This document shows positions 1-64,000 of a DNA stretch of 64,000 nt, piece by piece. Source of the DNA: Thiobacillus sp. SCUT-2 (lineage in GTDB: Bacteria; Pseudomonadota; Gammaproteobacteria; Burkholderiales; Thiobacillaceae). The DNA lies in the NCBI RefSeq assembly GCF_035621355.1, contig NZ_CP141769.1, forward strand, positions 124,001 through 188,000, in the 5' to 3' direction. A program made the position numbers and the translations under genes. The notes beneath the pieces were generated by a model. That model ran no database searches. It was not told where the DNA came from and saw only the letters and a program-made list of their open reading frames with translations. The stretch's first letter is position 1; the number at the start of each line of letters is the position of its first letter.

Positions 1-22
1 TGGATTCTTGCGGGGGGGCGGC

Positions 23-313
23 TTACTTCTCGATCACGCCCATGATGTCTTCTTCGCGCATCACCAGCAGTTCCTCGCCTTCGACCTTGACGGTCTGGCC
101 GGCGTACTTGCCGAACAGCACGCGGTCGCCGACTTTCACGTCCATCGCGATCAGCTTGCCCTGGTCGTCTTTCTTGCCGGCGCCGACGGCGACGACTTCA
201 CCCTGGTCGGGTTTCTCGGTCGCGGTGTCGGGGATCACGATCCCGGAAGCGGTCTTGCGCTCTTCTTCCATGCGCTTGACAATCACACGGTCGTGCAGAG
301 GACGGATTTTCAT
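23..313 (-). CDS. groES: Co-chaperonin GroES
   Basis: Encodes the 96-residue Hsp10 lid of the GroEL/GroES folding chamber in the cytoplasm. The protein begins [14 protein letters not shown] and contains the mobile-loop region with the usual TASGIVIP segment, then the beta-barrel ending in [12 protein letters not shown], all typical of GroES at the usual length. An in-frame start further upstream (406) would run back through the CIRCE operator, so the ATG at 313 is preferred; GGAGAC lies just upstream of it. groEL would normally follow leftward, outside the window. Regulation is visible as a sigma-32-like promoter and a CIRCE element upstream. Confidence 0.97.
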
Positions 314-389
314 TGCAAAGTCTCCATTGCGGTACGTTGATAACCGGCAGCCGGGCTGCCCGATAAATAAGGAGGCGGCGAAGGTGTTG

Positions 390-416
390 TTAGCACTCGC
401 CGCCATCGAGTGCTAA
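390..416. promoter_or_regulatory. CIRCE operator (HrcA binding site)
   Basis: Perfect inverted repeat TTAGCACTC (390-398), 9-nt spacer, GAGTGCTAA (408-416), identical to the CIRCE consensus bound by the HrcA repressor. It lies between the predicted transcription start and the groES start codon, so HrcA should repress groES(EL) in the absence of heat stress. Confidence 0.96.
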
Positions 417-445
417 TGGTAGGGGCGGAAGGTTTCAATTTCAAG
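416..445 (-). promoter_or_regulatory. Sigma-32-type heat-shock promoter of groES
   Basis: On the minus strand CTTGAAA (445-439) is followed after 13 nt by CCCCTACCAT (425-416). This matches the RpoH consensus CTTGAAA-N(11-16)-CCCCATNT closely. The -10 element abuts the CIRCE repeat, so positive control by sigma-32 and negative control by HrcA are stacked at one promoter. Confidence 0.75.
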
Positions 446-599
446 TCCATGGACGATTGTCGGTCGCCATTAGAGTTGATAGGTTTGCCACCAAAGTCGA
501 CACTCCCGTCGATAAAGCCAGGGCATGCATCGCATGCTAATCCCCTTCGGCTTTGACGGGGTTCTCGCGCACAACCCTCAGTCGAGCCTGTTCGCGCGA

Positions 600-694
600 T
601 CGACACGTCGGCATAATGTGTCGATGAAAACGGAAAATATCGACACATTTTCTTGACGTGTCGAAGCCGCGTACATAGAGTTCGGTTGTGTCGA
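600..694. promoter_or_regulatory. Operator/promoter region of the fic gene
   Basis: The inverted repeat TCGACAC-N11-GTGTCGA occurs twice, at 600-624 and 640-664, exactly 40 bp apart. A fifth half-site GTGTCGA sits at 688-694. A plausible sigma-70 promoter, TTGACG (653-658) and TAGAGT (676-681) with a 17-bp spacer, overlaps the second repeat, so a bound protein should block initiation. The repeats are seen directly; the identity of the binding protein is inferred (see findings). Confidence 0.6.
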
Positions 695-708
695 AGTTTT
701 CAGCAAAG

Positions 709-1833
709 ATGAACATGAACAACGCGAGCTGGAGGCCGGACCGCCCATACAACGACTTGCCGCTCCTGCCCCCCGCGGTCGAGCTGGAGACCCGTGCCGT
801 GCTGAAGCAATGCATCACGGCCCGCGCGGCACTGGCCGAACTGAAGCAGGCGGCGGAGCTCATTCCCAACCAGGCCATGCTGATCAGCACCTTGCCATTG
901 CTGGAGGCGCGCGCCAGTTCGGAGATCGAAAACATCGTGACGACCACGGACGAGCTGTTCCGGCATGTTGGACACGAGGCACAAGCCAATTCGGCCACCA
1001 AGGAGGCGTTGCGCTACAGCCGCTCGCTGTTTGATGGCTTCACGGCGCTCAAGCAAACCCAGCTCAGCACGCGCACGGCCGAGCAGATCTGCACCGCGAT
1101 CAAGGGCGTGGAGATGTCGGTCCGCCGTACGCCCGGCACGACGCTGAAGAACGATGCGAACGGTGAAACGATCTATACGCCACCCGAGGGCGAGACGCGC
1201 CTGCGCGATCTGCTGGCGAACTGGGAGCGCTATCTGCACGAGGAAACCGACGTCGATCCGCTGATCCGCATGGCCGTGGGGCATTACCAGTTCGAGGCGA
1301 TCCACCCGTTCAACGACGGCAATGGGCGTACCGGACGTGTCCTGAATAGCCTGTTCCTGATCCAGGAGAATCTGCTGACCTTGCCCATCCTCTACTTGAG
1401 CCGCTACATCATTCAGAACAAGGCCGATTACTACCGGCTGCTCTTGCAGGTGACGCGCGAGCAGGCATGGGAAGCCTGGTTGCTCTACATCCTAAGAGGG
1501 GTGGAAGAAACGGCGAATTGGACGACGGGGAAGATTGGGGCAATTCGCTCCTTGTCGGATCAAACTACGGAGTATGTGCGCGCGAGCCTGCCCAAGGTAT
1601 ATAGCCACGAACTGGTGAGCCTGTTGTTCAGACTGCCGTATTGCCGCATCAGCAACTTGACCGAGGCTGGCATCGCCAAACGCCAGACGGCTTCGCTATA
1701 TCTCAAGCAGTTGGTGGAAGTTGGCGTGCTGAGCGAAGTGAACGCGGGCAAGGAAAAGCTGTTCATTCATCCGAGGCTCATGCAGTTGCTTACGCGCGAC
1801 AGCAATCAATTTACGCCGTACTCGGCCATCTAA
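709..1833 (+). CDS. Fic family protein (class II AMPylase-like) with C-terminal winged helix
   Basis: Fic enzymes usually transfer AMP from ATP to hydroxyl groups of target proteins. The complete catalytic loop [12 protein letters not shown] is present at about residues 199-210, with the catalytic His first. An N-terminal SSEIEN at about 70-75 fits the (S/T)xxxE(G/N) inhibitory helix of class II Fic proteins, so the enzyme is probably self-inhibited. The N-terminal segment [15 protein letters not shown] resembles the Shewanella SoFic type. The C-terminal ~80 residues look like a winged helix-turn-helix. Start choice: ATG 709 fits the promoter, which places transcription initiation near 688; GTG 688 and ATG 715 are alternatives. 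Base composition is less GC-rich than the neighbours, suggesting acquisition. Targets are unknown. Confidence 0.88.
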
Positions 1834-1841
1834 TGCGAAAC

Positions 1842-1869
1842 CCCCACCCGAACTTGCGTTCGGGTGGGG
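1842..1869. terminator. Hairpin between convergent fic and a leftward ORF
   Basis: Perfect 12-bp stem (1842-1853 with 1858-1869) and a 4-nt TTGC loop, beginning 9 nt after the fic stop. No long T tract follows on either strand; on the minus strand the stem is followed by GTTTCG. It probably acts as a bidirectional terminator between convergent genes. Confidence 0.6.
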
Positions 1870-1877
1870 TGGTTGGG

Positions 1878-2194
1878 TTATGCGGCCTGCTTCATCAGCA
1901 AGCCATTGACGCCTGTACCTTCCGGCGCCGGTTTGACGATGGGGTCGATCCCCCTGGCCACCAATCCCATCCTCAGCTTCTCGGACTGACTTGCGCCACT
2001 CGATCCGCCCTCAAAGACGATCTGTGCCCGGCCTTCACCCGGATGGGGGAAGTCATCCGAGTTCCACGCCGTTGCGCCTGGCAGGCCACAAGTTGGCGAG
2101 CACCTTCCGCCGGAATCAATCCCTGAAAATGTTCGTGAACGGCTTCGTGAAGTTGCGCCGTTCTCGCTAGCAGTACGGCAAGCTTTTCGGTCAT
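1878..2194 (-). pseudogene. Probable frameshifted small gene of unknown function
   Basis: Two adjacent minus-strand frames look like halves of one protein of about 100 residues. The first begins at ATG 2194 with MTEKLAVLLARTAQLHEAVH and reads to about 2060. The second frame continues with DDFPHPGEGRAQIVFEGG and ends LLMKQAA at a stop beside the fic hairpin. Neither half alone has coding-like composition over its full length. The family is not recognised. It lies in the lower-GC accessory patch with fic and may be a decayed partner or an unrelated remnant. Confidence 0.35.
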
Positions 2195-2311
2195 GGGGCC
2201 ATCGTAAGCAGCGTGACCCACAGGATCTCGCACTCATGGAGCGTCGACCGCACGAAGCCACCGAAACCGAACGGCAGCGCGGTCGGCTAGAATTGGGTGC
2301 TCCTTACTGGC

Positions 2312-2428
2312 ACTATCGTCTTTAATCTCGAAAACCACGACGACTATCGGAATTGGCGTCAATTTCTCGGATTTTGGGAATGGCGATAGTCATCCGGATC
2401 CCTTGAAAGACGGGCAAGTGGACTATCG
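2312..2428. repeat. Four ACTATCG motifs upstream of bioA
   Basis: GACTATCG occurs at 2342-2349 and 2421-2428, its inverse CGATAGTC at 2384-2391, and ACTATCG at 2312-2318. The last copy ends 6 bp before the bioA start codon. The clustering suggests a regulator-binding array or decayed repeats. It does not match the biotin operator motifs I know (BirA or BioR type). Confidence 0.35.
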
Positions 2429-2434
2429 AATCTA

Positions 2435-3781
2435 ATGGCGACCGACAACGATCTCCTGAGCCGCACCCGTGCCGCCGTCTGGCACCCCTGCACCCAGATG
2501 AAGGAGCTGGAAGCCATCCCCCCGTTGCCCGTCGCGCGCGGCGAAGGCCCCTGGCTCATCGACACGGACGGCAGGCGCTACCTCGATGCCATTTCGAGCT
2601 GGTGGGTCAATCTCTTCGGCCACTGCAACCCGCGCATCAACGCCGCGATCACCGACCAGCTCGGGCGGATCGAGCACGTGATGCTGGCCGGCGCGACGCA
2701 CGCGCCCGTGGTGGAGCTGTCCGAGCGGCTGGCGAAACTGACCGGGTTGGGTCATGCCTTCTATGGCTCGGATGGCGCCTCGGCCACCGAGATCGCCCTG
2801 AAAATGAGCGCTCACTTCTGGCGCAGCCAGGGCCAGACGCAGAAAAATGGCTTCATCAGCCTGAAGAACGGCTATCACGGCGAAACCGTCGGCGCGCTCT
2901 CGGTGACCGACATCCCGCTGTTCAAGACGACCTACGCGCCGCTGCTGCGCCCTAGCGTGCAGGTGCCGACGCCCGACGCGCGGCTCGCCGAGCCGGGCGA
3001 ATCCGCCGAAGCCTTCGCGCTGCGGTGCGCCGACGCCCTCGAGGCGTATTTGGCGGAACACGCCGCCACGACCGCGGCCTTCATCGTCGAGCCCTTGGTG
3101 CAGGGCGCGGCCGGCATGGCGATGTACCACCCGGCCTATCTCCAACGTGCGCGCGAACTGTGCGACCGCTACGCCGTGCATCTGATCGCCGACGAGATCG
3201 CGATGGGCTTCGGCCGCACCGGCACCCTGTTCGCGTTCGAGCAGGCGCCGCCGCTCGCGCTCGCGGGAGCGGGCATCAAAACGGTCCGCCCCGACTTCAT
3301 CTGCCTGTCGAAGGGCATAACCGGCGGCTATCTGCCGCTGTCGGCGGTGCTGACGACCGACGAGGTCTACGCCGCGTTCTACGGCGACGACACCGCGCGC
3401 GGCTTCCTGCATTCGCACTCCTACACCGGCAACCCGCTCGCCTGCCGTGCGGCGCTGGCGGTGCTCGACATCTTCGAGCAGGACGACGTGCTCGCCGCCA
3501 ACCGTGCGAAGGCGGCCGAATTCACGGCCGTCCTGGCGGAGGTGTCCGCTCACCCCCGTGTGCGGCACTTCCGCCACTTGGGGATGATCTGGGCGTTCGA
3601 CGTCGCCGACGCCGCGCCCGGGTTCGCCGCCCGCTTCCACCACGCGGCGCTGGCGCGCGGCGTGTTCATCCGGCCGATCGGCCGCAGCGTCTACGTCATG
3701 CCGCCCTACGTCACGCAGGCCGACGAGATGCGCGGGTTGGCGCAGGCCGTGCAGGCCTGCCTCGACGATCCGGCGATCTGA
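2435..3781 (+). CDS. bioA: Adenosylmethionine-8-amino-7-oxononanoate aminotransferase
   Basis: Class III PLP-dependent aminotransferase that makes 7,8-diaminononanoate from KAPA using S-adenosylmethionine as amino donor, the antepenultimate step of biotin synthesis in the cytoplasm. The 448-residue protein has the BioA N-terminus RAAVWHPCTQMKE and the SSWWVNLFGHCNP segment that forms the substrate pocket. The cofactor-site sequence is LIADEIAMGFGRTG, and the Schiff-base lysine is in CLSKGITGG (Lys293). Length is normal for the family. It stands alone, with no other bio gene in the window, so the rest of the pathway must lie elsewhere. Confidence 0.95.
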   Translation: MATDNDLLSRTRAAVWHPCTQMKELEAIPPLPVARGEGPWLIDTDGRRYLDAISSWWVNLFGHCNPRINAAITDQLGRIEHVMLAGATHAPVVELSERLAKLTGLGHAFYGSDGASATEIALKMSAHFWRSQGQTQKNGFISLKNGYHGETVGALSVTDIPLFKTTYAPLLRPSVQVPTPDARLAEPGESAEAFALRCADALEAYLAEHAATTAAFIVEPLVQGAAGMAMYHPAYLQRARELCDRYAVHLIADEIAMGFGRTGTLFAFEQAPPLALAGAGIKTVRPDFICLSKGITGGYLPLSAVLTTDEVYAAFYGDDTARGFLHSHSYTGNPLACRAALAVLDIFEQDDVLAANRAKAAEFTAVLAEVSAHPRVRHFRHLGMIWAFDVADAAPGFAARFHHAALARGVFIRPIGRSVYVMPPYVTQADEMRGLAQAVQACLDDPAI

Positions 3782-3814
3782 TCCGTGTTCGCAACCCCGC
3801 CTGGAGACAACACC

Positions 3815-4294
3815 ATGTGCCTCATCCGCCTTCTGCCCGCCCTGTCGCTCGCCTTCGGGACCGCCCTCGCGCACGCCGACGCGATGGACGGCATGCCGCA
3901 CCCGGCGCCCGCGGCCGACGGCCGCGCCATCCTGCAGCTGGACGCCGCCGAGCGCGCCGCGATCCTCGAGGAAATGCGGCTGTTTCTCGATGGCGTGCAG
4001 AAGATGACCGGCGCGCTCGGTCGCCAGGACATGGATGCCGCGGCGGCGGCGGCGCGCGGCATGGGGATGCGCATGACGCACGACGTGCCGCCCGCGCTGC
4101 GTGCCAAGCTGCCGCTGGAATTCAGGCAGCTGGGCTTCTCGGTGCACCGTGACTTCGACCAGATCGCGCTCGACGCCGAGTCGCTGAAGGACGTCAGCCA
4201 CAGCCTCGGCCAGTTGTCGGCTACGCTGCAGAAATGCGTCGCCTGTCACGCGGCCTACCAGATACCCACGACTGCGGCAGGCCTCGATCGCTGA
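3815..4294 (+). CDS. Small secreted monohaem cytochrome, cytochrome c'-like
   Basis: A 159-residue protein with a signal peptide (MCLIRLLPALSLAFGTALAHA), a mostly helical middle and one haem-binding CVACH near the C-terminus. A single CxxCH at the end of a helical domain is the layout of cytochrome c' and related four-helix cytochromes, so a periplasmic electron-transfer or ligand-binding role is likely. The partner is unknown. ATG 3815 is chosen because GGAGA lies 7-8 nt upstream and the signal peptide starts there; a GTG at 3785 is also in frame. It follows bioA closely and is followed by a hydrolase gene on the same strand. Confidence 0.7.
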   Translation: MCLIRLLPALSLAFGTALAHADAMDGMPHPAPAADGRAILQLDAAERAAILEEMRLFLDGVQKMTGALGRQDMDAAAAAARGMGMRMTHDVPPALRAKLPLEFRQLGFSVHRDFDQIALDAESLKDVSHSLGQLSATLQKCVACHAAYQIPTTAAGLDR

Positions 4295-4366
4295 GCGATT
4301 CCGGATCTCGCCTGCCGACGGGCCCCGGCAAGACTGAAAAACCAAGATGGAGGAAGCACGCCCGAC

Positions 4367-5803
4367 ATGAAACTGACCTTTCTCGGTGCAGCACGCGAGG
4401 TGACCGGTTCGAGCTATCTGGTGGAGGCCGACGGCCTGCGCTTCCTCGTCGACTGCGGCATGTTCCAGGGCGGGCGGGAGACGCGCGCGAAGAACTGCCG
4501 CGCGTTCAGCTTCGACCCGCGCACGATCGACTTCGTCATCCTCACGCATGCCCACATCGATCATTCGGGACTGCTGCCGCGGCTGGTCGCGCTCGGCTTC
4601 AAGGGCGCGATCCACGCCACCCGTGCCACCTGCGACCTGCTGGCGGTGATGCTGCCGGATTCCGCGCATATCCAGGAAAAGGAGGCGGAATACGAGAACC
4701 TCAACCGCTTCCGCCAGGGCATGGCGCGGCGCGGGGAATGCGAAGGTCGCGTCGCGGGTGCGCGCGACACGGCGCCGCTCTACACGGTGGCGCAGGCGCA
4801 GGCGTCGCTCAAGCGCCTCAATCCGGTCGACTACGACCTCGAGATCGCGCCGCATCCGCAGGTGCGCTTCACCCTGCGCGACGCCGGCCACATCCTCGGC
4901 TCGGCGATCGCCGAGGTGTGGGTGGGCGAAGGCGTACGCCGGCGCAAGATCGTGTTCTCCGGCGACCTCGGCCAGCCGGCGCGCCCCTTGCTGCGCGACC
5001 CCACGCCCATCCGCGACGCCGACTACCTGCTCGTCGAATCGACCTACGGCGACCGCAACCACAAGAGCATGGAAGCGACGCAGGACGAGCTGGTCGAGGC
5101 GGTCACCGACACGCTCGAACGCAAGGGCGGCAACGTCATCGTTCCGGCCTTCGCCGTCGGGCGCACCCAGGACATGCTGTACCTGCTGGCCGACCTGACG
5201 CGGCAGGCGCGCCTGCCCAAGCTCGCGGTCTACGTCGACTCGCCGATGGCCACTGCGGCTACCGAGATCACCTACCGGCACATGGAACTGCTCGACGCCG
5301 AAACGCACGCCCTGATGGGCCGGCACGGCGGCGCGCAGTATTTCCGCAAGCTCGAGTTCGTCGAGGACGTCGAGGAATCGAAGGCGCTCGACCGCATCAA
5401 GGGCGGCGCGGTCATCATCTCGGCGAGCGGCATGTGCGAAGCGGGCCGGATCAAGTTCCACCTGCGCACCAACCTGCCGCGCCGCGAGTCGACCGTGCTC
5501 ATCACCGGCTTCCAGGCGGCGGGCACCTTCGGCCGCCGCCTGGTCGACGGCGCCAGGCGCGTGCGCCTGCTCGGCGAGGACATCCCCGTCCGCGCCGATC
5601 TCTATACGCTCGGCGGGCTGTCGGCCCATGCCGACCGCAGCGCCCTGCTCGCCTGGCTCGGCCATTTCCGCAGCGCGCCCCGGCGGGTCTTCGTGGTGCA
5701 CGGCGAGGATGTCGTCGCGAACGGCTTCGCCGCGGACCTGCAGACGCAATTCGGCTGGAACGCCGTGGCGCCGAGCGCAGGCCAGAGCGTGCTGCTCGAC
5801 TAG
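4367..5803 (+). CDS. MBL-fold hydrolase with beta-CASP/RNA-specificity domain
   Basis: Member of the CPSF73-like metallo-beta-lactamase family, which in bacteria includes RNases and uncharacterised exonuclease-like proteins. The zinc motif HAHIDH is at residues 61-66, and a further metal-ligand region DAGHILGSA occurs in the middle. The beta-CASP domain follows, and the C-terminal RMMBL part is seen as GFQAAGTFGRRLVDG and GLSAHADRSALLAWL. The 478-residue length is typical. The substrate is unknown; RNA is inferred from the family. The pldA gene begins 8 nt after its stop, suggesting co-transcription. Confidence 0.88.
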   Translation: MKLTFLGAAREVTGSSYLVEADGLRFLVDCGMFQGGRETRAKNCRAFSFDPRTIDFVILTHAHIDHSGLLPRLVALGFKGAIHATRATCDLLAVMLPDSAHIQEKEAEYENLNRFRQGMARRGECEGRVAGARDTAPLYTVAQAQASLKRLNPVDYDLEIAPHPQVRFTLRDAGHILGSAIAEVWVGEGVRRRKIVFSGDLGQPARPLLRDPTPIRDADYLLVESTYGDRNHKSMEATQDELVEAVTDTLERKGGNVIVPAFAVGRTQDMLYLLADLTRQARLPKLAVYVDSPMATAATEITYRHMELLDAETHALMGRHGGAQYFRKLEFVEDVEESKALDRIKGGAVIISASGMCEAGRIKFHLRTNLPRRESTVLITGFQAAGTFGRRLVDGARRVRLLGEDIPVRADLYTLGGLSAHADRSALLAWLGHFRSAPRRVFVVHGEDVVANGFAADLQTQFGWNAVAPSAGQSVLLD

Positions 5804-5811
5804 GCCCGCGC

Positions 5812-6864
5812 GTGCAGACAGTCGGCGGTCGCCTGCTGCTTGCCGGGCTGCTCGCGAGCCTGGCGGGGCCGGTGCGGGCTGCGCCCTCGCTGGCCGACTG
5901 GGAGGCGTGCAGCGCCATTCCGGCGGACGCGGAGCGCCTTGCCTGTTACGACCGCGTGTCCGGCCGCTCGCAGCCCGAGGCGCCGCCGCCGGCCGTGGCC
6001 CGGCCCGAACCCGTGCCTGCGCCGCCTGAGGCGGAACGCGCTGCGGCCGAGCCTGAGCTGCTGTCCGCGCTGTCGCGGCAGTGGGAATTGGACGACGCGG
6101 CCAAGCAGGGCGCCTTCCTGTTCCGCCCGCACCACGCCAACTACTTCCTGCCGCTGAAATACAGCCGCGCGCCCAACAACACGCCCTTCCAGGGGACGTT
6201 CACGCAGCCCGACCTGGGGCTCGACGCGGTCGAGACCGAACTGCAGCTGAGCTTCAAGATCAAGGCCATGCAGGGTGTGTTCGGCCACGACAACGTCGAC
6301 CTCTGGTTCGGCTACACCGCGACCTCGTTCTGGCAGGCCTACAACCGCAGCATCTCGTCGCCGTTCCGCGAAACCAACTACGAGCCGGAAGCGATGCTGG
6401 TGTTCCGCACCAACTATGCACTCGGCGGCTGGCGCGGGCGCTTGATCAACCTGGGGTTCGCGCACCAGTCGAATGGCCGCGGCGCCGCGCTGTCGCGCAG
6501 CTGGAACCGCGTCTACGCGCAGTTCGGCTTCGAGCGGGGAAATCTCTCCCTGCTGGTGCGCCCGTGGTATCGCATTCCCGAAAGCGCCGCCACCGACGAC
6601 AACCCCGACATCCAGAAGTACATGGGCCATGGCGACCTGCAGCTGGTCTACCGCAAGGGGGAAAACGCCTACTCGCTGCTGCTGCGCAACAACCTCAGGT
6701 CGCCGGGCAACCGCGGCGCGCTGAAGCTCGACTGGAGCTTCCCGCTCTACGGCCGCCTGAAGGGTTACCTGCAGTACTTCAACGGCTACGGCGAATCGCT
6801 GATCGACTACAACTTCCGCCAGCAGTCGCTCGGCGTCGGCGTCAGCCTGACCGAGGGCATGTAG
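5812..6864 (+). CDS. pldA: Outer membrane phospholipase A (OMPLA)
   Basis: Calcium-dependent phospholipase of the outer membrane that removes mislocalised phospholipids. The 350-residue precursor has a signal peptide (ending GPVRA) and a Pro/Ala/Glu-rich linker around residues 55-90. The beta-barrel follows with the catalytic set His218-Gln-Ser220 in FAHQSNGRG and Asn232 in SWNR, with the same 14-residue His-Asn spacing as in E. coli OMPLA. The barrel ends with an aromatic-rich strand region. The GTG at 5812 is preferred because the signal peptide begins there; no good ribosome-binding site is seen, so translation may be coupled to the hydrolase gene. The linker is longer than in E. coli. Confidence 0.9.
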   Translation: MQTVGGRLLLAGLLASLAGPVRAAPSLADWEACSAIPADAERLACYDRVSGRSQPEAPPPAVARPEPVPAPPEAERAAAEPELLSALSRQWELDDAAKQGAFLFRPHHANYFLPLKYSRAPNNTPFQGTFTQPDLGLDAVETELQLSFKIKAMQGVFGHDNVDLWFGYTATSFWQAYNRSISSPFRETNYEPEAMLVFRTNYALGGWRGRLINLGFAHQSNGRGAALSRSWNRVYAQFGFERGNLSLLVRPWYRIPESAATDDNPDIQKYMGHGDLQLVYRKGENAYSLLLRNNLRSPGNRGALKLDWSFPLYGRLKGYLQYFNGYGESLIDYNFRQQSLGVGVSLTEGM

Positions 6865-6867
6865 GCG

Positions 6868-7653
6868 TCAGGGCGCGTTCGGCACCGCCTCTTCCAGCAG
6901 GCGATGCACGTACTTGACCGGGATCGCATAGGTGAGCCCGCTCGGCGCCGACAGCGCGGCGTCGCGCGTGCCCTTGACGTAGACCGAATTGACCACGCCC
7001 AGCACCTCGCCGGTGTCGGGATGCCACACCGGACTGCCGCTGTTGCCGGGGTAGGCGACGGCGTCGAGCTCGAATACTTCGTACGCCACCCCCGCCTGCT
7101 TGATTGCGTGAGGCGTCAGTTGCGAGGCCGCGGCGACCGGATTGAAGATGGGGATGATGGCGGCAAGCCCGGCGCGATGCGTCGATGCGTTGAGCCCGAG
7201 GATCGCGCCGATCGGGTAGCCGGTGAAATAGAGCTGCCAGCCTTCGCGCGCATGATCGGAGTCGCCCAGCTTCAGCGGCGGCAGCGGGTCGCCGGCGACG
7301 CGGAGCACCGCGAGGTCGTGGGCCTTGTCGGTGGCGACCAGCGTCGCGGAGCGCACCGAAATCTGCCGGCCGCGGCCGATGAAGACCGCGTAGCGCTCCA
7401 TCTTTTCGCTGTCGAGCGGCTTGCTGAAAATGTGCGCGCACGACACGACGTAGTGGCCGTCGAGTACCGCAAAGCCCGTCCCCTGCAGGCTGGCTGGCGG
7501 GCGGCCCGTGGGCATGATGGTGCCGACGCCGACCACGCCGGGCTTCACCAGCGGCAGCGTGTCGGCGACGTCGGCACGCGCCGTCATCGCCGTCGAGGCG
7601 GCAAGCAGGGCCAGCGCCAGCCGCCACGCGGACCGCGCGCCGCCACGCGGCAC
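6868..7653 (-). CDS. Secreted trypsin-like serine protease (DegP/S1 fold, no PDZ)
   Basis: Chymotrypsin-fold protease with a full catalytic triad. With the GTG start at 7653 these are His74 in VVSCAHIF, Asp113 in DKAHDLAVLRV and Ser206 in YPGNSGSPVW. The N-terminus carries an Arg-containing n-region, the hydrophobic stretch LALALLAASTA and a TARA cleavage site, so the enzyme is probably periplasmic. No PDZ domain follows; the protein stops soon after the protease core. An in-frame ATG at 7764 would add 37 residues but would run across the promoter region of the divergent tviB-like gene. Convergent with pldA, with stops 3 nt apart. The substrate is unknown. Confidence 0.82.
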   Translation of the reverse strand: MPRGGARSAWRLALALLAASTAMTARADVADTLPLVKPGVVGVGTIMPTGRPPASLQGTGFAVLDGHYVVSCAHIFSKPLDSEKMERYAVFIGRGRQISVRSATLVATDKAHDLAVLRVAGDPLPPLKLGDSDHAREGWQLYFTGYPIGAILGLNASTHRAGLAAIIPIFNPVAAASQLTPHAIKQAGVAYEVFELDAVAYPGNSGSPVWHPDTGEVLGVVNSVYVKGTRDAALSAPSGLTYAIPVKYVHRLLEEAVPNAP

Positions 7654-7778
7654 CGGACTGGTATGCGGCTTGCTGGCCAAACGGGCGCAGCGCCGCCCGA
7701 TCGGCCCGGGCAGCGGCGTGCAAATTCGATACAATCCGGGCGGCAGCAAAGACTTTCTATCCATAGGGGAATCCAAGC

Positions 7779-9058
<1,280 letters not shown>

Positions 9059-9059
<1 letters not shown>

Positions 9060-10087
9060 TGACGGCGTTTGCGGCGCTGAAGGAAAACCTGGCGGCGGAA
9101 CCCCGGACCTGGCTCGTCACCGGTGCCGCCGGTTTCATCGGCAGCAACCTCGTCGAGGCGCTGCTGCAGCTCGACCAGCGCGTTGTCGGGCTGGACAACT
9201 TCGCCACCGGGCACGAGAAGAACCTGGCCCAGGTGCAGGCCAGCGTCGGACCCGAGCGCTGGGCGAATTTCGCGTTCAAGCGCGGCGACATCCGCGACCT
9301 CATCACCTGCCACGCTGCGTGCAAGGACGTCGACTACGTCCTGCACCAGGCCGCGCTGGGATCGGTGCCGCGCTCGATCGAGGACCCGCTGACGACCCAC
9401 GCCGCCAACAACACCGGCTTCCTCAACATGCTCGTCGCCGCGCGCGACGCCACGGTCAAACGCTTCGTCTACGCGGCGTCCTCGTCGACCTACGGCGATC
9501 ACCCGGGGCTGCCCAAGGTCGAGGACGTGATCGGCAAGCCGCTCTCGCCGTATGCCGTCACCAAGCTCGTCAACGAGCTCTATGCCGACGTGTTCGGCCG
9601 CTGCTACGGCATGGAATCGATCGGCCTCCGGTACTTCAACATCTTCGGCCGGCGCCAGGATCCCAACGGCGCCTATGCCGCCGTGGTGCCGAAGTGGGTG
9701 TCGAGCATGATCCGCAACGAACCCGTCTACATCAACGGCGACGGCGAGACCAGCCGCGATTTCTGCTACATCGACAACGTCATCCAGGCCAACCTGCTCG
9801 CGGCCACGAGCACGCATGCCGAGGCGGCGAACCAGGTCTACAACGTCGCCGTCGGCGACCGCACCACGCTCAACCAGCTGTTCGAGATCATCCGCGGGCT
9901 GCTGGCACCGCGCTATCCGCACCTCGCCGGCTTCAAGCCCGTCTACCGCGACTTCCGCGCCGGCGACGTGCGCCACTCGCTGGCGGACATCGGCAAGGCG
10001 CGCACGCGGCTCGGGTACGAACCGACGCACCGGATCGCCGAGGGGCTGGCGGAGGCGATGGACTGGTATGTACGCGATCTCGGCTGA
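9059..10087 (+). CDS. vipB: UDP-N-acetylglucosamine 4-epimerase, VipB/WbpP type
   Basis: Extended short-chain dehydrogenase/reductase interconverting UDP-GlcNAc/GalNAc or their uronic acids. It has the glycine-rich NAD motif GAAGFIGSN, the Ser of ASSSTYGDH and the catalytic Tyr165/Lys169 in SPYAVTK. A further conserved block, [19 protein letters not shown], is characteristic of WbpP/TviC. The protein has 342 residues. The ATG overlaps the dehydrogenase stop, so translation is coupled. No glycosyltransferase or polymerase lies nearby, so the polysaccharide they serve must be encoded elsewhere. Confidence 0.9.
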
Positions 10088-10099
10088 GGCAGCGGGGCG

Positions 10100-11716
10100 A
10101 TGACGCGCGACGAATTGGCCGAAGCCGGAGGCGCCGCACGCCCGAACGCGCTCGACGTGCTCCTGCGGCAGATGAAGGCGGAGAGCGATTTCCCCGCGCT
10201 CTCGGAGGCCATCGGCGACATCAATCGGATCGCCTCGTCCGATCGCGAGGGTGTCAACGAGCTTTCCAATCACATCCTCAAGGACTTTGCGCTCACCAAC
10301 AAGCTGCTCAAGCTCGCCAACGTCGCTTTCTACAACCAGGTCGGCGGCGGCTCGATCAGCACGATCTCGCGCGCCGTCGTCGTGCTCGGGTTCGACGCCG
10401 TGCGCTCGATCGCGCTGAGCCTGATCCTGTTCGACAACCTGGAAAACAAGGCGCACGCCCAGCTGCTCAAGGAGGAATTCGTCAAGGTCCTGTACGCCGG
10501 CATGCTGGCGCGCGAGATGGCCGCCAGCGCTCAGGTGAAGGATGTCGAGGAGGCCTTCATCGGCGCCATGCTGCACAAGCTGGGCCGCATGCTGGCGATG
10601 TTCTACTTTCCGGCGGAAATGGCCGACATCGCCCAGCGCGTCGAGGCCGAAGGCCAGAGCGAGTCGCGGGTGGCGCTCGAGGTCCTCGGCGTGTCGTTCG
10701 AGAACCTCGGCATCGGCATCGCGCGCAGCTGGGGCTTTCCCGATCGGCTTGTGCAGAGCATGAAGACGCTGCCGGACGGGCGGCTCCGCAAGAGCGCAAG
10801 CGACGTCGACCGCCTGCGTGCCCTGGCGGGGTTTTCCAACGAGCTGTGCGAAATCATCCTGCAGACGCCCGACGCGGACCGCCGACAGGCCCTGCAAAAG
10901 CTGACCGCGCGCTTCGGCGACACCGTTCCCGTGACGGTGGAGCACTTGTCCGGCGTCATGGAGCGCTCGATGCAGGACATCGCCCAGTTTGCGGTGGTGG
11001 TGAACGTCAACCTGAAGCAGAGCGACTTCGCGCGCCGCGCTTCGAAGTGGGCGGGCATGACGATGGCGCCCGCGGAGGAGGCGGCGAGCCATGCTCAGGC
11101 GGAGTCAGGCACCCTGGCCGCGCTCGACGACAGCGTGCTGCACGAGCATGCGCCGGTACTCGAGGCCGAAGCCGGCGCCAGCGTCCAGCGCAGTTCCGAG
11201 GAGATCCAGTCGATCCTGGCGTCGGGCCTGCAGGACGTCAGCAACTCGCTGATCGACGACGCCGTGTCGATCAACGACATCCTGCGCATGATCCTCGAGG
11301 CGATGTACACGGCGATGGGCTTCGAGCACGCGGTGCTGTGCATCAAGGACGCGCGCCGCAACGCGATGAGCGGCAAGTTCGGCTTCGGCGAGGACGTGCA
11401 GTCGCTGGTGCGGGTGTTCGACTTCTCGCTGGCGGGCCAGCCCGATGTCTTCCTCGTCGCGCTGCAGAACAACGCCGACATCCTCATTTCCGACATCGAC
11501 GACCCCAAGATCGCGACGCGGATTCCGGCGTGGTACCGCAAGCAGATTCCAGCGCGCACCTTCGTGCTGTTTCCCCTCAGCGTCAAGGGCAGGACGGTCG
11601 GCCTGATCTACGCCGACCGCGCGCAAGCCGGCGGCATCACCATTCCGGAGAAGGAACTGTCGCTGCTCAAGTCGCTGCGCAACCAGGCGGTGCTGGCGAT
11701 CCGGCAATCGCTGTAG
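10100..11716 (+). CDS. HDOD domain protein with C-terminal GAF-like domain
   Basis: A 538-residue cytoplasmic signalling protein. Residues ~25-230 form an HDOD domain (LSNHILKDFALTNKLLKLAN and the AVVVLGFDAVRSIALSLILF helix), a metal-site-poor relative of HD phosphohydrolases. Residues ~370-535 resemble a GAF sensory domain (ILEAMYTAMGFEHAVLCIKD, then KGRTVGLIYADR and a final helix). No output enzyme domain is seen, so it probably acts through protein contacts. It starts 12 nt after vipB and may be co-transcribed. Ligand and target are unknown. Confidence 0.82.
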   Translation: MTRDELAEAGGAARPNALDVLLRQMKAESDFPALSEAIGDINRIASSDREGVNELSNHILKDFALTNKLLKLANVAFYNQVGGGSISTISRAVVVLGFDAVRSIALSLILFDNLENKAHAQLLKEEFVKVLYAGMLAREMAASAQVKDVEEAFIGAMLHKLGRMLAMFYFPAEMADIAQRVEAEGQSESRVALEVLGVSFENLGIGIARSWGFPDRLVQSMKTLPDGRLRKSASDVDRLRALAGFSNELCEIILQTPDADRRQALQKLTARFGDTVPVTVEHLSGVMERSMQDIAQFAVVVNVNLKQSDFARRASKWAGMTMAPAEEAASHAQAESGTLAALDDSVLHEHAPVLEAEAGASVQRSSEEIQSILASGLQDVSNSLIDDAVSINDILRMILEAMYTAMGFEHAVLCIKDARRNAMSGKFGFGEDVQSLVRVFDFSLAGQPDVFLVALQNNADILISDIDDPKIATRIPAWYRKQIPARTFVLFPLSVKGRTVGLIYADRAQAGGITIPEKELSLLKSLRNQAVLAIRQSL

Positions 11717-11757
11717 CGGCCGCACGGGGCCGCTACAGCTTTCGGCATAATGGCGGC

Positions 11758-13212
11758 ATGTTCTCGGCCTCCGCCTGCTTCCGTTTTCTCGCCGGCCTCG
11801 CACTCGCGCTGTTCGCCGCGTCGGCGCAGGCCGTGGCGCTTCCCGGGGCCTTCACCGATGCGCTCCGGCAGGCGGGCATTCCGCTCGACCACGTCGCCGT
11901 CGTGGTGCAGCCCGTCGATGGCGGCGCACCATTGCTGAGCCACAATGCCGAGGCCGCCCTCAATCCGGCATCGGTGATGAAGCTCGTCACGAGCTTCGCG
12001 GCGCTGGACCTGCTGGGGCCCGACTTCGGGTGGACGACCGACGTGTGGGCGGACGGCCCGCTGGCGGACGGCGTCCTGCACGGGAACCTCGTCATCAAGG
12101 GGCACGGCGACCCGGGCCTCACGCTGGAACGCATGTGGCTGCTGCAGCGTGACTTGCGCGCGCGCGGGATCCGCCGCATCGAGGGCGCTCTCGTCCTCGA
12201 CCCGAGCGCGTTCGAACTGCCCGAGGCCGACCCCGGCGCATTCGACGGCGAACCGCTGGCGCTGTACAACGCGACACCGGGCGCGCTGGTCGCCAACTAC
12301 AACGCCACGACGCTGCGCCTGAAGCCGGACGGGCAGCAGGTCGGGGTCGCCCCGGACATCGCCCTGCCGGGCGTCGAGCTGGTCTCGCAGCTGGCCATCG
12401 ACGAGCGCGCGCCGTGCAACGGCTGGAAGGAGGCGATCGAGCCGACGGCGCCGCCCGATGGACGGCCTGGCGTCGTGCTCAGCGGGCCCTATCCGCGCAG
12501 TTGCGGAGAGCAGACGATCGCGCTGAATCTGTTCGGACCTGCCGCGACGTTCGATCGCATCTTTCGCGGGCTGTGGGCGGAAGGCGGCGGCACGCTGACC
12601 GGCGCCACCGTGGAAGGCGGCGCACCGGACGGCCCGCCGCTGCTGCAGTTCGCGTCGGAGCCGCTGACCGTCGCGCTCACCCGCATGAACAAATACTCCA
12701 ACAACCTGATGGCGCGCAACCTGTTCCTCACGCTGGGTGCGGCGGCCTACGGTCCGCCGGCGACGCCCGACAAGGGCGCCCGTGCGGTGCGCGCCGCCCT
12801 GGGCCGGCATGGCATCCCCACGCGCAAGCTGGTGCTCGAGAACGGCTCCGGGCTGTCGCGCATCGAGCGCATCAGCGCGGACGCGTTGAACCGCGTGCTG
12901 CTCGCCGCTTATCGCAGCGCGTGGTTCGCCGAATTCGAATCGGCGCTGCCGGTCGCCGCCCTAGACGGCACCCTGAAGCGCCGTTTCAACGGCAGCGCGC
13001 TCGCCGGCACCGCGCATCTCAAGACCGGCACGCTGCGCGACGTCAGTGCGCTGGCAGGCTACGTGGACGGCGCGGATGGCCGGCGCGTGAGTTTCGTGAT
13101 GCTGGTCAACCACGCCAATGCGCGCCGCAGCGAGCCTGCGCAGCGCGCGCTGCTGGAGTGGATCGAGGCCGGCGGGCGGCAGGCAGGCGGCGGGGCGGAT
13201 GGAATTCGATAA
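11758..13212 (+). CDS. dacB: D-alanyl-D-alanine carboxypeptidase/endopeptidase (PBP4)
   Basis: Class C penicillin-binding protein that trims or cleaves peptidoglycan peptides in the periplasm. The precursor of 484 residues has a signal peptide ending SAQA. It shows all three active-site motifs: Ser72-x-x-Lys75 in PASVMK, Ser314-x-Asn in KYSNN, and Lys422-Thr-Gly in LKTGTLRD. The large insert between the first two motifs is typical of the PBP4 family. The ATG lies 41 nt after the HDOD gene. Its end overlaps the next small ORF by 14 nt. Confidence 0.93.
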   Translation: MFSASACFRFLAGLALALFAASAQAVALPGAFTDALRQAGIPLDHVAVVVQPVDGGAPLLSHNAEAALNPASVMKLVTSFAALDLLGPDFGWTTDVWADGPLADGVLHGNLVIKGHGDPGLTLERMWLLQRDLRARGIRRIEGALVLDPSAFELPEADPGAFDGEPLALYNATPGALVANYNATTLRLKPDGQQVGVAPDIALPGVELVSQLAIDERAPCNGWKEAIEPTAPPDGRPGVVLSGPYPRSCGEQTIALNLFGPAATFDRIFRGLWAEGGGTLTGATVEGGAPDGPPLLQFASEPLTVALTRMNKYSNNLMARNLFLTLGAAAYGPPATPDKGARAVRAALGRHGIPTRKLVLENGSGLSRIERISADALNRVLLAAYRSAWFAEFESALPVAALDGTLKRRFNGSALAGTAHLKTGTLRDVSALAGYVDGADGRRVSFVMLVNHANARRSEPAQRALLEWIEAGGRQAGGGADGIR

Positions 13213-13399
13213 GGTGCCGGAGTGGGCGGCGTGGCTGGCGCAGGACGCCGACGGCACCTGGTGGGCCTACGAGGCCGAGCCCAACAAGCAGGACCGCGGC
13301 TGGTACGAGAACGAGGTCGGCCGCATCCAGCGGCTCGGACAGACGGCGCCGCCGCCGGACTGGGAGGCAACGCTCAGGCGCTGGCCGCCGCGCTGCTGA
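13199..13399 (+). CDS. Small conserved-type protein of unknown function
   Basis: A 66-residue, tryptophan-rich (seven Trp) soluble protein starting MEFDKVPEWAAWLAQDADG. It has no signal peptide, membrane segment or known motif. The start lies inside the last codons of dacB (14-nt overlap), so it is probably translationally coupled. The Trp-Trp-x-Tyr-Glu pattern near residue 22 looks like a small beta-sheet domain. Function unknown. Confidence 0.6.
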   Translation: MEFDKVPEWAAWLAQDADGTWWAYEAEPNKQDRGWYENEVGRIQRLGQTAPPPDWEATLRRWPPRC

Positions 13400-13414
13400 G
13401 CGATGCGTGCCCGA

Positions 13415-13957
13415 TCAGGACTCGGCCGGTGCCGCCAGCTGCAGCTTCCCATCCTTCACGGGAATGCGGGTACCGGGCCGATGATCCATGCGCACCTGGC
13501 CTTCCTCCTTGCCCAGCCGGTAGCGCACGTCGTAGCCGATCGTCCGCGTATGCTTGTCGTAGACCGTCTTGCAGCGCGTCTCGGTACGGTTGACGGTGTC
13601 CTTCTGCTGCATGTTCTTCTGCACCTGGTTGCCGGCGTAACCGCCCGCCGCCGCACCGGCGATCGTCGCCAGGTCGCGCCCGCTGCCGCCGCCGATCTGG
13701 TGGCCGAGCAGGCCGCCCGCCACCGCGCCGATCGCGGTGCCGGCAATGCGGTTGGTGTCCTTCACCGGCGCCTGTTCGGTGACGACGACGTCATGGCACT
13801 CGCGCCGCGGCATCTTGCTGGTCTCGACGACCGGCTTCACGGCGAGAACGTCGGCGAATTTCGGCGCCGGATGCATGGCCTTGTAGCCGGCGAAGCCCCC
13901 CACCGCAGTCACGGCCACGGCGCCGGCAACGATGCCCGTCAGCATGGACTTGTTCAT
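13415..13957 (-). CDS. Glycine-zipper 2TM domain envelope protein
   Basis: A 180-residue protein with an N-terminal membrane segment or uncleaved signal (LTGIVAGAVAVTAVGGFAGY). A glycine zipper follows (AGTAIGAVAGGLLGHQIGG and ATIAGAAAGGYAGNQVQ), as in SlyB/Rickettsia 17-kDa-type proteins. The C-terminal part (CKTVYDKHTRTIGYDVRYRL) is a small beta domain common in beta- and gammaproteobacterial members. GGGAGA lies 5-6 nt before ATG 13957. Probably associated with the outer or inner membrane; exact role unknown. Convergent with the dacB group. Confidence 0.8.
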   Translation of the reverse strand: MNKSMLTGIVAGAVAVTAVGGFAGYKAMHPAPKFADVLAVKPVVETSKMPRRECHDVVVTEQAPVKDTNRIAGTAIGAVAGGLLGHQIGGGSGRDLATIAGAAAGGYAGNQVQKNMQQKDTVNRTETRCKTVYDKHTRTIGYDVRYRLGKEEGQVRMDHRPGTRIPVKDGKLQLAAPAES

Positions 13958-14042
13958 GATGGATCTCCCGAAAATTGAACTGGACGGCATGAAGTGCCTA
14001 TCGAAGGATAGGATTTCCCGCCGCGAGTTCCCGGGGCGGGGA

Positions 14043-14603
14043 CTAATCGGGCTGCAGCAGGTCGATGCGGAAGCTTGCCTCGTAGGGCGGGACGTTGCAC
14101 TCGATGATGTCCGACGGCGCGACGTCGAGGCGCACGCCGACGATGTCGGTCCGCACCGGCAGCCGCGCGACGCCGCGGTCGACCAGCACGACCGTGCGGA
14201 TCTCCGCCGGCTGCCTGCCGGCGAGGTATTGCACCGCGCGCAGCAGCGAATGCCCGCGGTACATGACATCGTCGACCACCAGCACGGTATGGTCGGCGAG
14301 ATCGATCGCCGCGTGCGCGGGGTTCTCGGTGAGGCGGGTATCGGGATGCAGCAGCGTGAGGTCGTCGGCGTAGCGCTTGATCTGGAGGTCGAGGCGCACG
14401 CAGTCGGCCAGCCCCCACTGCGCCTGCAGGCGCGCATGAAGCCGGTCGGCGAGCGGCGCGCCGCGGCGCAGGATGCCGACGATTGCGACGCGGGTGCGCC
14501 CGGTCAGGAGCCCGGCGGCGCGGCGCGCCATGTCGTCGACGATGAGCTCCAGCTGCTCGGGGGCATAGAGGCAGGTGCGGCGGCCGGCGGGCTTCTCGCT
14601 CAT
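14043..14603 (-). CDS. Type I phosphoribosyltransferase, PyrR-like
   Basis: A 186-residue PRTase-fold protein with the PRPP-binding loop VLVVDDVMYRGHS and the PyrR-like segments VAIVGILRRGAPLADRL and RLDLQIKRYADDLTL. PyrR proteins bind pyr mRNA or have uracil phosphoribosyltransferase activity; some proteobacterial members have only the enzyme or an unknown role. It starts 7 nt after ubiD and is not beside pyr genes (pyrC is 4.4 kb away), so a pyr-regulatory job is not shown by context. ATG 14603 is used because the sequence upstream of it belongs to ubiD. Confidence 0.75.
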   Translation of the reverse strand: MSEKPAGRRTCLYAPEQLELIVDDMARRAAGLLTGRTRVAIVGILRRGAPLADRLHARLQAQWGLADCVRLDLQIKRYADDLTLLHPDTRLTENPAHAAIDLADHTVLVVDDVMYRGHSLLRAVQYLAGRQPAEIRTVVLVDRGVARLPVRTDIVGVRLDVAPSDIIECNVPPYEASFRIDLLQPD

Positions 14604-14610
14604 GCTTCGC

Positions 14611-16074
14611 CTACAGCCCGAGGTCGTTCCACATCGCGTCGACACGCGCCTTGACCGCCGCGTCCATCATGATCGGGGTGCCCCATTCGCGCGTCGTCTC
14701 GCCGGGCCACTTGTTGGTGGCGTCGATGCCCATCTTGCTGCCGAGCCCCGACACCGGGCTGGCGAAGTCGAGGTAGTCGATCGGCGTGTTTTCGACCAGC
14801 AGCGTGTCGCGCGCGGGGTCGACGCGGGTGGTCAGCGCCCACATGACTTCCTTCCAGTCGCGCACGTCGACGTCGTCGTCGGTGACGAGGATGAACTTGG
14901 TGTACATGAACTGGCGCAGGAAGCTCCATACGCCGAACATCACCCGCTTGGCGTGGCCGGGGTAGGCCTTCTTCATCGACACCACCGCCATGCGGTACGA
15001 GCAGCCCTCGGGCGGCAGGTAGAAGTCGGTGATCTCGGGGAACTGCTTCTGCAGCAAGGGCACGAACACCTCGTTCAGCGCCACGCCGAGGATCGCCGGC
15101 TCGTCGGGTGGTTTGCCGGTGTAGGTGCTGTGGTAGATCGGGTCGCGCCGCATCGTGATGCGCTCGACCGTGAAGACCGGGAAGGTCTCCTGCTCGTTGT
15201 AGTAGCCGGTGTGGTCGCCGTACGGGCCCTCGAGCGCGGTCTCGTTCGGATGGATCACGCCCTCGAGCACGATCTCGGCGGACGCCGGCACCTGCAGGGT
15301 GTTGCCGAGGCATTGCGTCACCTCGGTCTTGGCGCCGCGCAACAGCCCGGCGAACTGGTATTCGGACAGCGTGTCCGGCACCGGCGTCACCGCGCCGAGG
15401 ATGGTCGCCGGGTCGGCGCCCAGCGCGACCGCGACCGGGAAGGGCTCGCCCGGATGCGCGAGGCTGTGCTCGCGGAAATCGAGCGCGCCGCCGCGATGCG
15501 CGAGCCAGCGCATGATGAGCTTGTTGCGGCCGATGACCTGCTGCCGGTAGATGCCGAGGTTCTGCCGCTTCTTGTGCGGGCCGCGCGTGACGGTGAGGCC
15601 CCAGGTGACGAGCGGGGCGACGTCGCCCGGCCAGCAGTGCTGGATCGGCAGGCGCGCGAGGTCGACGTCGGCGCCCTCCCACACGACTTCCTGGCACGGC
15701 GCGCCCTTCACTTCCTTCGGCGCCATGTTGAGCACCTGCTTCAGCACCGGCCACTTCTCCCAGGCGTCGCGCAGGCCCTTCGGCGGCTCGGGCTCCTTCA
15801 GGTAGGCGAGCAGCTTGCCGACCTCGCGCAGGCGGGCCGGGTCCTCCTCTCCCATGCCGAGCGCGACGCGCTTCACCGTGCCGAACAGGTTGGCCAGCAC
15901 CGGAACGCTGTGCCCCTTCGGCTTCTCGAACAGCAGCGCCGGCCCGCCGGCGCGCAGCACCCGGTCGGCGATCTCGGTCATTTCCAGATGCGGGTCGACT
16001 TCGACGCCGATGCGCTTCAGTTCCCCCCTCTTTTCGAGTTGCGCGATGAAGTCGCGCAGGTCGCGGTAGATCAT
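14611..16074 (-). CDS. ubiD: 4-hydroxy-3-polyprenylbenzoate decarboxylase UbiD
   Basis: Prenylated-FMN-dependent decarboxylase of ubiquinone synthesis. The 487-residue protein begins [20 protein letters not shown] as in E. coli UbiD. It carries the family blocks [30 protein letters not shown] and [13 protein letters not shown], the last of which contains the catalytic Glu/Asp region. Length is normal. It sits in a compact leftward unit, 10 nt after rfaE2 and 7 nt before the PyrR-like gene. The prenyl-FMN synthase UbiX is not in the window. Confidence 0.96.
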
Positions 16075-16084
16075 GTGTGGCCGG

Positions 16085-16563
16085 TCAGGAACGGATGCGC
16101 TGGAGCAGCGCGGTGGTCGACGTGTGGTGGCGGAACGGAATCGAATGCACGCTGCCACCCCAGCCGGTCACTTCCGCCGCGCCGACGATGTTTTCGACCG
16201 CCCAGTCGCCGCCCTTCACCAGCACGTCGGGCCGGATCGCGAGGATCAGGTCGAGCGGCGTGTCGGCGTCGAACCAGGTCACCAGCGACACCGCCTCGAG
16301 CGCGGCGAGCAGCGCCATGCGATCCTGCAAGGGGTTGACCGGACGGTCGTCGCCCTTGCCCTGGCGCTTCACCGAGGCGTCCGAATTCACCGCGACGATG
16401 AGCGAGGCGCCGAGCGCGCGCGCCTCGGCGAGGTAGGTCACATGGCCGCGGTGCAGGATGTCGAAGCAGCCGTTGGTGAACACCCGCGGGCGTGGCAGTT
16501 GCGCCAGCCGGCCGGGCAGGTCGGCCGGCTCGCAAAGCTTGCGCTCGAAGGCCGGTTGCGCCA

Positions 16564-16564
<1 letters not shown>
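16085..16564 (-). CDS. rfaE2: D-glycero-beta-D-manno-heptose 1-phosphate adenylyltransferase
   Basis: Cytidylyltransferase-fold enzyme that activates heptose-1-phosphate with ATP for LPS core synthesis. The HxGH nucleotide motif is in [16 protein letters not shown], and the ISTSS-like end motif is replaced by [11 protein letters not shown]. At 159 residues it equals the C-terminal half of E. coli HldE, so the kinase half (RfaE1) must be a separate gene elsewhere. Its ATG overlaps the BON-lipoprotein stop. gmhA lies two genes upstream, so two heptose-pathway enzymes share the unit. Confidence 0.93.
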
Positions 16565-17801
<1,237 letters not shown>

Positions 17802-18152
17802 TTATCCCATATCGTCGAACGCGTTCCGGATCCACTCGGGCGGCGCCTCGCCGGCCAGGGCGACGACGTCGAAGCGGCACGGCGGCAGCGTCTTGAGCGC
17901 GGACAGGTACTGGCGCGCGGCGGCCGCGAGCTTCCGCTGCTTGGCGGCCGTCACGCTGGCGGCGGCTCCGCCGAAGTCGCTGCGGGTGCGCAGCCGGACC
18001 TCGACGAACACCAGCGTCGCGCCATCCTGCATCACCAGATCGATCTCGCCGAAGCGGCAGCGCCAGTTGCGCGCCACGAGCCTGAGCCCGTGCGCCTGCA
18101 GGAAGGACGCCGCGCGCGTTTCCGCCGTCTGGCCGAGCAGGGCTTTCAACAT
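17802..18152 (-). CDS. yraN: UPF0102 / YraN-family nuclease-like protein
   Basis: A 116-residue member of the YraN family, which has a restriction-endonuclease-like fold. Visible are the RFGEIDLVMQDG segment with the Glu/Asp pair, then FVEVRLRTRSDFGGA, the usual ExK-like position being ExR here. Function in the cell is not established. ATG 18152 gives a protein of the normal length; it lies only 16 nt from the divergent rsmI start, so its promoter must lie inside rsmI or overlap its start. It heads the leftward unit, 75 nt before gmhA. Confidence 0.87.
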   Translation of the reverse strand: MLKALLGQTAETRAASFLQAHGLRLVARNWRCRFGEIDLVMQDGATLVFVEVRLRTRSDFGGAAASVTAAKQRKLAAAARQYLSALKTLPPCRFDVVALAGEAPPEWIRNAFDDMG

Positions 18153-18168
18153 CTGCGACAATGCGGGG

Positions 18169-19026
18169 ATGAACGAAAGCACGCATCATACCCCGCTGTT
18201 TCCTGCGCTCTATGTCGTCGCCACGCCGATCGGCAATCTCGGCGACATCACCCTGCGCGCGCTCGATATCCTGCAGCGCGTCGATCGGATCGCGGCTGAA
18301 GACACGCGGGTGTCCGGCCAGCTGCTGGCGCACTTCAACATTTCCAGGCCGCTGATGTCGGTGCGCGAGCACAACGAGCGCGAAGCGGCGGAGGGCGTGA
18401 TCGCGCGGATCGTGGCGGGCGATGCGATCGCCTACGTGTCCGACGCCGGGACGCCCGCGATTTCCGATCCCGGCGCGCGCCTCGTCGCGGCGGTGCGCGC
18501 GGCGGGCCTGCGGGTGGTGCCGATCCCCGGCGTCTCGGCGGTCACGGCCGCGCTGTCCGTGGCCGGCATCGAGTCGGGCGACTGGCTGTTTCATGGCTTC
18601 CCGCCGCCCAAGGCGGGCGCGCGGCGCGCGCAGCTGCAGGCGCTCGCAAGGCTGCCGTGCGCGCTGGTGTTCTACGAGGCGCCGCACCGCATCGAGGAGA
18701 CGCTGGCCGACATGGCGGCGGTATTCGACGATGCGCGGCAGGTGACGCTCGCGCGCGAGCTGACCAAGCGGTTCGAGACCATCGTCACGCTCCCGCTCGG
18801 CGAGGCGCCCGCCTGGCTCGCGGCGGACCCCAACCATGTGCGCGGCGAATTCGTCGTCGTCGTGCACGCGCCGGCGGCCGCAACGGCAGCGAGCGACGCG
18901 GAAGCGCTGCGCGTGCTCGAAATCCTCGCCGCCGACCTGCCGCCGCCGCTCGCCGCCAAGCTCGCGGCTAAAATTACCGGCCGGACCAAGGCCGAGCTGT
19001 ACCAGATGACGCTCGCACGCAAATGA
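18169..19026 (+). CDS. rsmI: 16S rRNA (cytidine1402-2'-O)-methyltransferase
   Basis: SAM-dependent tetrapyrrole-methylase-fold enzyme that 2'-O-methylates C1402 in the ribosomal P site. The 285-residue protein has the N-terminal [14 protein letters not shown] motif, [23 protein letters not shown] and the [10 protein letters not shown] region, all diagnostic of RsmI. GGGG precedes ATG 18169. It is divergent from yraN, as in many proteobacteria, and its stop overlaps pyrC by 4 nt. Confidence 0.96.
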
Positions 19027-20054
19027 CCGATACCCTGACGATCACCCGCCCCGACGACTGGCATATCCATTTCCGCGACGGCGCCGCGATGCACAGCGTC
19101 GTTCCCGACACCGCGCGCGTGTTCGGCCGCGCGATCGCGATGCCGAACCTGAAGCCGCCCGTCGTCGCCGTGGCCGATGCCGCCGCGTATCGCGAGCGGC
19201 TGCTGACCGCCGCCGCAGGCACGGCATTCGAGCCGTTGATGACGCTCTATCTCACCGACAACACGTCGCCCGACGAGATCCGCCGCGCCAAGGCGAGCGG
19301 TTTCGTCCACGCGGTGAAGTACTACCCGGCCGGCGCGACGACCAACTCCGACTCGGGCGTGACCGAGCTCGGCAAGGCCTACGGGGCGATCGCGGCGATG
19401 GAGGAGGCCGGGCTGCCCCTGCTGCTGCATGGCGAAGTGGTCGATCCCGACATCGACGTGTTCGATCGCGAGGCCGTGTTCATCGAGCGCCATCTGGTGC
19501 GGCTGCTGAAGGATTTTCCGCGGCTGAAGCTCGTGCTCGAGCACATCACGACGCGGCAGGCCGCGGAATTCGTCGCGGCCGCGCCCGCCCAGGTCGCGGC
19601 GACGATCACGGCGCACCATCTGCTGTACAACCGCAACGCGATGTTCCGCGGCGGCATCCGTCCCCACATGTACTGTCTGCCGGTGCTGAAGCGCGAGGCG
19701 CATCGCCAGGCGCTGGTGGCGGCGGCCATCTCGGGCAGCCCGAAGTTCTTTCTCGGCACCGACTCGGCGCCGCATGCGGTCGGGGCCAAGGAGAGCGCCT
19801 GCGGCTGCGCCGGCATCTATTCGGCGCATGCCGCGATCGAACTCTACGCCGAGGCGTTCGAGGACGCCGGCGCGCTCGAACGGCTCGAGGCCTTCGCGAG
19901 CTTCCATGGCGCCGATTTCTACGGCGTGCCGCGTCATGGCGACACGATCACCCTGCGCCGCGAGAACTGGATCGCGCCGGCGCGGCTCGCGCTGGGCGAC
20001 AATGAACTCGTGCCGCTGCGGGCGGGCGAAGCGATCCGCTGGCGGGTGGCCTGA
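19023..20054 (+). CDS. pyrC: Dihydroorotase (class II, homodimeric)
   Basis: Zinc enzyme of pyrimidine synthesis that cyclises carbamoyl-aspartate. The 343-residue protein has the metal-binding DWHIHFRDG at residues 10-18, the carboxylated-lysine region [14 protein letters not shown], His in LLLHGEV and [10 protein letters not shown], and the catalytic Asp in LGTDSAPH. Length and motifs match the E. coli-type PyrC. The ATGA overlap with rsmI suggests a two-gene operon. Confidence 0.97.
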
Positions 20055-20059
20055 CAAAA

Positions 20060-20092
20060 GAAAACGCGGCAGGCCAGGGGGAGTCTGCCGCG
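20060..20092 (-). terminator. Intrinsic terminator for the leftward DUF1269-like gene
   Basis: Stem CGCGGCAG (20065-20072) pairs with CTGCCGCG (20085-20092) across a 12-nt loop. On the minus strand it is followed by TTTTCTTTTG, a good U tract. It lies between convergent pyrC and the leftward gene ending at 20151 and should act mainly on the leftward transcript. Confidence 0.7.
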
Positions 20093-20150
20093 GCGGAAGC
20101 GAGGGGGAGCTTCCTAATCGCGCAGCGTTGCACTGCGCGGGAGGAGGGGG

Positions 20151-20663
20151 TCAGGGGAAGGCCGGGATGGTCGGCTCGACTCCGGAGTTCGTGGCTTCGG
20201 GATGATGCGCGGCGACGCGGCGGCGGATTTCGTCGACGCGGCCTGCCGGGGCATCGACCATCATCAGCACGTGCCCCGCGGCGATGGCGGACTCGAAGGC
20301 GCGCAGCCGCGAATTGGGGAGCGCGCTCGCGACCATGCTCGCCACCCAGGCGCCGAAGGCAGCGCCGATCAGGGCCGTGAGCAGGATGGTGACGAGTTGC
20401 AGGTCGACGCCGGCGGGCGGAAAGAAGACCGCGACGAGGCCCGCGAGAATGCCGATGCCGCCGCCGACGGCGAGCCCCGTCTCGGCACCGTGGACGAAGT
20501 CGGTCTTCTGCAGGATCGAGGCCTCGTGCAGGCCGGCGAGCGGGATGTCGTCCTTGGCCAGCGCGTGAATGTGTGCGTCCTCGATGCGGGCGAGCAGGAG
20601 TTCGTCGCGAATCCGGCGGGCGCTCGCCACGTTCGGTACTGTGAAATACAGTCGCCTTCTCAT
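20151..20663 (-). CDS. DUF1269-like integral membrane protein
   Basis: A 170-residue protein beginning MRRRLYFTVPNVASARRI. It has a cytoplasmic alpha/beta-like N-terminal part (residues 1-65), then a glycine-rich pair of membrane segments (LAVGGGIGILAGLVAVFF and LVTILLTALIGAAFGAWVAS), and a C-terminal segment resembling a ferredoxin-like strand (GHVLMMVDAP). This layout fits the DUF1269 group. Function unknown. ATG 20663 has GGAGCC upstream. Divergent from rnpB, and ends before a leftward terminator. Confidence 0.68.
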   Translation of the reverse strand: MRRRLYFTVPNVASARRIRDELLLARIEDAHIHALAKDDIPLAGLHEASILQKTDFVHGAETGLAVGGGIGILAGLVAVFFPPAGVDLQLVTILLTALIGAAFGAWVASMVASALPNSRLRAFESAIAAGHVLMMVDAPAGRVDEIRRRVAAHHPEATNSGVEPTIPAFP

Positions 20664-20742
20664 GATGGGGCTCCTGGTGGGGTCGAGTCCGACCCGAGTA
20701 TCTTGGATTAGCAAATCGGCGCAGGCAGTCAAGTGAAAGTTT

Positions 20743-20748
20743 TATAAT
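20743..20748 (+). promoter_or_regulatory. -10 element of the rnpB promoter
   Basis: A perfect TATAAT lies 4 nt before the first base of the RNase P RNA terminal stem, placing initiation at about 20752-20755. No good -35 hexamer is seen at the expected spacing. Confidence 0.65.
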
Positions 20749-20751
20749 GGC

Positions 20752-21050
20752 AAGTGGAAGAGCGGGTCAGGCAACCGCTGCCGCGCAAGCGGGAGAGGAA
20801 AGTCCGGGCTCCACAGAGCAGGATGCCGGCTAACGGCCGGACGCCGCGAGGCGAGGAACAGGGCCACAGAGACGAGCGTATTAAGTTACGGTGAAACGCG
20901 GTAACCTCCATCCGGAGCAACACCAAATAGGCAGACGATGACGCGGCTCGCCGAGTCTGCGGGTAGGTGGCTTGAACCGGCCAGCAATGGCCGGTCTAGA
21001 GGAATGGTTGCCCACGACAGAACCCGGCTTATCGGCCCGCTCTTCCACTT
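20752..21050 (+). ncRNA. rnpB: RNase P RNA (class A)
   Basis: Catalytic RNA that matures tRNA 5' ends. The conserved CR-I block GAGGAAAGTCCGGGCTCCAC is at about 20793-20812 and the matching 3' block CGACAGAACCCGGCTTATC at about 21015-21033. The terminal helix P1 is formed by AAGTGGAAGAGCGGG at 20752-20766 pairing with its exact complement at 21036-21050. At about 299 nt it is shorter than the E. coli RNA (377 nt), implying reduced peripheral helices. A T-rich stretch follows the terminal helix. Confidence 0.95.
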
Positions 21051-21130
21051 TTCATTCAATTCAATAAGTTAGCCGATTTTCCTAAAAGCCTGGCCAGAAA
21101 ACGCGGCTAAGCATCGGTTTTTCCAGAAAC

Positions 21131-21139
21131 TTATCCACA
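21131..21139 (+). promoter_or_regulatory. Single consensus DnaA box
   Basis: TTATCCACA matches the TTATNCACA DnaA consensus exactly. It is isolated; no second box or AT-rich unwinding element is close by, so it is not an origin. It lies between rnpB and the mra promoter and could be a DnaA titration or regulatory site, or chance. Confidence 0.4.
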
Positions 21140-21149
21140 ACCCGTATCC

Positions 21150-21182
21150 ACCCCTAAGTCATTGAGATGTAGGGGTTTTTTT
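21150..21182 (+). terminator. Intrinsic terminator downstream of rnpB
   Basis: Stem CCCCTA (21151-21156) with TAGGGG (21170-21175), extended inside by CAT/ATG pairing, followed directly by seven T residues (21176-21182). It ends rightward transcription about 100 nt past rnpB and insulates the mra promoter from read-through. Confidence 0.85.
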
Positions 21183-21194
21183 GCGTCTGCCGTC

Positions 21195-21223
21195 TTGACC
21201 CCCCCAAAACTATCCCCTATAGT
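21195..21223 (+). promoter_or_regulatory. Pmra, sigma-70 promoter of the division/cell-wall operon
   Basis: TTGACC (21195-21200), 17-bp spacer, TATAGT (21218-21223), an almost ideal sigma-70 promoter. It is the main visible entry into the mraZ-to-ftsQ/A gene series; the first MraZ box overlaps the last base of the -10. Confidence 0.85.
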
Positions 21224-21257
21224 GGGGCGAAGTGGTGATTGGTGGGAAGTTGTGGGA
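21223..21257 (+). promoter_or_regulatory. Four MraZ boxes
   Basis: TGGGG (21223), TGGTG (21233), TGGGA (21243) and TGGGA (21253) are spaced exactly 10 bp apart, i.e. TGGGN repeats with 5-nt spacers. This is the known MraZ operator pattern, here with four boxes and one weaker second box. Lying from the -10 into the transcribed leader, they fit autorepression by MraZ. Confidence 0.9.
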
Positions 21258-21301
21258 GAATGCGCCCGTCCGATCACGATCAATTTCAATACGGGGAGAG
21301 C

Positions 21302-21748
21302 ATGTTTCGCGGGGTCGCAACGGTCAGCCTGGATAGCAAGAGCCGGCTCGTGGTGCCGGCGCGCTATCGCGACGCCCTGCTGGTGAACGGCGGCGGTCGG
21401 GTGGTCGTCACCGCCGACCCGAGCCAGTGCCTGCTGCTCTATCCCCTGCCCGAATGGGAGCCGATCGAGAAGAAGCTCAACGGCCTCTCCGATTTCAATC
21501 CCCGTACCCGCAGCCTCAAACAACTGCTCGTCGGCTACGCGCACGACATGGAGATGGACAGCGCCGGCCGCGTGCTGCTGCCGCCGATGCTGCGCAAGTT
21601 CGCCGAACTGGACAAGAACGTCGTGCTGGTGGGGCAGGGTAGCAAGGTGGAGTTGTGGAACGAGGTGCGCTGGGAGGCCCAGGTGGCGCAAGCCCTGACC
21701 TTCAGCGACGACGCGCTGCCGCCTGAACTGGAGGGGTTCACGTTGTGA
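21302..21748 (+). CDS. mraZ: Transcriptional regulator MraZ
   Basis: 148-residue protein of two AbrB-like double-psi beta-barrel repeats (about residues 5-50 and 78-123). Each carries the DxxxR type motif seen as [15 protein letters not shown] and [15 protein letters not shown]. It forms a ring and represses its own dcw promoter in E. coli. GGGGAGAG precedes ATG 21302. First gene of the cluster; stop overlaps rsmH by 4 nt. Confidence 0.97.
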
Positions 21749-22683
21749 GTGAGCCCGCCCATGTGCCCGTATTGGCACACGAGGCGGTGACGGCGCTGGC
21801 GATCAGGCCCGACGGCATCTACGTGGATGCCACCTTCGGGCGGGGCGGACACAGCCGGCTGATCCTGGCCGGGCTGGGCCCCACCGGGCGCCTCATCGCG
21901 CTGGACCGCGATCCGCATGCCATCGAGGCCGGCGCCGCGCTGCGCGACCCGCGCCTGACGCTGGTGCACAGCGCGTTCTCGCGTCTCGGCGCCGTGCTCG
22001 ACACGCTCGACGTGGCGCGGGTCGACGGCGTGCTGCTGGACATCGGCGTGTCATCGCCGCAGCTCGACGACGCGACGCGCGGGTTCAGCTTCCGTTTCGA
22101 TGCGCCGCTCGACATGCGCATGGATCCGGGCAGCGGCATGTCGGCGGCGGACTGGCTGGCAACGGCCGAAGAGGGGGAGATCAGTGAAGTCATCCGCACC
22201 TACGGGGAAGAGCGGTTTGCTAAATCGATTGCGCGCGCGCTTGTTGCGGCACGGCAAAAGGAAGCCATCCGCAGTACGGGGCGGCTGGCGGACCTCATCG
22301 CCGCCGCGGTCAAGAAGCGCGAGCCGGGGCAGCACCCGGCGACCCGCAGTTTCCAGGCTATACGGATTTATCTCAACCGCGAGCTTGAAGAGCTGAGCGC
22401 CGTGCTGCCGCAATGCGTGGACAGGCTGCAACCGGGCGGGCGCCTGGCGGTGATCAGCTTCCATTCGCTGGAGGATCGCATCGTCAAGCGCTTCATGCGT
22501 GACGAGGCGAGGGGCGAGCAGGCGCCGGCGCGCCTGCCGATCCCGGCAGCCATGCTGAAGCCGGGCCGGCTGAGGCTGGTCGGGCGCGCGCAGCACGCGA
22601 GCGACGCCGAAGTGGCGGCGAATCCGCGCGCGCGCAGCGCCGTGCTGCGGGTCGCCGAGCGCGTGGGCGAGGCCGCCGCATGA
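21745..22683 (+). CDS. rsmH: 16S rRNA (cytosine1402-N4)-methyltransferase
   Basis: SAM-dependent methyltransferase (MraW) of 312 residues. It has N-terminal [10 protein letters not shown], the SAM-loop [29 protein letters not shown] and [14 protein letters not shown], all characteristic. It modifies the same nucleotide as RsmI at 18169, completing m4Cm1402. GTG 21745 overlaps the mraZ stop; the ATG of ftsL overlaps its end. Confidence 0.97.
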
Positions 22684-22958
22684 ATCGCCTCGACATCGTG
22701 CTCGCGCTGGTGCTGGTGGCGTGTGCGCTCGGCGTGGTGCAGGCCCAGAACCGCGCGCGCACCTATTTCGCGGAACTGGAACGGCTGAAGAAAGAGGCGC
22801 GTGGCTTGGACGAGCAGTGGGGGCAGTTGCAGCTGGAGCAGGGCACCTGGGCCAACCCGGCGCGCATCGACACGATCGCGCGCCGCCAGCTCGGGCTGAT
22901 CGCGCCGCCGCATGACCGCGTGCGCATCGAAACGCTGCCGAGCGTGTCCGCGCCATGA
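22680..22958 (+). CDS. ftsL: Cell division protein FtsL
   Basis: A 92-residue bitopic membrane protein of the FtsQLB complex. It has an N-terminal membrane helix ([17 protein letters not shown]), then a periplasmic coiled coil with a leucine/heptad pattern ([20 protein letters not shown]). Length and position between rsmH and ftsI are those of FtsL. Stop/start overlaps occur on both sides. Confidence 0.92.
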
Positions 22959-24685
22959 ACTATCACTCGCGCAGACTCCTCAAGCTGAATCTGGCGCCCT
23001 GGCGCATGGCGACGGTGGGCGGGCTGCTGCTCGCGGGCTTGGCGGTCGTCGCGGGCCGTGCGTTCTATCTGCAGGGCCTGCATACCGATTACCTGCAGGG
23101 CAAGGGTGACGCCGTCTCCAACCGCAACCTGACGCTGCCGGCGCATCGCGGGCAGATCACGGATCGCTACGGCCAGCTCCTCGCGATCAGCACGCCGGTC
23201 GAGTCGCTCTGGGCGCGCCCCGCCGAAGTTCGCATGAGCGATGCACAGCATGCGCACCTGGCCCGGCTGCTCGCCATGCCGCGCCCCGAACTCGACGCGC
23301 TGCTGGGTCGCAGGACGCGCGGCGAGGTCGCCGTCCGTCGTCCGGTGACGCCCGAGCAGGCCGCGGACATCGCCGCCATGGGCATTCCGGGCTTGTCGCT
23401 GCAGCGCGAGTTCCGCCGCTACTATCCCGCCGGCGAAGTGGCCGCGCAGGTGGTGGGCTTCACCAACGTCGACGACAAGGGCCAGGAGGGCGTCGAGCGC
23501 GCCTATCAGGATTGGCTCGCCGGTCGCGCGGGCGAGCGCCAGATCCTGCGCGACCGCCACGGTAACACCATTCGCGATCTGGCGCCGATCAAGACGGCGC
23601 AGATGGGCGGCAACCTGACGCTGTCGCTCGACCTGCGCATCCAGTACCTGGCGCATCGCGAGCTCGCCGCGGCAATCGAAAAGCACAAGGCCAAGGGCGG
23701 CAGCATCGTGGTTCTCGACGCCAAGACCGGCGAGATCCTTGCGCTGGCGAACCAGCCGACCTTCAATCCGAACAACCGTGCGAACTTCCGCCCGGACGTG
23801 ATGCGCAACCGCGCGGTGATCGACACCTTCGAGCCGGGCTCGACCGTCAAGCCCTTCGTGGCGGCGGCGGTGCTCGAGCGGGGGCTCTTCCGACCCGACA
23901 GCGTGATCGAGACGCCGGACAATTTCCGGGTGGGGCCGAAGCTGGTGCGCGACGAGCATCACCACGACCACCTGACGGTGACCCAGATCATCCAGATCTC
24001 GAGCAACATCGGCGCGGCGAAGATGGCGATGACGCTGACGCCGCAACAGCACTGGGAGGTGCTGCACCGCGCCGGCTTCGGCGAGCTGCCGGGCTCGGGC
24101 TTCCCGGGCGAGACCGCCGGACGGCTGCGCGACCCCGCGACCTGGAAGCCCGTCGAGCAGGCGACGATGGCCTACGGCTACGGCCTGTCGGTCAGCCTGC
24201 TGCAGCTGGCCCGCGCCTACATGGCATTCGCCAACGACGGCGAGGTCATGCCGCTGTCCTTCCTCAAGCGCGAGCCGCAGGAAATCGTCGGCGAGCGCGT
24301 GTTCTCCCCGGCCGTGGCGCGGGAGGTGCGCGCCATGATGGAAGCGGTCACGCAGGACGGGGGCACCGGCACCCTGACCCGCGTGCCCGGCTATCGCGTG
24401 GCGGGCAAGACCGGTACCGCGCACAAGCTGGTCAACGGCCATTACGCGTCGGACCGCTACCTGGCGTCGTTCGTCGGCATGGCGCCGGCCTCGAATCCGC
24501 GTCTCATCGTCGCGGTGGCGATCGACGAGCCGTCGGATGGCGTGTACTACGGCGGCAGCGTCGCCGGCCCCGTGTTCGCCCAGGTGATGGCCGCGTGCCT
24601 GCGCCTGCTGGGCCTGCCGCCCGACGCGCCGGAGACGGAGACGAAACTGACCGAGAATGCTTCGGCCGCGAAGGGGGGGGCGTGA
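22955..24685 (+). CDS. ftsI: Septal peptidoglycan transpeptidase PBP3
   Basis: 576-residue class B penicillin-binding protein. It has a cytoplasmic N-terminus and one membrane helix (about residues 20-42), the PBP dimerisation domain starting LPAHRGQITDRYGQLLA, and a transpeptidase domain with Ser296-x-x-Lys in GSTVKPF, SSN in QISSNIG and KTG in AGKTGTAHK. It cross-links septal peptidoglycan in complex with FtsW. Coupled by 4-nt overlap to ftsL; the final TGA shares its last base with the murE ATG. Confidence 0.97.
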   Translation: MNYHSRRLLKLNLAPWRMATVGGLLLAGLAVVAGRAFYLQGLHTDYLQGKGDAVSNRNLTLPAHRGQITDRYGQLLAISTPVESLWARPAEVRMSDAQHAHLARLLAMPRPELDALLGRRTRGEVAVRRPVTPEQAADIAAMGIPGLSLQREFRRYYPAGEVAAQVVGFTNVDDKGQEGVERAYQDWLAGRAGERQILRDRHGNTIRDLAPIKTAQMGGNLTLSLDLRIQYLAHRELAAAIEKHKAKGGSIVVLDAKTGEILALANQPTFNPNNRANFRPDVMRNRAVIDTFEPGSTVKPFVAAAVLERGLFRPDSVIETPDNFRVGPKLVRDEHHHDHLTVTQIIQISSNIGAAKMAMTLTPQQHWEVLHRAGFGELPGSGFPGETAGRLRDPATWKPVEQATMAYGYGLSVSLLQLARAYMAFANDGEVMPLSFLKREPQEIVGERVFSPAVAREVRAMMEAVTQDGGTGTLTRVPGYRVAGKTGTAHKLVNGHYASDRYLASFVGMAPASNPRLIVAVAIDEPSDGVYYGGSVAGPVFAQVMAACLRLLGLPPDAPETETKLTENASAAKGGA

Positions 24686-26193
24686 TGGCAAAGACCCAGC
24701 GGACACCTGTCGCCCCTGCCCACGGAATCCACGAATCGGTGCCGCATATCCTGGAACGGCTGGGCGTGGCGGCGGCCGAGCTGACCAGCGACAGCCGCAA
24801 GGCCATGCCGGGCACGGTGTTCGCAGCCTATCCGGGCGAAGCGCGCGACGGGCGCGACTTCATCGCCCAGGCGGTAGCGCAGCGCGCCGACGGCGTGCTG
24901 TGGGAGGCCGACCACTACCAGTGGGATCCGGCGCTCGGCGTGCCGAATGCCGGCGTGGTAGGGCTGAGGACGCGCATCGGCGAAATCGCCGCCCACGTCT
25001 ACGGCGAGCCCTCGCGCGCGATGCACATGGTCGGCGTCACCGGCACCAACGGCAAGACCTCGGTCGCCCACTGGATCGCGCAGGCCTTCACGCGGCTGGG
25101 ACGCAAGACTGCGGTGATCGGAACCGTCGGCAACGGTTTCCCCCCGGTCGGCGACAAGCCCGGCGCGCTCACGCCTGCCCTCAACACGACGCCCGATGCG
25201 ATCGAACTGCAGCAGCGCCTGGCGCTTTACCGCCGCGACGGCGCGGTTGCCTGCGCGATGGAGGTCTCCTCGCACGGACTGGCGCAGGGCCGCGTCAACG
25301 GCACCCGCTTCAACGTGGCCGTGTTGACCAATCTGTCGCGCGATCATCTCGACTATCACGGCGACATGGAGCGCTACGCCGACACGAAGGCGCGCCTGTT
25401 CGCGTGGCCCGGCCTGGAATGGGCCGTTCTGAACGTCGACGACGCGTTCGGCCGCCAGCTCGAAAGCGAGACGCGGCCGGCGCGGGTTGCGGGCTACGGA
25501 TTCCATCGCGGCGCCGTGGTCGCGCAGTCCCTGCGCCTGTCGCAGGCGGGGCTGACGCTCGACGTGCAGACGGACTGGGGGCGCGCGGAATTCGCGGTGC
25601 CCCTGCTCGGACGCTTCAATGCCGCCAATGTGCTGGCGGTCCTGACGACGCTGCTGGTATCCGGCGTGGCGCTGGACGATGCCTGCCAGGCCCTTCCGCA
25701 TATCCAGCCGCCGCCGGGCCGCATGCAGACACTCGGCGGCGACGCCCATCCGCTCGTCGTGGTGGACTATGCGCATACGCCCGACGCCCTGGAAAAGGTG
25801 CTTGCGACCCTGCGCGAAATCGTCGCCAGCGGACGCCTGATCTGCGTGTTCGGCTGCGGCGGCAATCGGGACCGCGGCAAGCGTCCCCTGATGGGGCAGG
25901 CGGCCGCCCAGGGCGCCGACGAAGTCTGGGTCACCAGCGACAACCCGCGCAACGAAGATCCGCGCGGGATCATCGACGACATTCTCGCCGGCGTCGGCGC
26001 CCGAGCGGACGCCAGGCCTCACGTCGAGCCGGACCGCGCGCGTGCCATCTTCGAGGCCATCGGCGGCGCCCGCCAGGGTGACGTCGTGCTGATCGCCGGC
26101 AAGGGGCACGAGGACTACCAGGAGAGCGGCGGCGAGCGGCTGCCGTTCTCCGACGTCGCGGTCGCGCGCAAGGCACTGGAGGCCTGGGCATGA
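24685..26193 (+). CDS. murE: UDP-MurNAc-tripeptide synthetase (mDAP-adding)
   Basis: Mur ligase of 502 residues. It has the ATP P-loop VTGTNGKTSVAHW, a central domain with the carbamylated-Lys region, and the C-terminal signature TSDNPRNEDP. The DNPR motif indicates meso-diaminopimelate, not lysine, as substrate, fitting a Gram-negative wall. Start ATG 24685 is chosen for the one-base overlap with the ftsI stop. Confidence 0.96.
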   Translation: MAKTQRTPVAPAHGIHESVPHILERLGVAAAELTSDSRKAMPGTVFAAYPGEARDGRDFIAQAVAQRADGVLWEADHYQWDPALGVPNAGVVGLRTRIGEIAAHVYGEPSRAMHMVGVTGTNGKTSVAHWIAQAFTRLGRKTAVIGTVGNGFPPVGDKPGALTPALNTTPDAIELQQRLALYRRDGAVACAMEVSSHGLAQGRVNGTRFNVAVLTNLSRDHLDYHGDMERYADTKARLFAWPGLEWAVLNVDDAFGRQLESETRPARVAGYGFHRGAVVAQSLRLSQAGLTLDVQTDWGRAEFAVPLLGRFNAANVLAVLTTLLVSGVALDDACQALPHIQPPPGRMQTLGGDAHPLVVVDYAHTPDALEKVLATLREIVASGRLICVFGCGGNRDRGKRPLMGQAAAQGADEVWVTSDNPRNEDPRGIIDDILAGVGARADARPHVEPDRARAIFEAIGGARQGDVVLIAGKGHEDYQESGGERLPFSDVAVARKALEAWA

Positions 26194-27581
26194 GCGCGCA
26201 GATGATGCGTCTTTCGGAAGCCGCCGCGATGCTCGGCCTTGCGCATGCCGGGGGCGACGCGGACGTGCTCCGCGTCTGCACCGACAGCCGCAGCATCCGG
26301 CCGGGCGATCTCTTCATCGCGCTGCGCGGCGAAAAATTCGACGGCGGCACGTTTGCGGCCGACGCGCTCCGGCAGGGCGCGGTCGGCGTCGTGCTCGACC
26401 ATGCCCAGGCGCCCGCCATCGCGCAGGCACTGCGCGTCGACGATACGCGGCTGGCGCTGGGGCAGCTGGCCGCCGCGTGGCGTCGACGCTTCGCGTTGCC
26501 CATCGTGGCGATCACCGGCAGCAACGGCAAGACGACCGTCAAGGAAATGCTGGGGGCGATCCTGCGTGCCGAAGCGGGGAACGAGGCCGCGGTGCTGCAG
26601 ACCGAGGGCAACCTCAACAACGACATCGGCCTGCCGCTGATGCTGCTGCGGCTGCGCGAGTCGCACGCGTTCGCGGTGCTGGAGATGGGCATGAACCACG
26701 CCGGCGAGATCGACTACCTGACGCGCCTCGCGCGCCCCGACGTCGCGGTGGTGAACAATGCCCTGTCGGCGCACATCGGCTTTCTCGGATCGGTCGAGAA
26801 CATCGCGCGTGCCAAGGGGGAGATCTTCAACGGCCTGTCCGATGCCGGCATCGCCGTATTCAATGCCGACGATGCGCACGCGCACCTGTGGCGGGATGCG
26901 AATGCACGCCGCAGCGTGATCGACTTCGGCCTCGTGCATCCCGCCGCGGTGCGCGGGCAATATCGTCCCCTCGACTTCGGCTCCGCCCTCACGCTGGTGC
27001 TCCCCGGTGCGACGCTCGACATCACGCTGCAGGTCCCCGGCGAGCACAACGTCATGAACGCGCTGGCCGCCGCGGCGGCCGCGTTCGCGCTCGACGTCAG
27101 CCACCGCAGCATCGTGACGGGACTGTCCGGCTTCACCGGCGTCAAGGGTCGCCTGCAACGGAAACCCGGGCTGCATGGCGCGATCTTCATCGACGACACC
27201 TACAACGCCAACCCGGATTCGGTGAAGGCCGCGCTGGCGGTGCTCGCGCAGCAGCCCGGCAAGAAGCTGCTCGTGCTGGGCGACATGGGGGAACTGGGCA
27301 GCGACGCGGCGGACATGCATGGCGACATCGGGCGCGCCGCACGCGCGGCCCGGGTGGACCGGCTGCTCGCGCTGGGCGAGCTTACCCAGCACACCGTCGC
27401 GGCCTTCGGTGCCGGCGCCATGCACTTCGAGCGGATCGAGGAACTGCTCGCCGAACTCGAGAACGACCTGACGCCCGACACGACCGTGCTGGTGAAGGGC
27501 TCGCGCTTCATGCAGATGGAGCGCGTGGTCAGAAGCTTTACGGAAGCTGCCGGCGACGTCGCCGGAGCGAAGGGACACTGA
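26190..27581 (+). CDS. murF: UDP-MurNAc-tripeptide-D-Ala-D-Ala ligase
   Basis: 463-residue Mur ligase that adds the D-Ala-D-Ala dipeptide, completing the UDP-MurNAc-pentapeptide. ATP loop [13 protein letters not shown], then the MurF-specific [16 protein letters not shown] segment ([14 protein letters not shown]), and the C-terminal domain containing [10 protein letters not shown]. It overlaps murE by 4 nt. Confidence 0.96.
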
Positions 27582-27582
27582 C

Positions 27583-28668
27583 ATGCTGCTTTGGCTGTTT
27601 CAACATCTGGGCCAGGACGTCCGCGCCTTCAATGTCTTCGGCTACCTGACGCTGCGCGCGGTGCTGGCGACGCTGACTGCGCTCACGATCTCCTTCATCG
27701 TCGGGCCGGCGGTGATCCGCAAGCTCACCGCGCTGAAGATCGGACAGTCGGTGCGCACCGACGGCCCGCAATCGCATCTGGTCAAGGCGGGGACGCCGAC
27801 GATGGGCGGCGCGCTGATCCTGGTGTCGGTCGCCATCACCACGCTGTTGTGGGCCGACCTGGCCAACGATTACGTCTGGGTGGCGCTGCTGACCCTTCTT
27901 GGTACGGGCGTCATCGGCTGGGTCGACGACTGGCGCAAGGTCGTGGAAAAGAACTCGCGCGGGCTGCCCTCGCGCTGGAAATACTTCTGGCAGTCGGTGA
28001 TCGGCCTCGCGGTCGCGGCCTATCTGTGGCAGACCGCCAGCCTGCCCGCCCATACCGAGCTCATCATCCCCTTCCTCAAGCAGGCCACCGTGCCGCTGTC
28101 TGCCGTCGGCTTCATCGCCCTCACCTACTTCGTGATCGTCGGCTCGAGCAACGCCGTCAACCTCACCGACGGCCTCGACGGACTGGCCATCCTGCCGACG
28201 GTCATGATCGCATCCGCCCTGGCCATCTTCGCCTACGTCGCGGGCAATGCGGTGTTCTCGAAGTACCTCGGGCTGCCCCACGTGCCGGGCGCCGGCGAGC
28301 TGGCGGTGTTCTGCTCCGCCATCGCCGGCGCGGGCCTGGCGTTCCTGTGGTTCAACGCCTACCCCGCGGAAGTCTTCATGGGCGACGTCGGCGCGCTGGC
28401 ACTCGGCGCCGCGCTCGGGGTCGTCGCGGTCATCGTCCGCCAGGAAATCATCCTCTTCATCATGTCGGGCGTGTTCGTGGTGGAGACCCTGTCGGTGATG
28501 GTCCAGGTCGCCTCGTTCAAGCTCACCGGCAAGCGGGTGTTCCGCATGGCGCCGATCCACCATCACTTCGAACTGAAGGGATGGAAGGAGAACCAGGTCG
28601 TCGTGCGTTTCTGGATCATCAGCATGATGCTGGTGTTGATCGGCCTTTCGAGCCTGAAACTGCGATGA
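27583..28668 (+). CDS. mraY: Phospho-MurNAc-pentapeptide translocase
   Basis: Ten-helix inner-membrane enzyme (361 residues) that transfers phospho-MurNAc-pentapeptide to undecaprenyl phosphate, forming lipid I. Conserved blocks are [18 protein letters not shown]-type [11 protein letters not shown] with the Asp pair, and the C-terminal [11 protein letters not shown]. Its last 66 nt (28603-28668) are repeated 158 bp downstream inside a small ORF. The stop TGA overlaps the start of that ORF. Confidence 0.97.
28603..28668 (+). repeat. Direct repeat copy 1 (3' end of mraY)
   Basis: 66-nt segment from GTGCGTTTC to the mraY stop. It is repeated at 28761-28826 with 62 of 66 identities; the four changes (Leu, Lys, Leu and Arg codons) are all silent. 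Confidence 0.95.
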
Positions 28669-28826
28669 GCGCAACCATGATGAAACGCACAGCGGGAAGG
28701 TTGGGGGGAGACTCACGTGTCGGCGCAGCCGGCACGTTAGGGCGACACCAGAACCTGCCCGTGCGTTTCTGGATCATCAGCATGATGCTGGTGCTGATCG
28801 GCCTTTCGAGCCTGAAGCTCAGATGA
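28665..28826 (+). CDS. 53-residue mini-ORF repeating the last MraY membrane helix
   Basis: This short ORF fills the mraY-murD gap exactly: its ATG overlaps the mraY TGA (28665-28668) and its TGA overlaps the murD ATG (28823-28826). The first ~32 residues ([15 protein letters not shown] onward) are polar, basic and unrecognised. The last 21 residues are identical to the C-terminus of MraY, i.e. its final membrane helix and LKLR tail. All four nucleotide differences from the mraY copy are synonymous. It would be translated by coupling. Product function, if any, is unknown; it may simply keep ribosomes moving from mraY to murD. Confidence 0.6.
28761..28826 (+). repeat. Direct repeat copy 2 (end of the mini-ORF, before murD)
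   Basis: Second copy of the mraY 3' end, in the reading frame of the mini-ORF, ending in the TGA that overlaps the murD start. The 92 nt between the copies are unique within the window. Confidence 0.95.
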
Positions 28827-30229
28827 ACTACGACAGCCTGAATCTTTCCGGCAAGCAGGTTCTGGTACTCGGCCTGGGCGATACCGGGCTGTCGTGCGCG
28901 CGCTGGCTGGCGGCGCGCGGTGCGCGGGTGAGCGTCGCCGACACGCGCGCGACGCCTCCGCATGCGGCACGGCTTGCCGAACTGCTCCCGCAGGTCGCGC
29001 TGCACACCGGCCCGTTCGACGGCGCCCGCTTGCAGGCGGCCGACATGCTCGTGGTCAGCCCGGGCATCCCGCTCGCCGACCCGGCCGTCGCGCGCGCACT
29101 CGCCGCGGGGGTCGAAGCCGTCGGCGACGTCGAGCTGTTCGCGCGTGCGCTCAATGCGCTCAATGCCCGGCGGGAGCATCCGATGCGGGTGATCGCGATC
29201 ACCGGCAGCAACGGCAAGAGCACCGTCACGGCGATGTGCGGCGACATGTGCCGGATGGCCGGCCTGACCACCTGCGTCGCGGGAAACATCGGCCTGCCGG
29301 TGCTCGACGCGCTGCTGGAAATCGAGCAGGGACGTGCGCCCGCGCCGCAGGCCTGGGTGCTCGAGCTGTCGAGCTTCCAGCTCGAGACGACGCGCAGCCT
29401 CAATGCCGATGCGGCGACCGTGCTGAACGTGTCGGAAGACCACATGGACCGTTATCCCGACATGGACGCCTATGCCGCGGCCAAGGCGCGCATCTTCAGC
29501 GGGACCGGCGTGCAGGTGCTCAACCGCGACGACGCGCGCACGCTGGCGATGGCGCTGCCGGGGCGGCACGTGGTGAGTTTCGGCCTCGACCGTTGCCCGC
29601 AGAACGAGAACTTCGGCCTGTGCGAGGACGAGCTGTGCCTGGGCGGCGACATGCTGATGCCGCTGTCCGCCCTGCCGGTCGCCGGCCTGCACAACGCCGC
29701 CAACGCCCTCGCCGCGCTCGCACTGACCCGCGCGCTGGGGCTGCCGATGGAGGCGCTGCTGCGCGGGCTCGTGCACTTCAAGGGCTTGCCGCACCGGGTC
29801 GAGAAGGTCCTCGAGATCGACGGTGTCACCTACTACGACGATTCCAAGGGCACCAATGTCGGTGCCACGGAGGCCGCGCTCTACGGCATGGGCAGCCGCA
29901 AGGCCGTCGTCATCCTCGGCGGCGACGGCAAGGGACAGGACTTCAGTCCGCTCAAGGCGGCGGTGCAGGCGAACGCGCGCGCCGTGCTGCTGATCGGCCG
30001 TGATGCGCCGCTCATCGAGTCCGCGATCGCGGGCAGCGGCGTGGACAGCCTGCGCGTTGCCAGCCTCGACGAGGCCGTCGGGCAGGCGCACCGCCTCGCC
30101 CGGCCCGGAGACGCGGTGCTGCTGTCGCCGGCCTGTGCCAGCTTCGACATGTTCCGCAACTACGCGCACCGCGCCGAAGTCTTCATCGCGGCGGTGCGCA
30201 GGCTCGCCGCGGAAAGGGCGGGGACCTGA
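28823..30229 (+). CDS. murD: UDP-MurNAc-L-alanine:D-glutamate ligase
   Basis: 468-residue Mur ligase. The N-terminal Rossmann-like domain begins [15 protein letters not shown], the ATP loop is [13 protein letters not shown], and [16 protein letters not shown] marks the central domain. The C-terminal part contains [17 protein letters not shown]. It adds D-Glu to UDP-MurNAc-L-Ala. Its ATG overlaps the mini-ORF stop rather than mraY; its TGA shares a base with the ftsW ATG. Confidence 0.96.
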
Positions 30230-31386
30230 TGCTCTACACCGCCCGCGTCCCCAAGCCCAGCGCCGAGCTAGACTTCGGCCTGCTGTGGCTCGCCATCGCG
30301 CTGCTGGCGACGGGCCTGGTCATGGTCTATTCGGCGTCGATCGCGATTGCCGAGGCGGCCCGCTACACCGGCCACAACGGCGAGTACTACCTGATCCGCC
30401 AGGGCATTTTCATCGCGGGCGGCGTCGCGGTCGGCGTCGCCGCCTTCCGCGTTCCGATGCGGGTGTGGCAGCAGGCCGCCCCCTACCTGTTTCTCGTCGG
30501 CCTGATGCTGCTGGTCGTGGTGCTGGTGCCCCACCTCGGACGCGAGGTCAACGGCAGCCGGCGCTGGATTCCGCTGGGATTCGCCAACCTGCAGCCCTCG
30601 GAACTGATGAAGTTTCTTGCGGTGCTCTACGCGGCCGACTACACGACGCGCAAGGCCGCCTTCATGCACGACTTCAAGAAGGGCTTCCTGCCGATGGCGG
30701 CGGTGATGCTGGTAGTCGGTGCGTTGCTGCTCCGGGAGCCGGATTTCGGCGCCTTCGTCGTCATCATCTCCATCGCGATGGGCATCCTGTTCCTCGGCGG
30801 CCTCAACGGGCGGGTCTTCATCGGCCTGGTGGGCGTGCTGCTGGTCGGCTTCGTCCTGCTGATCCTGACTTCGCCCTACCGCCTGCAGCGCGTGCTGGGT
30901 TTCATGGACCCCTTCGCCGATCCGTACGGAAAGGGCTACCAGCTGTCCCACGCGCTGATCGCATTCGGGCGCGGCGAATGGCTCGGCCTCGGGCTGGGTG
31001 GCAGCATCGAGAAGCTGTTCTACCTGCCCGAGGCCCACACCGACTTCCTGATGGCCGTGATCGCCGAGGAATTCGGCTTCGTCGGCGTGCTGGCCGTGAC
31101 GGCGCTGTTCGCCTGGTTCATCGTCAAGGCCTTCCTGATCGGGCATCGCGCCGCCCAGCTCGAGCGCAACTTCTGCTCGCTGGTCGCCCAGGGCATCGGC
31201 ATCTGGATCGGCGTGCAGGCGCTCATCAACATGGGCGTGAACGTCGGCCTGCTGCCGACCAAGGGCCTCACGCTGCCCTTCCTGTCGTTCGGCGGCAGCG
31301 GCATCGTCGCCAACTGCCTGGCGGTCGCCCTGCTGCTGCGCATCGACTGGGAGCATCGGCAAATGATGCGGGGGAAGACGTTCTGA
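30229..31386 (+). CDS. ftsW: Septal peptidoglycan glycosyltransferase FtsW
   Basis: SEDS-family membrane protein of 385 residues that polymerises lipid II at the septum with FtsI. It has about ten membrane helices, the motif [19 protein letters not shown], the catalytic-region Asp in [13 protein letters not shown], and a C-terminal [13 protein letters not shown]. The final residues MRGKTF and stop are duplicated 119 bp downstream, in front of murG. Confidence 0.96.
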
Positions 31387-31388
31387 TG
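31365..31388 (+). repeat. Direct repeat copy 1 (3' end of ftsW)
   Basis: 24-nt segment from GATGCGGGGGAAG to TGATG, covering the last ftsW codons and stop. It recurs without a mismatch at 31484-31507. Confidence 0.93.
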
Positions 31389-31505
31389 ATGGACTGGAAC
31401 CGCATCATCCGCCCTCTCCCGAGCCCTCTCCCGCTTGCGGGCGAGGGGCCGAAGGTGCGTTGCGCGCGCCCAAACCGATTCGCGATGCGGGGGAAGACGT
31501 TCTGA
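31386..31505 (+). CDS. 39-residue mini-ORF between ftsW and murG
   Basis: ORF starting [20 protein letters not shown] and ending FAMRGKTF. Its ATG shares a base with the ftsW stop (TGATG) and its stop shares a base with the murG ATG, mirroring the mini-ORF after mraY. The body is formed by a short palindromic repeat element; the end duplicates the FtsW C-terminus. Unlikely to encode a functional protein, but translation through it would couple ftsW and murG. Confidence 0.45.
31413..31483 (+). repeat. Short palindromic (REP-like) element, copy A
   Basis: Contains a GC-rich hairpin (31424-31434 pairing with 31437-31447, one mismatch) of the CCCTCTCCCGC...GCGGG type seen as dispersed intergenic repeats in many proteobacteria. 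It ends with CCAAACCGATTCG. Copy B at 31540-31600 has the same layout. Confidence 0.65.
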
Positions 31506-31507
31506 TG
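31484..31507 (+). repeat. Direct repeat copy 2 (in front of murG)
   Basis: Perfect second copy of the ftsW 3' end. The GGGGAAG inside it sits 9 nt before ATG 31505 and can serve as the murG ribosome-binding site. Confidence 0.93.
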
Positions 31508-32682
31508 CTTGACGCCCTCGCCATGCAGGCACCCTCTGCTCTCCCCAAGCCTCTCCCCCGGGCGGAGAGGGGGCGAACGCCGAGTCCAAATCGACTCAAC
31601 CGTACCCTCATGGTCATGGCCGGCGGCACGGGCGGCCATGTCTACCCGGCGCTCGCGGTCGCGGACGCCCTGCGCGCGCGCGGCTGGGACGTGTTCTGGC
31701 TGGGCACGCGTGCCGGCCTGGAGGCGCGCGTCGTGCCGGCCGCCGGCATCGACATGGTGTGGGTCAGCATGGGCGGCGTGCGCGGCAAGGGCGCCCTGCG
31801 CAAGCTGCTGCTGCCGATGGTGCTGCTGGTCGCGTTCTGGCAGAGCCTGCGCGCCATCCTGAGGCGGCGCCCCGACGTCGTCCTCGGCATGGGCGGCTAC
31901 ACCGCTTTCCCCGGCGGCATGATGGCGAGCCTGCTCGACCGGCCGCTGGTTATCCACGAGCAGAACTCGATCGGCGGCCTCACCAACCGGGTGCTCGCCT
32001 GTCTGGCCGATCGCGTGCTGACCGCGTTCCCCAAGGTGTTCACCCATCCGCACGACAAGCCCATCCCCTGCCGCAAGGTCGCGGCCGAATGGGTCGGCAA
32101 TCCGGTCCGCGACGACATCGCGGCACTCGCCGCCGAACCGCGCACCGGCAGGAGCGGTCCGTTGCGCCTGCTGGTCGTCGGCGGCAGTCTCGGCGCCCAG
32201 GCGTTGAACGAGCGGGTACCGCAGGCCCTCGCCCTGTTGCCGGCCGACAAGCGCCCCCATGTGGTTCACCAGTCCGGCCGCCAGCATCTCGATACGCTGC
32301 GCGCGAATTACGCCGCCGCCGGCGTCGAGGCCGAGGTGCGCGACTACATCGAGGACATGGCGGCGGCCTATCGCGACTGCGACTTCGCCATTTGCCGTGC
32401 CGGGGCGATGACCGTGGCCGAACTCGCGTGCGCGGGCGTGCCGGCGGTGCTGGTTCCCTTCCCGTTCGCGGTCGACGACCACCAGACCGGCAACGCCGCG
32501 TTCCTGGCCGACGCGGGGGCTGCCTGGCTGGTGCAGCAGAAGGACCTCAGCGCGGAAAAGCTGGCAGACCTCATCGGCGGCCTCGACCGCGCCGCCCTGG
32601 CGACGATGTCGGCCCGCGCGCTGCAATTGTCCAGGCCCGACGCGACCCGGCAGGTCGCGGATATCTGCGAGGCCCTGGCGAA

Positions 32683-32686
<4 letters not shown>
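31505..32686 (+). CDS. murG: Lipid II synthase (GlcNAc transferase) MurG
   Basis: GT28-family peripheral membrane enzyme that adds GlcNAc to lipid I. The core starts at [20 protein letters not shown] and continues with [36 protein letters not shown] and the donor site [15 protein letters not shown]. Homologues begin just before the GGTGGH loop, so the first ~35 residues here (from ATG 31505) are an extra stretch encoded by REP-like element B. ATG 31505 has a ribosome-binding site and the TGATG overlap; ATG 31610 or 31616 would give the family-length protein but without a good ribosome-binding site. Confidence 0.93.
31540..31600 (+). repeat. Short palindromic (REP-like) element, copy B, within the murG N-terminal extension
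   Basis: Hairpin CCTCTCC (31550-31556) with GGAGAGG (31564-31570), followed by CCAAATCGACTC, a diverged match to the end of copy A. In the frame chosen for murG it is translated as a Pro/Arg-rich stretch. Confidence 0.6.
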
Positions 32687-34090
<1,404 letters not shown>

Positions 34091-34101
<11 letters not shown>

Positions 34102-35065
34102 CTACCGCATGAGCGAGATCGACGTCGCGGGCGGCGGCGGACCGGTGCTGCGCGGCCGCTTCCTCTACAACGAGCCGATGAAGACGCACGTGTCGTGGCG
34201 CGCCGGGGGAGCGGCACAGCGCGTCTATATTCCGGCCGATCTCGAGGACCTGACCTGGCTCGTCCGGTCGATTCCCGCCCATGACGACATCCACATGGTC
34301 GGTCTGGGGAGCAATTTGCTGGTCCGCGACGGCGGCGTGTCCGGCGTGGTGATCCTGCTGCATGGCGTGCTGACGCGGATCGCCATCGAAAGCCGTACCC
34401 ACGGCCTGCCCCCGGCGCCGCCCGACGTCGACACGGCGCTGGTCTATGCCCAGGCCGGCGTCGCCTCGCCCAAGCTGGCGCGCTTCGCTGCCAACCATGA
34501 TCTCGTCGGCGGCGAGTTCTGGGCGGGCATTCCCGGCACCGTGGGCGGTGCGATCGCGATGAACGCGGGCTGCTACGGCAGCGAAACCTGGGACAAGCTG
34601 GTGCAGGTGCAGACGCTCGACCGCAACGGCCAGTTGAACGAGCGCCTGCCCGACGAATACGTCACCGGCTACCGGCACGTGGCGCTGAAGCTGCCGCATC
34701 CGGAATGGTTCATCGGCGGCTGGTTCCGCCTCGAGCGCGGCGACGGCGCCGCCTCGCGCGAAACGATCAAGGCCTTGCTCAAGAAGCGCATCGCCACCCA
34801 GCCGCTGAGCCAGCCGAACGCCGGGTCGGTGTTCCGCAACCCGCCGGGCGACCACGCCGCCCGGCTGATCGAGGCCTGCGGGCTGAAGGGCTTCCGCATC
34901 GGCGACGCACAGGTGTCGGAGAAGCACGCGAATTTCATCGTCAACCTCGGGCAGGCGACGGCGACCGACATCGAGCGCCTGATCGAGCATGTCGAGGACA
35001 CCGTGGAGGCGCGCACCAACGTGCGGCTGATCCGCGAAGTCAGGATCATTGGAGAACGGCAGTGA
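34091..35065 (+). CDS. murB: UDP-N-acetylenolpyruvoylglucosamine reductase
   Basis: FAD enzyme producing UDP-MurNAc. 324 residues with the FAD-domain motifs [20 protein letters not shown] and [18 protein letters not shown], and the C-terminal [10 protein letters not shown] with catalytic Ser followed by LIEACGLKG and [10 protein letters not shown]. The shortened substrate domain fits type II MurB. ATG 34091 lies inside the end of murC; ATG 34109 is an alternative. Confidence 0.95.
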
Positions 35066-35991
35066 GTGCAATCGAATCGGCGAAGAAATTCGGCAAGGTC
35101 GCCGTCATGCTGGGGGGCACCTCGGCCGAGCGGCCCGTTTCCCTCAACAGCGGCGCTGCGGTGCTGGCTGCGCTGACCCGGCAGGGCATCGACGCACACG
35201 CCTTCGACCCCGCCACCCGCAATCTGGGCGACCTCATCACCGGCGAATTCGACCGCGTCTTCATCGCGCTGCACGGGCGCTATGGCGAGGACGGCTGCAT
35301 GCAGGGCGCGCTCGAACTGCTCAACATCCCCTACACCGGCAGCGGCGTGATGGCCTCCGCCATCGGCATGGACAAGTGGCGCACCAAGCTGCTGTGGCGC
35401 GCCGCCGGCCTGCCCACCGCGGACTGGGAGATCCTGACCGCCGACAGCGATTTCGCCGCGGTCGAGAAGAAGCTCGGCCTGCCGATCTTCGTCAAGCCGG
35501 CGCGCGAGGGTTCGAGCATCGGCATGAGCAAGGTGGCCGAACCGGGCACGCTGAAGGCTGCGTTCGAAACCGCTGTCGAGCACGACGCGCTGGTGCTGGC
35601 GGAAAAATTCATCGATGGCGCCGAGTTCACCGTCGGCATCCTCGGCGACACGGCGCTGCCGCTGATCCGCCTCGAGCCCGCCCAGGACAAGGCCTTCTAC
35701 GATTTCGAGGCCAAGTACCTGCGCAACGATACCCGCTATCACTGCCCTGCAGGCCTGCCCGAGGCGCAGGAAATGGCGCTCAGGAAGCTCGCGCTCGATG
35801 CCTTCCGCCTGCTCGGCGGACGCGGCTGGGGACGCGTGGACGTGATGACGGACCGCGCCGGCAACCCCTACCTGCTCGAAGCGAACACCTCACCCGGCAT
35901 GACCGACCACAGCCTGGTGCCGATGGCGGCGCGTGTCGCGGGAATGGACTTCGACACGCTGTGCCTGAAGATTCTGGAGCAGACGCTGTGA
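35062..35991 (+). CDS. ddlB: D-alanine:D-alanine ligase
   Basis: ATP-grasp ligase of 309 residues that makes the dipeptide used by MurF. It has [14 protein letters not shown] at the N-terminus, [30 protein letters not shown] and the metal-binding [18 protein letters not shown] 35062 overlaps the murB stop. The short DdlB type is normally found in dcw clusters. Confidence 0.96.
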
Positions 35992-36752
35992 CGTCTTCGG
36001 AAATCGCCGCCCATCCGCTGTCGCAGGTCGCGCGCGTGCTGACCTGGGGCTCGCTCGGGCTGCTGGCCTACGGCGGCGTCAGCTGGCTCGCGGCGCAACC
36101 GTGGTTTGCGCTCCGTACCATCGAGGTGCGGACGCCGGTGGCGCATGTCACCGAGGCGCAGATCCGCCTGGTCGCCGAGCGGCAGGTGCGCGGCACCTTC
36201 TTCACGGTCGATCTCGAGCGGGTGCGCAACAGCCTCGAGAAACTGCCCTGGGTGCGCGAAGCGCGGGTCGAGCGCCGCTGGCCCGACGCGCTCGTCGTGT
36301 CGCTCACCGAATACGTGCCGCTTGCGCGCTGGAACGACGATGCGCTGGTGAACGCCGCGGGCGAGGTGTTCGTGGCGGCCGTGTCGACCCGGCTGTCGCG
36401 GCTCGCCGGGCCGGAGGGCAGCAGTGCCGAGGTGGTGGAGGCCTTCCGCCGCTACCAGGCGGCGCTCGCGCCGCTCGGGATGACGATCGCCGAATTGCGG
36501 CTGTCGCCGCGCCGGGCCTGGCGCATCCATCTCGACAACGGCATGGTGCTCGCGCTCGGCCGCGCGCAGACCGATGTGCGCCTCGCGCGCTTCGTCAGCC
36601 TGTATCCGCGCCTGTTCGGCGCCCGGCCCGGGAAGGCCGGCCAGCCGCCCGCGACGCCGCCTGCGCCGCTGATGGTCGACCTGCGCTACACCGACGGCTT
36701 TGCCGTGCGCATGCCGCGCGGCGTGATCCCCTTCAAACCGAGTGAAACATGA
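35988..36752 (+). CDS. ftsQ: Cell division protein FtsQ
   Basis: 254-residue bitopic membrane protein of the divisome. It has a short cytoplasmic N-terminus, one membrane helix (about residues 17-33), a POTRA domain starting [15 protein letters not shown], and a beta domain including [22 protein letters not shown] 35988 overlaps the ddlB stop by 4 nt. It is positioned between ddlB and ftsA as usual. Confidence 0.95.
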
Positions 36753-36764
36753 GTGCTACGCAAG

Positions 36765-38000
36765 ATGAGTAAGCCAAGAGATCCCAAGAATCTGGTCGTC
36801 GGCCTCGATATCGGCACGTCCAAGATCGTCTGCATCGTCGCCGAGATCAACGACGAGGGCGTGCTGGACATCATCGGCATGGGGACGCATCCGTCGCGTG
36901 GCCTGCGCCGCGGCGTGGTGGTCAATATCGAGGCGACCGTCAACGCCATCCAGCGCGCGCTCGAGGAGGCCGAGCTGATGGCGGACTGCAAGATCCGCGA
37001 GGTGTACACGGGCATCGCCGGCAGCCACATCAAGAGCTTCAACTCGCACGGCATGTTCGCCATCAAGGACAAGGAAATCTCCCAGATGGACGTCGACCGC
37101 GTGGTGGAGACCGCGCGCGCGGTCAACATCCCGACCGACCAGCAGATCCTGCACACCATCCCGCAGGAGTTCATCGTCGACGGCCAGGAGGACGTGCGCG
37201 ACCCGCTCGGCATGAGCGCGGTGCGCCTTGAAGTGAAGGTGCACATCGTGACCGGCGCGGTGTCGGCGGCGCAGAACATCATCAAATGCGTGCGCCGCTG
37301 CGGGCTCGAGGTCGGCGACCTCGTGCTGCAGCCACTCGCCTCGGCGATGGCGGTGCTGACCGAGGACGAGAAGGAGCTCGGCGTGTGCCTCGTCGACATC
37401 GGCGGCGGCACCACCGACATCGCCGTGTTCACCGGCGGCGCGATTCGCCACACCGCGGTGATTCCGGTCGCCGGCGACCAGGTCAACAACGACATCGCGG
37501 TGGCGCTGCGCACCCCGCCGAAGGAGGCCGAAGACATCAAGATCCAGTACGGCTGCGCGCTGCGCCAGCTGGCCGACGCGCGCGACATGATCGAGGTGCC
37601 CGGCATCGGCGACCGCCCGCCGCGCACGCTCTCCAGGCAGACGCTGGCCGAATTCATCGAGCCGCGCATGGAGGAGCTGTATTCGCTGGTGCAGGCCGAG
37701 CTGCGGCGCAGCGGCTTCGAGGAACTGCTGTCGTCCGGCATCGTCATCACCGGGGGGTCCGCCGCGATGCAGGGCATGGTCGAACTCGGCGAGGAAGTCT
37801 TCCACATGCCCGTGCGGCTGGGCTGGCCGCGTTACGAAGGCGGGCTGGCGGAGGTGATGCACAACCCGCGCTACGCCACCTGCATGGGCCTCCTGATGGC
37901 GGGCCTCGAGGCGCGCGGGCGCGACGCCCCGAAGCTTTCGGGCGGCAACTTCAAGGACATCTTCGATCGCATGAAGAGCTGGTTCAAGGGGAATTTCTGA
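36765..38000 (+). CDS. ftsA: Cell division protein FtsA
   Basis: Actin-like ATPase that tethers FtsZ to the membrane. 411 residues starting MSKPRDPKNLVVGLDIGTSK. Phosphate loops are GLDIGTSK and LVDIGGGTTDIAVF, followed by VITGGSAAMQGMVEL and a C-terminal amphipathic helix FDRMKSWFKGNF for membrane binding. ATG 36765 is preferred to GTG 36753 because it matches the family N-terminus. It is the first junction in the cluster without a direct overlap (12 nt after ftsQ). Confidence 0.97.
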   Translation: MSKPRDPKNLVVGLDIGTSKIVCIVAEINDEGVLDIIGMGTHPSRGLRRGVVVNIEATVNAIQRALEEAELMADCKIREVYTGIAGSHIKSFNSHGMFAIKDKEISQMDVDRVVETARAVNIPTDQQILHTIPQEFIVDGQEDVRDPLGMSAVRLEVKVHIVTGAVSAAQNIIKCVRRCGLEVGDLVLQPLASAMAVLTEDEKELGVCLVDIGGGTTDIAVFTGGAIRHTAVIPVAGDQVNNDIAVALRTPPKEAEDIKIQYGCALRQLADARDMIEVPGIGDRPPRTLSRQTLAEFIEPRMEELYSLVQAELRRSGFEELLSSGIVITGGSAAMQGMVELGEEVFHMPVRLGWPRYEGGLAEVMHNPRYATCMGLLMAGLEARGRDAPKLSGGNFKDIFDRMKSWFKGNF

Positions 38001-38124
38001 CGTCGCCCGGGCGGCGTCGAAACAGGATTTGGTGGTTGTGCCGGGGCGCGTGAAACGCATCGCGGCAGACACGCCAAAGATTTTTGAGTGTGTTTTTTTG
38101 ATTGGGCAAAAAGAGGAGAGCAAC

Positions 38125-39273
38125 ATGTTTGAACTGATGGATGTGGACACCCAGGATGCAGTGATCAAGGTGATCGGCGTGGGCGGCTGCGGCGGCAACG
38201 CGGTCGATCACATGATCGCGTCGGGCCTCAACGGCGTGGAGTTCATCGCCGTCAACACCGACGCGCAGGCGCTGAAGCGCAACCAGGCGAAGATCCAGCT
38301 GCAGCTGGGCAACAACATCACCAAGGGCCTGGGCGCCGGCGCCAACCCCGAGGTCGGCCGCGAAGCCGCCCTCGAGGACCGCGAGCGCATCGCCGAGCTG
38401 ATCGACGGCGCGGACATGCTCTTCATCACCGCCGGCATGGGCGGCGGTACCGGCACCGGCGCGGCGCCGGTGGTCGCCGAAGTCGCCAAGGAGCTCGGCA
38501 TCCTCACCGTCGCGGTCGTGACCAAGCCCTTCATGTTCGAAGGCAAGCGCGTGCGCGCCGCCAACGCCGGCATCGAGGCGCTTGCGCGCCACGTCGACTC
38601 GCTCATCATCATCCCCAACGAGAAGCTGATGCAGGTGCTCGGTGACGACGTCTCCATGCTCGACGCCTTCAAGGCCGCCAACAACGTGCTCCACGGCGCC
38701 GTCGGCGGCATCGCCGAAGTCATCAACTGCCCGGGTCTCGTCAACGTCGACTTCGCCGACGTGCGCACCGTGATGAGCGAGATGGGCATGGCGATGATGG
38801 GCTCGGCGCAGGCCAGCGGCGAGAACCGCGCGCGCATCGCCGCCGAACAGGCCGTCGCCAGCCCGCTGCTGGAAGACGTCAACCTCGCCGGCGCGCGCGG
38901 CGTGCTGGTCAACATCACGGCTTCTTCCAGCGTGAAGATGCGCGAGATCCACGAGGTCATGAACACCATCAAGGGCTTCACCGCCGAGGAAGCCACCGTC
39001 ATCGTCGGCCAGGTGCTCGACGATTCGATGGAGGACGGCCTGCGCGTCACGATGGTCGCCACCGGGCTGGGCAATCCCGTCGCGCGCCAGCAGCCGAAGC
39101 CGATGCAGATCATCCGCACCGGCACCGACGACGCGCCGATGATGATGGGCGGCACCAGCGAGGAGCTGCCCAGCGTGATGACCAGCCGGCGGTCCCGTAC
39201 CATCCAGGCGATGACCGACTCGGGCATCGACACCCTGGACATCCCGGCGTTCCTGCGCCGCCAGGCTGACTGA
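38125..39273 (+). CDS. ftsZ: Cell division GTPase FtsZ
   Basis: Tubulin-like GTPase that forms the Z ring. 382 residues with the nucleotide loops GVGGCGGNAVDHM and GMGGGTGTGAAPV, the T7-type synergy segment NVDFADVRTVM, and the C-terminal FtsA/ZipA-binding peptide DIPAFLRRQ. GAGGAGAG precedes ATG 38125. The 124-nt gap after ftsA, the longest in the cluster, may hold an internal promoter, but no clear -35/-10 pair stands out. Confidence 0.98.
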   Translation: MFELMDVDTQDAVIKVIGVGGCGGNAVDHMIASGLNGVEFIAVNTDAQALKRNQAKIQLQLGNNITKGLGAGANPEVGREAALEDRERIAELIDGADMLFITAGMGGGTGTGAAPVVAEVAKELGILTVAVVTKPFMFEGKRVRAANAGIEALARHVDSLIIIPNEKLMQVLGDDVSMLDAFKAANNVLHGAVGGIAEVINCPGLVNVDFADVRTVMSEMGMAMMGSAQASGENRARIAAEQAVASPLLEDVNLAGARGVLVNITASSSVKMREIHEVMNTIKGFTAEEATVIVGQVLDDSMEDGLRVTMVATGLGNPVARQQPKPMQIIRTGTDDAPMMMGGTSEELPSVMTSRRSRTIQAMTDSGIDTLDIPAFLRRQAD

Positions 39274-39280
39274 GGGGGCT

Positions 39281-39306
39281 GCGGTGCCGCCGTCCGACGG
39301 CACCGC
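39281..39306 (+). terminator. GC-rich hairpin after ftsZ
   Basis: Stem GCGGTGCCG (39281-39289) with CGGCACCGC (39298-39306), 8-nt loop, starting 8 nt after the ftsZ stop. No T tract follows, so it may be a partial terminator or RNA-stabilising hairpin. A second small hairpin lies at 39329-39345. Confidence 0.45.
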
Positions 39307-39387
39307 GGGAACCTTGGCGTGCGGAATCCGGTCCCATTCGGACCGCCCGCATGCCTGCCTGTCCGCGCGACCGGTTAAAATGCCTGC

Positions 39388-40302
39388 ATGATCAAGCAAC
39401 GCACTCTCAAGACGCCCGTCAAGGCGACGGGCGTCGGCCTGCATTCCGGCGTCAAGGTCGAGATGACCCTGCGCCCGGCAGGTCCCGATACCGGCATCGT
39501 GTTTCGGCGCATGGATCTCGATCCGCCCGCCGAGCTCAAGGCCGATCCCTATCTCGTCACCGACACGCGGTTGTGCTCGATGCTGGAGTCGGGCCCCGCC
39601 AAGGTGTCGACCGTCGAGCACCTGATGTCCGCGCTCGCGGGCCTCGGCATCGACAACCTGCTGGTCGACCTCACCGGCCCCGAGATCCCGATCATGGACG
39701 GCTCCTCGGCGCCGTTCGTGTTCCTGCTGCAGTCCGCCGGCATCGTCGAGCAGGACGCGGCGAAGCGCTACGTGCGCATCACCCACCCGATCGAAGTCCG
39801 CGACGGCGACAAGTGGGCGCGCTTCGTGCCGCACAACGGCTTCAAGGTCGAGTTCACGATCGACTTCAAGCATCCGGTCTTCGAGAAGAGCGGCAAGACG
39901 GTCAGCATCGACTTCGCCGACACCGCCTACACGAAGGAGGTCGCTCGCGCCCGCACCTTCGGCTTCATGCACGAGGTCGAGTACCTGCGCAACCAGGGCC
40001 TCGCGCTCGGCGGCTCGCTCGACAACGCCATCGTGATGGACGAGTACCGCGTGCTCAACCAGGACGGCCTGCGCTACGACGACGAGTTCGTCAAGCACAA
40101 GGTACTCGACGCCATCGGCGACCTCTACCTCCTCGGCTACCCGATCATCGGCGCCTTCCAGGCCTACAAGTCGGGCCACGCGCTCAACAACGTCCTGCTG
40201 CGCGAACTGCTGCAGCATCGGGAGTCATGGGAATTCGTCAGCTTCGAACACGAAGAGGACGTTCCGCCCGCTTTCGTCCGCCTGCATCCCCTCGCGGCAT
40301 GA
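39388..40302 (+). CDS. lpxC: UDP-3-O-acyl-N-acetylglucosamine deacetylase
   Basis: Zinc deacetylase catalysing the committed step of lipid A synthesis. 304 residues. Zinc ligands and active-site motifs are [29 protein letters not shown] and GHALNN; the N-terminal TGVGLHSG is diagnostic. No ribosome-binding site is visible; a TTAAAAT at 39375-39381 could be a -10 placing the transcript start at or near the ATG. Position after ftsZ is the standard one. Confidence 0.97.
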
Positions 40303-40481
40303 TCGTCGCGCGCCTGCTGGTCGTCGCCCTGCTCGTCGCGGTGGCGGCGCTCGGACTGGCGTGGCTGTTCACCGGAGACCACCGCTACCTGCGCCTGCTC
40401 GGGCGGGTGCTGCGGTTCACGGTTGTCGTCGCGCTGGCTGGGGCATTGCTGCTGGTGCTCGAGCGCGTGGTGCTGCGCTAG
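40299..40481 (+). CDS. Small two-helix membrane protein
   Basis: 60-residue protein with two hydrophobic helices ([19 protein letters not shown] and [17 protein letters not shown]) joined by a basic loop ([12 protein letters not shown]). The ATG overlaps the lpxC stop by 4 nt, so it is likely co-expressed. No family is recognised; short membrane proteins following lpxC are common in betaproteobacteria. Confidence 0.7.
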
Positions 40482-40508
40482 AAGCGCCGGGCCGAAAGCG
40501 CATCAATG

Positions 40509-40538
40509 AAAAAGGGCGCCGCAGTTGCGGCGCCCCTT
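40509..40538. terminator. Bidirectional terminator after the lpxC unit
   Basis: Stem GGGCGCCGCA (40514-40523) with TGCGGCGCCC (40526-40535). On the minus strand five T residues follow; on the plus strand CTTGCC follows. It separates the rightward lpxC unit from the leftward gene ending at 40587. Confidence 0.75.
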
Positions 40539-40586
40539 GCCGGGCAGGCCCCATGCCCCCGATTCCGTGCGCGGGAGGCCGGGGAA

Positions 40587-41504
40587 TCAGTTCTTCCCGG
40601 CGCGCCCCGGGTCCATCGGCTTGTTGCCGCCCGCCATCGAAACGTGCGGGCCGTTCGCGGAGGCCATGCCGCCATCGCCGGATGCACCGACCACGCTGCG
40701 GCCCTGACCCCTGCCGCCGGTCTCGCCGACCCCTTCGATACTTCCGCCTGCCGCCGTGACCATGCCGGCGGTGGCGGACTTGCCGCCGCTGGGGATATAG
40801 CCGTTGGATCGCGCCCCGGTCGCGGAGGTCGGCTTGGGGGAACTGGGGATATAACCGTTCGCGTGCGTATGCGACGAGGTGGCGCTCGCCGTGTGGCCCG
40901 AGCGGGCGCCCGATGTCGTTCCCGTCGTAGTCGTGCGTGAGGATTGGGTCAGGCCGGCGCCCTTGCCCATGATCTGGCCGACCGTCAAACCATATTTCTG
41001 CGCGATCTGGCCCCATCCCATGCCCTCGGCGCGCAAGGTGAGAATGCCGTCGACCTGGGTGCCGTCGATGCTGCCGCCGAGCAGAACGGCCGACAACTGG
41101 TCGGAGGTCGGTTGGGTGATGCCGAACGAGCTGAGCTCCGCCTGCGCCAGGCGCAGGGTGATGCGGACGTTGCCGTAGCCCATGGTCCCGGTTGGTGGAT
41201 CGATCGTGCTGCCCGCCGCGCCGTTGGTGCCGTCGAGGCTGAAGGCCGTGCCCTGGCGCAGCCCGGTGACGACGGCGCCGGCCTGGTCGGTGCCGCCGAG
41301 GAACGTGGCGAACTCGTTGGCCAGCTTGCTTTCGGTCGTCGTCGAAGTGCCGACGGTCGTGCCGGCGCCGCTCGTCGTCGTCGTGGTCGCTGTGGTCGTC
41401 GTTGCGGTCGTGCCGGATTCGTCGGCGTGGGCCGCGGGCCCGATCGCGGCAAGACAGCACGCCAGCATTGCGGACTGCAAGGGTGAAAGCGTGCGGAATG
41501 TCAT
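40587..41504 (-). CDS. Secreted Thr-rich protein with NGYIPS repeats, unknown function
   Basis: 305-residue protein with a signal peptide (ending PAAHA), a threonine-rich low-complexity segment of about 28 residues just after the cleavage site, and a central globular part (residues ~55-190) containing LTLRAEGMGWGQIAQKYGL. The C-terminal third is Gly/Ser/Thr-rich with two NGYIPS motifs. The central WGQIAQKYGL helix resembles a segment seen in other uncharacterised proteobacterial exported proteins. Ends at the bidirectional terminator; follows a lipoprotein gene by 17 nt. Probably periplasmic or surface-associated. Confidence 0.65.
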   Translation of the reverse strand: MTFRTLSPLQSAMLACCLAAIGPAAHADESGTTATTTTATTTTTSGAGTTVGTSTTTESKLANEFATFLGGTDQAGAVVTGLRQGTAFSLDGTNGAAGSTIDPPTGTMGYGNVRITLRLAQAELSSFGITQPTSDQLSAVLLGGSIDGTQVDGILTLRAEGMGWGQIAQKYGLTVGQIMGKGAGLTQSSRTTTTGTTSGARSGHTASATSSHTHANGYIPSSPKPTSATGARSNGYIPSGGKSATAGMVTAAGGSIEGVGETGGRGQGRSVVGASGDGGMASANGPHVSMAGGNKPMDPGRAGKN

Positions 41505-41521
41505 CGTCTGTCTCCTTCTTT

Positions 41522-41938
41522 TTAGCCTCTGGAAAGAACCCGTTCGGTTTGCAGCATGATCTCCTGGGCTGTCGCGCTGTCTTTCAGCAGCCCGTTGTTC
41601 GCGACGACGCGCATGCGCGTCGTGCGCGGCGTGAGCGGCTCCAGCCGCACCTCGATCTCGCGATCCCTGGCGGTGGCATTGATGACGCGTTCCCCGTCGG
41701 TGTTGGTGGAACGCGAGAGGACCTTCACGCCCATGTCCTGCATCGCGACGACGCTGCCGTGTTCGACGGTTTTCATCGGTGCGGTGAAGGTCTTGTAGAC
41801 GATGCCGCCGAGCGTGTGCGAAATGGCCATGCTGCCGCCGATCGAGGCGGCCGTCAGCGAGATGGGATCGCAGCCGGTGAGGCCGGTGGCGAGCAGCACC
41901 AGTGCGACCGCCCGGCGAAGCGGGTAAAGGCATTGCAT
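41522..41938 (-). CDS. DUF3568-type lipoprotein
   Basis: 138-residue lipoprotein with lipobox LTGC at about residue 21, a glycine/serine-rich segment (AASIGGSMAISHTLGG), and a domain with VYKTFTAPMKTVEHGSVVAM and VRLEPLTPRTTRMRVVAN that fits the DUF3568 family. GGAAG lies 5-6 nt before ATG 41938. Function unknown; probably an envelope protein expressed with the downstream secreted protein. Confidence 0.68.
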   Translation of the reverse strand: MQCLYPLRRAVALVLLATGLTGCDPISLTAASIGGSMAISHTLGGIVYKTFTAPMKTVEHGSVVAMQDMGVKVLSRSTNTDGERVINATARDREIEVRLEPLTPRTTRMRVVANNGLLKDSATAQEIMLQTERVLSRG

Positions 41939-42171
41939 TCGGGCTTCCAGCACCAGGCGAGGCGAAACGTGTATCGGCCGGGACGCACGCCGTGCGGGGG
42001 TCAAGGGGTTCATCGTTCGTCTGCCACCTGTTTCTCTGATGCGTGCCGAATTCCGTTCTGTTTGCGAGCAGGCGAAAAGATGCCTATTTCGGCATTACGG
42101 CATCTCGTCGGAAAAGTTGAGGATTCGACGGCGAGGGTGGTGCGCCCGCGCCAGCCGCCTGAATGGACAGG
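41939..42171. other. Intergenic region between tsdA and the DUF3568 lipoprotein
   Basis: No gene is supported in these 233 bases. A weak inverted repeat AGATGCC (42078-42084) / GGCATCT (42099-42105) could be a terminator for the leftward tsd unit or an operator. The leftward promoter of the lipoprotein should also lie here, but no convincing -35/-10 pair is seen. Confidence 0.4.
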
Positions 42172-43134
42172 CTACTTTCCGCTCTTCGCCCGCTTCTTCA
42201 GGGACGCGGCGAGCTCCTCGGGCGTGCGCCCGTAGAGGCAGTCCTCGTCGTGATGCGCGTCGCGTGTCTTCGCCACGCTGTCCTTGAAGCGCGGATCCTG
42301 CGGCCGGTCGTGGCTGTCCATGAAGAGGGCGACGTCCCAGGCTTCCTGGTCGCTCAGCGTGCCGCCGAGGCCATAGGGCATGTTGGCCTTGATGAAGCCG
42401 GCGGCGGTGTCGACGCGGTGCATGCCGGCGCCCCAGTTGAACGAATCCTTGCCCCACAGGGGCGGGAACGCGTATTCGCCGTTGACCTGCGTCCCCTCGC
42501 CGTCGGCACCGTGGCAGATCGCGCAGTTGCTCCGGTATACCTCGCGTCCCCGCGCGAGATCCGGTGCGCGGGGCGGCGTTGCCACCTTGACGTAGCCCTG
42601 GCCGGGCAGCCGGGTCCCGGTCGGTGCGCCCTGGGCGAGCCAGAACGCGTAGGTGACCAGCGCGGTCATCTCCTTGCTGTCGGCCGCCGGCGGCTTGCCG
42701 TTCATGCTGTAGCGGAAGCACCCCTGGAGGCGGCTCTGGAAGGTGTCGACCTGCCCGGTCTTCTTGCGGTACGCAGGATAGACGACGTAGGCGGCCCACA
42801 GCGGCGCGGAATCCGCCTTGCGGCCGTCGTCGAGATGGCAGTTGGCGCAGTTCAGCCCGTTGCCGACATAGTCGCGGGCGTACTGCTGCGTGTGGACGAA
42901 GATGTCCCGCCCCAGCCGCACCGTCCGGCCGAATTCGTCGTCGGGGATCGCATTCGCGGGTGGCGGGGTGAAGCGGGACGGCGCGGGCCTGGCAGGCGTG
43001 CGCGCGACCTTCCGCGGCGTCGCTTTTCCGTGCGCGGCAGGATCTTTTCCCGGTGGCGCCGTCGGCCCGTCGGAAGCGTGCGCAACGCCGCCCAGGGCGA
43101 AGGTGCACAGCAGGTAGCCAGCGAGTCGATTCAT
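42172..43134 (-). CDS. tsdA: Thiosulfate dehydrogenase, diheme cytochrome TsdA
   Basis: Periplasmic enzyme that joins two thiosulfates into tetrathionate (or the reverse). The 320-residue precursor has a signal peptide ending VAHA, then a Pro/Ala/Lys-rich linker. Haem site 1 is NCANCHLDDGR, the diagnostic Cys ligand region is RLQGCFRYSMNG, and haem site 2 is CAICHGADGEG. FPPLWGKDSFNWGAGM matches the TsdA core. The Cys haem ligand distinguishes TsdA from ordinary cytochromes. Start ATG overlaps the stop of the upstream cytochrome gene (TsdB). Confidence 0.87.
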   Translation of the reverse strand: MNRLAGYLLCTFALGGVAHASDGPTAPPGKDPAAHGKATPRKVARTPARPAPSRFTPPPANAIPDDEFGRTVRLGRDIFVHTQQYARDYVGNGLNCANCHLDDGRKADSAPLWAAYVVYPAYRKKTGQVDTFQSRLQGCFRYSMNGKPPAADSKEMTALVTYAFWLAQGAPTGTRLPGQGYVKVATPPRAPDLARGREVYRSNCAICHGADGEGTQVNGEYAFPPLWGKDSFNWGAGMHRVDTAAGFIKANMPYGLGGTLSDQEAWDVALFMDSHDRPQDPRFKDSVAKTRDAHHDEDCLYGRTPEELAASLKKRAKSGK

Positions 43135-43772
43135 TTCGTGCCCTCCTGCGGGCCAAGCGTGGCCAGGTATGCGGCGACCGCGCGAACGTCGTCGGCCGTC
43201 AGATGCCGCGCCACCGTCCGCATCAGCTTCTGCGGATCGTTGGCGCGCGTGCCGGCCTGCCAGGCCTTCAGCTGGGCCTCGGTGTAGGGCGCGTTCTGTC
43301 CCGCGATCGGCGGAAAGTGCGGCGGCACGCCGGTCCCGTCGGTCGCATGGCACTTGAAGCAGGGAGGGATCTGGCGGCCCCAGTCGCCGCTGTTGGCGAG
43401 ATCCTTGCCGCGTGCGACCAACGCTGCATCGGCCGCGACCGCCGCCGGCTTCGGGCGCGGCAAGTCCGCGAAATAGCGCGCCGCCGCGTCCACGTCCTCC
43501 GCCTGCAGCGCCGCCGCGATCGGAGACATCACCGCGTTGCGGCGGGTTCCGGCCTTGAAATCGGCGAGCTGCTTGGCGATGTATGCCGCAGGCAGCCGGG
43601 CCAGCGCCGGGTAGCCGGCCTGGGCATTGCCGCCGCCCTCTTCGCCATGGCAGATCGCGCAGGCGATCGCGGCACCCTTGCCCTGGGTGACGATTGCCGG
43701 CGGGGCCGCCAGCACGGCCGAGGCGGTCCATGCCAGGGTTCCCGCCAGGCCAAGCTTGCTCAGTGAATGCAT
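43131..43772 (-). CDS. tsdB: Diheme cytochrome c4-like electron acceptor TsdB
   Basis: 213-residue periplasmic cytochrome with a signal peptide ending VLA and two haem sites, CAICHGEEGGG and CFKCHATDGTG, each followed by a c4-type Met region (AVMSPIAAAL and KLMRTVARHL). Two fused class I domains and the 4-nt overlap with tsdA fit TsdB, which takes electrons from TsdA and passes them to the respiratory chain. ATG 43772 is chosen as it starts the signal peptide. Confidence 0.82.
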   Translation of the reverse strand: MHSLSKLGLAGTLAWTASAVLAAPPAIVTQGKGAAIACAICHGEEGGGNAQAGYPALARLPAAYIAKQLADFKAGTRRNAVMSPIAAALQAEDVDAAARYFADLPRPKPAAVAADAALVARGKDLANSGDWGRQIPPCFKCHATDGTGVPPHFPPIAGQNAPYTEAQLKAWQAGTRANDPQKLMRTVARHLTADDVRAVAAYLATLGPQEGTK

Positions 43773-43862
43773 GAATGCGCTCCGGAAACGGTTCAACGGG
43801 GCGAGCCGCACGCTTCCCGTCTGCCGGCTCGCGTTCAAGTATAGGCGCTTGGCCGCCGGGCC

Positions 43863-44297
43863 TCAGCGCGGGGGCCGGTGATGCCGCAGCAGGCGGGCCA
43901 GCGCGTCCTTCAGGGGGCCGTCCTCGATCGCCGCGTTCAGATGGGCGAGCTCGTCCAGTGCGGCGGGCGGCAGGCCGTGCTTTTCCGCCGGCGCGGGATG
44001 GCGGGGCAGCAAGGCGGGGTTGACGCTGACGCGCACCGCTGCCGCGACGATCCCCTGTTTGCCGAGGCCGGCGAGCAAGGCGTCGGTCTGGTGGCGCAGC
44101 CGGCTGGCGACCGCTCCGCTGTCGCAGGCGAGGCTCAGCGTGCCGTTCTCCAGCTGCATGGCGCGCACGTGGCCGGCCAGCGCCGCAGGCAGGGAACGCT
44201 CCAGCGCGGCCTGGGTCTTCATGAGGGCGCGGGCGCGCGCGGCGAGACCGGTCGGAAGCTGGCTCGCCAGCAGGTCCGAGAGGCTGGACGCGCTCAC
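43863..44297 (-). CDS. DUF721 / DciA-family protein
   Basis: 144-residue protein with the DUF721 pattern: N-terminal helix, then LENGTLSLACDSGAVASRLRHQ and a long C-terminal helix. The DciA family includes the ancestral loader of the replicative helicase DnaB. Like many DUF721 genes it lies divergent to secA. Members vary in length; this one carries a longer C-terminal tail with a His/Pro-Arg-rich end. DnaB loading is inferred from the family. Confidence 0.72.
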   Translation of the reverse strand: MSASSLSDLLASQLPTGLAARARALMKTQAALERSLPAALAGHVRAMQLENGTLSLACDSGAVASRLRHQTDALLAGLGKQGIVAAAVRVSVNPALLPRHPAPAEKHGLPPAALDELAHLNAAIEDGPLKDALARLLRHHRPPR

Positions 44298-44421
44298 GGG
44301 CGCCCCGCGCAGACGCCGGCGGCAGGCCCCGAGGCCGTGCGGAGCGCGCCACGGGAAGCCCGCAGCGCTATGTTAAGATTCAACGGTTTGCCGCGTCCTG
44401 CGGGCATATTTCGGATTCCCC

Positions 44422-47139
44422 ATGCTGCAATCCCTGTTCAAGAAAGTCTTCGGCAGCCGCAACGACCGGCTGGTCAAACAATACCTGCAAAAGGTGCGGG
44501 CGATCAACGCGCTGGAGCCGGCGATCGAGAAGCTCTCCGACGCCGAGCTGAGCGGCAAGACCGTCGAATTCCGCGCCCGGCTCGAAAAGGGCGAGACGCT
44601 CGACGCGCTCCTGCCCGAGGCCTTCGCGGTGGTGCGCGAGGCGTCGAAGCGGGTCCTCGGCATGCGCCACTTCGACGTGCAGATGGTCGGCGGCATGGTG
44701 CTGCACGACGGCAAGATCGCGGAGATGCGCACCGGCGAAGGCAAGACCCTGATGGCGACGCTGCCGGCCTATCTGAATGCCCTGCCGGGCAGGGGCGTGC
44801 ACGTGGTGACGGTGAACGACTACCTGGCCAGCCGCGACGCCGAGGCTATGGGCCGGCTGTACGGTTTCCTCGGCCTCTCCACCGGCGTCAACCTCTCGCA
44901 GATGCCGCACGACGCCAAACAGGCGGCGTACGCGGCCGACATCACCTACGGCACCAACAACGAGTACGGCTTCGACTATCTGCGCGACAACATGGTCTAC
45001 CAGCTGGAGGAGAAGGTGCAGCGGCCGCTCGCGTTCTGCATCATCGACGAGGTCGACTCCATCCTGATCGACGAGGCGCGCACGCCGCTGATCATCTCGG
45101 GCCAGTCGGAGGAGAACACTGCGCTGTACCAGCAGGTGAACCTGGTGCCGCCGCGGCTTGTGCGGCAGAAGGACGAGGAGTCCGAGGGCGACTATTCGGT
45201 CGACGAGAAATCGCGCCAGGTGCTGCTGTCCGAGTCCGGCCACGAGAAGGTCGAGGCCATCCTCACCGAGATGGGCCTGCTGCCCGAAGGCGGCAGCCTC
45301 TACGACGCCTCCAACATCATGCTGATGCACCACGTGTACGCCGCCCTGCGCGCGCACGCGCTGTTCTTCAAGGACCAGCACTACGTGGTGCAGAACGGCG
45401 AAGTCATCATCGTCGACGAGTTCACCGGCCGCCTGATGAGCGGACGGCGCTGGTCGGAGGGCCTGCACCAGGCGGTCGAGGCGAAGGAGGGCGTGGCGAT
45501 CCAGAAGGAGAACCAGACGCTCGCGTCGATCACCTTCCAGAACTATTTCCGCATGTACCAGAAGCTCTCGGGCATGACCGGCACGGCGGATACCGAGGCG
45601 TTCGAATTCCAGAGCATCTACGGCCTCGAGACCGTGGTCATTCCGACGCACCGGCCGATGATCCGCAAGGACGAGCACGACCAGGTCTACCGCACCGCGC
45701 GCGAGCGCGACCAGGCGGTGATCAACGACATCCGCGCGCGCAACGCCAACGGCCAGCCGGTGCTGGTCGGCACCACCTCGATCGAGGCCAACGAACATCT
45801 TTCTGCCGAGCTGAGCAAGGCCGGGCTGCCGCACAACGTGCTGAACGCGAAGCAGCACGCGCGCGAAGCCGAGGTCATCGCGCAGGCCGGCATGCCGGGT
45901 GGCATCACCATCGCCACCAACATGGCGGGCCGCGGCACCGACATCGTGCTGGGCGGCAGCATCCAGAAGGAAGTCGACGCGATCCGTGCCGACGAGAGCC
46001 TGTCCGACAGCGACAAGGACGCCCGCATCAATGCGCTCAAGGCCGACTGGCAACCGCGCCACGACGCCGTGGTAACGGCCGGCGGCCTGCACATCATCGG
46101 CACCGAGCGCCACGAATCGCGCCGCGTCGACAACCAGTTGCGCGGCCGTTCCGGGCGCCAGGGCGACCCCGGCTCCAGCCGCTTCTTCCTGTCGCTGGAA
46201 GATCCGCTGCTGCGCATCTTCGCCTCCGACCGCGTCGCCGCGATCATGAACCGGCTGAAGATGCCCGAGGGCGAGGCGATCGAGCACCCGTGGGTGACGC
46301 GCGCGATCGAGAACGCCCAGCGCAAGGTCGAACAGCGCAACTTCGACATCCGCAAGCAGCTGCTCGAATACGACGACGTCTCCAACGACCAGCGCAAGGT
46401 GATCTACGAGCAGCGCAACGAGCTCCTGGCGAGCGAGGAGATCGGCGACACGATCCGCGCGATGCGCGACGACGTCCTGAACGAAACGTTCAGCCTGCAC
46501 ATCGCGCCCGGCAGCATGGAGGAGCAGTGGGACGTCGCGGGCCTCGAGAAGACGCTCGCCGCGCAGTTCTCGCTCGAGCTGCCGCTGCAGCGCTGGCTCG
46601 AGGAAGACAAGGCGCTCAACGAGGAGGGGCTGCGCGGCAAGATCCTCGAGGCGGCCGACGCCGTCTATCGCGAGAAGGAGGCGCTGGTGGGCGGCGACAG
46701 CCTGCGCCAGTTCGAGCGCGCGGTGATGCTGCAAAGTCTGGATACCCACTGGCGCGAGCACCTGTCGGCGCTGGACCATCTGCGCCAGGGCATCCACCTG
46801 CGCGGCTACGCGCAGAAGCAGCCCAAGCAGGAATACAAGCGCGAGGCCTTCGAGCTGTTCGCAGCCATGCTCGCCGCCATCAAGGCCGAGGTCACGCAGA
46901 TCACCACGACCGTGCAGGTGCGCTCGCCGGAGGATGTCGAAGCGGTCGAGCTGAGCGAGGGCGTGTCCAACGTCCAGTACCAGCACGAGGCGTACGACGA
47001 GGGCAAGGACTTCGGCGAGGGGGCGGGCGAAGCGGCTTTGCCCCAGCCGGAAACGGCCTATCCCAAGGTCGGCCGCAACGATCCCTGCCCGTGCGGCTCC
47101 GGGAAGAAGTACAAGCAGTGTCACGGCAAACTGAGCTGA
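44422..47139 (+). CDS. secA: Preprotein translocase ATPase SecA
   Basis: Motor of the Sec export pathway, 905 residues. Walker [18 protein letters not shown]-type Walker [27 protein letters not shown] motif [25 protein letters not shown], and the C-terminal zinc finger [15 protein letters not shown] that binds SecB/ribosome. Normal length. Promoter should lie in the 124-nt gap shared with the divergent DciA gene. Confidence 0.98.
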
Positions 47140-47150
47140 GGAGTTCCGCC

Positions 47151-47378
47151 ATGCCTTACTATGTTTTCCGTATCGGGATGTTCAAGGTGCTGGAGAAGCA
47201 GGGCGAGTGGGCGACGTTCAAGGAAGCGCGCGCCCACGTCAACGAGCTGCGCAAGACGCTCGACCCCAAGTCCGGCGACAAGTACAAGATGATCTTCGCC
47301 GAAAACGAGATCGTCGCGCAGGAAACGCTCACGGCCGAGCGCGAACTGGACAAGTCGCTCTCCGGCGACGACTGGTAA
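47151..47378 (+). CDS. Small conserved-type protein after secA
   Basis: 75-residue soluble protein, MPYYVFRIGMFKVLEKQGEW at the start, followed by a charged helical stretch (KEARAHVNELRKTLDPKSGD). No signal peptide or known motif. GAGGAG lies 10 nt upstream of ATG 47151; the gene follows secA by 11 nt, so co-transcription is likely. Function unknown. Confidence 0.72.
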   Translation: MPYYVFRIGMFKVLEKQGEWATFKEARAHVNELRKTLDPKSGDKYKMIFAENEIVAQETLTAERELDKSLSGDDW

Positions 47379-47460
47379 TTCACCCGGGATCTGCTCCGGC
47401 GCGGGCTTCCCGAACGCACGTGCCACGGCACGTCGAGTTTCACCAGGTTTCCGAGTTGCG

Positions 47461-47907
47461 ATGGCTGAGTACAACGAAGACGCTTACAAGCTGGCCCGCA
47501 AGGCCTACATCGAATACAGCTGCCCGTTCGAGCGCGCGCTCCTGTCGCGCTGCGTCGCCTGCAGCCGCTCGCGCAAGCTCAACCTCGCCGAGCGCGAGGC
47601 GATCGCCTGCGGCGACCCCGACGTGCGCACGCATTGCCAGTCGTTCTATCAGGCACTGCACGACAACGCGCAGTTCGCGCTGAAGATCAATTCCGACGCA
47701 CCCTGGCCCTTCGGCAAGGAGATCCGCGCCCAGTGCGGAGGCGTGCGCGGGCTGGCGGAAGCGCTCGGCAATGCCGGCGACGAGGCGACCGATGTCGCCG
47801 CGTCCGTGCTTGCCGGCCGGTCGCGCCATGGCGAGACCGCTGCGTTCCCGTACTCCGAAATCATGCGCGCGGTGGTTCACTACGAGCCGCGCAAGCGGCG
47901 CTCGTGA
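47461..47907 (+). CDS. Cysteine-containing protein of unknown function
   Basis: 148-residue soluble protein with Cys at about residues 21, 31, 34, 50 and 59, including a CVAC pair (CPFERALLSRCVACSRSRK, then IACGDP and THC). The spacing would suit a metal site (Zn or Fe-S), but no family is recognised. It lacks a signal peptide, so it is cytoplasmic. It stands 82 nt after the small secA-linked gene. Confidence 0.65.
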   Translation: MAEYNEDAYKLARKAYIEYSCPFERALLSRCVACSRSRKLNLAEREAIACGDPDVRTHCQSFYQALHDNAQFALKINSDAPWPFGKEIRAQCGGVRGLAEALGNAGDEATDVAASVLAGRSRHGETAAFPYSEIMRAVVHYEPRKRRS

Positions 47908-47972
47908 CGTGAGCCGAGCCTGCCTGCCGTACGTGCTTTGGCGACCCGTTTTTTTTTGATTACACTTTTCGC

Positions 47973-48362
47973 GTGCGCGCCCGACTACAACGATTCCTGC
48001 TGTCGCTGCTGATGCTGACCCTGCCGATGCAGGCGATGGCCTACGTCGCCATGCAGGCATGCGTCCTCTCCGAGCCGGATGCGTCCATGCAGACCACGCA
48101 TTCCATGGCGATGGCGGGCGACGCGATGGCAAGCTGCCACGAAATGGCCGATGCGGAATCATTGCCCGCACAGCACCCGTCCACCCAGCACGACTGCAAA
48201 TTCTGCGCAGCCTGCGGCCTGGCGTCGGCGCTTCCCGCCGACGTCGCGGTACGCATGCCGGTCATCCCCATGCCGCAAGCCTTTTCGCCGCAGCCCGCCG
48301 CGGCGTTCAGCGGCTTTTTTCCCGACGGCCCCGAGCGGCCACCCCGAGCCGTCCTCGCCTGA
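47973..48362 (+). CDS. Small periplasmic Met/His/Cys-rich protein, copper-linked
   Basis: 129-residue secreted protein with a signal peptide (RFLLSLLMLTLPMQAMA) and a mature part rich in putative metal ligands: HSMAMAGDAMASCHEMAD and HDCKFCAACG. The layout resembles DUF2946-like proteins that precede copper-resistance genes. GTG 47973 follows a run of nine T and an AT-rich stretch (47949-47970). It heads the rightward copper set; a role in periplasmic copper binding is inferred from residues and context. Confidence 0.65.
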   Translation: MRARLQRFLLSLLMLTLPMQAMAYVAMQACVLSEPDASMQTTHSMAMAGDAMASCHEMADAESLPAQHPSTQHDCKFCAACGLASALPADVAVRMPVIPMPQAFSPQPAAAFSGFFPDGPERPPRAVLA

Positions 48363-48434
48363 ACCGCGCGCTGGCGTCAGCGCGCCGCCCGATTTTGCCT
48401 GCGGCGAGAGCGCCGCATGTTTGCGAGGACCATC

Positions 48435-48491
48435 ATGAAGAAGTTTGTACTTTGCCGTGCGGCGCGGCCCGTGCGCCGGCACGCCGACTGA
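48435..48491 (+). CDS. Possible 18-codon leader ORF
   Basis: ATG 48435, preceded by GAGGA, opens an 18-codon frame (MKKFVLCRAARP onward) that stops 10 nt before the TolC-family gene. It may be a leader peptide, or the leftover start of a deleted gene whose MKKF beginning looks like a signal peptide. Evidence is only the ribosome-binding site and position. Confidence 0.25.
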   Translation: MKKFVLCRAARPVRRHAD

Positions 48492-48501
48492 GGGGACGGC
48501 C

Positions 48502-49917
48502 ATGCCTGCCTGTCCTGTTTCCCGCCGACTCCTGGCACTCACGCTGGCATCGGCGTCCCTGCTCGGTGGCTGCGCCACGTTTTCCCCCGACGGCGGCTTC
48601 GGCGCCATCCAGTCGGAAACGGCGGCGCGCGCCGGGCGGGATGTCGTGTGGTCGCGCGACGATGCCACCCGGGCGCAAACGCGCGCACGCGTCGAAGCCC
48701 TGCTGGCGCACCCGCTGTCCGCGGACGACGCGGTCCAGATCGCGCTCCTGAACAACCCCGGCCTGCAGGCCCGCTTCAACGCGCTCGGGCTCGCCGAGGC
48801 CGACTGGGTGGCGGCGCGGCGCCTGCCGAATCCGGGCGTGTCGATCGGGCGGCTCACGCGTGGCAGCGAGGTCGAATGGGATCGCAGCCTGCACCTCAAT
48901 CTTGCGTGGCTGCTGACCATGCCGTTGCGCGCCGGCATCGAGGCGCGCCTGTTCGAGCAGACGCGGCGTGCCCTCGTGCTGGACGTGCTGCGCCTGGCGG
49001 CGGACACGCGCAAGGCGTGGATCGCCGCGGTGGCGGCCATCCAGTCCGAGGCCTACCAGCGGCAGGCGATGGACGCTGCCGCGGCCGGCGCCGAGCTGGC
49101 CGCGCGCATGGCGCGGGCCGGAAACTGGAGCAAGCTGAAGGAGGCGCGCGAGCAGGCGTTCCATGCCGACGCCGCGCTGGCGGTCGCGCGCGCCGGGCAG
49201 AGCAGGCTGCAGGCACGTGAACGCCTGGTGCGCTTGCTCGGGCTCGAGCACCCCGACACGCTGCAACTCCCCGAGCGGCTGCCCGATCTGCCCGCGGCCC
49301 TGCCGTCGCTGCCCGACGTCGAGCAGCGGGCGATGGACTCGCGCATCGACCTGCAGATGGTGCGGCTGCAGGCCGATGCGCTGGCGAAGAATCTTGGCCT
49401 GGCGCGCCGCACGCGCTTCATCAACGTGCTCGAACTGGGCGCCATCAGCAATGCGTCGAACGAGGTCCCGCTACAGCGCGGCTACGAGATCAGCTTCGAA
49501 CTGCCGCTGTTCGACTGGGGGCAGTCCCGCGTCGTCGCGGCCGAATCGCGCTACCGCCAGATGCTCGAGCGCGCGCGCCAGACCGCCGTCGACGCACGTT
49601 CCGAGGTGCGCGAAGCCTGTGCCATCCGGCAGAGCCAGTACGCCGTCGCGCGCCAGCTGCGCGACGAGCTCGTGCCGCTGCGCCAGCGCATTTCGGAAGA
49701 GAACCTGTACCGCTACAACGGCATGCTGATCAGCGTGTTCGAGCTGCTCGCCGACGCGCGCGAGCAGATTGCCGCCGTCAATGCCGCAATCGCGGCGCAG
49801 CGCGATTACTGGCTCGCCGACGCCGACCTGCAGATGGCGCTGGCGGGCTCGCCCGGCCCCGCCGTGCTGACTCCCCTCTCGCCCGCATCCGCCGCCTCGG
49901 CGGCGGGCGCCCACTGA
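48502..49917 (+). CDS. TolC-family outer-membrane lipoprotein
   Basis: 471-residue outer-membrane-factor protein with a lipobox LGGC at about residue 24 and the repeated TolC helical architecture. Visible are DAVQIALLNNPGLQARFNAL and, in the second half, EISFELPLFDWGQSR. It normally forms the exit duct of an efflux pump, but no adaptor/pump pair is adjacent; instead it precedes a multicopper oxidase and a CusF-like protein, as in CopB-like or CusC-like copper systems. GGGGA precedes ATG 48502. Confidence 0.83.
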   Translation: MPACPVSRRLLALTLASASLLGGCATFSPDGGFGAIQSETAARAGRDVVWSRDDATRAQTRARVEALLAHPLSADDAVQIALLNNPGLQARFNALGLAEADWVAARRLPNPGVSIGRLTRGSEVEWDRSLHLNLAWLLTMPLRAGIEARLFEQTRRALVLDVLRLAADTRKAWIAAVAAIQSEAYQRQAMDAAAAGAELAARMARAGNWSKLKEAREQAFHADAALAVARAGQSRLQARERLVRLLGLEHPDTLQLPERLPDLPAALPSLPDVEQRAMDSRIDLQMVRLQADALAKNLGLARRTRFINVLELGAISNASNEVPLQRGYEISFELPLFDWGQSRVVAAESRYRQMLERARQTAVDARSEVREACAIRQSQYAVARQLRDELVPLRQRISEENLYRYNGMLISVFELLADAREQIAAVNAAIAAQRDYWLADADLQMALAGSPGPAVLTPLSPASAASAAGAH

Positions 49918-49929
49918 CAAGGAGGCACC

Positions 49930-51309
49930 ATGACCTCGAGACGTGATTTCTTCAAGCTCGGCGCAGCGGTCGCGGCGGCCGGCGTGAGCCCGGCGGCGAT
50001 GGCGGCGCTGCCGGAGATCGTGAGCATGGACCGGGCCGATACCCGCCCGCCGCTGCTCCCGCCCAATGGACGCCCCTACAACCCGGTGGTGACGCTCAAC
50101 GGCTGGACGCTGCCCTGGCGCATGAGGAACGGCGTGAAGGAGTTCCACCTCGTCGCCGAGCCGGTGGTGCGCGAGATCGCGCCCGGCATGAAGGCGCACC
50201 TGTGGGGCTACAACGGGCAAAGTCCCGGCCCGACCATCGAGGTCGTCGAAGGCGACCGCGTGCGCATCTACGTCACCAACCGCCTGCCCGAGCACACGAC
50301 GATCCACTGGCACGGCCAGCGCCTGCCGAACGGCATGGACGGCGTCGGCGGCCTGACCCAGCCGCAGATCAGGCCGGGGGAGACCTACGTCTACGAGTTC
50401 GTCGCGCGCCGCCCCGGCACCTTCATGTATCACCCGCACGCCGACGAGATGACGCAGATGGCGATGGGCATGATGGGGTTCTGGGTGACGCATCCGAAAG
50501 GCCCTCATCCGCTGATCGATCCGGTCGACCGCGATTTCTGCCTTCTCCTCAACGCCTACGACGTCGATCCCGGCAGCGCGACGCCCTCGGTCAACACGAT
50601 GCTCGACTTCAACCTGTGGACCTTCAACAGCCGCGCCTTCCCCGGCATCGACAGCCTCAACGTGCGGCTGAACGACAGGGTGCGCATCCGCGTCGGCAAC
50701 CTCACGATGACCAACCATCCGATCCATCTGCATGGCATGGAGTTCGAGGTGACCGGCACCGACGGCGGGGCGGTGCCGAAGAGCGCGCGCTGGCCCGAGG
50801 TCACGACCGACATCGCGGTCGGCCAGATGCGCCAGATCGAGTTCGTCGCCGATGCCGAAGGCGACTGGGCCTTTCACTGCCACAAGAGCCACCACACCAT
50901 GAACGCGATGGGCCACGCGGTGCCGACCATGATCGGCGTCAATCAGGACGGGCTTGCCGAGAAGATCGCCAAGCTGATTCCCGACTACATGGCGATGGGT
51001 GAACGCGGCATGGCCGACATGGGTCGCATGGAGATGCCGCTGCCCGACAACACCCTGCCGATGATGACCGGTCGCGGGCCGTTCGGCCCGGTCGAGATGG
51101 GCGGCATGTTCACGGTGCTCAAGGTGCGCCGTGACCAGCGGCGCGGCGATTATTCCGACCCCGGCTGGTACGGCCAGCCACCCGGCACCCGCGCCCAGCT
51201 TTGGCCCGGTGCGGTGGCGGACCCGGTGCGGGCATCCGGCGACGCCCCGGATACGAACACAGACATCGAAGTGACGGTTCGCAAACCGGCCGGCCATTCC
51301 GGCCATTGA
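49930..51309 (+). CDS. Tat-exported multicopper oxidase, copper-resistance type
   Basis: 459-residue oxidase with a twin-arginine signal (SRRDFFKLG) and three cupredoxin domains. Copper ligands are seen in HWHG, HPHADEM, HPIHLHG and HCHKSHHTMNAM, giving the trinuclear and type 1 sites. The C-terminus has a Met-rich stretch (MAMGERGMADMGRMEMP) for cuprous ions. It probably oxidises Cu(I) in the periplasm. Twelve nt after the TolC-family gene and 17 nt before the CusF-like gene. Confidence 0.87.
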   Translation: MTSRRDFFKLGAAVAAAGVSPAAMAALPEIVSMDRADTRPPLLPPNGRPYNPVVTLNGWTLPWRMRNGVKEFHLVAEPVVREIAPGMKAHLWGYNGQSPGPTIEVVEGDRVRIYVTNRLPEHTTIHWHGQRLPNGMDGVGGLTQPQIRPGETYVYEFVARRPGTFMYHPHADEMTQMAMGMMGFWVTHPKGPHPLIDPVDRDFCLLLNAYDVDPGSATPSVNTMLDFNLWTFNSRAFPGIDSLNVRLNDRVRIRVGNLTMTNHPIHLHGMEFEVTGTDGGAVPKSARWPEVTTDIAVGQMRQIEFVADAEGDWAFHCHKSHHTMNAMGHAVPTMIGVNQDGLAEKIAKLIPDYMAMGERGMADMGRMEMPLPDNTLPMMTGRGPFGPVEMGGMFTVLKVRRDQRRGDYSDPGWYGQPPGTRAQLWPGAVADPVRASGDAPDTNTDIEVTVRKPAGHSGH

Positions 51310-51326
51310 ATGAAAGGACGAAGAGA

Positions 51327-51671
51327 ATGAAATCCAGACTGCTGTTTCTTGCCTTGCTCGCGGCCCCGCTGGCGCCCGCCTGGGCCGGCGGCAAGGCCAT
51401 GCATGACGGCATGAGCATGCCGGCGACCGACGTGCACGGCATGGCCGTGGCCACGGCCGAGGGCGTGGTGCGCAAGGTCGACCGCGAAGCCGGCAAGGTC
51501 ACGCTGCGGCACGGCGCCATCGAGAGCCTGAACATGCCGCCCATGACGATGGTCTACCGCGTCTCCAGACCTGCCCTGATGGACGGCATCAAGGCCGGCG
51601 ATCGTGTGCGCTTCGAGCTCGAGACGCGCGACGGCATGAGCGTCCTCACCCGCATCGAGCGGCTGCCCTGA
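51327..51671 (+). CDS. CusF-like periplasmic copper-binding protein
   Basis: 114-residue secreted protein with a signal peptide (ending PAWA), a His/Met linker (MHDGMSMPATDVHGM) and the small beta-barrel domain containing LNMPPMTMVYRV. The MPPMTM cluster corresponds to the Met ligands of CusF, which binds Cu(I)/Ag(I) and delivers it to efflux pumps. GAAAGGACGAAGAG precedes ATG 51327. It closes the copper set. Confidence 0.83.
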   Translation: MKSRLLFLALLAAPLAPAWAGGKAMHDGMSMPATDVHGMAVATAEGVVRKVDREAGKVTLRHGAIESLNMPPMTMVYRVSRPALMDGIKAGDRVRFELETRDGMSVLTRIERLP

Positions 51672-51816
51672 CGGCGCGAAGCGCGACACCGCGGGAACTC
51701 GCGGTGCAGGCCGTGCAGTCAAAGCCTTAGGGGTTTTGTACTAGAGTGAACGTGAGGCCTGCGGCGTGCATTCGCCGGCGTGCGCGGGCGTGTTCGCGAT
51801 GATAGAGGAGAGCATG

Positions 51817-52206
51817 ATGAAATACCCGTCGATGTTGATTGGATCCCTGGCCCTGGCGCTCGGCGTGTCGGTCCCGGCCTTCGCGCAAGCGCAGGTGCAG
51901 ACCCGCGACCAGGTCCAGGCGCAGGAGCGCGACCGGATCTACGGCTACGAATTGATGACGCCGCAGGAGCGCACGGATTACCGCAACCGGATGCGCTCGT
52001 TGAAGACGGCGCAGGAACGCGAGGCCTTCCGTCTCGAGCATCACAAGCAGATGCAGGAGCGCGCGCGTGCGCAGGGCAAGACGCTGCCCGACATGCCGCC
52101 GGCAGGGATGGGACCTGGCTCGCGCATGGGTCCCGGCGGCGGCATGGGCCCGGGCGGCGGCATGGGTCCCGGCGGCGGCATGGGTCCCGGCGGCTATCGC
52201 CGCTGA
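51817..52206 (+). CDS. Small secreted protein with Gly-Met-Gly-Pro repeats
   Basis: 129-residue secreted protein with a signal peptide ending PAFAQA, a charged helical middle (DRIYGYELMTPQERTDYRNR) typical of small periplasmic stress or metal-related proteins, and a C-terminal tail of four GPGGGM-type repeats. ATG 51817 has GAGGAG at good spacing; ATG 51814 is too close. The 145-nt gap upstream suggests its own promoter. Function unknown; Met-rich tail and location suggest copper contact. Confidence 0.68.
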   Translation: MKYPSMLIGSLALALGVSVPAFAQAQVQTRDQVQAQERDRIYGYELMTPQERTDYRNRMRSLKTAQEREAFRLEHHKQMQERARAQGKTLPDMPPAGMGPGSRMGPGGGMGPGGGMGPGGGMGPGGYRR

Positions 52207-52262
52207 TCTGCTGATCCGCTGGTCCGCCGGCCCTGATCCGGCCCGACGCATTCCGGGCCCGC

Positions 52263-53633
52263 TCAGGCCGGGTGCGCGACGGGCGGGAAGTGAAGCGTGG
52301 CGGCAAAGCCATGGCCGCCGTCGGCGCGCGGCAGGCCCTCGCCCAGTTCCAGCCGGGCATGGGAGAGCGCCGCGACGCGGGCGACGATCGACAGCCCCAG
52401 TCCGCAGCCTTCGCTATCCGTCTCGCCGCGCACGAAGCGGGCACTCAGCTCCGAATGCAGGCCGGGTGCGACCCCCGGGCCACTGTCGGCGACGCTGATC
52501 ACGCAGCCATGCGCGGCGCGGGCGAGGCGAACGTCGATCCGTGCGCCCGGGCCGGCGTAGCGCACCGCGTTGTCCACCAGGTTGCGCAATGCGATCTGCA
52601 GCCACGCGGGCGTCACCGCAATCCGGCAGCCCTCTGCCGCTTCGACGTTCAGGATCTGCCCCTGGCGCTGCGCCTGCGGTGCCAGTTCCTCGCATACCTT
52701 CGCAACGAGGCCTGCCGGGTCGAGTGGCTGCGGCGTGGCTTCCTGGCGCGCCGGTTCGACGCGCGCCAGCGTCAGCAACTGCTCGACCAGGTGGCTCATC
52801 CGGTCGACGCCCTCGATGACCTGCGCCAGCGCGTGCCGCTGGCCGTCGGCGGTCTGCGCGCGCAGCGCGACCTGCGCCTGCACCTTCAGGGCGGCCAGCG
52901 GCGTGCGCAACTCGTGCGCCGCATCCGCAGTGAAGCGGCGCTCGTTTTCGAAGGCCTCGGTGACGCGCCGGATCAGCGCATTGAGTGCGGTCCGCAGCGG
53001 CGCGATCTCGTTCGGCAGCGCCGGTGACTCGTCGAGAACGGTCAGCGCCTGCGGGTCGAGCATGCCCACCTGGCGCGCCACCGCGTCTACCGGGCGCAGG
53101 TTGCGGCCGACGCCCCACCAGACGGCCAGGGCCATCAGCGGCAGCGCCAGCGCGGCGGGAAGCAGCAGCGACAGGCCGATCTCGCGTGCCAGCCCCTCGC
53201 GGGCGGCGTGCGCCTGGCCGACGACCACCCGGTATTCGTCGTCGGCATCCTGCACGACATAGAAGCGCCAGCGCACGCCCTGATACGGACGCTCGCTGAA
53301 TCCTCCCGGCAGGTCCGCGTCGAAGCCGCGCCGGCCCCTCGAAGACACCAGGCGCTGCATCCGGCCGTCCTTGTCGTGCCACACCTCGAACGCGATCGGA
53401 ACGCCATGGTGGCGGCTGTGATCGCGCAGTTCTTCGACGAACTCGTCCACTTCGCCCGCTGCGACGATCGCCAGCAGCGTGTCGGCGACCTGCGTCATCT
53501 GGGCGTCGAGCAGAATGTCGGCCTCGTGGTGGGCGCGCTGATAGACGATCAGCGCCGACAACAGCCAGATCGCCGCGACCGAACCGGTCAGCAACCAGAC
53601 CAGCCGCCGGCGCAGGGAATAGGGTCGGCTCAT
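52263..53633 (-). CDS. Two-component sensor kinase, QseC/PmrB type
   Basis: 456-residue inner-membrane histidine kinase. It has two membrane helices (about residues 13-31 and 160-183) bracketing a periplasmic sensor, a HAMP-like linker, the H-box TADAAHELRTPLAAL with phospho-accepting His, and an ATPase domain with NLVDNAVRY, VADSGPGV and GCGLGLSIV. Start overlaps the response-regulator stop by 4 nt. The signal is unknown. Confidence 0.9.
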   Translation of the reverse strand: MSRPYSLRRRLVWLLTGSVAAIWLLSALIVYQRAHHEADILLDAQMTQVADTLLAIVAAGEVDEFVEELRDHSRHHGVPIAFEVWHDKDGRMQRLVSSRGRRGFDADLPGGFSERPYQGVRWRFYVVQDADDEYRVVVGQAHAAREGLAREIGLSLLLPAALALPLMALAVWWGVGRNLRPVDAVARQVGMLDPQALTVLDESPALPNEIAPLRTALNALIRRVTEAFENERRFTADAAHELRTPLAALKVQAQVALRAQTADGQRHALAQVIEGVDRMSHLVEQLLTLARVEPARQEATPQPLDPAGLVAKVCEELAPQAQRQGQILNVEAAEGCRIAVTPAWLQIALRNLVDNAVRYAGPGARIDVRLARAAHGCVISVADSGPGVAPGLHSELSARFVRGETDSEGCGLGLSIVARVAALSHARLELGEGLPRADGGHGFAATLHFPPVAHPA

Positions 53634-54301
53634 GGCGCGGGCGCACCCGACGACGCCATGTAGCCGACGCCGCGCACCGTGCGGATCAGGTCGTTGCCGA
53701 GCTTGCGCCGCAGGTGATGGATGTGCACCTCGAGCGCGTTGCTGTCCACGGCATCGTTCCAGGTGTAGATCTGCTCCTCCAGCATGCGGCGGCTGAGCAC
53801 GCGATCGGTGTTCTGCAGCAGCAGATGCAACAGGTCGAATTCGCGCGGCGTGAGCTCGACTGCCTGTCCGGCGCGCGTCACGGTGCGGGCGGCGGGATTG
53901 AGCTCGACTTCGCCGACGGCAAGCAGCGGCTCCGGCCGGCCGTGGGCGCGCCTGACGAGCGCGCGCAGGCGCGCCGCGACCTCGTCGAGGTCGAACGGCT
54001 TGAGGACGTAATCGTCGGCGCCGAGGTCGAGGCCCCGCACCTTGTCTTCGAGCCGGTCGCGCGCGGTGAGGATCAGGACCGGCGTCGCATCGTGGCGCGC
54101 GCGCAGCCATTGCAGCACCGACAAGCCATCGCGCTTGGGCAGGCCGAGGTCGAGCACGACCGCGGCGAAGGCCTCGGTGGACAGCGCGGCCACGGCAGCC
54201 TCGCCGTCGCGCAGCCAGTCGACCGCGTACCCCGCCTGCGTCAGTCCCGCCTGCAGGCCGTCGCCGAGCAGGCGGTCGTCTTCCACCAGCAATATGCGCA
54301 T
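53630..54301 (-). CDS. OmpR-family response regulator, QseB/PmrA type
   Basis: 223-residue DNA-binding regulator. Receiver domain with acidic pair EDD near the start, phospho-acceptor Asp51 in VVLDLGLPKRDG and Lys in DDYVLKPF. The C-terminal winged helix has LTPREFDLLHLLLQN and HLRRKLG. Lies 23 nt after the diheme cytochrome gene, so it is part of the cytochrome operon. Two matching DNA boxes upstream of that operon and of the divergent efflux operon are its likely targets. Confidence 0.92.
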   Translation of the reverse strand: MRILLVEDDRLLGDGLQAGLTQAGYAVDWLRDGEAAVAALSTEAFAAVVLDLGLPKRDGLSVLQWLRARHDATPVLILTARDRLEDKVRGLDLGADDYVLKPFDLDEVAARLRALVRRAHGRPEPLLAVGEVELNPAARTVTRAGQAVELTPREFDLLHLLLQNTDRVLSRRMLEEQIYTWNDAVDSNALEVHIHHLRRKLGNDLIRTVRGVGYMASSGAPAP

Positions 54302-54324
54302 CGCTCCGGTTTATCCTCCGGCCA

Positions 54325-54855
54325 TCATTTGGGGATCCTGACCGCGTCCTCGTCGAATAGACCCTGTTCCGCCTGCCGGTGGCACGCCGCGCAGTTTGCC
54401 GCGGAACCGATCGATTTGCGCGACCACACGGCGTGTGGCACCTCGTCGTGCTTGCGGACGAACCAGCGTGTTTCGGTGATTCGCAGCGGGGCATCGTTCG
54501 CGCCCAGGCTCCGCATCACCCGGCTGCCCATGCGGCTGGTCCCGGAATCCGCGGCGTTCGTCTCCAGGAAGCGCAGGATATCAGCCTGGGTGGCCGGATC
54601 AAGACTCGCGTTCTCGCCGAAGTGGTGGTCGAGGCCGCCCATCAGGCGGCGCCACGACGCCTTCGGCAGGAAGGCGGGCGCGTAGGCCACGTGGCAGCTT
54701 GCGCATTCCTGTTGCCAGGCCTTGCTGACGGTCTGCGGCAGGACACGACCGCCGCCGTCGCCGCGTGCCTCGTTGGACGGCAGCGAAAAGGCGAGCAGGC
54801 TCGCAAGGCCGACCGCACCGACGACGCCGATGCCGCGCAGGAAATAATTGTTCAT
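54325..54855 (-). CDS. Diheme cytochrome c (DHC type)
   Basis: 176-residue exported cytochrome with an N-terminal hydrophobic segment (GIGVVGAVGLASLLAFSL) and two haem sites, CASCHVAYAP at about residue 51 and CAACHRQAEQG near the C-terminus. The ECASCHVAYAPAFLP start and the ETRWFVRKHDEV segment match the diheme cytochrome c that accompanies SHP. It is the probable electron partner of the SHP-like cytochrome encoded just upstream. Confidence 0.85.
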   Translation of the reverse strand: MNNYFLRGIGVVGAVGLASLLAFSLPSNEARGDGGGRVLPQTVSKAWQQECASCHVAYAPAFLPKASWRRLMGGLDHHFGENASLDPATQADILRFLETNAADSGTSRMGSRVMRSLGANDAPLRITETRWFVRKHDEVPHAVWSRKSIGSAANCAACHRQAEQGLFDEDAVRIPK

Positions 54856-54865
54856 GATGTGCTCC

Positions 54866-55279
54866 TCAGCGGGCCTGGCTCAGCCAGGCAATGAAATCGC
54901 CCTTTTCCTGCGCGCTGCATTCGCGCTGCAGGACATCCTGGCAGTTGCGGCGAAACCACTTCTCGACCTTCGCCGCGTCGGTGAAGCGCTGCGGGTTGGC
55001 CGCCGGCGCCAGGGGCTCGATGCGCTTGCCGACGCGAGTGCGCCCCGGCTGCGCGGGATTGCTCGTGTGGCAGCCGGCGCAACTCACCGCCTGGCCGTTG
55101 CGGCCGGGGTGCTCGGTGCGGTAGAGCGCCGCGCCGCGCTGCGCCGACAGCGACGTGACCGGCACGCCTGCCTCGTGCGCATAGCCTGCCATCAGGCTGG
55201 CGGGACTGTCGGCGGCCGCTGCCGCGCCGGCGGCGAGGGCAAGCCAGGCAAGCCCGATGAAGGCGACGCGCTTAGTCAT
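54866..55279 (-). CDS. SHP-like monohaem cytochrome (DUF1924)
   Basis: 137-residue secreted cytochrome with a signal peptide ending GAAAA, one haem site CAGCHTSNP and a C-terminal Cys pair in NCQDVLQRECSAQEKGDF. SHP (sphaeroides haem protein) has an Asn haem ligand released on reduction and binds O2 or NO; the Asn after the haem motif and the Cys pair are consistent with this. Overlaps the cytochrome b gene by 8 nt. Ligand binding is inferred from the family. Confidence 0.83.
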   Translation of the reverse strand: MTKRVAFIGLAWLALAAGAAAAADSPASLMAGYAHEAGVPVTSLSAQRGAALYRTEHPGRNGQAVSCAGCHTSNPAQPGRTRVGKRIEPLAPAANPQRFTDAAKVEKWFRRNCQDVLQRECSAQEKGDFIAWLSQAR

Positions 55280-55895
55280 GATGCACCCCGCTCTCCACCA
55301 TGTGGTACTGCTTGCCGGTGATCATGCTCTGCGCGACGCGTTCGCCGCGCCACTGATGGAACGCCAGCGCCGCCAGGTGCAGCCCGATGAAGCCGAGCAT
55401 CAGCACGAAACCGGCTTCGTGCGGTTCGCCGAGCACGTCTTCCAGCCAGTCGGCGTTGCCGAACCAGGCAGCGAGCGGGCCCGCGTTGTATTCGGCGGCG
55501 GCGAGCCCGAGGCCGGTCACGACCATGAACGCCATGACGCCGTAGGCGAACAGATAGGCGAGACTGGCGAGGGGATCGTGCCCTGCGCGGTGCTTCGCGG
55601 GCAGGCGCAGATGCGTGAGGCTGTCCTTCCAGACGGCGGGATGCCACAGGTCGCGCCAGCGCGCGCTGGCGGGGCCGACCAGGCCCCACAGCAGGCGCGT
55701 GACCAGCCCGGCGGTCAGGACATAGCCGGAGAGGATGTGGACGTTCCAAATCGCCTTTTCATAGGGGCCGTGCTCGAAGGCTTCGGCGAGCTGGCTGGTC
55801 GCGACGAGAACCACGATCGACAGCGCGAGCGTCCAGTGCAACGTGCGCAAGAGCGGATCGAACACACGATGAGGATGGGTCAGGGAATGTGACAT
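55272..55895 (-). CDS. Cytochrome b561-family membrane cytochrome
   Basis: 207-residue four-helix membrane protein with haem-ligand histidines in RTLHWTLAL and NVHILSGYVL, and further His in PHEAGFVLMLGFIGLHLAAL. It probably transfers electrons from the quinone pool to the diheme and SHP-like cytochromes. First gene of the leftward unit cyt b-SHP-DHC-regulator-kinase. A PmrA/QseB-like box lies 47 bp upstream of its start. Confidence 0.9.
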   Translation of the reverse strand: MSHSLTHPHRVFDPLLRTLHWTLALSIVVLVATSQLAEAFEHGPYEKAIWNVHILSGYVLTAGLVTRLLWGLVGPASARWRDLWHPAVWKDSLTHLRLPAKHRAGHDPLASLAYLFAYGVMAFMVVTGLGLAAAEYNAGPLAAWFGNADWLEDVLGEPHEAGFVLMLGFIGLHLAALAFHQWRGERVAQSMITGKQYHMVESGVHHD

Positions 55896-55941
55896 GAGCG
55901 TCTCCTTGTGCGGATGTTGGAGCGGACTCTACGTGTGCTAG

Positions 55942-55958
55942 CTTAGGAATACCTTAAG
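55942..55958. promoter_or_regulatory. PmrA/QseB-type box upstream of the cytochrome operon
   Basis: CTTAGG-N5-CTTAAG, one mismatch from the (C/T)TTAAN-N5-(C/T)TTAAN direct-repeat pattern bound by PmrA and QseB. It is placed 47 bp before the cytochrome b start codon. Confidence 0.6.
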
Positions 55959-56034
55959 GCGGCGCGTGCCGCGAAGGCGCCGCCGCGATGGCTATCGCCG
56001 TCTGATCCGCCGGACGGATCGGCTCAGGCTTCCC

Positions 56035-56059
56035 GATCCTTAATCCAGGCTTAAGGATC
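56035..56059. promoter_or_regulatory. PmrA/QseB-type box upstream of the efflux operon
   Basis: CTTAAT (56039-56044), CCAGG, CTTAAG (56050-56055), a perfect direct-repeat box. It also forms the inverted repeat GATCCTTAA (56035-56043) / TTAAGGATC (56051-56059). It lies about 55 bp before the adaptor start codon. Confidence 0.65.
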
Positions 56060-56110
56060 GGAAGCCAGAATGCGCGCCGACGTAATCGATTCCTTTCATG
56101 GAGATCAGGT

Positions 56111-57151
56111 GTGATCACTCGGATTTTCGCCTTGGCGCTGCTCGGCGCCGCGCCCGCATTCGCGGCTGAGGTGCTGCCGCTGACGGCGGCGCAGAAGCAG
56201 AATCTCGGCGTCGTGACCGCCCCGGCCACGACGCAGGCGGCCAGCCCGGCGCTGACCTTTCCGGCCCGGGTGACGCTGCCGCCTGCCAGCGTGCGGGTGA
56301 TCGCTGCCGCCGGGGCCGGCCTCGTCACCCAGCTCCACGTCCAGGCAGGCGACAGCGTGAAGCGGGGGGCGCCGCTGGTGACCCTGTCGATGCCCGGCCT
56401 GGCCGACGCCCAGAACGCCGTGACGCAGGCACGGCTGCGCGCCCAGCTTGCAGCGGGCAATGCAGACCGTGACGAAAAGCTGTTCGGCGAAGGCCTGATC
56501 GCCGAGTCGCGCCTGCGCGCCGCGCGGACGGAGTCGCAATCGGCGCGCGCGAGCCTCGTCGCCGCGCGGGCGGCGTTGGCGCTGCTGGGCAGCGGCCGGG
56601 TCGCCGGCAGCGCGATCACGCTGACCGCGCCGATCGCCGGCGTGGTGACCGAGAGCGTGGCCGAACCGGGGCAGCGCGTCGATGCGGGGACGGCGCTGGT
56701 CAAGGTCGCGGACCTGTCGAAGCTGGCGCTGGAGATTCCGATGTCGACCGCGCAGGCGCGCCAGGTCGCGGTCGGGCAATCCGTGACGGTGGCGGACAGC
56801 ACGGCGAGCGGGCGCGTCACCGCGGTGCTGCCGCAGCTGGATGCCTCGCAGAGCGTGCTGGTGCGCGCGAGCCTGACTGATCCCCGGAGCCTGCTGCGCC
56901 CGGGGCAGTCGGTTCAGGCGGCGCTTGCGGGAGCCGCCGTCGCCCGGACGCAGCGGGTGCCGGCCAGCGCGCTGGTGTGGAAGATCAACGTGCCCTACGT
57001 GTTCGTCGAGACGGCGCAGGGCTTCGTGCCCACGCCCGTGCAGCTGGTGCGGCAGAACGCCAGCGAGGCCGAAATCGGCGGCCTCGCCGCGGGCAGCCGC
57101 GTCGCGGTCAAGGGTGTGTCGGCCCTCAAGGCGCAGTGGCTGGCGGAGTAA
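56111..57151 (+). CDS. RND efflux membrane-fusion adaptor
   Basis: 346-residue periplasmic adaptor with a signal peptide (ending PAFA), a lipoyl-like half VIAAAGAGLVTQLHVQAGDSV, a short helical hairpin, the second lipoyl half ITLTAPIAGVVTESV and a C-terminal beta-barrel. Resembles CzcB/CusB-type adaptors. GTG 56111 opens 4 nt after AGGT; no earlier ATG fits the signal peptide. It starts the rightward efflux operon. Confidence 0.87.
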   Translation: MITRIFALALLGAAPAFAAEVLPLTAAQKQNLGVVTAPATTQAASPALTFPARVTLPPASVRVIAAAGAGLVTQLHVQAGDSVKRGAPLVTLSMPGLADAQNAVTQARLRAQLAAGNADRDEKLFGEGLIAESRLRAARTESQSARASLVAARAALALLGSGRVAGSAITLTAPIAGVVTESVAEPGQRVDAGTALVKVADLSKLALEIPMSTAQARQVAVGQSVTVADSTASGRVTAVLPQLDASQSVLVRASLTDPRSLLRPGQSVQAALAGAAVARTQRVPASALVWKINVPYVFVETAQGFVPTPVQLVRQNASEAEIGGLAAGSRVAVKGVSALKAQWLAE

Positions 57152-57154
57152 GCC

Positions 57155-60100
57155 ATGCTGAACATCGTCACTGAATTTGCGCTGGCGCGCCGCTGGCTGG
57201 TGCTGGTGCTGGCGCTGGTGCTGGCAGGGCTGGGCGTGCGGGCGTTCCAGCTGATCCCGATCGACGCCTTTCCCGACGTGTCGACGACGCAGGTCAAGCT
57301 GATCCTGAAGGCGCCGGGCATGACGCCGGAAGAGGTCGAGGCGCGCATCACCCAGCCGGTCGAGGCCGAGCTGCTCGGCATTCCGCACCAGACGATCCTG
57401 CGCAGCCAGTCGAAGAACGCGCTGGCCGACATCACCGTGGACTTCGAGGAGGGCACCGACATCTACTGGGCGCGCCAGCAGGTGGCGGAGCGCTTCGCCA
57501 ACGTCAAGGGCGACTTGCCGGCCAACGTGTCGGGCGGCCTGGCGCCGATCTCGACGCCGCTGTCCGAGCTGTTCATGTTCACCATCGAGGGGCCGCTCTC
57601 GCTGGCCGAGAAGCGCACCCTGCTCGACTGGACGGTGCGTCCGCAGCTGCGCGCGCTGCCGGGCGTCGCCGACGTCAACTCGCTCGGCGGCCGCGTCGCC
57701 ACCTTCGCGGTCAGCCCCGATCCGGCCGCGCTGGCCGCGCGCGGCATCACGTTCGACGAGCTGCGCACCGCACTCGAGAAGAACACGCGCAACGACGGCG
57801 CCGGCCGCGTCAACGAAGGCGAGGAGGCCTGGGTCGTGCGCGTCAACGGCGGCGTGGCCTCGCTCGACGAGCTGCGCCGGATCGGGATCAAGAACGTCGG
57901 CGGCGTCGTCGTCACCGTCGGCGACGTCGCGCAGGTGACGATGGATGCGCTGACGCGTTACGGTGCCGTGACGCAGAACGGCCAGGGCGAGGCGGTCGAG
58001 GGCCTGGTGATCGGCTTGAAGGGCGTGAACGCGGGCGAGCTCATCAAGCACGTCAAGGCGAAGCTTGCGGACATCCAGGCCACGCTGCCCAAGGGGGTGA
58101 CGATCTCGCCGTTCTACGACCGCTCGCAGCTGGTCAACCGCGCCGTCGGCACGGTCAGCAAGGCCCTGCTGGAAGCGGCCGTGCTGGTGGTGGTGCTGCT
58201 GCTGCTGTTCCTCGGCAACCTGCGCGCCGCGATCGTGGTCGCGCTGATCCTGCCGCTGTCGGTGCTGGCGACCTTCGTGCTGATGCGCCAGTTCGGGCTG
58301 TCGGCCAACCTGATGAGCCTGGGCGGGCTGGCGATCGCGATCGGCCTGCTGGTCGACGCGGCGGTCGTGGTCGTCGAGAACGTCGTTGCGCATCTGGCGC
58401 ACGATCCCGACAACACCGAGGTGAAGCCCGTCCAGCGCGTGCTGTGGGCGGTGCAGGAAGTGGCCAAGCCGGTCGCATCCGGCATCGCGATCATCGCCAT
58501 CGTGTTCCTGCCGCTGCTGACGCTGCAGGGGCTGGAGGGCAAGCTGTTCGCGCCGGTTGCGCTGACCATCGTGTTCGCGCTGGGCGCGTCGCTGCTGCTC
58601 GCGATCACCGTGATTCCGGTGCTGGCGTCGCTCCTGCTGAAGCAGGCCGCGCACGAGGATCCGTGGCTGCTGCGCACGATCCAGGGCTGGTACACGCCGC
58701 TGCTCGATCGCGCGCTGGCCCGGCCCAAGCTCGTCTACGCGACGGCCGGCGTGCTGATGCTGGCGGCGGCCGGTGTGTACCCGCTGATCGGCAAGACCTT
58801 CATGCCGGTGATGGACGAGGGCGACATCCTGCTGCAGCTGGAAAAGCTGCCGTCGATCAACCTCGAGCAGTCGGTCAGGCAGGACACCCGGGTGCAGCAG
58901 GCGCTGCTGAAGAACATTCCGGAAATCCGTCGCATCGTCGGCCGCGTCGGCGCCGACGAGCTGGGGCTTGATCCCATGGGCCTCAACGACACCGACACCT
59001 TCCTGGTGCTGAAGCCGATGGCCGAGTGGCGCCGTCCGGACAAGGCGTGGCTGACCGGCGAGATCCGCAAGGTCGTCGAGGGCTTCCCGGGCATCGCCTA
59101 CAACTTCACCCAGCCGATCGACATGCGGGTGTCGGAAATGCTGACCGGCTCGCGCGGCGACGTCGCGATCAAGATCTTCGGCCCCGACCTCGCGACGCTG
59201 AACCGGCTGGCAGGCGAGATCTTCAACGTCGTCGAGAAGGTCCCCGGCGCAACCGACGTCTACACGCAGCAGAATGCCGGCGTGCAGTACCTGCAGGCGG
59301 AGATCGACCGCAACGCCGCGGCCCGCTTCGGACTCTCGGCCGACGACATCGCGATGCTCCTGCGCACGCAGCTCGAGGGCGAGGTCATCGGCGTGATCCA
59401 GCAGCAGGGGCGCCGCGTGCCGCTGCAGCTGCGCGGCCCGGCCAGCCTGCGGGAATCGCCCGACGCGCTGCAGGCGATCCGCCTGACGCTGGCCGACGGC
59501 CGCGAGATCAGCCTCGACCAGGTCGCGCATCTGAAGCGCACCAACGGGCCGGTCGCGGTGAAGCGCGAGAACGCCGCACGCTTCACGGTGGTGCAGTCCA
59601 ACGTGTCGGGGCGCGACCTGGTCAGCTTCGTCGAGGACGCGAAGGCCGCGGTCGCCGCGCAGGTCAAGCTGCCGCCCGGCTACCGGCTCGCCTGGGGCGG
59701 CCAGTTCGAGAACCAGCAGCGTGCGGCCGCGCGGCTGATGCTCGTGGTGCCGGTGGCGCTGCTGCTGATCGGCTTTCTGCTCTACGTCACCTTCGGCGAC
59801 GTGCGGCAGGCGGTGCTCGTGATGATGAACGTTCCGCTGGCGCTGGTCGGCGGCATCTTCGCGCTCGCCATCTCGGGCGAATACCTGTCGGTGCCGGCGT
59901 CGGTGGGCTTCATCGCGCTCCTGGGTATCGCCGTGCTGAACGGCGTCGTGCTCGTGAGCTACTTCAACCAGCTGCGCGAGCAGGGCCTGCACGGCGACGC
60001 CGTGGTGCGCGACGGCGCCCTGCGTCGCCTGCGGCCGGTCCTGATGACGGCCAGCATCGCCGCCTTCGGCCTGGTGCCGCTGCTGTTCGCGACCGGACCC

Positions 60101-60226
60101 GGCTCCGAGATCCAGCGCCCGCTCGCCATCGTCGTGATCGGCGGCCTGGTCAGCGCGACGATGCTGACCCTCGTGATGCTGCCGCTGCTGTACCGCCAGT
60201 TCATCTTGAAAGGAGAGCGTGCATGA
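57155..60226 (+). CDS. Heavy-metal RND efflux pump (CzcA/CusA family)
   Basis: 1023-residue inner-membrane proton-driven pump with 12 membrane helices and two large periplasmic loops. The N-terminal LIPIDAFPDVSTTQVKLI block is typical of HME-RND proteins, and TM4 carries AIGLLVDAAVVVVEN with the proton-relay Asp. The AIG...DAA...VEN pattern is closer to the HME3/HME4 groups than to the CzcA zinc group, so the metal is unresolved; copper/silver is possible given the neighbours. Three nt after the adaptor gene. Confidence 0.92.
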   Translation: MLNIVTEFALARRWLVLVLALVLAGLGVRAFQLIPIDAFPDVSTTQVKLILKAPGMTPEEVEARITQPVEAELLGIPHQTILRSQSKNALADITVDFEEGTDIYWARQQVAERFANVKGDLPANVSGGLAPISTPLSELFMFTIEGPLSLAEKRTLLDWTVRPQLRALPGVADVNSLGGRVATFAVSPDPAALAARGITFDELRTALEKNTRNDGAGRVNEGEEAWVVRVNGGVASLDELRRIGIKNVGGVVVTVGDVAQVTMDALTRYGAVTQNGQGEAVEGLVIGLKGVNAGELIKHVKAKLADIQATLPKGVTISPFYDRSQLVNRAVGTVSKALLEAAVLVVVLLLLFLGNLRAAIVVALILPLSVLATFVLMRQFGLSANLMSLGGLAIAIGLLVDAAVVVVENVVAHLAHDPDNTEVKPVQRVLWAVQEVAKPVASGIAIIAIVFLPLLTLQGLEGKLFAPVALTIVFALGASLLLAITVIPVLASLLLKQAAHEDPWLLRTIQGWYTPLLDRALARPKLVYATAGVLMLAAAGVYPLIGKTFMPVMDEGDILLQLEKLPSINLEQSVRQDTRVQQALLKNIPEIRRIVGRVGADELGLDPMGLNDTDTFLVLKPMAEWRRPDKAWLTGEIRKVVEGFPGIAYNFTQPIDMRVSEMLTGSRGDVAIKIFGPDLATLNRLAGEIFNVVEKVPGATDVYTQQNAGVQYLQAEIDRNAAARFGLSADDIAMLLRTQLEGEVIGVIQQQGRRVPLQLRGPASLRESPDALQAIRLTLADGREISLDQVAHLKRTNGPVAVKRENAARFTVVQSNVSGRDLVSFVEDAKAAVAAQVKLPPGYRLAWGGQFENQQRAAARLMLVVPVALLLIGFLLYVTFGDVRQAVLVMMNVPLALVGGIFALAISGEYLSVPASVGFIALLGIAVLNGVVLVSYFNQLREQGLHGDAVVRDGALRRLRPVLMTASIAAFGLVPLLFATGPGSEIQRPLAIVVIGGLVSATMLTLVMLPLLYRQFILKGERA

Positions 60227-61482
60227 ACGCCGTGCACACCCTGAGCCTCGCGCTGGCTCTGGCCATGGCCAGCACCGCCCGAGCCGACTACCTGCCCGAC
60301 CCGGCGGCGGCCGAGGCGGCCCTGTGGGCTTCGTCTCCGGTCGCACAGGCGCGCGGCGAGTACGACGCGCAGACGCTGAGAAGCGCGAGCCTGAAGCGCG
60401 GCCGCGAGGAATGGACCGTCGGCGCCGACGCGCTGCAGCGCCGCATCGATGCGCCGCAGGAGCGCTATCCGGAATGGGGCGTGGCGGTTTCGCGGCCGCT
60501 GCGCCTGCCCGCGCGCGCGCAAGCCGACCGTGCGCTCGCGAAGGCGCTCACCGCGCACGCCGAGGCAAGCCTCGGCGAGGCGCTGCACGAAAGCGGGCGG
60601 CAACTGCTCGCTGCGTGGTTCGCGTGGCTCGGTGAGGCCAGCCAGGCGCCGTTGTGGCGGGCGCAGGTGCAGCTTGCCGAACAGCAGCTCGATGCCGTCA
60701 ATGCGCGCATCCGCCTGGGTGAGGCGCCGCGCGCCGATCGCGTGAGTGCCGAGGCGGCGCTGGCGCAGGTGCGCCTGCAGCAACAGCAGGCCGCGATGCG
60801 CGAGCAGCAGGCGCGCAGCCGCCTGCTGGCGCAGTTTCCCGGACTGCCGGTGCAGGCCGACCTTGCGCTGCCGGCACCGCAGGCGCCCGGCGGCACTGCC
60901 GAGGAATACGTCGGTCGTGTGCTCGAGCACGACCATGAACTGGCGCGGGCGCGGCGTCAGGCGGACATGCTGCAGGCCGAGGCGCGCCAATTCGCCAGCC
61001 GCCGCAGCGTCGATCCCAGCATCGGCGTGTTCTACAAGAACGAGATGGGCGGCAACGAGCATCTGGTCGGCGTGAGCGTCGGGCTGACGCTGCCGGGGCC
61101 GGCGCGTCGCACCGACCAGGAGGCGGCCGAGCGGCTCAGCACCACCGCCCAGGAGGCGGCGCGGCGGATGGAGCAACGGCTGCGCCAGGAAGCGGGCGCG
61201 AACTTCGAGGCCGCGGTCGCCCAGGCGGCGAACTGGCAGCAGGCGGATCGCGCGGCGGGCGCGCTGGCGGAGGCGGCGCGACTGGCGGCGCGCGCCTACG
61301 GTCTCGGCGAGGGAAGTTTGGACCAGGTCCTGCTCAACCGGCGGCTGGCGCTGGATGGCCAGTTGCAGGCGCAGCAGGCGCGCCTCGATGCCCTCTCCGC
61401 CGAGGCGCGCCTCAGGCTCGATGCGCACCAGCTGTGGCCGCTCGACCTCGGCGCCGAGGACGGCGCCCACGCGCATCCCTAG
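60223..61482 (+). CDS. Outer-membrane efflux protein (TolC family)
   Basis: 419-residue outer-membrane channel with a signal peptide ending TARA and two helical repeat domains rich in Ala/Gln/Arg; SVGLTLPGPARR marks the second beta segment. A CzcC-like partner for the adaptor and pump. GGAGAG precedes ATG 60223, which overlaps the pump stop. The C-terminus ends with HAHP. Confidence 0.85.
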   Translation: MNAVHTLSLALALAMASTARADYLPDPAAAEAALWASSPVAQARGEYDAQTLRSASLKRGREEWTVGADALQRRIDAPQERYPEWGVAVSRPLRLPARAQADRALAKALTAHAEASLGEALHESGRQLLAAWFAWLGEASQAPLWRAQVQLAEQQLDAVNARIRLGEAPRADRVSAEAALAQVRLQQQQAAMREQQARSRLLAQFPGLPVQADLALPAPQAPGGTAEEYVGRVLEHDHELARARRQADMLQAEARQFASRRSVDPSIGVFYKNEMGGNEHLVGVSVGLTLPGPARRTDQEAAERLSTTAQEAARRMEQRLRQEAGANFEAAVAQAANWQQADRAAGALAEAARLAARAYGLGEGSLDQVLLNRRLALDGQLQAQQARLDALSAEARLRLDAHQLWPLDLGAEDGAHAHP

Positions 61483-61568
61483 TCGGCCGTCGAAGCATGC
61501 CGCGCGGGCGGCGATGCGGGCTGTCCGGGCGTGCTCGCAGGGCACGACGCCAGGCGACGGATCGTTCC

Positions 61569-61597
61569 CGTTCCGCGCAATCGCGGCGCGCGGAACG
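61569..61597. terminator. Hairpin between convergent efflux and Sel1 genes
   Basis: 10-bp stem CGTTCCGCGC (61569-61578) with GCGCGGAACG (61588-61597), 9-nt loop, in the 129-nt convergent gap. No T tract follows on either strand. Confidence 0.45.
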
Positions 61598-61611
61598 TGT
61601 TGCGGGGCCTG

Positions 61612-62331
61612 TCAGGGCCGGGCCGGGACCGATGCGCCGTGGCTCAGGCGCCGCGCCTCTTCCTGCATCGCTGCGATCTGCTCGGGCTTCAGTTGCCACA
61701 CCAGGCTGTCGCGCGCCTTGGCTGCAGCGTCCACCCCCTGCGCGGCGGCGAGGTTGAACCAGAGGTAGGCGCGGGCCTTGTCCATCGCGGTTCCGGTGCC
61801 GTAGCGGTACATTTCTCCGAGACTGTACTGAGCGCTGGCGTAGCCGGCCTTCGCGGGCTTTTCGATCCAGCTGAAGGCGGCCTGGTAATCCTGCACCACG
61901 CCCCGGCCCTGCAGCAGGGCGAGGCCGTAGCGATACTGCGCCTCCGGCAGGCCCTGCTGGGCGGCCAGCGCAAACCACTTGGCGGCTTCCTTGTCGTTCT
62001 GGATGACGCCGTCGCCCTCGGCATAGTGCATGCCCAGCTGCAGCTGGGCTTCGGCATCGCCCCGCGCCGCCCGCGCGCTCGGCAGGACCGTCGGCGCGCG
62101 CACGTCGGGCTGGGGGTTCGTCGCGAGCGTGAGCCACGCCGTTGCGGCGACGAGGGCGCCGGCGCTGCCGAGCAGCATCAGCGGCTTCAGCACGCTGAGT
62201 GTCCAGAAACGATGGCGACAGTCGCGGCAGCGAAGCGGCTTGTGCAGCAGCAGATGGCGGATGCCGTCGTGTGCGTGCAGCGACCCGGTGCGAATCTTGT
62301 GGCTTCCGCATTGGGGGCAGACGTGCGGCAT
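61612..62331 (-). CDS. Zinc-ribbon and Sel1-repeat membrane protein
   Basis: 239-residue protein with an N-terminal zinc ribbon (CPQCGSHKIRTG and CRDCRHRF), one membrane helix (about residues 53-71) and three to four Sel1-like repeats, e.g. LQLGMHYAEGDGVIQNDKEA and YRYGLALLQGRGVVQDY. The Sel1 part should be periplasmic and mediate protein contacts. ATG 62331 is used; a TTG at 62343 is also in frame. It follows the haem-less lipoprotein gene by 8 nt. Confidence 0.8.
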   Translation of the reverse strand: MPHVCPQCGSHKIRTGSLHAHDGIRHLLLHKPLRCRDCRHRFWTLSVLKPLMLLGSAGALVAATAWLTLATNPQPDVRAPTVLPSARAARGDAEAQLQLGMHYAEGDGVIQNDKEAAKWFALAAQQGLPEAQYRYGLALLQGRGVVQDYQAAFSWIEKPAKAGYASAQYSLGEMYRYGTGTAMDKARAYLWFNLAAAQGVDAAAKARDSLVWQLKPEQIAAMQEEARRLSHGASVPARP

Positions 62332-62339
62332 TGCGGCCC

Positions 62340-62588
62340 TCAATGGATCCGTGCGGCGAGATGGTCGACCGCGGCGCGGACGTCGGCGTCCGTCAGCGCG
62401 GGGTTGGCGCCCTTGGGCGGCCGGGCATTGCGGCCCTGCAAGGCCGAGGTGTCGAACGGGATCGCACGGGGCGCCGGAGAGGCGACGGGCCCGGGGGGGC
62501 CGACGCCGGTCAATGCGTCTTCGCTGTCGCCGCAGGCCGCGAGCGACGGGGACCCCAGCGTGACGAGAAGAAAGGTCTCTTTCACCAT
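62340..62588 (-). CDS. Haem-less cytochrome-like small lipoprotein
   Basis: 82-residue lipoprotein with lipobox LAAC around residue 19. The C-terminal ~30 residues (KGANPALTDADVRAAVDHLA) closely resemble the end of cytochrome c5 domains, including both domains of the protein encoded just upstream. No CxxCH exists, so it cannot bind c-type haem; it looks like a cytochrome domain that lost its haem half by deletion. Whether it is still functional is unknown. Confidence 0.6.
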   Translation of the reverse strand: MVKETFLLVTLGSPSLAACGDSEDALTGVGPPGPVASPAPRAIPFDTSALQGRNARPPKGANPALTDADVRAAVDHLAARIH

Positions 62589-62640
62589 CGCGGCGCCCCT
62601 GGGCGCGTCCGGGGGAACACCCGGCACGCGCCGCATCGGA

Positions 62641-63459
62641 TTAAAGCTTGCCGCCGCCTTCGGTGACCAGATAGGCCACGGCGTTGGCGACGTCGGCTTC
62701 GCTCAGGGAAGCGTTGCCGCCCTTGGCGGGCATGGCGCGGATGCCGTGCAGCGCATGGTCGTACAGCGTCGCGTAGCCCTGGCTGATGCGCGGGCCCCAG
62801 GCCGCCTTGTCGCCCAGCTTCGGTGCGCCGGCGACGCCGGTGCCGTGGCAGGCCACGCACGTGCCTTCGAACACGGCCTTGCCCTTGGCCGGGTCGGGCT
62901 TGGCCGGCGCGGCCGCGGTCTTGCCGGCGTCGGCAGCCTTGCCGGCAGCAGCCGGGGCAGGCGCTTCGGGCGCCTTGAAGTCGGCGCCTGCGGCATTGGC
63001 CATGTAGGCCACGGCGCGCGCGACCTCGGTATCCGACAGGTCGCCGTCGCCGCCGCGCGGCGGCATCTGGCGGATGCCTTCGAGCGCGTGCTTGATCAGC
63101 GTGTCGTAGCCCTGCTTGATGCGCGGCCCCCAGTCAGCCTTGTTCTGGAACTTGGGAGCCCCCAGCGCGCCCGGCGTGTGGCAGGTGGTGCACACCGCCT
63201 CGAACACTTCCTGGCCCGACTTCTCGACCTTGGGCGCGTTGGCGTCGAGCGCAGCCAGCGTCGCGAACGGCTTGATGCGTTCCAGCGTCGCCTTCTGCGC
63301 GGCCTCGCTGCTGGTGTCGGGCTTGTGCTTGGCCTGAATGCTGAGCACCAGCATGACGATCAGGAAAATAGCCAGCAGGGGTGCGAACAATCCGGCAAGA
63401 ACCGAAATGAGGATTTCCTGCGGCGTGGCTTGAGTCATCTTGGCGTGCGAATCGGCCAT
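62641..63459 (-). CDS. Membrane-anchored diheme cytochrome c5
   Basis: 272-residue protein with an N-terminal membrane anchor (LFAPLLAIFLIVMLVLSI) and two cytochrome c5-type domains with haem sites CTTCHTPGA and CVACHGTGV, each followed by a Met-containing region (IRQMPPRGG and IRAMPAKGG). An Ala/Pro-rich linker joins the domains. It likely carries electrons in the periplasm between the bc1 complex and oxidases or reductases. ATG 63459 has AGG upstream; an earlier ATG at 63483 is possible. Confidence 0.88.
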   Translation of the reverse strand: MADSHAKMTQATPQEILISVLAGLFAPLLAIFLIVMLVLSIQAKHKPDTSSEAAQKATLERIKPFATLAALDANAPKVEKSGQEVFEAVCTTCHTPGALGAPKFQNKADWGPRIKQGYDTLIKHALEGIRQMPPRGGDGDLSDTEVARAVAYMANAAGADFKAPEAPAPAAAGKAADAGKTAAAPAKPDPAKGKAVFEGTCVACHGTGVAGAPKLGDKAAWGPRISQGYATLYDHALHGIRAMPAKGGNASLSEADVANAVAYLVTEGGGKL

Positions 63460-63582
63460 GAAAGTTTCCTTGGGGGGTGGCATCGAAAGCCGGGATTATA
63501 AGGAAAGCCTCACGGACAGGAAAGGGCGCGGGGCCGCCGGATGGACGCCGCACGGCAAACCGGCTATGCTTCGCCGCTCTTG

Positions 63583-63659
63583 GCGCCCGTAGCTCAGCTG
63601 GATAGAGTACTGCCCTCCGAAGGCAGGGGTCGTGCGTTCGAATCGCGCCGGGCGCGCCA
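63583..63659 (+). tRNA. tRNA-Arg (anticodon CCG)
   Basis: Full cloverleaf: acceptor GCGCCCG (63583-63589) with CGGGCGC (63649-63655), U8/A9, D-arm AGCTCAGCTGGATAGAG, anticodon stem CTGCC/GGCAG with loop CTCCGAA, anticodon CCG at 63617-63619, T-loop GTTCGAATC, discriminator G and encoded CCA (63657-63659). Reads CGG codons. Confidence 0.97.
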
Positions 63660-63764
63660 GTTTCCTGATCATGATCGGCTGCATCCCCTTGTCCCGCAAG
63701 GGTCTAATCTCCGCGCAGCGGGGGTAAACTCTGCCGCTGGCGTCACTTTCGAGTCTCTAGAATC

Positions 63765-64000
63765 ATGGCCATTCCCACCCCAACCGACATCAAACTGCAT
63801 CAGGCTTCGCACAAGATGGAGATCGCGTTCAACGACGGCGCGCGCTTCGAACTGCCCTTCGAGTTCCTGAGGGTCTATTCGCCGTCCGCCGAGGTGCGCG
63901 GCCACGGCCCGGGCCAGGAAGTGCTGCAGGTCGGCAAGCGCGACGTGCTGATCAACGCGGCCGAGCCCGTGGGCCTCTACGGCATCAACCTGTTCTTCTC
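63765..64000 (+). CDS. DUF971 / gamma-butyrobetaine hydroxylase N-terminal-like protein (partial)
   Basis: The first ~78 residues begin MAIPTPTDIKLHQASHKMEI and contain FELPFEFLRVYSPSAEVRGH and VGLYGINLFF, the DUF971 pattern. The gene runs off the window's right edge. DUF971 proteins are often encoded beside ubiE; the downstream neighbour is not visible. Function unknown. Confidence 0.85.
   Translation, partial: MAIPTPTDIKLHQASHKMEIAFNDGARFELPFEFLRVYSPSAEVRGHGPGQEVLQVGKRDVLINAAEPVGLYGINLFF

Follow-up and report, generated by a model that had tools for sequence, protein, structure and literature searches.

The 53-codon open reading frame (ORF) that lies between mraY and murD in Thiobacillus sp. 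SCUT-2 is composed of the duplicated start codon of murD, an inverted arm, an element core and a copied mraY tail, and it very probably arose as a by-product when a small hairpin element of a dispersed family inserted once. In this study, the window was the whole analysed stretch of 64,000 nucleotides (NZ_CP141769.1, positions 124,001 to 188,000, forward strand). Sequence comparison suggested that the inserted sequence was a single member of an element family whose insertion signature is unusual.

Anatomy of the mraY-murD junction

The following features were recognized in the window:
27583..28668, forward strand: mraY, 361 codons; ORF with Pfam PF00953 and PF10555
28589..28668, forward strand: target duplication, copy 1, from AGAACC through the mraY stop and ATGA; repeat and sequence reading
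28665..28826, forward strand: mini-ORF, 53 codons; no Pfam family
28675..28702, forward strand: inverted arm A', an imperfect reverse complement of the mraY segment preceding the last helix (CCA, GAAACGC, GGTT)
28703..28749, forward strand: element core with a hairpin at 28715-28737; matches to models R1 and R2, covariation
28750..28826, forward strand: target duplication, copy 2, from AGAACC through the second mraY stop; repeat and reading
28823..30229, forward strand: murD, 468 codons; ORF with Pfam MurD-like_N, Mur_ligase_M and Mur_ligase_C

The segment order at the junction was A (the mraY end), A' (inverted), core and A. The first-pass annotation had claimed that the end of mraY recurs directly before murD with synonymous differences only, and that an extra ORF overlaps both genes, and these claims were confirmed. 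The direct repeat (28602-28668 and 28760-28826) comprised 67 nt, of which 63 were identical (94%), at a spacing of 158 nt, which was far beyond chance, and the four differences between the copies (TTG/CTG, AAA/AAG, CTG/CTC and CGA/AGA) were all synonymous in the two frames. Moreover, the 53-codon ORF began in the mraY stop (ATGA, 28665-28668) and finished in the murD start (ATGA, 28823-28826). A weaker upstream continuation of the repeat, AGAACC at 28589 and at 28750, was read from the sequence, and the last 80 nt of mraY constituted the duplicated target segment. The start codon of murD was carried by copy 2, where it overlapped the stop codon that ends the second mraY tail. The 5' portion of the insert was an inverted copy of the mraY segment duplicated around it, and the insert together with the start of copy 2 was predicted to fold into one long hairpin (z -3.8 relative to shuffles). 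The target in copy 1 read GAGAAC, and the family consensus is GAAAAC.

Two models were used to search for the element. R1 was a covariance model built from Thiobacillus inserts only; R2 was built from eight cores and applied at a match threshold of E <= 0.01 in 41 genomes around G106. R1 matched 28692-28762 in the window, and R2 matched the mraY copy only, weakly (28700-28754, 20.1 bits, E 0.0043); the core at the Thiobacillus mraY junction was without the second hairpin of the three-way junction described below. Neither a promoter nor a terminator was found inside the insert by a simple scan. Relatives of the mini-ORF amounted to 25 database clusters at E <= 0.001. When the whole junction was used as a blastn query against the window's own genome, only weak matches were obtained, mostly to the MraY-helix part. 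Outside the window, R2 found two tandem element copies in the same genome (G000:C1:2713347-2713551, locus L307), whose duplicated segment corresponds to the start of a CobW-type GTPase gene in antisense orientation (named by Pfam).

Other insertions were observed at the same junction. The mraY-murD junctions of L018 (G001) and L023 (G002) contained a different palindromic insert of the CACAGAGGCACAGAG type, with a 48- or 47-codon ORF overlapping both mraY and murD, and other short palindromes were present in the junctions of L413 (G177) and L415 (G464). The mraY-murD junction seems often tolerant of inserts.

Distribution and evolution of the insert

Among 30 same-genus mraY junctions, 14 carried the insert, 12 showed a direct mraY/murD overlap, three had other inserts (G001, G002 and G014) and one was cut by a contig end. 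A family search of 117 genomes added G115, G117 and G120, giving 17 insert-bearing Thiobacillus genomes, and R1 over 56 Thiobacillus genomes returned the same 17, solely at mraY-murD. The shift of 158 nt was identical in all 16 complete Thiobacillus junctions; the seventeenth (G009) contains runs of N. In a tree built from mraY minus its tail, the presence of the insert needed 10 changes, at least five of them forced by well-supported branches, and no phylogenetic clustering was found (194 of 500 label shuffles were as low), with the outgroup G106 labelled as lacking the insert, yet bearing a separate one of its own. G012, which lacks the insert, was sister to the insert-bearing G021, and their mraY bodies were 96% identical. 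Since the single G012 tail resembled copy 2 of G021 (3 of 63 sites differed, versus 8 from copy 1), G012 apparently lost the insert via recombination between the direct repeats. Furthermore, the variable base of the arm tracked the mraY of its own genome (AAT with GAT, AAC with GGT) in 16 of 16 junctions.

The two mraY tails of Thiobacillus evolve in concert. Divergence was 0.046 between copies within a genome, 0.075 for copy 1 between genomes and 0.107 for copy 2. The suggestion of gene conversion from mraY was therefore upheld: the within-genome copies differed by 4.6% and the between-genome mraY tails by 7.5%, and none of 20000 re-pairings was as low. In G163 the tail repeat was identical at 65 of 65 positions though the ORF leaves frame, which indicated that a tail copy can stay identical untranslated. 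Over the 16 junctions, pN/pS was 0.05 in the original mraY tail and 0.10 in the remainder of the gene, rising to 0.20 in copy 2 and 0.72 in the inserted codons; the other two frames of the inserted 33 codons gave 1.06 and 0.91. The new part of the mini-ORF evolves almost neutrally.

In the junctions of relatives, the ORF was open in 16 of 16 complete insert-bearing Thiobacillus junctions, and 12 of 30 same-genus junctions had no insert of any kind. The inserted 99 nt had accumulated at least 68 substitutions while keeping a constant length and acquiring no stop, against about 2.7 expected (P about 0.07). Frame-keeping in the Thiobacillus insert is plausible, and these figures favour it weakly; an RNA or DNA fold could be an alternative reason for the absent stops and length changes. 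Coupling is favoured as the constraint, because both overlaps are likewise preserved where G001 and G002 carry their unrelated inserts. Thus, of the earlier proposal that an insertion was kept only to preserve translational coupling, the insertion stood, as one copy of a dispersed element, and the selective part is plausible with weak backing. Frame-keeping was not general, as the ORF was in frame in only 20 of the 31 mraY junctions described next.

A search with the MraY tail in 399 genomes of the order gave a second match in 18, of which 15 were read (G195, G390 and G408 were left out). The element was present at mraY in 14 of these, G161 being taken as the genome of L073 in these counts. 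The remaining genome, G410 (L300 / L417), showed the mraY end duplicated in tandem, the two copies being separated by a run of N; this arrangement was possibly an assembly problem and was set aside. The Glu-Asn codons near the mraY end were a repeated target in many genera, being hit in 17 Thiobacillus genomes and at 15 further junctions. The 31 element-bearing mraY junctions that were compared (including G060 and a Gallionellaceae locus; G009 left out) had element shifts of 147 to 185 nt, and the ORF was in frame in 20: 15 from Thiobacillus, where G022 is cut before its stop, and those of G106, Gallionellaceae, G206, G331 and G449. In G106 and G060, which belong to other genera, the inverted arm likewise corresponded to their own mraY sequence. 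The fold of the G060 mraY insert was not exceptional relative to shuffles (z -1.8), and by reading, murD of G060 and G438 appears to begin where copy 2 ends, with no bridging ORF.

A dispersed hairpin family and its insertion signature

When the L073 insert was used as a query, many further copies were found in G060. At other genes of G060, the copies followed the same pattern, the inverted arm and then the core being placed between two copies of a gene's 3' end. The dispersed nature of the family was missed at first because R1 found nothing beyond mraY-murD in 56 genomes; a single, vertically kept RNA was the first impression from R1 and was overturned by these copies elsewhere. R2 matches were present in 28 of the 41 genomes (92 in G060, 64 in G105, 53 in G106 and 39 in G066, several of the last spaced about 140-150 nt), and 37 of 56 Thiobacillus genomes had at least one. 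In a sample of the class, at least 3 of 369 genomes, the window's own included, had an R2 match at E <= 1e-4, a lower bound since only 14 candidates were scored per genome. One core (L200) had no blastn match in plasmid and phage collections. Of ten target proteins checked, accB, dapD, recR, argF, phhB and acs passed NCBIfam cut-offs; an ftsW fragment fell below its cut-off, L293 gave weak matches only and L252 none.

Several copies had particular surroundings. In G060 (e.g. L199, L203, L207, L211 and L214), near-identical MITE-like repeats with ends CTAGTACGCCAACCCATAAGTT had the core as a passenger, and in G105 (e.g. L257, L258 and L259) at least 10 core copies with the common flank CGCGCAACGCCGCA were apparently carried by another repeat, several of them with a short GAAAAC-GNA-GTTTC hairpin on the left. 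At L253 (G105, about 1527881-1527948), the core lay seemingly in frame near the start of an ORF, reading ...EEN-insert-QIIAERREKLAKLRQ; we take this ORF to be lysS-like. At L280 and L262, the duplicated segment includes an apparent tRNA gene fragment (the 5' half, tRNA-Ser-like on inspection), and the targets may thus extend to RNA genes.

Most single cores folded as a three-way junction, with one of seven (L200b) folding otherwise, and the core consensus begins TTTCGGCG. In alignment A6 (106 distinct rows), 96.0% of cells could pair, 17 of 24 pairs had changed on both sides, and the covariation score was 0.321 against 0.103 when shuffled and at most 0.044 when slid; these figures lean towards structure, since A6 had been fitted to the model and weak hits were among its rows. 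The first loop was GNA in 86 of 164 cores. Neither the window insert nor the element cores of seven loci matched any Rfam 15 family. Integron attC sites, whose box consensus is RYYYAAC, were considered on account of GTTAAGC-like boxes and were rejected, as the 5' box does not fit.

The insertion signature was examined at two scales. In the complete genome of G105, all 63 R2 hits at E <= 1e-4 were read, and a direct repeat between the flanks (score >= 16) was found in 22 of 63 and in 0 of 501 mismatched pairs. The repeat began exactly at the core edge in 13 of the 22, with some of these repeats coming from one array and two being identical. An inverted arm (score >= 8) was found in 10 of 63, against 2 of 3828 controls. 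The all-loci set, drawn mostly from the best-scoring hits, was reduced from 226 profile hits to 168 distinct ones with enough flank and to 142 with distinct downstream flanks. A direct repeat was detected in 77 of the 142 copies and was not found by this test in the other 65; the control was not clean (26/847), in our opinion because the same genes recur in several loci. In 55 copies the repeat began within 3 nt of the 3' edge of the core, and the bases before the upstream copy were G in 46, A in 53, A in 47, A in 51, A in 45 and C in 35.

Where the signature is preserved, the insertion target is G^AAAAC, and in signature-bearing copies the target was present from AAAAC onward on both sides of the core. 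The hits lean towards AAAAC because the model contains it; the G at -6 lies outside the model. Moreover, the last five bases of the core tracked the target, with 4.42 of 5 matches versus 3.70 +- 0.07 after re-pairing (the highest of 2000 being 3.96), and the core end followed the target variants AAAGC, ACAAG, ACAAT and AATAC. The duplications in the 55 copies measured 18-110 nt with a median of 50, a range whose lower limit was set by the score limit and whose upper limit by the 110-nt search window, with arrays lengthening some. The 5' arm of the core was an inverted copy of the target in 28 of 142 copies (85/20022 in controls), 20 of them among the 55, and was undetectable in most of the 142.

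A sense stop was found at 31 of the 55 anchored copies, compared with 38 of 161 GAAAAC control sites, which came from the same loci and include sites at elements; antisense starts were not enriched (12/55 versus 0.224). Under other rules, a second count gave a sense stop in the upstream copy in 41 of 55 and a sense start in the downstream copy in 13, and both gene-end counts were inflated by ORF calling in GC-rich DNA. This preference for gene ends can be survivorship, because a duplication near a gene end restores the gene.

Possible mechanism, related systems and significance

The long duplication would let the element enter a gene near its end without damage: mraY would be completed by copy 1, and murD would keep its upstream region and start codon via copy 2. 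In Thiobacillus, the junction may stay open because the coupling of mraY to murD makes it advantageous to translate the intervening stretch. As for the insertion itself, the 3' end at a nick might be extended over the hairpin, as DNA or RNA; the product might snap back and copy the adjoining target to yield the inverted arm; and the long duplication would result from joining at a second nick some distance away. This scheme of nick-primed copying, snap-back synthesis and distant joining is tentative, with slightly less than an even chance of being correct, and was proposed because the abrupt core-target junction, the inverted arm and the long variable duplication occur together. It is similar to target-primed retroposition. 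RVT_1, the only model in the reverse-transcriptase test, was missing from 7 of 10 high-copy genomes, among them G066 and G106, which are estimated to be 100% complete, and Y1_Tnp was missing from 5 of the 10; neither was common to all 10.

Recurrent template switching of replication at hairpin-prone GAAAAC sites, with existing copies serving as template, would require no dedicated element. Two template switches leave direct-inverted-direct copies in models of the process, and that order, the GNA loops in many cores and the lack of a common enzyme in the high-copy genomes agree with such an origin; it is unlikely, if credible, in view of the conserved core, which is not target-derived, and of the up to 92 matches per genome and narrow target consensus, which suggest a dedicated process. 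We hold a SINE-like retroelement moved by target-primed reverse transcription to be somewhat less probable again. Eukaryotic SINE-type target-primed insertion is characterized by a structured unit, an A-rich 3' junction and a long variable target duplication. The hairpin family has a structured core and an A-rich 3' junction matching the target, a long variable target duplication starts from that junction in 55 of 142 copies, and the core lies in gene sense at 31 of the 55 anchored copies; however, the family is bacterial, the inverted target copy on the 5' side is an unusual outcome for this route, and RVT_1 occurred in only 3 of the 10 high-copy genomes. We know of no transcript of the hairpin core.

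Far less probable is a regulatory RNA whose arm pairs with either mraY copy, so that alternative hairpins would register whether the mraY end is being translated and adjust murD. The Thiobacillus hairpin covaries, both partners having changed in 9 of 36 pairs, and its arm follows both mraY copies in all 16 junctions, but the same architecture was found at many unrelated genes, 12 of 30 Thiobacillus junctions manage without the insert, and the simple scan gave neither a terminator nor a promoter. The first-pass annotation had also raised selection on a tiny one-helix membrane protein derived from the last MraY helix. The inserted 33 codons with their pN/pS of 0.72, and the tail of G163, identical though the ORF is off-frame, speak against such a protein, as do the patchy occurrence (17 of 56 genomes; missing from 12 of 30 same-genus junctions), unclustered on the mraY tree, and the same anatomy at unrelated genes. 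Its attractions were the frame open in all 16 complete Thiobacillus junctions at a constant shift, the helix copy's pN/pS of 0.20 and the 25 related predicted proteins; the kept helix is explained by conversion, and we consider this protein the most improbable of the readings weighed here.

The hairpin family resembles several known systems. According to PMC2229807, YPAL / RU-2 of Yersinia is a short palindromic repeat without terminal TA, with target duplications of 3-26 bp, targets near dyad symmetry and ORFs running through the element. By description only, the present family shares the short palindrome, the lack of a terminal TA, the variable duplications, the targets near dyad symmetry and the ORFs through the element, whereas its target is GAAAAC, its duplications are longer (median 50 nt) and its 5' arm can be copied from the target. 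Bacterial MITEs (PMC10969869) are small, non-coding and dispersed with flanking direct repeats. The hairpin family is likewise small, non-coding and dispersed with direct repeats alongside, but it has no terminal inverted repeats common to all copies, as the arms follow their own target, and its target duplication is neither fixed nor short (18-110 nt). REP sequences moved by RAYT / Y1 transposases are described in PMC2817692 as hairpin repeats in many copies and arrays; the many copies and arrays recur here, while the consensus has no GTAG start, the duplications are long and Y1_Tnp occurred in only 5 of 10 high-copy genomes. Rickettsia palindromic elements (PMC10969869) are palindromic inserts staying in frame with genes, as some of the present inserts do; here, by contrast, most inserts lie where a gene ends and are accompanied by a copy of its tail, with one seemingly in-frame insert near an ORF start (L253). 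Searches of the open literature brought up no paper recognized as describing such an element; subscription papers and preprints lay outside that scope, and an earlier description may exist.

In conclusion, the chances are about even that these copies represent a class of bacterial mobile hairpin that enters G^AAAAC by nick copying, with a snap-back left arm and a duplication of tens of nucleotides. The puzzle of a mini-ORF has led to a rule: a narrow target, a long duplication, target-copied arms and tens of copies in some Burkholderiales. It raises the question of which process moves a hairpin of about 60 nt while copying its target both directly and inverted. For annotation, the case shows that conservation alone can mislead the recognition of small proteins, as the helix was here kept by conversion, and that a single event can create a small ORF whose start and stop properly overlap its neighbours. 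It also shows a route by which mobile sequence may reach the ends of essential operon genes without harm. If the proposed class is real, a mobile hairpin can lodge at the ends of essential genes and in operon junctions, where bridging ORFs are assembled at once from copies of a start codon and of a gene tail.
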